NCBI GenBank assembly: GCA_024640205.1
Contig: JAHEFL010000001.1
Location: 1-19,018, forward strand
Length of the DNA: 19,018 nt
Origin: Flavobacteriales bacterium
GTDB lineage: Bacteria; Bacteroidota; Bacteroidia; Flavobacteriales_F; PHOS-HE28
Reading direction: 5' to 3'
Both the position numbers and the translations under genes were made by a program. Under the pieces are notes generated by a model, which was given only the letters and a program-made list of their open reading frames with translations, was not told the DNA's origin and searched no databases. The first letter of the stretch is position 1, and each line of letters opens with the position of its first letter. Positions 1 to 19,018 of the stretch are shown piece after piece.

Positions 1-1
1 A

Positions 2-643
2 GAGCTCTGTGCGTCCAATGATTCGCTGGCGAGCTACATATGGATGCTCGATGGCGACACGGTCCCGGGTGCTACCGGGCCTTGTTTCATGCCGAATTCC
101 GCAGGACTTTGGGCTGTTATCGGAACGAATGGTTTCGGTTGTTCCTCCGCAAGCAACAGCATCGTCGTATGTCCATTGATCGCCATCGTTCGGGAGGGGA
201 ACGTGTTAAGCGTTCCGGCAGGATACCAGGATTACGCATGGACCCTCAACGGAATCGCGATCGGAGCGGACCAGCCTTTCCTGATCACACAGGAAGATGG
301 AATGTACGCTGTGACCATGAGCGGCCCTAATGGTTGCGAAATGACAGCGGAATACGAACTCAATACGGTCGGCGTGGAAGACGTTAGCGGTCTAGGCGAC
401 GGGCTTGCCATCCACCCCAACCCGAGCGGCGGACCTTTCACCGTGGCGGCCAAGGGACTGCCCTCGGGATCCGCGCGCATCCTGGTCCACGATGCAGGGG
501 GACGCGTAGTGGCGGTGCGGCCCGTTGCGATCATCGGTGGAACACTCCGATACGCCATGACGCTCTACCTTGCTCCCGGCGCTTACCTGGTCGAGGTGCG
601 GATCGGCGAACGATCCCTGGTCGGCCGCCTCCTCGTGAAATGA
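2..643 (+). CDS. T9SS type A sorting-domain protein, C-terminal part (5' end outside window)
   Basis: The reading frame is open from the left edge, so only the last 213 residues are visible and the true start lies upstream. The visible N-terminal part looks like tandem Ig/PKD-like beta modules, with phrases such as YIWMLDGDTV and YAWTLNGIAIG followed by GMYAVTMSGPNGC. This is the usual arrangement in Bacteroidota adhesins and gliding or secreted proteins. After a short linker (GVEDVSGLGDG) comes a domain of about 80 residues beginning LAIHPNPSGGPF and ending in a basic LLVK. That is the classic pattern of the type A sorting domain, which routes cargo through the outer membrane by type IX secretion and is normally cleaved off on attachment or release. 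The cargo's own function cannot be told from this fragment. No clear terminator follows it. Confidence 0.9.
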   Translation, partial: ELCASNDSLASYIWMLDGDTVPGATGPCFMPNSAGLWAVIGTNGFGCSSASNSIVVCPLIAIVREGNVLSVPAGYQDYAWTLNGIAIGADQPFLITQEDGMYAVTMSGPNGCEMTAEYELNTVGVEDVSGLGDGLAIHPNPSGGPFTVAAKGLPSGSARILVHDAGGRVVAVRPVAIIGGTLRYAMTLYLAPGAYLVEVRIGERSLVGRLLVK

Positions 644-700
644 CCTCCCGCCTTGGGCTGCTCCGTTGACCTCCGAACAATACGGCGCATCGTGTTGCCG

Positions 701-708
701 TAGCTTTG
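701..708 (+). promoter_or_regulatory. Candidate Bacteroidota -7 element (TAGCTTTG) for the DUF4175 operon
   Basis: TAGCTTTG matches the Bacteroidota -7 consensus TAnnTTTG and lies 44 bp before the chosen ATG at 753. The following TTCC is shared with the similar element at 7864 upstream of mnmG. No TTG lies at the usual -33 distance (the nearest is about 32 bp upstream, too far), so only half of the promoter is supported. If it is real, the upstream TTG start at 666 would fall before the transcript start. Confidence 0.4.
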
Positions 709-752
709 TTCCACCCGTATCCCGGCATGGCCGTTGCGGGTATGAAAGCACG

Positions 753-3700
753 ATGCGCTCCGAGCCGGACCACTTGATCTCCAAGCTGGATGAATTCATC
801 CGGAAATACTACAAGGACCAACTGGTCCGGGGGGCTCTGTACAGCCTTGGGCTGTTGGTCGCGGTGTTCCTCGTGGTAACGATGCTGGAATACATCGGTC
901 GATTCGGTACGGGGACCCGGACCGTTCTGTTCTGGTCATCGATAAGCGCGATGTTGTTCATCCTGGCTCGCTTCGTTGCCCTACCCCTCTTCAAGTTGTT
1001 CCGGCTCGGTGAGGTGATCTCCCACGCGGAGGCGGCACGCATCATCGGAGTGCATTTCTCCGAGGTCAAGGATAAACTGCTCAATACCCTCCAATTGCGC
1101 GAAATGGCGTTCCTGGATACGCGGCAACGCGACCTGATCGAAGCAGCGATCGAGCAGCGTAGCCGTGAGTTGAAGGCCGTCCCGTTCGCCAATGCCATAG
1201 ACCTTAGGAACAACCGGCGGTATCTCCGATATGCGTTGCCGCCGCTGGCTGTTTTGATGGTTCTTCTTTTCGCCGCTCCAAGCCTTATAACCGGGCCCAC
1301 ACAACGGCTTATCCGGCATGGTAGAGAATTCATTCCCGAAGCACCGTTCCGTTTCATTCTCTTGAACGATGACCTGATCGTTCCAGAGAACCAGGATATT
1401 GAGATCGGGGTGGAATTGCAGGGCGAGGTGATACCCCAACAGGTCGCCTTGGAGGTGGGTGGCCAGCGCATCCCCATGGTGAAGAAGGATGCCCGGCGGT
1501 TCGTACATCGGTTCCGCAATGTCCAGAACGATCTGCGGTTCCGCTTCAGTGCCGAGGGCTTCTGGTCCGTCGATCATGAACTCATCGCGGTGCCCCACCC
1601 CTCCCTCCTCGATTTCGAGCTGCTCCTTGATTTTCCAGCATACCTGAACATGCCTTCCGAGACCATCCGGAATTCCGGGGATGTGGTGGTGCCGATGGGT
1701 ACCACGATATCGTGGCAGGTGAACGCCAAAAGCAGCGACCACCTGGATCTGGTGCTTGGTGATTCCACCGTCATCCTTACACCTTCCGCACGATCTTCCG
1801 AGGGGCAGGTTTTCCGTTCGTCAAGAAGGCTCCTGCGCAGCACCACGTTCCGCATGGTGCCGAGGCTCGAAAATGCGACCAGGCCGACTGGCGCAACGGA
1901 CGAGGGACTGGAGTATCGGCTGGAGGTGATCCCGGATCTCTACCCCACCATACAGGTGGAGACACGGACGGACAGCACCGCTCTGAAGCGGCTCTTTTAC
2001 AGAGGCGAGATCACGGACGACCATGGCTTCAAGCGCCTTGTATTCCATTACCGTTTCGCGGCCGGTGGCGATAGTGTGCCCGCAGAGCTTCGAAGTGGTA
2101 GCGCCGAGATCCGCCTGGATGGCGGTCGGCGTCAGCAGGAATTTTTTCATAGCTGGGATCTGTATGGTTTCTCCACCGCTCCTGGAGATAGGATCGAGCA
2201 TTGGTTCGAGGTATGGGATAATGATGGTGTGAACGGAAGCAAGAGCACGCGAAGCAGTACCCAGATATTCGCCGCACCCACTCGCAGGGAGCTTTCAGAT
2301 CAACAGGAGAAGGACAATGAGGCCATCAAGAGCGGACTGAAGGAGAGCATTCGAGAGGCGCAGGACCTGCAACAGGAGCTGGAAAAACTCAGAAGGGAGC
2401 TGCTTGAGAAAAAGGAGTTGAACTGGCAGGATCGACAGAAGTTGGAGAACGTGATGCAGCGCCAGCAGGAGCTTCAGCAGCGCATTGAGCAAAGCACCGA
2501 ACAGCTTCGGGAGAGCCAGCAGCAACAACAAGAGTTCCGACAGGTGGACGAGCGTTTGCTTGAGAAGCAGATGCAGGTCCAGGAGTTGTTCGAAAATGTG
2601 TTGAGCGAGGAAATGAAGGAGCTTTATCGCAAGGTCCAGGAGTTGATGGAAAAGCTTGATAAGGACGAGCTCCAGGAACAGATGAAGGACATGAAGATGG
2701 GTCAGGAGGATATCGAGAAGGAGTTGGATCGTGCCCTTGAGCTTTTCAAGCAGTTGGAGGTGGAGCAAAAGGCCCAGGATATCATAGATCAATTGGAGGA
2801 GCTGGCGGAAAAGCAGAAGGACCTTGCCGAAGAAACCGATACGGGGGAACGCGATCCCGAGGAGCTGAAGAAAGAGCAGGACGCGTTGAACAAGGAGTTC
2901 GAGGAGCTGCGCAAGGAATTGGACGAACTGGAGGAGAAGAACAAGGAATTGGAGCAACCACTTGAATTCCCGGACACGGAACAGCAGGAAGAGGAAATAG
3001 AACAGGAACAGAAGGAGAGCAGCGAGGAGCTGGAGAACAAGAAGAACAACAAGGCGGGGCAGAAACAGAAAAGCGCCGCCGAGAAAATGGAGCAAATGGC
3101 GTTCGCGATGCAGAGTGCCATGCAGAGCAATGCACAGGAGCAACAAGAGGAGGATATGGACGACCTGCGGCAACTGCTGGAGAATATCGTCGAGCTGAGC
3201 TTCGACCAGGAGGCGGTCATGGATCAGGGCATATCAACCTCCATCCGTGATCCCCGTTTCATTGAGCAGGGGCGGCAACAACGGAAGCTCCGGGATGATG
3301 CCAAGGTCATTGAGGATTCCTTGTTCGCACTGAGCAAACGCGTGCCACAATTGCAGGGCATTGTGAACCGTGAGATGAACGCGGTGAATACGAACATGGA
3401 CGACGCGACGCAGTTGCTTGGTGAGTCACGAGCGAACGAACGCTTCAAGCCGATGGCGGCGGACAAGCAACAACAGGCCATGACCAGCCTGAACAACCTT
3501 GCGCTATTGCTGGATGAGGCCCTGCAACAGATGATGCAGCAAATGATGCAGCAAGGAAGCGGCAGTTGTAACAATCCGAAACCGGGTAAACCCGGACAGG
3601 GACAGGGACAGGGGGTGGCCAAAATGAAGGCCCAGCAGCAGGCGCTTCAAAAGCAACTGGAAGAAATGCGCAAGGCCATGGAGAAGGCCGGTAAGAAGCC

Positions 3701-4178
3701 AGGGGAAAAACCCGGGGAGAAGAACGAAGGTGGTTCGGGAATGTCCGGCATGAGCAAACAGTTGGCACAGCTGGCTGCTCAGCAAGCGGCGATCCGAAAG
3801 GAAATGCAAAAGCTCGGACAGGAATTGAACAAGGATGGCAGTGGTTCCGGGAACGGCCTGAACAAACTTGCGGAGGAAATGGAACAGCAGGAACGCGATA
3901 TCGTGAACCGCAACATCACGCCAGAGACCATGCGCCGCCAGCAGGACATCATGACCAGGCTCCTCGAACATGAGAAAGCGGAACGTGAACGCGAATTGGA
4001 CCAGAAGCGGACCAGCAACGAGGCCAGGGACTTACCGCCACCCGATCCCGCAAAGTATTTCGACTACCAACGACGAAAAGAGAGGGAAGCGGAACTACTC
4101 CGAACAGTACCCCCTGGGTTGAAACCATACTACCGCGATCGCGTGAACACCTATTTCGGTACATTTGACCGACCCTGA
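753..4178 (+). CDS. DUF4175 family membrane protein with giant coiled-coil region
   Basis: This 1141-residue protein (start ATG at 753; a TTG at 666 in the same frame adds a Cys-rich stretch that does not look like protein) fits the DUF4175 family of Bacteroidota. Two hydrophobic segments near residues 25-48 and 57-80, and a third near 161-178, anchor it in the inner membrane. A beta-rich, Ig-like extracytoplasmic region follows to about residue 530. Next comes a very long region rich in Glu, Gln and Lys (from about nt 2300 to 3230, EELRKELDELEEK style) that should form extended coiled coil. The C-terminal third has Gln/Met tracts (QQMMQQMMQQ), a Gly-Pro-Lys-Gln linker (PGKPGQGQGQG) and more helix. 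The family's role is not established and no catalytic motif is visible. Only 8 bp separate it from the HATPase gene, so it probably heads an operon with that gene and ybeY. Confidence 0.85.
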   Translation: MRSEPDHLISKLDEFIRKYYKDQLVRGALYSLGLLVAVFLVVTMLEYIGRFGTGTRTVLFWSSISAMLFILARFVALPLFKLFRLGEVISHAEAARIIGVHFSEVKDKLLNTLQLREMAFLDTRQRDLIEAAIEQRSRELKAVPFANAIDLRNNRRYLRYALPPLAVLMVLLFAAPSLITGPTQRLIRHGREFIPEAPFRFILLNDDLIVPENQDIEIGVELQGEVIPQQVALEVGGQRIPMVKKDARRFVHRFRNVQNDLRFRFSAEGFWSVDHELIAVPHPSLLDFELLLDFPAYLNMPSETIRNSGDVVVPMGTTISWQVNAKSSDHLDLVLGDSTVILTPSARSSEGQVFRSSRRLLRSTTFRMVPRLENATRPTGATDEGLEYRLEVIPDLYPTIQVETRTDSTALKRLFYRGEITDDHGFKRLVFHYRFAAGGDSVPAELRSGSAEIRLDGGRRQQEFFHSWDLYGFSTAPGDRIEHWFEVWDNDGVNGSKSTRSSTQIFAAPTRRELSDQQEKDNEAIKSGLKESIREAQDLQQELEKLRRELLEKKELNWQDRQKLENVMQRQQELQQRIEQSTEQLRESQQQQQEFRQVDERLLEKQMQVQELFENVLSEEMKELYRKVQELMEKLDKDELQEQMKDMKMGQEDIEKELDRALELFKQLEVEQKAQDIIDQLEELAEKQKDLAEETDTGERDPEELKKEQDALNKEFEELRKELDELEEKNKELEQPLEFPDTEQQEEEIEQEQKESSEELENKKNNKAGQKQKSAAEKMEQMAFAMQSAMQSNAQEQQEEDMDDLRQLLENIVELSFDQEAVMDQGISTSIRDPRFIEQGRQQRKLRDDAKVIEDSLFALSKRVPQLQGIVNREMNAVNTNMDDATQLLGESRANERFKPMAADKQQQAMTSLNNLALLLDEALQQMMQQMMQQGSGSCNNPKPGKPGQGQGQGVAKMKAQQQALQKQLEEMRKAMEKAGKKPGEKPGEKNEGGSGMSGMSKQLAQLAAQQAAIRKEMQKLGQELNKDGSGSGNGLNKLAEEMEQQERDIVNRNITPETMRRQQDIMTRLLEHEKAERERELDQKRTSNEARDLPPPDPAKYFDYQRRKEREAELLRTVPPGLKPYYRDRVNTYFGTFDRP

Positions 4179-4186
4179 AACGTCCC

Positions 4187-4624
4187 ATGGGAGCCTTGAC
4201 CGAAGAGTTGGAATTCACACGACGTATCGACTTCCCTGCAAAGGCCGAGAACATCGCCTTGGCGGAAAAGCTGATCGATGAGGCCTGTACGGCACATGAC
4301 GTGCACGAAAGCCGCTACGGGAACATACTGATCGCTCTGACGGAAGCCGTCAACAACGCCATCCATCATGGTAACCGGCTGGATCCGTCCAAGTCCGTGA
4401 GCCTTGGATATCAGGCCAAGGAGGATCGTATCATTTTCGTGGTGCAGGATCAAGGACCGGGATTTGATTTCGAGCACCTTCCCGACCCTACTGATCCGCA
4501 GAACCTTGAAAAGCCGCACGGTCGCGGTGTTTTCCTGATGCGCGCACTGGCCGATGATGTGGAGTTCTCAGAGAACGGGGCCACGGTGACCATGGCTTTC
4601 AGCCTTGCTCCTGTCAAGGAATAG
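4187..4624 (+). CDS. ATP-binding protein, anti-sigma regulatory factor (RsbW/SpoIIAB-like HATPase)
   Basis: The 145-residue protein is essentially a single GHKL-type ATPase domain. The N box is seen at residues 49-63 (IALTEAVNNAIHHGN, with Glu53 and Asn57 as the expected Mg/ATP contacts). The G1 box is DQGPGFD at 88-94 and the G2 glycine loop is HGRGVFLM at 111-118. There is no dimerisation/His-phosphotransfer domain, which fits the serine-kinase/anti-sigma group (HATPase_c_2) rather than a two-component histidine kinase. Members of that group act on sigma-factor or STAS anti-anti-sigma partners, but no such partner gene is nearby, so its target is unknown. It follows the DUF4175 gene after 8 bp and its stop lies 6 bp before the ybeY ATG, which supports co-transcription and perhaps translational coupling. 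Confidence 0.88.
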   Translation: MGALTEELEFTRRIDFPAKAENIALAEKLIDEACTAHDVHESRYGNILIALTEAVNNAIHHGNRLDPSKSVSLGYQAKEDRIIFVVQDQGPGFDFEHLPDPTDPQNLEKPHGRGVFLMRALADDVEFSENGATVTMAFSLAPVKE

Positions 4625-4630
4625 TTGGCC

Positions 4631-5050
4631 ATGTCCTCCATCACCTTCAAGGTCATGGATGTACCCGATGCGTTCCGGGATCGCGAAAAGCTTCGGTCCT
4701 GGTTGAACGATGTTGCCCGCGAACACGGACACGGGATCAATGAGCTCAACTTCGTCCTGATGAGTGATGATGCACTTTGGGAGTACAATCAGCGCTACCT
4801 CGGGCACGATGAACTCACCGATGTCATCACCTTCGACGGACAGACGGGCATCGGCTTATCCGGAGATGTGCTGATGAGTTACGATAGGATACGCGAGAAT
4901 GCGGTCATCTTCGGAGCAACCGCCCAGCATGAACTGCACCGGGTGATGGTACACGGGCTGCTCCATTTACTCGGTCACAAGGACAAGACCAAGGCGGATC
5001 GCAATGCGATGCGCGAAACGGAGGATCATTACCTGGCCCGATTGAAGTAA
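4631..5050 (+). CDS. ybeY: rRNA maturation RNase YbeY
   Basis: This 139-residue protein is the usual size for YbeY, the metal-dependent endoribonuclease that works in 16S rRNA 3'-end maturation and 70S quality control. Recognisable family blocks are the N-terminal INELNFVLMSDDALWEYN, the core YLGHDELTDVITFD at residues 57-69, GDVLMSYDRI, and the metal-binding helix HGLLHLLGHKDK at 108-119 followed by MRETEDHYL. The first two metal ligands would be His108 and His112. The third position, His in most YbeY proteins, is Asp118 here, a variant I recall from other Bacteroidota. The ATG at 4631 was chosen over an in-frame TTG at 4625; an AAGGA at 4616-4620 is well spaced for it. It is the last gene of the three-gene set and faces the convergent cupin gene. 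Confidence 0.93.
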   Translation: MSSITFKVMDVPDAFRDREKLRSWLNDVAREHGHGINELNFVLMSDDALWEYNQRYLGHDELTDVITFDGQTGIGLSGDVLMSYDRIRENAVIFGATAQHELHRVMVHGLLHLLGHKDKTKADRNAMRETEDHYLARLK

Positions 5051-5093
5051 TTCGCAGCGCGATCGCGCCAAGCGGGAAGGAATTTGCTCTGGG

Positions 5094-5969
5094 CTAATTG
5101 TGACCCCCTCCTCTCTCCATCCCGATGGCATCGCCAATTCGGCATAGTGCTCCGCCCATCGCAGCATACCCGGTTGCTGCAATACCCTTCAGGAGACCGT
5201 CCTTTTTCTTGAACGCCCATACATCCTTCAGGAATAGAGGGAAATTATGCGAATTCAGCAGGTCGAAAGCGACCGATATCGTCGGTTCGAGGGACTTGGC
5301 CGTATGCCAGATCCCGAAGGGAATGAACAATGTTTCCCCTGGACCCACCACGAACGTGATCGGGGTGGCATGCTTGTATAAGGGATATTTCTCCAGATCA
5401 ACGGATTCAATATCCGGAATGCTGCTCATCCAACTGTTCCCGGGTTCGGGATAGAGATACTTCTCCTGCCCCCTGGGCCAGACAGTGAACTCCTTCCGAC
5501 CATAGAGTTGATTGATCCATGCGCTCAAGTGGTAGTAGTCCAGGTGAACGTACGGGAACTTGCCCCCCTCCCCCCCAATGAACAACTCCAATGCGCTGCC
5601 CCAATAGCCCCGCTTGAACCAAGTGCTCTGGAGCCAGTTCGGTCGGGCAAAGCCAAGGTCCAATGGCGACACCATGGGAACCAGTTCCGGCAGTTGGGTC
5701 GGGATGTGGAACTTACATGGGTATGGGACCGGCCGGCTCGTATCCTTTCCTTCGACCAAGTCCATGATCCCTGACATCGAATATTCCTGACCATTGACCT
5801 GTGTAAGCCGGTCGCCATAGTGTTCGCGGAACCAATCCGGAGAAAACCGATCATAGGCCGACCAATCACGCGTGGCACCTATGAACACAAGCGGAATGCC
5901 CGGTTTCCAATGTTCCTCTATGAATTGCTCATACGGGAACGTGGCCGCGTCGACCTTCTTGATCTCCAT
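5094..5969 (-). CDS. Cupin-like / JmjC (cupin_8) domain protein, putative Fe(II)/2-oxoglutarate oxygenase
   Basis: The 291-residue protein has the layout of the cupin_8/JmjC hydroxylase group. An N-terminal segment reads EEHWKPGIPLVFIGATRDW (the 'acceptor of a rescued protein' start common in FIH-like enzymes). The double-stranded beta helix then carries the metal motif HLD (His142, Asp144) in FPYVHLDYYHLSAWINQLYGRKEFTVWP. The distal ligand His222 lies in GETLFIPFGIWHTAKSLEPTISVAF. These three residues would bind Fe(II), and Lys159 is a candidate 2-oxoglutarate contact. Known relatives hydroxylate protein or small-molecule substrates; the substrate here cannot be inferred. No signal peptide is seen, so it is probably cytoplasmic. 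It converges on ybeY with a 43-bp gap and lies 83 bp downstream of another minus-strand gene. Confidence 0.8.
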   Translation of the reverse strand: MEIKKVDAATFPYEQFIEEHWKPGIPLVFIGATRDWSAYDRFSPDWFREHYGDRLTQVNGQEYSMSGIMDLVEGKDTSRPVPYPCKFHIPTQLPELVPMVSPLDLGFARPNWLQSTWFKRGYWGSALELFIGGEGGKFPYVHLDYYHLSAWINQLYGRKEFTVWPRGQEKYLYPEPGNSWMSSIPDIESVDLEKYPLYKHATPITFVVGPGETLFIPFGIWHTAKSLEPTISVAFDLLNSHNFPLFLKDVWAFKKKDGLLKGIAATGYAAMGGALCRIGDAIGMERGGGHN

Positions 5970-6052
5970 GGAGGGCTTATATCACGCGCAACGACCCGGG
6001 CAATACGCCGGAAACCAGGGATCGGCGCTGCGAACGGAATGCCATACCTGCC

Positions 6053-6454
6053 CTACTTCTTCATGGTGGAAAGGGTCTCCCGCACCATCGTGTTGACCGT
6101 ACCCGCCTTGGTCTTCACTTTTTCCCAGTCTTCAGCAGAGGCGCCATTCACCAAGGTCAACATCTGGTCGAGCATGCCTTGCGCTTCGATCAGTGCATCG
6201 TGGTCTGCCCCAAGCTTATTGCGCTCTTCCGCTGCCGCTGTGGTCAATTGCTTATCCACGGAGGTCAACTGGCCATCCACAACGGCCCGCGTATCCTTCA
6301 ACATCGCGGAGGTCGCCCTGATGTCATCCTGATAGCGGCCTTGTTCAGGTGCCAAATTGCCCGTGGTTACGGGTGCAACGGAACGGTCCTGAGCGGACAG
6401 CGAAGCGGATCCCGCGAACATCACCGCGCATAGAAGTACGATCAACTGTTTCAT
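6053..6454 (-). CDS. Small exported helical protein of unknown function
   Basis: I chose the internal ATG at 6454 because it gives a clean signal peptide (MKQLIVLLCAVMFAGSASLSAQ, with cleavage likely after SLSA or AQ). The longer frame to 6607 adds a Cys/Trp-rich stretch that does not resemble an N-terminus. The mature part, about 110 residues, is polar and should be almost entirely helical (DDIRATSAMLKDTRAVVDGQL, EERNKLGADHDALIEAQGML). It has no cysteines and no motif I recognise. It is probably periplasmic. It is transcribed away from the YbjN-like gene and towards the cupin gene, 83 bp ahead of it, so the two minus-strand genes may share a transcript. Its function is unknown. Confidence 0.7.
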   Translation of the reverse strand: MKQLIVLLCAVMFAGSASLSAQDRSVAPVTTGNLAPEQGRYQDDIRATSAMLKDTRAVVDGQLTSVDKQLTTAAAEERNKLGADHDALIEAQGMLDQMLTLVNGASAEDWEKVKTKAGTVNTMVRETLSTMKK

Positions 6455-6643
6455 GTCAATGAGGTTATGGCGGATCCACCACTTGTTCGGCGCATGAACC
6501 CGAGGGACCAATTTACGGCTTGTATCGCTATCCATGGCAGGACCGAACTGCGCGAACTTCAGACCGTATGCACAATAGCACTTATCGGTAACGTTGTATG
6601 AACACATTCACATTCCTTTGCACACCAAATCGACCATGCCCCC

Positions 6644-7132
6644 ATGCCCGTCTTCCGCTCCTTCGCCCTTTTTCTTGCCGTATTGCTCGTATCGATCGGC
6701 AGCCTTTATGCCCAAAAGGGTGGCAAATCCTTGGGAAAGAAGGACCTTCAGAAAATGTATTCCAGTTATCTGACCGACCAAGGATACCGGCCCGAGGTGG
6801 ATGATGATGGGGACATTAGGTTCATGAGTGAGGGAAAGACCTATTTCATCGCGGTCGACGAAGAGGACACGGAATGTTTTCGCTTGGTGCTGGCCAACAT
6901 CTGGGAGATCGAAAGCGAGGAAGAGCGTCAGCGCGTGTACGTGGCCATGGACCACTGCAATGCCACGGCTAAAGTCGCCAAGGCATATATGGTCAGGGAT
7001 AATGTGTGGGTCGGGATCGAGAGTTTCATCGCAGAGCCGAAGGACTTCGAGCTGATCTTCAAGCGTTCCATGTCAGCCTTGGGTCACGGAGTTGCGCTGT
7101 ACGTGGGCAAAATGCGCGAGGAGGGCGAATAA
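6644..7132 (+). CDS. Exported YbjN-like domain protein
   Basis: The 162-residue protein starts with a signal peptide (MPVFRSFALFLAVLLVSIGSLYAQ). The mature part resembles the YbjN/type III secretion chaperone-like fold. A short helix (KDLQKMYSSYLTDQGYRPEV) is followed by strands ending in an acidic DDDGDIRFMSEGKTYFIAVDEED. Then comes a cysteine-containing strand (CFRLVLANIWEIE), a helix ending in DHCNATAKVAKAYMVRDNVWVGIESFI, and a terminal helix with FKRSMSALGHGVALYVGKM. That order (acidic N-terminal hairpin, 'N...KVAKAY' block, hydrophobic C-terminal helix) is the usual YbjN pattern. The fold often acts as a chaperone or binding module, but the function here is unknown. It is divergent from the small exported protein across a 189-bp spacer. 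Confidence 0.72.
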   Translation: MPVFRSFALFLAVLLVSIGSLYAQKGGKSLGKKDLQKMYSSYLTDQGYRPEVDDDGDIRFMSEGKTYFIAVDEEDTECFRLVLANIWEIESEEERQRVYVAMDHCNATAKVAKAYMVRDNVWVGIESFIAEPKDFELIFKRSMSALGHGVALYVGKMREEGE

Positions 7133-7295
7133 GGCCTATCATACCATTCTCTCCTGCGTGTTTTCCACGAACAGGGGGGGTATTCGTTTTCCTCTGATCG
7201 ATCGTTGAAAAACACATCCTCCTTTTACTGGACATCGGGTGACCCGTCCAAGTATTTTGCTGTCCGACCGATGTCGCTCATGGCCGGTCCTGTAC

Positions 7296-7727
7296 ATGTC
7301 GCAAGACCGAAAATCGGACGATTCTCTACCAGCAGCTCCTGAGGTTCCGCTGCACAGGCTTGATCCCATTGACCCTGCGGTAAAACACGAGTTGCTTACT
7401 GCGCTGGATGAACCCGGACAGGTGGTGGTGCATTGCGAGGTCATTGGCGATGGATCGGAACATGTACGGATATGGCCCACGACCTACTTGGTATGCAGGC
7501 ATACCGGCGCCCGAAGCAAATTGTTATTTGCCGAGGGTATAGCCATGCCCCCGCATTGGATGTCCCTGCAACGATCCGGGAAAGCGTGCTTCACACTCAT
7601 ATTCGCCGGACTGGGCAAGGATTGTATGCTCTTCGATCTATTCGAGGAGATCCCGGAACACGGTGCGTTCAGCGCGCGTGGCATTCTTCGTAATTCGATG
7701 GATGTGTATCGTGTGCTTTTGGATTGA
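7296..7727 (+). CDS. Conserved-looking hypothetical protein, unrecognised
   Basis: This 143-residue protein starts best at the ATG at 7296. A GTG at 7239 in frame adds an unconvincing Arg/Ser-rich lead. It has no signal peptide and no membrane segment. The sequence has the look of a compact alpha/beta domain: VVVHCEVIGDGSEHVRIWPTTYLV, then a basic turn and SKLLFAEGIAMPPHW, then FTLIFAGLGKDCMLFDLFEEIPEHG and a C-terminal DVYRVLL. The strand-rich middle and the acidic FDLFEEIPEHG block feel like a Bacteroidota family of unknown function, but I cannot name it and assign no activity. The gene stands alone: 163 bp follow the YbjN-like gene and 228 bp precede mnmG. Confidence 0.7.
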   Translation: MSQDRKSDDSLPAAPEVPLHRLDPIDPAVKHELLTALDEPGQVVVHCEVIGDGSEHVRIWPTTYLVCRHTGARSKLLFAEGIAMPPHWMSLQRSGKACFTLIFAGLGKDCMLFDLFEEIPEHGAFSARGILRNSMDVYRVLLD

Positions 7728-7766
7728 TCACCGTCGTTACTTAGGCTCAGGACACCCCGGCATTCC

Positions 7767-7783
7767 ATGGTCCACAAGACCAT
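7767..7783. repeat. Short inverted repeat ahead of mnmG
   Basis: ATGGTC (7767-7772) and GACCAT (7778-7783) form a perfect 6-bp stem around a CACAA loop; the flanks CC and TGG could extend it imperfectly. No T-tract follows, so it is not a standard terminator. It may be a weak hairpin at the end of the preceding gene's transcript or chance. Confidence 0.3.
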
Positions 7784-7863
7784 TGGGCCGTAACGCACTA
7801 AGATCCCCGGTCGGCGTAAACGTAGGGGCCAGTCTTGGGGGTCGCGAACACCACGCTGAAAGC

Positions 7864-7871
7864 TACCTTTG
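7864..7871 (+). promoter_or_regulatory. Candidate -7 element (TACCTTTG) for mnmG
   Basis: TACCTTTG fits the Bacteroidota -7 consensus TAnnTTTG and is followed by TTCC, as at 701. It lies 84 bp before the mnmG ATG. The nearest upstream TTG (7835-7837) is 26 bp away, somewhat beyond the usual -33 spacing. If used, it gives mnmG an mRNA leader of roughly 75-80 nt. Confidence 0.45.
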
Positions 7872-7955
7872 TTCCTGTTCCGAAATCGCTCGACCCAGAT
7901 ATAACACAATGATTATCAGGGTATTGCACGCATCATTTCATCATTGATACGATCC

Positions 7956-9836
7956 ATGATCGAGCGCTCCGAATACGATGTGATTGTTGTGGGTGGCGGC
8001 CATGCTGGTTGTGAAGCTGCAGCATCGGCCGCGAATCTTGGTTCACGCGTGCTCCTGGTCACCATGAACATGGGGGTGATCGGACAAATGAGCTGCAATC
8101 CCGCAATGGGCGGGGTTGGTAAGGGACAGATCGTACGTGAGATCGACGCAATGGGGGGTTATTCCGGAATTGTAAGCGATCGGAGCGCGGTGCAATTCCG
8201 CATGTTGAACCGAAGCAAGGGCCCTGCCATGTGGAGCCCCCGGACACAGAACGATCGCAATATGTTCGCCTCGGAATGGCGCAGGTCTTTGGAGAGCATT
8301 CCTGGTCTTCATTTCAGGCAAGAGAACGTTGTAGGGCTTGTGGTTGAAAACGGATCAGTCCTTGGTGTACGCACGAGTATGGGGAGCACGATCTCATGTC
8401 GTTCGGTGGTACTTACCAGCGGTACATTCTTGAACGGCACTATGCATATCGGTGAGCGCCAGGTCGGGGGGGGCAGGGCCGGTGAAAAGGCAAGCCATGG
8501 CATTACCGAACAACTTGTGGAGCTTGGTTTCGACGCGGGCCGGATGAAAACAGGCACACCACCACGGGTGGACGGTCGAAGCATTGATCACGACCGTATG
8601 GAGGAACAGAAAGGCGACGAGGATCCCGGCAAATTCAGCTTTCTGAGCAGCATCGAACCATTGAGGCATCAGCTTTCCTGCCACATAACGTATACTAACG
8701 AGGAGGTGCACGATATTCTCCGCACCGGATTTGACCGTAGTCCGATGTTCAACGGACGCATCCAAGGGGTGGGTCCGCGGTATTGTCCGAGCATTGAGGA
8801 TAAGATCGACCGTTTCTCGGACAAGGACCGCCATCAGATCTTTGTGGAGCCCGAAGGCTGGAATACAGTGGAAACGTACATCAATGGATTCAGCACCAGT
8901 CTTCCGGAAGACGTGCAGATCGCCGCTTTGCGCAAGATCCCGGGGTTTGAGCGCGCGCTGATGTTCCGACCGGGTTATGCCGTGGAGTATGACTACTTCC
9001 CTCCTACCCAACTGCGCCACACGCTCGAGACAAAGATCGTGAAGGGGCTCTATTTCGCGGGTCAGATCAATGGGACGACAGGGTACGAAGAGGCAGCGGG
9101 GCAGGGCTTGATGGCGGGTATCAACGCGCATCTTGGAGTTCATGGCAAAGAACCGTTCACCCTTGGTCGCGACGAGGCGTATATCGGTGTGCTGATCGAC
9201 GACCTGATCACGAAAGGCACCGAAGAACCGTATCGCATGTTCACAAGTCGCGCCGAATACCGCATACTGCTCAGGCAGGACAACGCGGACCTTCGATTAA
9301 CGGAAAAGAGCAACCGGATAGGGTTGGCTGATCAGGCACGCGTAGATCGTGTAAGGAAAAAGGCGGGATCCATTTCGGAGCTTAGTGGCTTGCTGCGGTC
9401 CGTAAGCACCGAACCCGAGATTGCCAATTCGGTGATCGTTCCACGTGGAACATCGCCACTGAAACAGAAGACCAAACTCTATGACCTCCTTCTCCGCCCA
9501 CAGCTCGACCATGCGGATATTGAAGGCTTGTCCGAAGAACTCCGAATTCATGTGGAAGGACTTGGGGACCTGCAAAAGGAGGTCATCGAACAGGTTGAGA
9601 TCAACGTGAAGTATTCCGGATACTTGGAAAAGGAGAAAGAGCTCGCCGACAAACTTGGTCGCTTGGACGGCGTTGCGATCGAAACCGACATGGACTACTC
9701 AAAGCTCGGAAGCCTTTCAACAGAAGCACGGATCAAACTTTCAACTGTGCGACCTAATACACTGGGACAAGCATCCCGCATCAGCGGGATATCACCCGCC
9801 GACATGGCTGTACTGGTCGTTTACTTGGGCAGATGA
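7956..9836 (+). CDS. mnmG: tRNA uridine-5-carboxymethylaminomethyl(34) synthesis enzyme MnmG (GidA)
   Basis: This 626-residue flavoprotein matches the usual MnmG length (about 620-630). With MnmE it adds the carboxymethylaminomethyl group to wobble uridine 34 of tRNAs reading NNA/NNG codons. Visible landmarks: the FAD Rossmann motif [12 protein letters not shown] near residues 11-22; [23 protein letters not shown] with the catalytic-region Cys; [16 protein letters not shown]; the [25 protein letters not shown] block; [10 protein letters not shown]; and [12 protein letters not shown] with the second functional Cys. Further on are [32 protein letters not shown] and [19 protein letters not shown]. 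The ATG at 7956 places FAD binding at the expected distance; a TTG at 7944 would add four residues. A parS-like palindrome is embedded at codons 495-499. Its stop overlaps the next gene's first possible ATG (ATGA). Confidence 0.97.
9438..9451. other. parS: parS-like site 1 (ParB-binding centromere motif) inside mnmG
   Basis: GTTCCACGTGGAAC is a perfect 14-bp palindrome. It equals the chromosomal parS core seen in Pseudomonas and differs from the Bacillus-type consensus (TGTTnCACGTGAAACA) only by a symmetric pair of bases. The 16-mer here is CGTTCCACGTGGAACA. It is in frame in mnmG and encodes Val-Pro-Arg-Gly-Thr at residues 495-499. Its 20-bp context (9434-9453) is repeated exactly at 9873-9892. 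ParB would load and spread from here; parA/parB are not in the window. Confidence 0.82.
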
Positions 9837-10789
9837 CCCCCTGGTCCGAACCTATTTCTCACCCCATGGATCGATCGTTCCACGTGGAACATAAACAGGA
9901 AACTCTCGCTAATTGCCCCTTGTGTGGCTCCCCTGAAACACGGGTCTCGCTTACACTTCACGACCACTCAATTAGCCATGAGGATTTCTCCACCCATGAT
10001 TGCGATGGATGTGGATTCCGTTTTACCAATCCGCGCCCTACACCATCCGCCATTGGAGATTATTACAAAGACAGCAACTACATATCCCATAATTCGTCCG
10101 GCAAGGGATTTCTGGAGCATTTATACCGCATTGCGCGAAAAAGGGCCCTTAGGAGAAAAGCAGCCTTGATCCGGGAATACGTAGGCGACGGCAGAGCACT
10201 GGACATAGGCTGCGGAACGGGCGAATTCCTTGCTCAATTGATGAGCCGCGGATTCCAGGTAACTGGGATCGAACCAGACCTCGGAGCACGGGAGCGAGCC
10301 ATTTCCAATTTCAGCATACCCGTGTTCCCCGCCTTGGAACAGATCCCGGCCCAGGAGCAATTCCGGGTCATAACCCTTTGGCATGCCCTGGAGCATGTCC
10401 CAGATCCCAAAGGCACCTTCAAAACCCTCTATGCATTGCTTGAACCTGGAGGCCTTTTAGTGATCGCTGTTCCTGATCGCGAAAGCTGGGATCGCTCATA
10501 CTATAACAGCTACTGGGCCGCATGGGATGTTCCTCGCCATTTATCCCATTTCAGGCGCATGGATGTACATCGGCTAATTCATGAACACGGGTTCGAGATC
10601 TTGGATACACGCCGCATGCCATTGGACGCCTTCTACATCGCATTGTTGAGCGAGGGCTACAGGGGCTCACATGCCATCTGGCGCTATCCCAAGGCAATGG
10701 CTATCGGACTTTGGTCCAACCTTTCTAGTTTCCTATCAAATAGACCTACTTCCAGTACTTTGTTTATAGCCAAAAAGCCCAACCGCTGA
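9833..10789 (+). CDS. Class I SAM-dependent methyltransferase with N-terminal zinc ribbon
   Basis: The 318-residue frame starts at an ATG overlapping the mnmG stop (ATGA). An ATG at 9866, 11 codons in (giving MDRSFHVEH), is an equally good start. A four-cysteine zinc ribbon comes first (CPLCG at 28-32 and CDGCG at 57-61, followed by FRFTNPRPT), with a [10 protein letters not shown] block. The Rossmann core carries SAM motif [13 protein letters not shown] at 122-133, the acidic GIEPD at 145-149, and [13 protein letters not shown], typical of the Methyltransf_23 group. The C-terminus has [19 protein letters not shown] and a helical region. Such enzymes follow mnmG in many Bacteroidota as far as I recall, but the substrate is not known. 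The second parS-like site lies in its first codons. A weak T-tract hairpin overlaps its 3' end. Confidence 0.9.
9877..9890. other. parS: parS-like site 2 (ParB-binding centromere motif) at the start of the methyltransferase gene
   Basis: This is a second exact copy of GTTCCACGTGGAAC, 439 bp after the first, in the same 20-bp flank (GATC before, AT after). Here it is read in a different phase relative to codons and encodes Phe-His-Val-Glu-His. Two identical sites at this spacing are far beyond chance for a 14-mer and fit a clustered parS locus. It overlaps the region where the methyltransferase start lies, so bound ParB could touch that gene's translation start region. Confidence 0.82.
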
Positions 10790-10804
10790 GAAGGCCGTTT
10801 TTTG
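10771..10804 (+). terminator. Possible intrinsic terminator after the methyltransferase gene
   Basis: The stop codon lies inside a weak hairpin: CAAAAAGCC (10771-10779) can pair with GGC...TTTTTTG (10793-10804), with a CG bulge. An alternative short stem AAC-GC/GC-GTT (10781-10799) is followed by a run of six T (10798-10803). The stem is imperfect but the T-tract and position favour termination, possibly in both directions because of the matching A-tract. Confidence 0.4.
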
Positions 10805-10898
10805 AGGCGCCGCTGCATTTTAGGGTGCAGTCCAGTATGTCACCCCTATTGCCCGGAGATATCGATTCCTGACCGCCGTATCGCACCCGTCTTAATCT

Positions 10899-10911
10899 AC
10901 TGATTATCAGT
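10899..10911. promoter_or_regulatory. Palindrome ACTGAT-T-ATCAGT upstream of the aldehyde dehydrogenase gene
   Basis: Two perfect 6-bp arms flank a single T in the 234-bp spacer between the methyltransferase and aldehyde dehydrogenase genes, about 78 bp before the candidate -7 box at 10989. The symmetry and place suit an operator, but only one copy is seen and no regulator gene is nearby. Confidence 0.3.
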
Positions 10912-10988
10912 CGGTTGTCCGAAATATCGCTCGGGGCGATGCCCACCAACCCAAACATCTACCCGATCAAAACAATTTGTTGACAACC

Positions 10989-10996
10989 TACCTTTG
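10989..10996 (+). promoter_or_regulatory. Candidate -7 element (TACCTTTG) for the aldehyde dehydrogenase gene
   Basis: TACCTTTG matches TAnnTTTG and ends 27 bp before the ATG at 11024, giving a leader of about 20 nt. A TTGTTGACA stretch lies just upstream (10977-10985) but is too close to serve as a -33 box at the usual spacing. Confidence 0.5.
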
Positions 10997-11023
10997 CGGC
11001 CCATTTCCTAAACCCCGACCAGC

Positions 11024-12580
11024 ATGAATACTGTGATCGCATCCCCGCCGCCTGCCATTGTCAATGTACTCCGGTCACTTGGTGTCGGAGAGGTGAATAT
11101 AGGCGTAAGCACGGGTCACGACCCGTTCATGGGGAAAGGCGAAGAGATCATCTCCTCGTCGCCTGTTGATGGCGCTGCGATCGCTTCGGTGCGTTCGGCG
11201 GATCGAAGCGAGTATGATGCGGTGATCGAGAGCTCGCAGCAAGCCTTCCTGGAATGGCGCACCTGGCCCGCCCCAAAACGGGGTGAGGTAGTGCGACAAA
11301 TAGGAGAGGAGCTCCGTGCGCACAAGGCTGATCTGGGAAAACTGGTGAGCTACGAAATGGGAAAGAGCTATCAGGAGGGATTGGGAGAGGTGCAAGAAAT
11401 GATCGATATCTGTGATTTCGCTGTTGGGCTTTCGCGCCAGTTACATGGGCTCACCATGCATAGTGAACGTCCTGAACACCGCATGTATGAACAGTGGCAC
11501 CCGTTCGGGCCGGTCGGCATCATTACCGCATTCAATTTCCCGGTCGCCGTATGGGGCTGGAATACCGCCCTGGCCTGGGTTTGCGGCAACACGTGTGTGT
11601 GGAAGCCGAGTGAGAAAACACCGCTCTGCAGCATTGCCTGTCAGCGGATCGTGAATACCGTCTTCAAGCGTAACGGGGTGCCGGAGGGCGTTGGCTGCAT
11701 CGTGAACGGAGGGCGTGAGGTAGGAGAGTGGCTATCCAAAGATCACCGTATTCCATTGGTCAGTGCAACAGGAAGCACCCGCATGGGGCGGGCAGTTGCC
11801 ACTGCTGTTGGCCAGCGATTGGGCCGCTCACTGCTTGAACTGGGTGGCAATAATGCCATCATCATCAGCGATAAAGCCGACCTGGATATGTCGTTGATCG
11901 GTTGTGTCTTCGGCGCCGTGGGAACAGCTGGCCAACGCTGCACGAGCACCCGTCGCCTGATCATCCACGATAAGGTGTACGAGGCGTTCAAGGCCAAGCT
12001 CGTTAAGGCCTATTCCCAGCTACGTGTCGGTGATCCGCTGGATGAAAAGAACCATGTGGGACCACTGATCGATAAGGATGCGGTCAACAACTATCTGCGG
12101 GCGCTAGACTTGGCACGCGAGCAAGGTGCCTCGATCGTGGTCGAAGGCGGTGTGCTGGAAGGTGAAGGGAGTGGCTGTTATGTGAAACCAGCGATCATCG
12201 AAGCCCGACCGGACATGAGCATCGTTCAGGAGGAAACATTCGCTCCGATCCTTTACTTGTTACGATACAGCGGCGATCTGGAGGAGGCTATTGCCATTCA
12301 GAACGGCGTGGTTCAGGGCCTCAGCAGTGCCATTATGACCCTGGACCTTCGGGAGGCGGAGCGCTTCCTTAGCGCATCGGGATCGGACTGTGGGATCGCC
12401 AATGTGAATATCGGTACGAGCGGAGCTGAGATCGGGGGTGCATTCGGGGGTGAAAAGGAAACCGGAGGAGGACGGGAAAGCGGGAGTGATGCGTGGAAAG
12501 CATATATGCGTAGGCAAACCAACACGATCAACTACGGCACCTCGCTTCCTTTGGCCCAAGGCATCAAGTTCGATCTATAG
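11024..12580 (+). CDS. Aldehyde dehydrogenase, ALDH7 type (alpha-aminoadipic semialdehyde dehydrogenase-like)
   Basis: At 518 residues this NAD(P)-dependent aldehyde dehydrogenase has all catalytic elements: the Asn of FNFPVAVWGWN (Asn171), KPSEKTPL (Lys194), the Rossmann block VSATGSTRMGR, catalytic Glu272 in LELGGNN, and catalytic Cys306 in GTAGQRCTSTRRLIIH. EETFAPILY follows further on. The 'AVGTAGQRCTSTRRL' wording, the VNIGTSGAEIGGAFGGEKETGGGRESGSDAWK block and the tail YMRRQTNTINYGTSLPLAQGIKF are characteristic of ALDH7A1/antiquitin relatives. These oxidise alpha-aminoadipic semialdehyde (in equilibrium with piperideine-6-carboxylate) in lysine catabolism. Other lysine-degradation genes are not in the window, so the physiological substrate is inferred from family only. 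It is cytoplasmic and probably has its own promoter. Confidence 0.93.
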   Translation: MNTVIASPPPAIVNVLRSLGVGEVNIGVSTGHDPFMGKGEEIISSSPVDGAAIASVRSADRSEYDAVIESSQQAFLEWRTWPAPKRGEVVRQIGEELRAHKADLGKLVSYEMGKSYQEGLGEVQEMIDICDFAVGLSRQLHGLTMHSERPEHRMYEQWHPFGPVGIITAFNFPVAVWGWNTALAWVCGNTCVWKPSEKTPLCSIACQRIVNTVFKRNGVPEGVGCIVNGGREVGEWLSKDHRIPLVSATGSTRMGRAVATAVGQRLGRSLLELGGNNAIIISDKADLDMSLIGCVFGAVGTAGQRCTSTRRLIIHDKVYEAFKAKLVKAYSQLRVGDPLDEKNHVGPLIDKDAVNNYLRALDLAREQGASIVVEGGVLEGEGSGCYVKPAIIEARPDMSIVQEETFAPILYLLRYSGDLEEAIAIQNGVVQGLSSAIMTLDLREAERFLSASGSDCGIANVNIGTSGAEIGGAFGGEKETGGGRESGSDAWKAYMRRQTNTINYGTSLPLAQGIKFDL

Positions 12581-12656
12581 GACAGGGTCCGGATCTCAAC
12601 AATAGGTCGATTCCGGTTCTCAGCGCTAATTGAGGCCCTCTACATTAGCACGGTCC

Positions 12657-13937
12657 ATGCCCCGCTTGCGCAACGCACTTCATTTTCTGCCCTTGTTACT
12701 TCTGGGTGCATGTACATCCATTGGACAAGACAACATGGACCGCTCCGTGTCGTTGACACCGGGTCCATGGAGAATGGAGCTTTTCCTCAAAGATGTGCGG
12801 ATCCCGTTCCAGTTCGACCTTAAAAGGACCGATGACCACCAGGGCTGGGAAATGCATGTGCGGAATGCTGAAGAGGTCATCGTAGCCAGCGATATCGTTC
12901 TTTCCGGTGATTCGATCCGGATCCGAATGCCCCTCTTCGACTCTGAATTCATCGGCTTGATCCAGACGGCCGACCGTATGGAAGGGCTGTGGCACAATTA
13001 CTTGAAGGGGCCCGAATACACGATACCTTTCGTAGCCGTGGCTGGCTCCGAGGACCGTTTTGTTTCCGCGCGTTCCGCATCGGCTGATATTTCTGGGCGT
13101 TGGGCGACACGCTTCACTCCGGAGAAGGACGAGGCGTATCCGGGGATTGGATTGTTCCGTCAAAGCCCATCAGGACGGGTAACCGGCACCTTCATGACGG
13201 AGACCGGGGATTACCGCTACCTGGAAGGCACTGTATCCGGGGATTCCTTGCTGCTCTCGTGTTTTGATGGTTCCCATGCTTTTCTATTTGCAGCTCACAT
13301 CCTCCAGGATGGAATGGAGGGTCGATTTTGGAGTGGCACACACTGGGAGACCTCATGGACCGCGCACAAGGACGCGGGATCAAGCCTACGTCACCCGGAT
13401 TCTCTCACGCATTTGCGGGAAGGTTATGATATGGTGGACTTCCGCTTTCCTGACCTTCAAGGCCGAATGGTCTCGCCCAAGGATGATGCATTCAAGAACA
13501 AGGTCCTGCTCGTGCAGATCATGGGCAGCTGGTGCCCGAACTGTGTGGATGAGACCCGGCTACTTAACGAGATGTATTCCCGCTATCATCAGAAGGGCCT
13601 GGAGATCCTCTCCGTCGCTTTTGAGAAACATGCGGATACGGTGCGTGCGGTGTCGGGTCTAAGGCGTTTCAGGGATGTTCTGGATGTGCGCTATCCCATT
13701 CTGTATGCAGGCCTTGCCTCAAAGGACAAAGCGGCTGAAAAACTTCCTTTTCTGGATCATGTGATGAGTTATCCGACTTGCATCATGGTGGACCGCAGGG
13801 GGAACGTCCGGCGTATCCGAACGGGGATCTATGGACCAAGCACGGGAGCACATTACGATGCGTACCGGGAGCACTTGGGTGTTTTCCTGGAGCAGTTATT
13901 GGCGGAGAGCGACGGCACAGAAATAGCCGGACGGTGA
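12657..13937 (+). CDS. TlpA-like thioredoxin-fold lipoprotein
   Basis: The ATG at 12657 gives a 426-residue protein with a short basic lead, hydrophobic stretch and lipobox LLGAC (Cys19), so it should be a lipid-anchored envelope protein. A TTG at 12630 would add nine residues ahead of the signal. Residues 30-240 form a beta-rich domain (MELFLKDVRIPFQFDLKR, ISGRWATRFTPE, GRVTGTFMTETGDYRYLEG) like the N-terminal part of many Bacteroidota TlpA proteins. From about 258 a thioredoxin domain follows, with VLLVQIMGSWCPNCVDETRLLNEMY, active-site Cys293 and Cys296 (WCPNC), and cis-Pro region YPTCIMVDRRGNVR. It probably handles disulfide exchange in the periplasm. It ends 7 bp before the convergent M28 peptidase gene. 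Confidence 0.9.
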   Translation: MPRLRNALHFLPLLLLGACTSIGQDNMDRSVSLTPGPWRMELFLKDVRIPFQFDLKRTDDHQGWEMHVRNAEEVIVASDIVLSGDSIRIRMPLFDSEFIGLIQTADRMEGLWHNYLKGPEYTIPFVAVAGSEDRFVSARSASADISGRWATRFTPEKDEAYPGIGLFRQSPSGRVTGTFMTETGDYRYLEGTVSGDSLLLSCFDGSHAFLFAAHILQDGMEGRFWSGTHWETSWTAHKDAGSSLRHPDSLTHLREGYDMVDFRFPDLQGRMVSPKDDAFKNKVLLVQIMGSWCPNCVDETRLLNEMYSRYHQKGLEILSVAFEKHADTVRAVSGLRRFRDVLDVRYPILYAGLASKDKAAEKLPFLDHVMSYPTCIMVDRRGNVRRIRTGIYGPSTGAHYDAYREHLGVFLEQLLAESDGTEIAGR

Positions 13938-13959
13938 TCTCGTGTCATTCCACGTCACC
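13933..13959. terminator. Hairpin spanning the tail-to-tail junction of the TlpA-like and M28 genes
   Basis: GGTGA (13933-13937) pairs with TCACC (13955-13959) and CGTG (13941-13944) with CACG (13951-13954), with a TCT bulge and a six-base loop. It includes both stop codons of the convergent genes, which are only 7 bp apart. No T-tract flanks it, so it would be an RNA-stabilising or weak bidirectional element rather than a classic terminator. Confidence 0.3.
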
Positions 13960-15483
13960 ATCCACAACAATACGCTCCTCCGTGTTCGCCAGAAGCCATG
14001 CCGTGTGGAACACCAGCAATGCACGCTGGTGAAGTAGGTCGTACTGGATCTTGTCCACCGTATCGCTTGGTTGGTGGTAATCCTCGTGAACACCGCTGAA
14101 ATAGAAGATCGCCGGCACCCCTTTACGTGCAAAATTGTAATGGTCGCTCCGATAATAGAACCGGTTGGGATCCTTTCTATCATTGAAGGTATAGTCCAAG
14201 ACCAATTTGGTGCTGGACTCATTCGCCTGCTCGTTGATCACATGGAGATCCGAGCTTAATCGATCACTTCCGATGATGTATACATACGGATTAGCCCCAT
14301 TGTGGGCACTATCCGTTCTACCGATCATATCAATATTCAGGTTGGCGACGGTATTCTCCAGCGGGAATATCGGGTGTTCGCTGTAATACCGCGATCCCAG
14401 GAGCCCCTTTTCCTCGCCGCTCACTGGCATGACCAGCACACTACGCCGGGGACCATCCCCAGCCTTTTTCGCTTCAGCGAAGGCCTTCGCGATCATCATT
14501 ATCGCCACCGTTCCACTTCCATCATCGTCGGCTCCGTTGTAGACCTCTCCATTCTCCACACCGATATGATCATAGTGCGCAGTGATCACGATCAACTCAT
14601 CCTTTTTGTCGGAACCCTCGATGAAGCCCAGAACGTTCTCGCTTAGAACCTTATTGGCGGAGGCTTTGGCCCTGATCACAAAGTCCACCATGACAGTGGA
14701 TCCAACCTTCTTTCGGGTCAGCTTTCTCATCGGCTTCTTGCCCAGAAGGTCGTCCATCGCGTCCTGTGAAACAAGGATCATCTGCATACCCCCTCCGCCT
14801 TCCATGGCTTCGCCTTTCACAGGAAGCCGCATCCGGGATCCGCTCACATAATGTCCCACCTTTTCCACCAACTCCTCCATGCGATCGGTGGTGACCAACA
14901 ACACATCAACGCCCGTTCCTTTGGCACTTTCTCCCAGCTTGCGCAGGGCACCCATCAATGCCATGGGGTCCTTTGTTCCGGGCTCCTTGACCAGGCCCAC
15001 TTTACCCACGGCACCTTGCACATCCCCTATGGACGACCCATCACCGAGATAAACCAGTTCCTTAACGCTCCTATCCTCCTTGATGGATTCGTTGAAGTAC
15101 AGAAGCTCCTTCAGGAATAACAGTTCAGTCTCCTTGTGTGTGATGGAGATCGATCCGCTTATCTCTTCGATCAGTTCAAAGGGTTGGTAATACCCCTCCA
15201 CAACAGTTCCTTTCGGTGCGTTCTCGATCGGCGGAATACCGGACGAAATGAAGTGTTCCCGGATATAACGTGCAGCCATTTTCTGGCCTTCCTTTCCAGT
15301 GTCCCGGCCTTGGTACGCATCACTTGCCAGGACCTCTAAATGCTGGCGCAGTTCCACCTCGGTCACGATGCCTGCATAATGTTCCGCCGAACGACCAGGC
15401 ACAGTGGCCGGAGATTGCGAAAAAAGGATGCTTGGTAGCAACGCGACCAACACACCGATCAGATGTTCCCGAACTCTTTCCAT
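13945..15483 (-). CDS. Exported M28 family zinc metallopeptidase (aminopeptidase-like, with PA-type insert)
   Basis: The 512-residue protein starts with a signal peptide (MERVREHLIGVLVALLPSILFSQ). The usual M28 N-terminal helix follows, LRQHLEVLASDAYQGRDTGKEGQKMAARYI. Residues of about 105-270 look like a protease-associated insert (GDVQGAVGKVGLVKE, GVDVLLVTT). The di-zinc catalytic domain shows HYDHIG (His303, Asp305), the bridging aspartate in NGADDDGSG (about 319-320), catalytic Glu357/Glu358 in SGEEKGLLGS, NIDMIGR (Asp385), and the last ligand His470 in HEDYHQPSDT. All metal and catalytic residues are present. The family removes N-terminal amino acids or acts on peptides in the periplasm. 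It lies 18 bp after rpiB on the same strand and probably shares its transcript. Confidence 0.93.
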   Translation of the reverse strand: MERVREHLIGVLVALLPSILFSQSPATVPGRSAEHYAGIVTEVELRQHLEVLASDAYQGRDTGKEGQKMAARYIREHFISSGIPPIENAPKGTVVEGYYQPFELIEEISGSISITHKETELLFLKELLYFNESIKEDRSVKELVYLGDGSSIGDVQGAVGKVGLVKEPGTKDPMALMGALRKLGESAKGTGVDVLLVTTDRMEELVEKVGHYVSGSRMRLPVKGEAMEGGGGMQMILVSQDAMDDLLGKKPMRKLTRKKVGSTVMVDFVIRAKASANKVLSENVLGFIEGSDKKDELIVITAHYDHIGVENGEVYNGADDDGSGTVAIMMIAKAFAEAKKAGDGPRRSVLVMPVSGEEKGLLGSRYYSEHPIFPLENTVANLNIDMIGRTDSAHNGANPYVYIIGSDRLSSDLHVINEQANESSTKLVLDYTFNDRKDPNRFYYRSDHYNFARKGVPAIFYFSGVHEDYHQPSDTVDKIQYDLLHQRALLVFHTAWLLANTEERIVVDGDVE

Positions 15484-15501
15484 TCCGGTCTTCCTATGGT
15501 C

Positions 15502-15936
15502 CTAGATGTGGTTTTCGATCCCTTCAACCCGCCGGAGGTGCCTTCCTCCTTCGAATTCCGCTCCAAGGAACGCATCCAGAATACTGACCCCTTCCTCATT
15601 ACTGATGAACCGCGCTGGAAGGGCCAGTACGTTCGCATTATTATGTTGCCTGGCCAATGATGCCACCTCGGGCAACCATCCTAATGCTGATCGCACCCCT
15701 TCATGCTTGTTGGCCGTGATGTTCACCCCGTTGCCACTGCCACAAATGACCACGCCAATATCACCCTCCTTCTTGGCTACCGCATCGGCAACTGCATGCG
15801 CGAACGTCGGATAATCGACACTATCAAGGGATGTCGTTCCCTTATCCGCCACGGTATGACCCGAACCATTCAAATGGTCCTTCAGGTATTCCTTCAATTC
15901 GAACCCAGCGTGATCGCTGCCTATGATGATGCGCAT
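15502..15936 (-). CDS. rpiB: Ribose 5-phosphate isomerase B
   Basis: The 144-residue protein is the normal size for RpiB, which interconverts ribose 5-phosphate and ribulose 5-phosphate in the pentose phosphate pathway. The N-terminus IIGSDHAGFELKEYL carries the substrate-binding Asp8-His9. CGSGNGVNITANKHEGVRSAL contains the catalytic Cys65 and the phosphate/ring-opening loop, and ARQHNNANVLALPARF has the expected His98-Asn pair. The close homologues LacA/B and RpiB share this fold, but the Cys plus SGNG loop favours RpiB. The start at 15936 is the natural one, and a -7-like box lies 18 bp upstream. The gene leads a two-gene minus-strand unit with the M28 peptidase. Confidence 0.95.
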   Translation of the reverse strand: MRIIIGSDHAGFELKEYLKDHLNGSGHTVADKGTTSLDSVDYPTFAHAVADAVAKKEGDIGVVICGSGNGVNITANKHEGVRSALGWLPEVASLARQHNNANVLALPARFISNEEGVSILDAFLGAEFEGGRHLRRVEGIENHI

Positions 15937-15953
15937 TAGGCCTGATTAAGTGT

Positions 15954-15961
15954 CAAAGATA
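15954..15961 (-). promoter_or_regulatory. Candidate -7 element (TATCTTTG) for rpiB
   Basis: Read on the minus strand this is TATCTTTG, a full match to TAnnTTTG, 17 bp ahead of the rpiB ATG. That gives a very short leader of about 10 nt. The nearest minus-strand TTG (complement at 15990-15992) is 28 bp away, so a standard -33 box is not clear. Confidence 0.45.
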
Positions 15962-16122
15962 TCCCGTTGCCGCTACGGCATCGATCCATCAACAGGATGA
16001 TCGTGGGAACGACCTTTTTCGTGTTCACAATTAGGGAAAACGTTCCACTCATCAACGATCGGTCTTTCCTCATGATCGATCTGCTTCGGAAAACAAGTTT
16101 TGTTCTGATCATTCGCTTCACG

Positions 16123-16138
16123 TGGATCGAACGATCCA
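16123..16138. repeat. Inverted repeat TGGATCG-AA-CGATCCA
   Basis: Seven-base arms are separated by two bases, in the middle of the GATC-rich spacer. The dyad is the most symmetric element of that spacer and a reasonable operator candidate. Confidence 0.5.
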
Positions 16139-16281
16139 ACACCCATTCCAACCACCCCGTTCTTTCAACAACCCTTCCTTCCATATATCATGAACGATCG
16201 TTGATCATTCACCCGGGATGAGGGCGGGTCATGACTTTGTTGCGTTGTTCATAACGGTCCGATCCTTGATGACCCGTGCGC

Positions 16282-16289
16282 TACTTTTG
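16282..16289 (+). promoter_or_regulatory. Candidate -7 element (TACTTTTG) for the MORN-repeat gene
   Basis: TACTTTTG fits TAnnTTTG and lies about 91 bp before the ATG at 16381. The only TTG upstream (16266-16268) is 13 bp away, closer than usual. If it is used, the leader would cover the AT-rich stretch before the start codon. Confidence 0.35.
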
Positions 16290-16380
16290 ATAAGCCATAT
16301 CACCAAGTCAGGTCGCATTCGATCACCAACATTGTGAACAGCTCTTACTATATCATCATCTTTTATTAGAAGAATTATAA

Positions 16381-17898
16381 ATGCAAATAAGGTTGTGGAT
16401 AGTTCTATTTGGGTTGATGCCATATTGTGCGGCACAAGGACAGGTAGAAGGTCCGGATACCACTCGCTATTACCACCCCAACGGACAGGTAAGCAGTGAA
16501 GGTGTACTCGTGGATGGAAAACCGGAAGGCTATTGGCGCACTTATTATGATTCCGGTGTCTTGCGTTCGGAAGGGAATAGAAGGAACCATCTGCTGGATA
16601 GCCTATGGAAATTCTATTCACCCGAAGGAAGCCTTCAGAGTGAAATTGAATACCAGGAGGATGTGCGGGAGGGGGAGTCCCGGAAATACAATTCCGTTGG
16701 TGTACTTGTTTCCAGGGAATACTTTCTGAATGACCAGCGGGAGGGAATGGCGGAATACTATCATGAGTCGGGTCCCATCCACATGGAGGTTCCTTTTAAG
16801 AATGGGAAAGAGGAGGGGACCGGTTATGAATATGCGGAGGATGGCAGGGTGATCTCCATTCTGTATTACGGTGCCGGAATGCTTCGTCGGAGGGAGGAGA
16901 TAAATCGTGTGGACCGAATGGGATTGAAGCAAGGTCCATGGAAGGAATTCCACCCCAATGGAAGGATCAATTGGGAGGGGAACTATGTCGATGACCGCTT
17001 ACAGGGTATCTACAAGGAATTCGATGCGCAGGGCAATCTGAAGGAGATGGAGAAGTACGATGCCGGTGAAGTGAACATCGCTGCGCAGGAAACGATGTTG
17101 ATGGAGATCAAACGGACATTTCATGCCGGTGGCAAGATCGCGAGCATCGGTAGCTACACAAAGAGCGGAAAACGGGAGGGACTATTCAAGGAATTCGCAA
17201 CGTCCGGTGAAGTGACCGGTGCAAAACTGTATTCGAACGACCGGCTCATCAGCGAGGGAATGGTGAACAACCTGGGGGTGATGGAAGGCCCATGGACCGA
17301 GTATTATGCCACTGGAGAAATGCGGGCAGAAGGGGAATACAAAGAAGGAAAGCGCAACGGCGACTGGGTATTCTTCCACCGAAGCGGCGAGACCGAACAA
17401 AAAGGGAAATACCTTGATGGTAAGCCACATGGGCCATGGAAATGGTACCACCCGAACGGACGCCTGCACAGGGAGGAGATCTATCGAAAAGGGAAGGAGG
17501 ACGGCCCTTCGGTGGAATATGATGAGGATGGGCAGGTGATCACCCAAGGGGAATACATTGACGGCCGCCGGGAAGGGCCGTGGTTATATGAGTTGGGCGA
17601 CCATAAAGAGGAAGGCGTGTACAAGGATGGGTACAAGGATGGTCAATGGGTGTTCACCTACGATAATGGCAAAAAGAACTTCGTCGGGAGTTACGTGAAC
17701 GGTGAGCCGCACGGGAAACACAGGTGGTATTGGCCCAACGGCTTGTTGATGTTGGAGGGGCGCTATGTCATGGGTTTGGAGCAGGGTGACTTCACCCACT
17801 TTGACCAGAATGGTGTCATTGTTTTCACGGTCCGGTTTCGGGATGGTGCAGAGATCCGCTTCGATGGGGTGCGGGTACCCCCGCCATATCAGCCATGA
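16381..17898 (+). CDS. Exported MORN_2/YwqK-repeat protein
   Basis: The 505-residue protein has a signal peptide (MQIRLWIVLFGLMPYCAAQGQ) and then consists almost wholly of repeats of about 23-25 residues. Each unit reads roughly YYxxNGxxxxEGxYxxGKxxGxW, for example YYHPNGQVSSEGVLVDGKPEGYW, WYHPNGRLHREEIYRKGKEDG and WYWPNGLLMLEGRYVMGLEQG. I count about 18 units between residues 25 and 490, forming a long beta-hairpin array. Database names for this family often say 'toxin-antitoxin system YwqK family antitoxin', but nothing here supports a toxin-antitoxin role: no toxin gene adjoins it and the protein is exported. A structural or binding role in the envelope is more likely. The PAS-sensor gene follows after 12 bp, suggesting one transcript. 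Confidence 0.9.
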   Translation: MQIRLWIVLFGLMPYCAAQGQVEGPDTTRYYHPNGQVSSEGVLVDGKPEGYWRTYYDSGVLRSEGNRRNHLLDSLWKFYSPEGSLQSEIEYQEDVREGESRKYNSVGVLVSREYFLNDQREGMAEYYHESGPIHMEVPFKNGKEEGTGYEYAEDGRVISILYYGAGMLRRREEINRVDRMGLKQGPWKEFHPNGRINWEGNYVDDRLQGIYKEFDAQGNLKEMEKYDAGEVNIAAQETMLMEIKRTFHAGGKIASIGSYTKSGKREGLFKEFATSGEVTGAKLYSNDRLISEGMVNNLGVMEGPWTEYYATGEMRAEGEYKEGKRNGDWVFFHRSGETEQKGKYLDGKPHGPWKWYHPNGRLHREEIYRKGKEDGPSVEYDEDGQVITQGEYIDGRREGPWLYELGDHKEEGVYKDGYKDGQWVFTYDNGKKNFVGSYVNGEPHGKHRWYWPNGLLMLEGRYVMGLEQGDFTHFDQNGVIVFTVRFRDGAEIRFDGVRVPPPYQP

Positions 17899-17910
17899 TC
17901 ATCATGAACC

Positions 17911-19018
17911 ATGTCCCCAGGTAAGATTGGCCGCACGACCCAGGTGGGACGGTCGGATGTGAACGCACCAATTACCCCGGATGCACTGAGCAAGGCATAC
18001 GAGGATCTTCAGCGCAGGTATGATGACCTCCTTATCAGGAACTTGGCCGCCATTTTCAGGACCACCATTGATGGCCGGTTCGTGGAGTGTAATGATGCCA
18101 TGGCCGGCATGCTTGGATATAAGGACAGAGAGGAATTAATGGCCCGCTCTGCAAAGGAGCTTTACTTCTCGATTACGGACCGGGATAAGTTCATCCGGGA
18201 ACTCAAGCGTGAAGGCAGATTGATGAATTATATGATCTCGCTGAAACATACAAGTGGAAAGCGGGTAGAGGTGATGGAGAACGTGTTCTTGGACGAGGAC
18301 CCCACAGGGGATCGAACGATCCAAGGCATGGCCTTTGACATTACGCCTTTGAGAGAAGCCGAGCGGGAGCAACAGGCCCTTTTAACCAGCTTGCGAGCGC
18401 TGGTGGAACATGTTCGGGATGGGATCGTCCTGGTGCAGGATGGCCGGATCCGTTTTACGAACCCAGCGGCAAGGAAGCTTCTGGGCAGCAATAACCTGGA
18501 TGGTACCGCAATCGCGTCCCTTTTCGTCAATGAGGATATTGACGCAGTGATCGAGGATGCGTGCCGGTCAGCTATGCAGGATCGCCCGGGTTCCCATGTG
18601 TTAAGGACCTTATCCGGTCAGGAATTGGTCCTGTTCGCCGAGGGTTCCCTACATGAAGGCAGACCCGCTTATCAACTCACCCTGCAAGATCAAAGCGGAC
18701 AGCGAAGAATGCTGCAGGAGCAGATGAGGATCCAGATGGCCGAGGAAGTGAATTCCCTTTTGCGCCAGGAGATCGAACATCATAAGCAAACGCAAGAGGA
18801 ATTACGCAGGTCCCAGAGATTCTCGAGCATCCTCGTGGATAGTTCGTTGGATATGATCATCGCCTCCGATCCGGACGGCAGGATAACGGAATTCAATCCG
18901 GCCGCGGTATTGCGATTCGGGTGGGAGCGCGAAGAGGTGATCGGAAAAAATTCAAGCATGCTCTACGCTGATCGTGCCGGATATGACCACGTTCAATCCG
19001 AGTTGGCGAAGCACGGTG
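17911..19018 (+). CDS. Multi-PAS-domain signalling protein, N-terminal part (runs off window)
   Basis: From the ATG at 17911 the frame stays open to the right edge, giving 369 residues of an incomplete protein. Three PAS domains are visible. Residues of about 44-148 contain NLAAIFRTTIDGRFVECNDAMAGMLGYKDREEL and end in GMAFDITPLREAE. Residues of about 160-262 contain VEHVRDGIVLVQDGRIRFTNPAARKLLG and end in TLQDQSGQRR. The third begins near 303 with FSSILVDSSLDMIIASDPDGRITEFNPAAVLRFGW. A helical linker (268-301, HHKQTQEELRRSQ) joins the last two. There is no signal peptide or membrane segment so far, so it is probably a soluble sensor. A histidine kinase or other output domain is expected downstream but is not in view. 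It starts 12 bp after the MORN-repeat gene. Confidence 0.88.
   Translation, partial: MSPGKIGRTTQVGRSDVNAPITPDALSKAYEDLQRRYDDLLIRNLAAIFRTTIDGRFVECNDAMAGMLGYKDREELMARSAKELYFSITDRDKFIRELKREGRLMNYMISLKHTSGKRVEVMENVFLDEDPTGDRTIQGMAFDITPLREAEREQQALLTSLRALVEHVRDGIVLVQDGRIRFTNPAARKLLGSNNLDGTAIASLFVNEDIDAVIEDACRSAMQDRPGSHVLRTLSGQELVLFAEGSLHEGRPAYQLTLQDQSGQRRMLQEQMRIQMAEEVNSLLRQEIEHHKQTQEELRRSQRFSSILVDSSLDMIIASDPDGRITEFNPAAVLRFGWEREEVIGKNSSMLYADRAGYDHVQSELAKHG

Follow-up and report, generated by a model that had tools for sequence, protein, structure and literature searches.

In Pseudomonas aeruginosa and Myxococcus xanthus, the partition genes parA and parB are origin-proximal, and we take the 14-bp string GTTCCACGTGGAAC to be the parS of both species. 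In general, parAB lie close to parS, and parS is the loading site for Smc-ScpAB, although neither is a defining trait of the site. In other phyla, an origin cluster is known that has the gene order gidA(mnmG)-gidB-parA-parB. The string GTTCCACGTGGAAC occurs in nine papers, including ones on the ParABS systems of P. aeruginosa and M. xanthus, the available portions of which report ten putative parS sites, four of them close to oriC, for the former and 22 parS sites near the origin for the latter.

The window, that is, the whole stretch of 19,018 nucleotides analyzed here, contains two copies of this palindrome. Judging from the sequence, these are very probably the chromosomal parS of a ParABS system, which would nucleate ParB and whose anchor in the origin region would be mnmG (Table 1). 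Exact matching confirmed the observation of an earlier note on this DNA that two identical 14-mers, whose starts are 439 bp apart, each lie within a 20-bp repeat (GATCGTTCCACGTGGAACAT), and the identity between the two copies stops at the ends of this repeat on both sides. Both sites match GTTNCACGTGNAAC, a palindrome of 14-16 bp as expected of parS. The same note had seen only two copies in the 19 kb; this proved correct for exact matches, and the two are also the only exact copies in the whole source assembly (2.6 Mb, 556 contigs, 82.8% complete), which holds two one-mismatch copies on other contigs. The number of exact copies of a 14-mer palindrome expected in 19 kb is approximately 7e-5 (19018/4^14). 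When up to three mismatches were allowed, the window yielded, beyond the exact pair, only two three-mismatch matches (at 866 and 16115). Since this total of four (0.81 expected) was reached in 4 of 200 shuffles, it is only the exactness of the pair that carries the signal. At up to two mismatches, 27 matches to GTTCCACGTGGAAC were counted in the whole assembly versus 19 for a reversed control pattern. The 20-mer GATCGTTCCACGTGGAACAT is held by 32 public stretches, 19 of which are assigned by title to Flavobacteriales, Bacteroidetes/Bacteroidota, Salinimicrobium, or Chryseobacterium, and 13 of which come from other phyla; on this basis, the class is presumably Bacteroidia.

Table 1. Positions of the putative parS sites, the surrounding genes, the candidate origin, and the partition genes
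Feature	Position	Strand	Remarks
Usual place of upstream parS	7856..7955	+	no match with up to three mismatches here; exact in 23 of 30 genus loci
mnmG (gidA), tRNA uridine-5-carboxymethylaminomethyl(34) synthesis enzyme, 626 aa	7956..9836	+	TIGR00136, 813 bits (cut-off 524.85)
20-bp stretch GATCGTTCCACGTGGAACAT, copy 1	9434..9453	.	identical to 9873-9892
Putative parS site 2 (genus pattern), GTTCCACGTGGAAC	9438..9451	.	in frame within mnmG, codons GTT CCA CGT GGA AC
Methyltransferase-like ORF	9833..10789	+	site 3 near the N-terminus; no NCBIfam model above cut-off
20-bp stretch GATCGTTCCACGTGGAACAT, copy 2	9873..9892	.	identical to 9434-9453
Putative parS site 3 (genus pattern), GTTCCACGTGGAAC	9877..9890	.	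initial codons of the methyltransferase ORF, read as S-F-H-V-E
Candidate oriC, AT-rich intergenic region of ~445 bp	15937..16380	.	between rpiB (15502-15936, -) and the ORF at 16381
parA-parB pair	G000:C482, L016 227-1908	-	contig other than that of the sites

The ATG at 7956 was preferred as the start of mnmG. Site 2 is located at +1482 of this gene, where it encodes the peptide V-P-R-G-T, and site 3 begins 40 nucleotides past the stop codon. The upstream parS found 5' of mnmG in most relatives is missing in the window's genome in a search with up to three mismatches. As to the other genes of the window, 11024-12580 encodes an L-piperidine-6-carboxylate dehydrogenase (NF050084, 825 bits; cut-off 730), the gene of which lies 3' of mnmG in all 23 genus regions compared. 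The ORF of 1170 aa at 666-4178 has a long Gln/Glu-rich, coiled-coil-like stretch, and that at 16381-17898 consists of short Gly, Trp, Tyr, and Asn-Gly repeats, which by eye are presumably MORN-like.

Because a scan for the exact 20-mer samples only parS-bearing genomes, the class-wide test was based on a sample picked by mnmG. This sample comprised 60 genomes, 59 of which had mnmG (G046, with no mnmG match, was left out); exclusion of three genus members gave 56 genomes outside the genus. The loci compared consisted of mnmG plus up to 3 kb on each side, contig ends shortening some of them. Of the 56 genomes, 50 had GTTNCACGTGNAAC no farther than 3 kb from mnmG, with a total of 105 sites, and 15 control palindromic cores set in the same frame gave no site at the 56 loci. 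Three of the six genomes without GTTNCACGTGNAAC (G043, G084, and G092) had one-mismatch variants near mnmG. Neither the pattern nor such a variant was detected near mnmG in G048, G071, and G080, the contigs of G048 and G080 being short.

A whole-genome search for GTTNCACGTGNAAC was performed on 14 genomes, namely the window's own and 13 relatives with approximately 1 to 20 contigs. The pattern was present in 13 of them, and 28 of the 29 sites lay within 1.2 kb of mnmG, the sole site away from it being that of G004, 15 kb off. The reversed control pattern matched once each in G108 and G047. Evenly scattered copies, which the earlier note had named as evidence against parS, are therefore absent, both from these genomes and from the source assembly with its two exact copies. 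Few copies clustered near the origin are typical of parS, and such an arrangement was found here for clustering in the 14 genomes and, by GC skew, for the origin in two relatives. Two class genomes speak against the parS reading. G092 encodes a ParB and lacks GTTNCACGTGNAAC, and its one-mismatch variants at mnmG, GTTTCATGTGAAAC and GTTTCACATGAAAC, occupy the two usual positions (L299); they perhaps represent a shifted parS centre. In G076 (L228), four contigs carried a total of 11 exact 14-mers, six of which shared a contig and were mostly ~99 bp apart, and despite these 11 sites no ParB match was obtained in the assembly.

Within the genus, the exact site was present in 33 of 35 genomes, the window's genome included, and the assemblies of the other two (G001 and G034) gave no mnmG match. 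Of 45 genus genomes, 41 gave an mnmG match; the best-scoring 30 of the 41 loci were aligned. In these 30 loci, the in-gene site was intact in every case, the downstream site was exact in 29 and had one mismatch in the remaining one, and an upstream parS, at −14 to −48 from mnmG, was exact in 23. The last of these positions, just 5' of mnmG, is where an operator would be placed, and the palindrome could accordingly be the operator of a transcription regulator for mnmG and the methyltransferase gene, with no centromere involved. Such a role is improbable, however, because the most constant copy, intact in all 30 of the best 30 of 41 loci, is located deep in coding sequence, and because the sites of the class are found upstream of, inside, or downstream of mnmG. 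Furthermore, 12 of the 13 pattern-bearing genomes have sites at mnmG only and one has the single extra site 15 kb off; sites confined almost solely to mnmG do not make up a regulon. The 20-mer is also held by 13 loci from other phyla, which were picked by this sequence and are not a random sample. Nine of them include mnmG and seven include both parA and parB, and the presence of the partition genes in these seven also argues against an operator.

The statement of the earlier note that parA and parB lie outside the window was borne out, and the lack of a ParB homologue, which it would have counted against a partition site, did not apply: the window's genome has one ParB-family gene on contig C482, directly preceded by a gene for a ParA-like ATPase. 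The ParB scored 175 bits with TIGR00180 (cut-off 58.45), and no ParA model matched the ATPase above its cut-off. ParB was found in 59 of 60 class genomes and in 40 of 45 genus genomes, including all 30 with a completeness of 90% or more and a contamination of no more than 5%. The window genome's own ParB contains GERRYRA, and we take GERRxRA to be the CTP motif of ParB. On the other hand, the best NCBIfam score of this protein, exceeding that of the ParB domain model, was obtained with nucleoid_noc (222 bits), and its two best solved-structure matches are Noc proteins, so that the sites might serve a Noc-like nucleoid occlusion protein and not a partition ParB. We regard this as very improbable. 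The score is below the curated nucleoid_noc cut-off of 315. According to the available part of PMC7383237, four positions switch ParB to Noc specificity, and the contact residues are R173/G201 in the parS type and Q173/R201 in the Noc type (numbering of that paper). The specificity positions read R-Y-R-G in the own ParB, and R-Y-K-G (27) or R-Y-R-G (3) in the best-scoring 30 of the 40 genus genomes with a match; R173 and G201 are thus shared by all of these proteins, none of which has the Q and R of Noc. In addition, the first base of the site is G, and its centre is the CACGTG of parS. Whereas Noc sites occur throughout the chromosome, those described here are few and clustered.

The conservation of the parS-like site within mnmG was resolved to single codons in the 30 aligned genes. 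The codons GTT CCA CGT GGA at the in-gene site were invariant in all 30. Among the columns with an invariant residue (10 Val, 19 Pro, 26 Arg, and 44 Gly, each count including the site's own column), only those of the site used a single codon, and the site was the best conserved 14-nt window of mnmG in this alignment. Relative to the downstream ORF, the last exact site of 23 genus regions was read in the S/P/L-F-H-V-E frame in 16 cases; three others gave R-S-T-W-N and a single one V-P-R-G-T. The regions of G065, G067, and G005 were uninformative, the last exact site of G005 being located in mnmG. Many relatives have no start codon upstream in that frame, and the downstream site may therefore be untranslated there. 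As read from these alignments, at the downstream site it is the DNA that is kept and not the peptide, and selection on the sites visibly acts at the DNA level. An origin of the repeats by chance or by protein-coding constraint is a negligible prospect, for although the V-P-R-G-T peptide is invariant in the 30 genus MnmG proteins (best 30 of 41), the synonymous positions are frozen too, site 3 keeps the same DNA in other frames, and most of the sites outside the genus precede mnmG or are located at its 3' end or past it.

GC skew was measured in two relatives, G010 (one contig of 3,918,270 bp) and G025 (largest contig 3,862,203 bp), using 20 coarse samples each and dense reads of 400 and 380 kb, respectively. 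In the coarse samples, the skew of G010 was still negative at 2.94 Mb and had become positive at 3.13 Mb. The dense read placed its cumulative minimum at 3,004,000, 6-7 kb from the sites at 2,997,306 and 2,997,715. The minimum of G025 was mapped to 2,616,000, ~90 kb from the sites at 2,525,184 and 2,525,585, where a low stretch starting near 2.51 Mb comes to its end. The 20 coarse samples of each genome agree with these dense reads. The coarse maximum of G010 was at ~1.6-1.9 Mb and that of G025 at ~0.58-0.77 Mb, and in G010 the minimum and maximum split the chromosome unequally, into ~1.2 and 2.7 Mb. Because the skew is weak (20-kb values of up to ~0.055), the positions of the minima and maxima are rough. 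The location near oriC proposed in the earlier note thus agrees with the skew minima of these two relatives; the weakness of the skew, the ~90 kb in G025, and the unequal split in G010 are points against it. A large distance between oriC and dnaA is common in Bacteroidetes (PMC4755523), and in gut bacteria the origin is not systematically tied to dnaA (PMC10197239), as stated in the available parts of these papers.

An intergenic region ~6.0 kb downstream of site 3 is a candidate, and only a candidate, for oriC on the basis of its composition and context (Table 1). All 23 genus regions showed the same arrangement, in which mnmG is followed after 4.4-6.0 kb by rpiB on the minus strand, an intergenic region of 415-533 bp, and an ORF on the plus strand. 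The AT-richest 300 bp of the 16-20 kb region started in the intergenic region adjacent to rpiB in 18 of the 23, and in G010 the candidate overlapped the AT-richest 300 bp of the 400 kb as well as a local GC-skew minimum. The DnaA box TTATCCACA occurred four times in the 10.3 kb of candidate intergenic regions versus once in 435 kb outside, these regions containing it in only three of the 23 genomes. The relaxed box TTNTNCACA was found 14 times in the intergenic regions, in 11 of the 23 genomes, versus 33 times outside; the mean of 100 shuffles of the former was 1.8 and the maximum was 6. Against the candidate, the combined DnaA-box count was highest there in only 10 of the 23 regions, and the skew minimum of G025 lies elsewhere. 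The enrichment is seen only across the 23 genus regions; the window itself has no exact TTATCCACA and, in a one-mismatch scan, no DnaA-box cluster. Clustering of GATC (474 versus 151 in shuffles, both strands) was also considered as a mark of oriC and was not used, since equally dense clusters occur elsewhere in the sampled genomes.

The parB gene was located 1.66 Mb from the sites in G010 (42.5% of the chromosome) and 1.78 Mb in G025 (~46%), the maximum possible being 50%. With parB and dnaA at 1.33 and 1.53 Mb in G010 and at 0.74 and 0.44 Mb in G025, parAB and dnaA are both in the chromosome half opposite the sites, on the side of the GC-skew maximum. Among 58 class genomes with both genes, parB was on the mnmG contig in three, at distances of 301, 630, and 733 kb. 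Of the 52 other class genomes outside the genus, 36 had mnmG 10 kb or more from the nearer contig end, and for 15 this distance was 50 kb or more, values that are only lower bounds on the separation of mnmG and parB. No ParA or ParB match was obtained within 3 kb of mnmG at any of the 56 class loci outside the genus, nor was there one in 20 genus loci. In the window's genome, mnmG and parB are on separate contigs, and the assembly is too fragmented to give a distance. The proposal of the earlier note, a chromosomal parS near oriC, is accordingly supported by sequence, and two points have to be added to it: parAB are far away wherever their position could be judged, and the third, upstream site is missing. 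The simplest reading of the gene orders is that parS and mnmG stayed together and parAB moved off, the direction of this change being the conjectural part.

Smc was not detected above the cut-off in any of five genus genomes, and a full-length Smc was present in both class outgroups examined. Similarly, ScpB was found in none of 18 genus genomes and in three of four outgroups. Weak coiled-coil-like matches were set aside. The genus therefore seems to lack Smc-ScpAB, in which case one usual downstream partner of ParB-parS would be absent. Neither of the two usual companions of parS, adjacency to parAB and loading of Smc-ScpAB, was thus observed, which counts against the parS reading. The available part of PMC10197239 describes two gut Bacteroidetes as lacking known condensins.

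Following the general ParABS scheme as given in the available part of PMC7333895, ParB encoded on another contig would bind each palindrome as a dimer, and the bound ParB would load with CTP and spread across the mnmG neighbourhood. ParA, encoded beside ParB, would move the complex, and freshly replicated origin regions would separate first. The parS near oriC would then be the handle by which the chromosome is segregated, with parA and parB acting in trans from afar. We infer the binding, CTP loading, spreading, and segregation, and likewise that the window's genome behaves in the same way. A more far-reaching interpretation, which we put forward tentatively and with appreciable doubt, is that the lineage has a ParABS centromere that operates in the absence of Smc-ScpAB, its partition genes being located across the chromosome from it. 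Ancestrally, mnmG, parAB, and parS would have formed one cluster, which parAB left while parS remained at mnmG; parS would now be under codon-level selection solely for ParA-driven segregation or some other role of ParB. If parAB did move to the opposite side, parS and parAB may as a consequence be replicated at nearly opposite times.

The parS element itself is of a textbook kind; what is noteworthy is its class-wide anchoring at mnmG, the copy with frozen codons, and how far away parAB are. Among the open-licence papers searched, most of them by title and the beginning of the abstract, we saw no description of parS tied to mnmG/gidA in Bacteroidota. In draft genomes of the class, mnmG with parS sites could mark the origin region, where dnaA does not, a link of mnmG-parS to the origin that was checked in just two relatives. 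Selection at the DNA level within coding sequence is cleanly exemplified by the in-gene site. The genus also provides a natural experiment on what ParB-parS does without Smc-ScpAB and with parAB in the half opposite the origin.

Compared with known systems, the 14-mer is the same string as in the accessible literature on parS of P. aeruginosa and M. xanthus; here, however, there are two copies, one of them frozen inside mnmG, and parA and parB are elsewhere. In Bacteroides caecimuris and other gut bacteria, which belong to other genera, a parS cluster together with a GC-skew switch marks the origin as well, whereas a tie to mnmG and selection on the site are not treated in the available part of that report (PMC10197239). 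The mnmG-parAB origin cluster of other phyla resembles the present locus in having parS beside mnmG, and in five of the 13 other-phyla loci a span of 8 kb contains mnmG, parA, parB, and parS, in contrast to the loci of the class compared here, which hold no parA or parB. Finally, Noc and its binding site (NBS) represent a related protein family, from which the system described here differs in that both the contact residues and the site are of the ParB/parS type.
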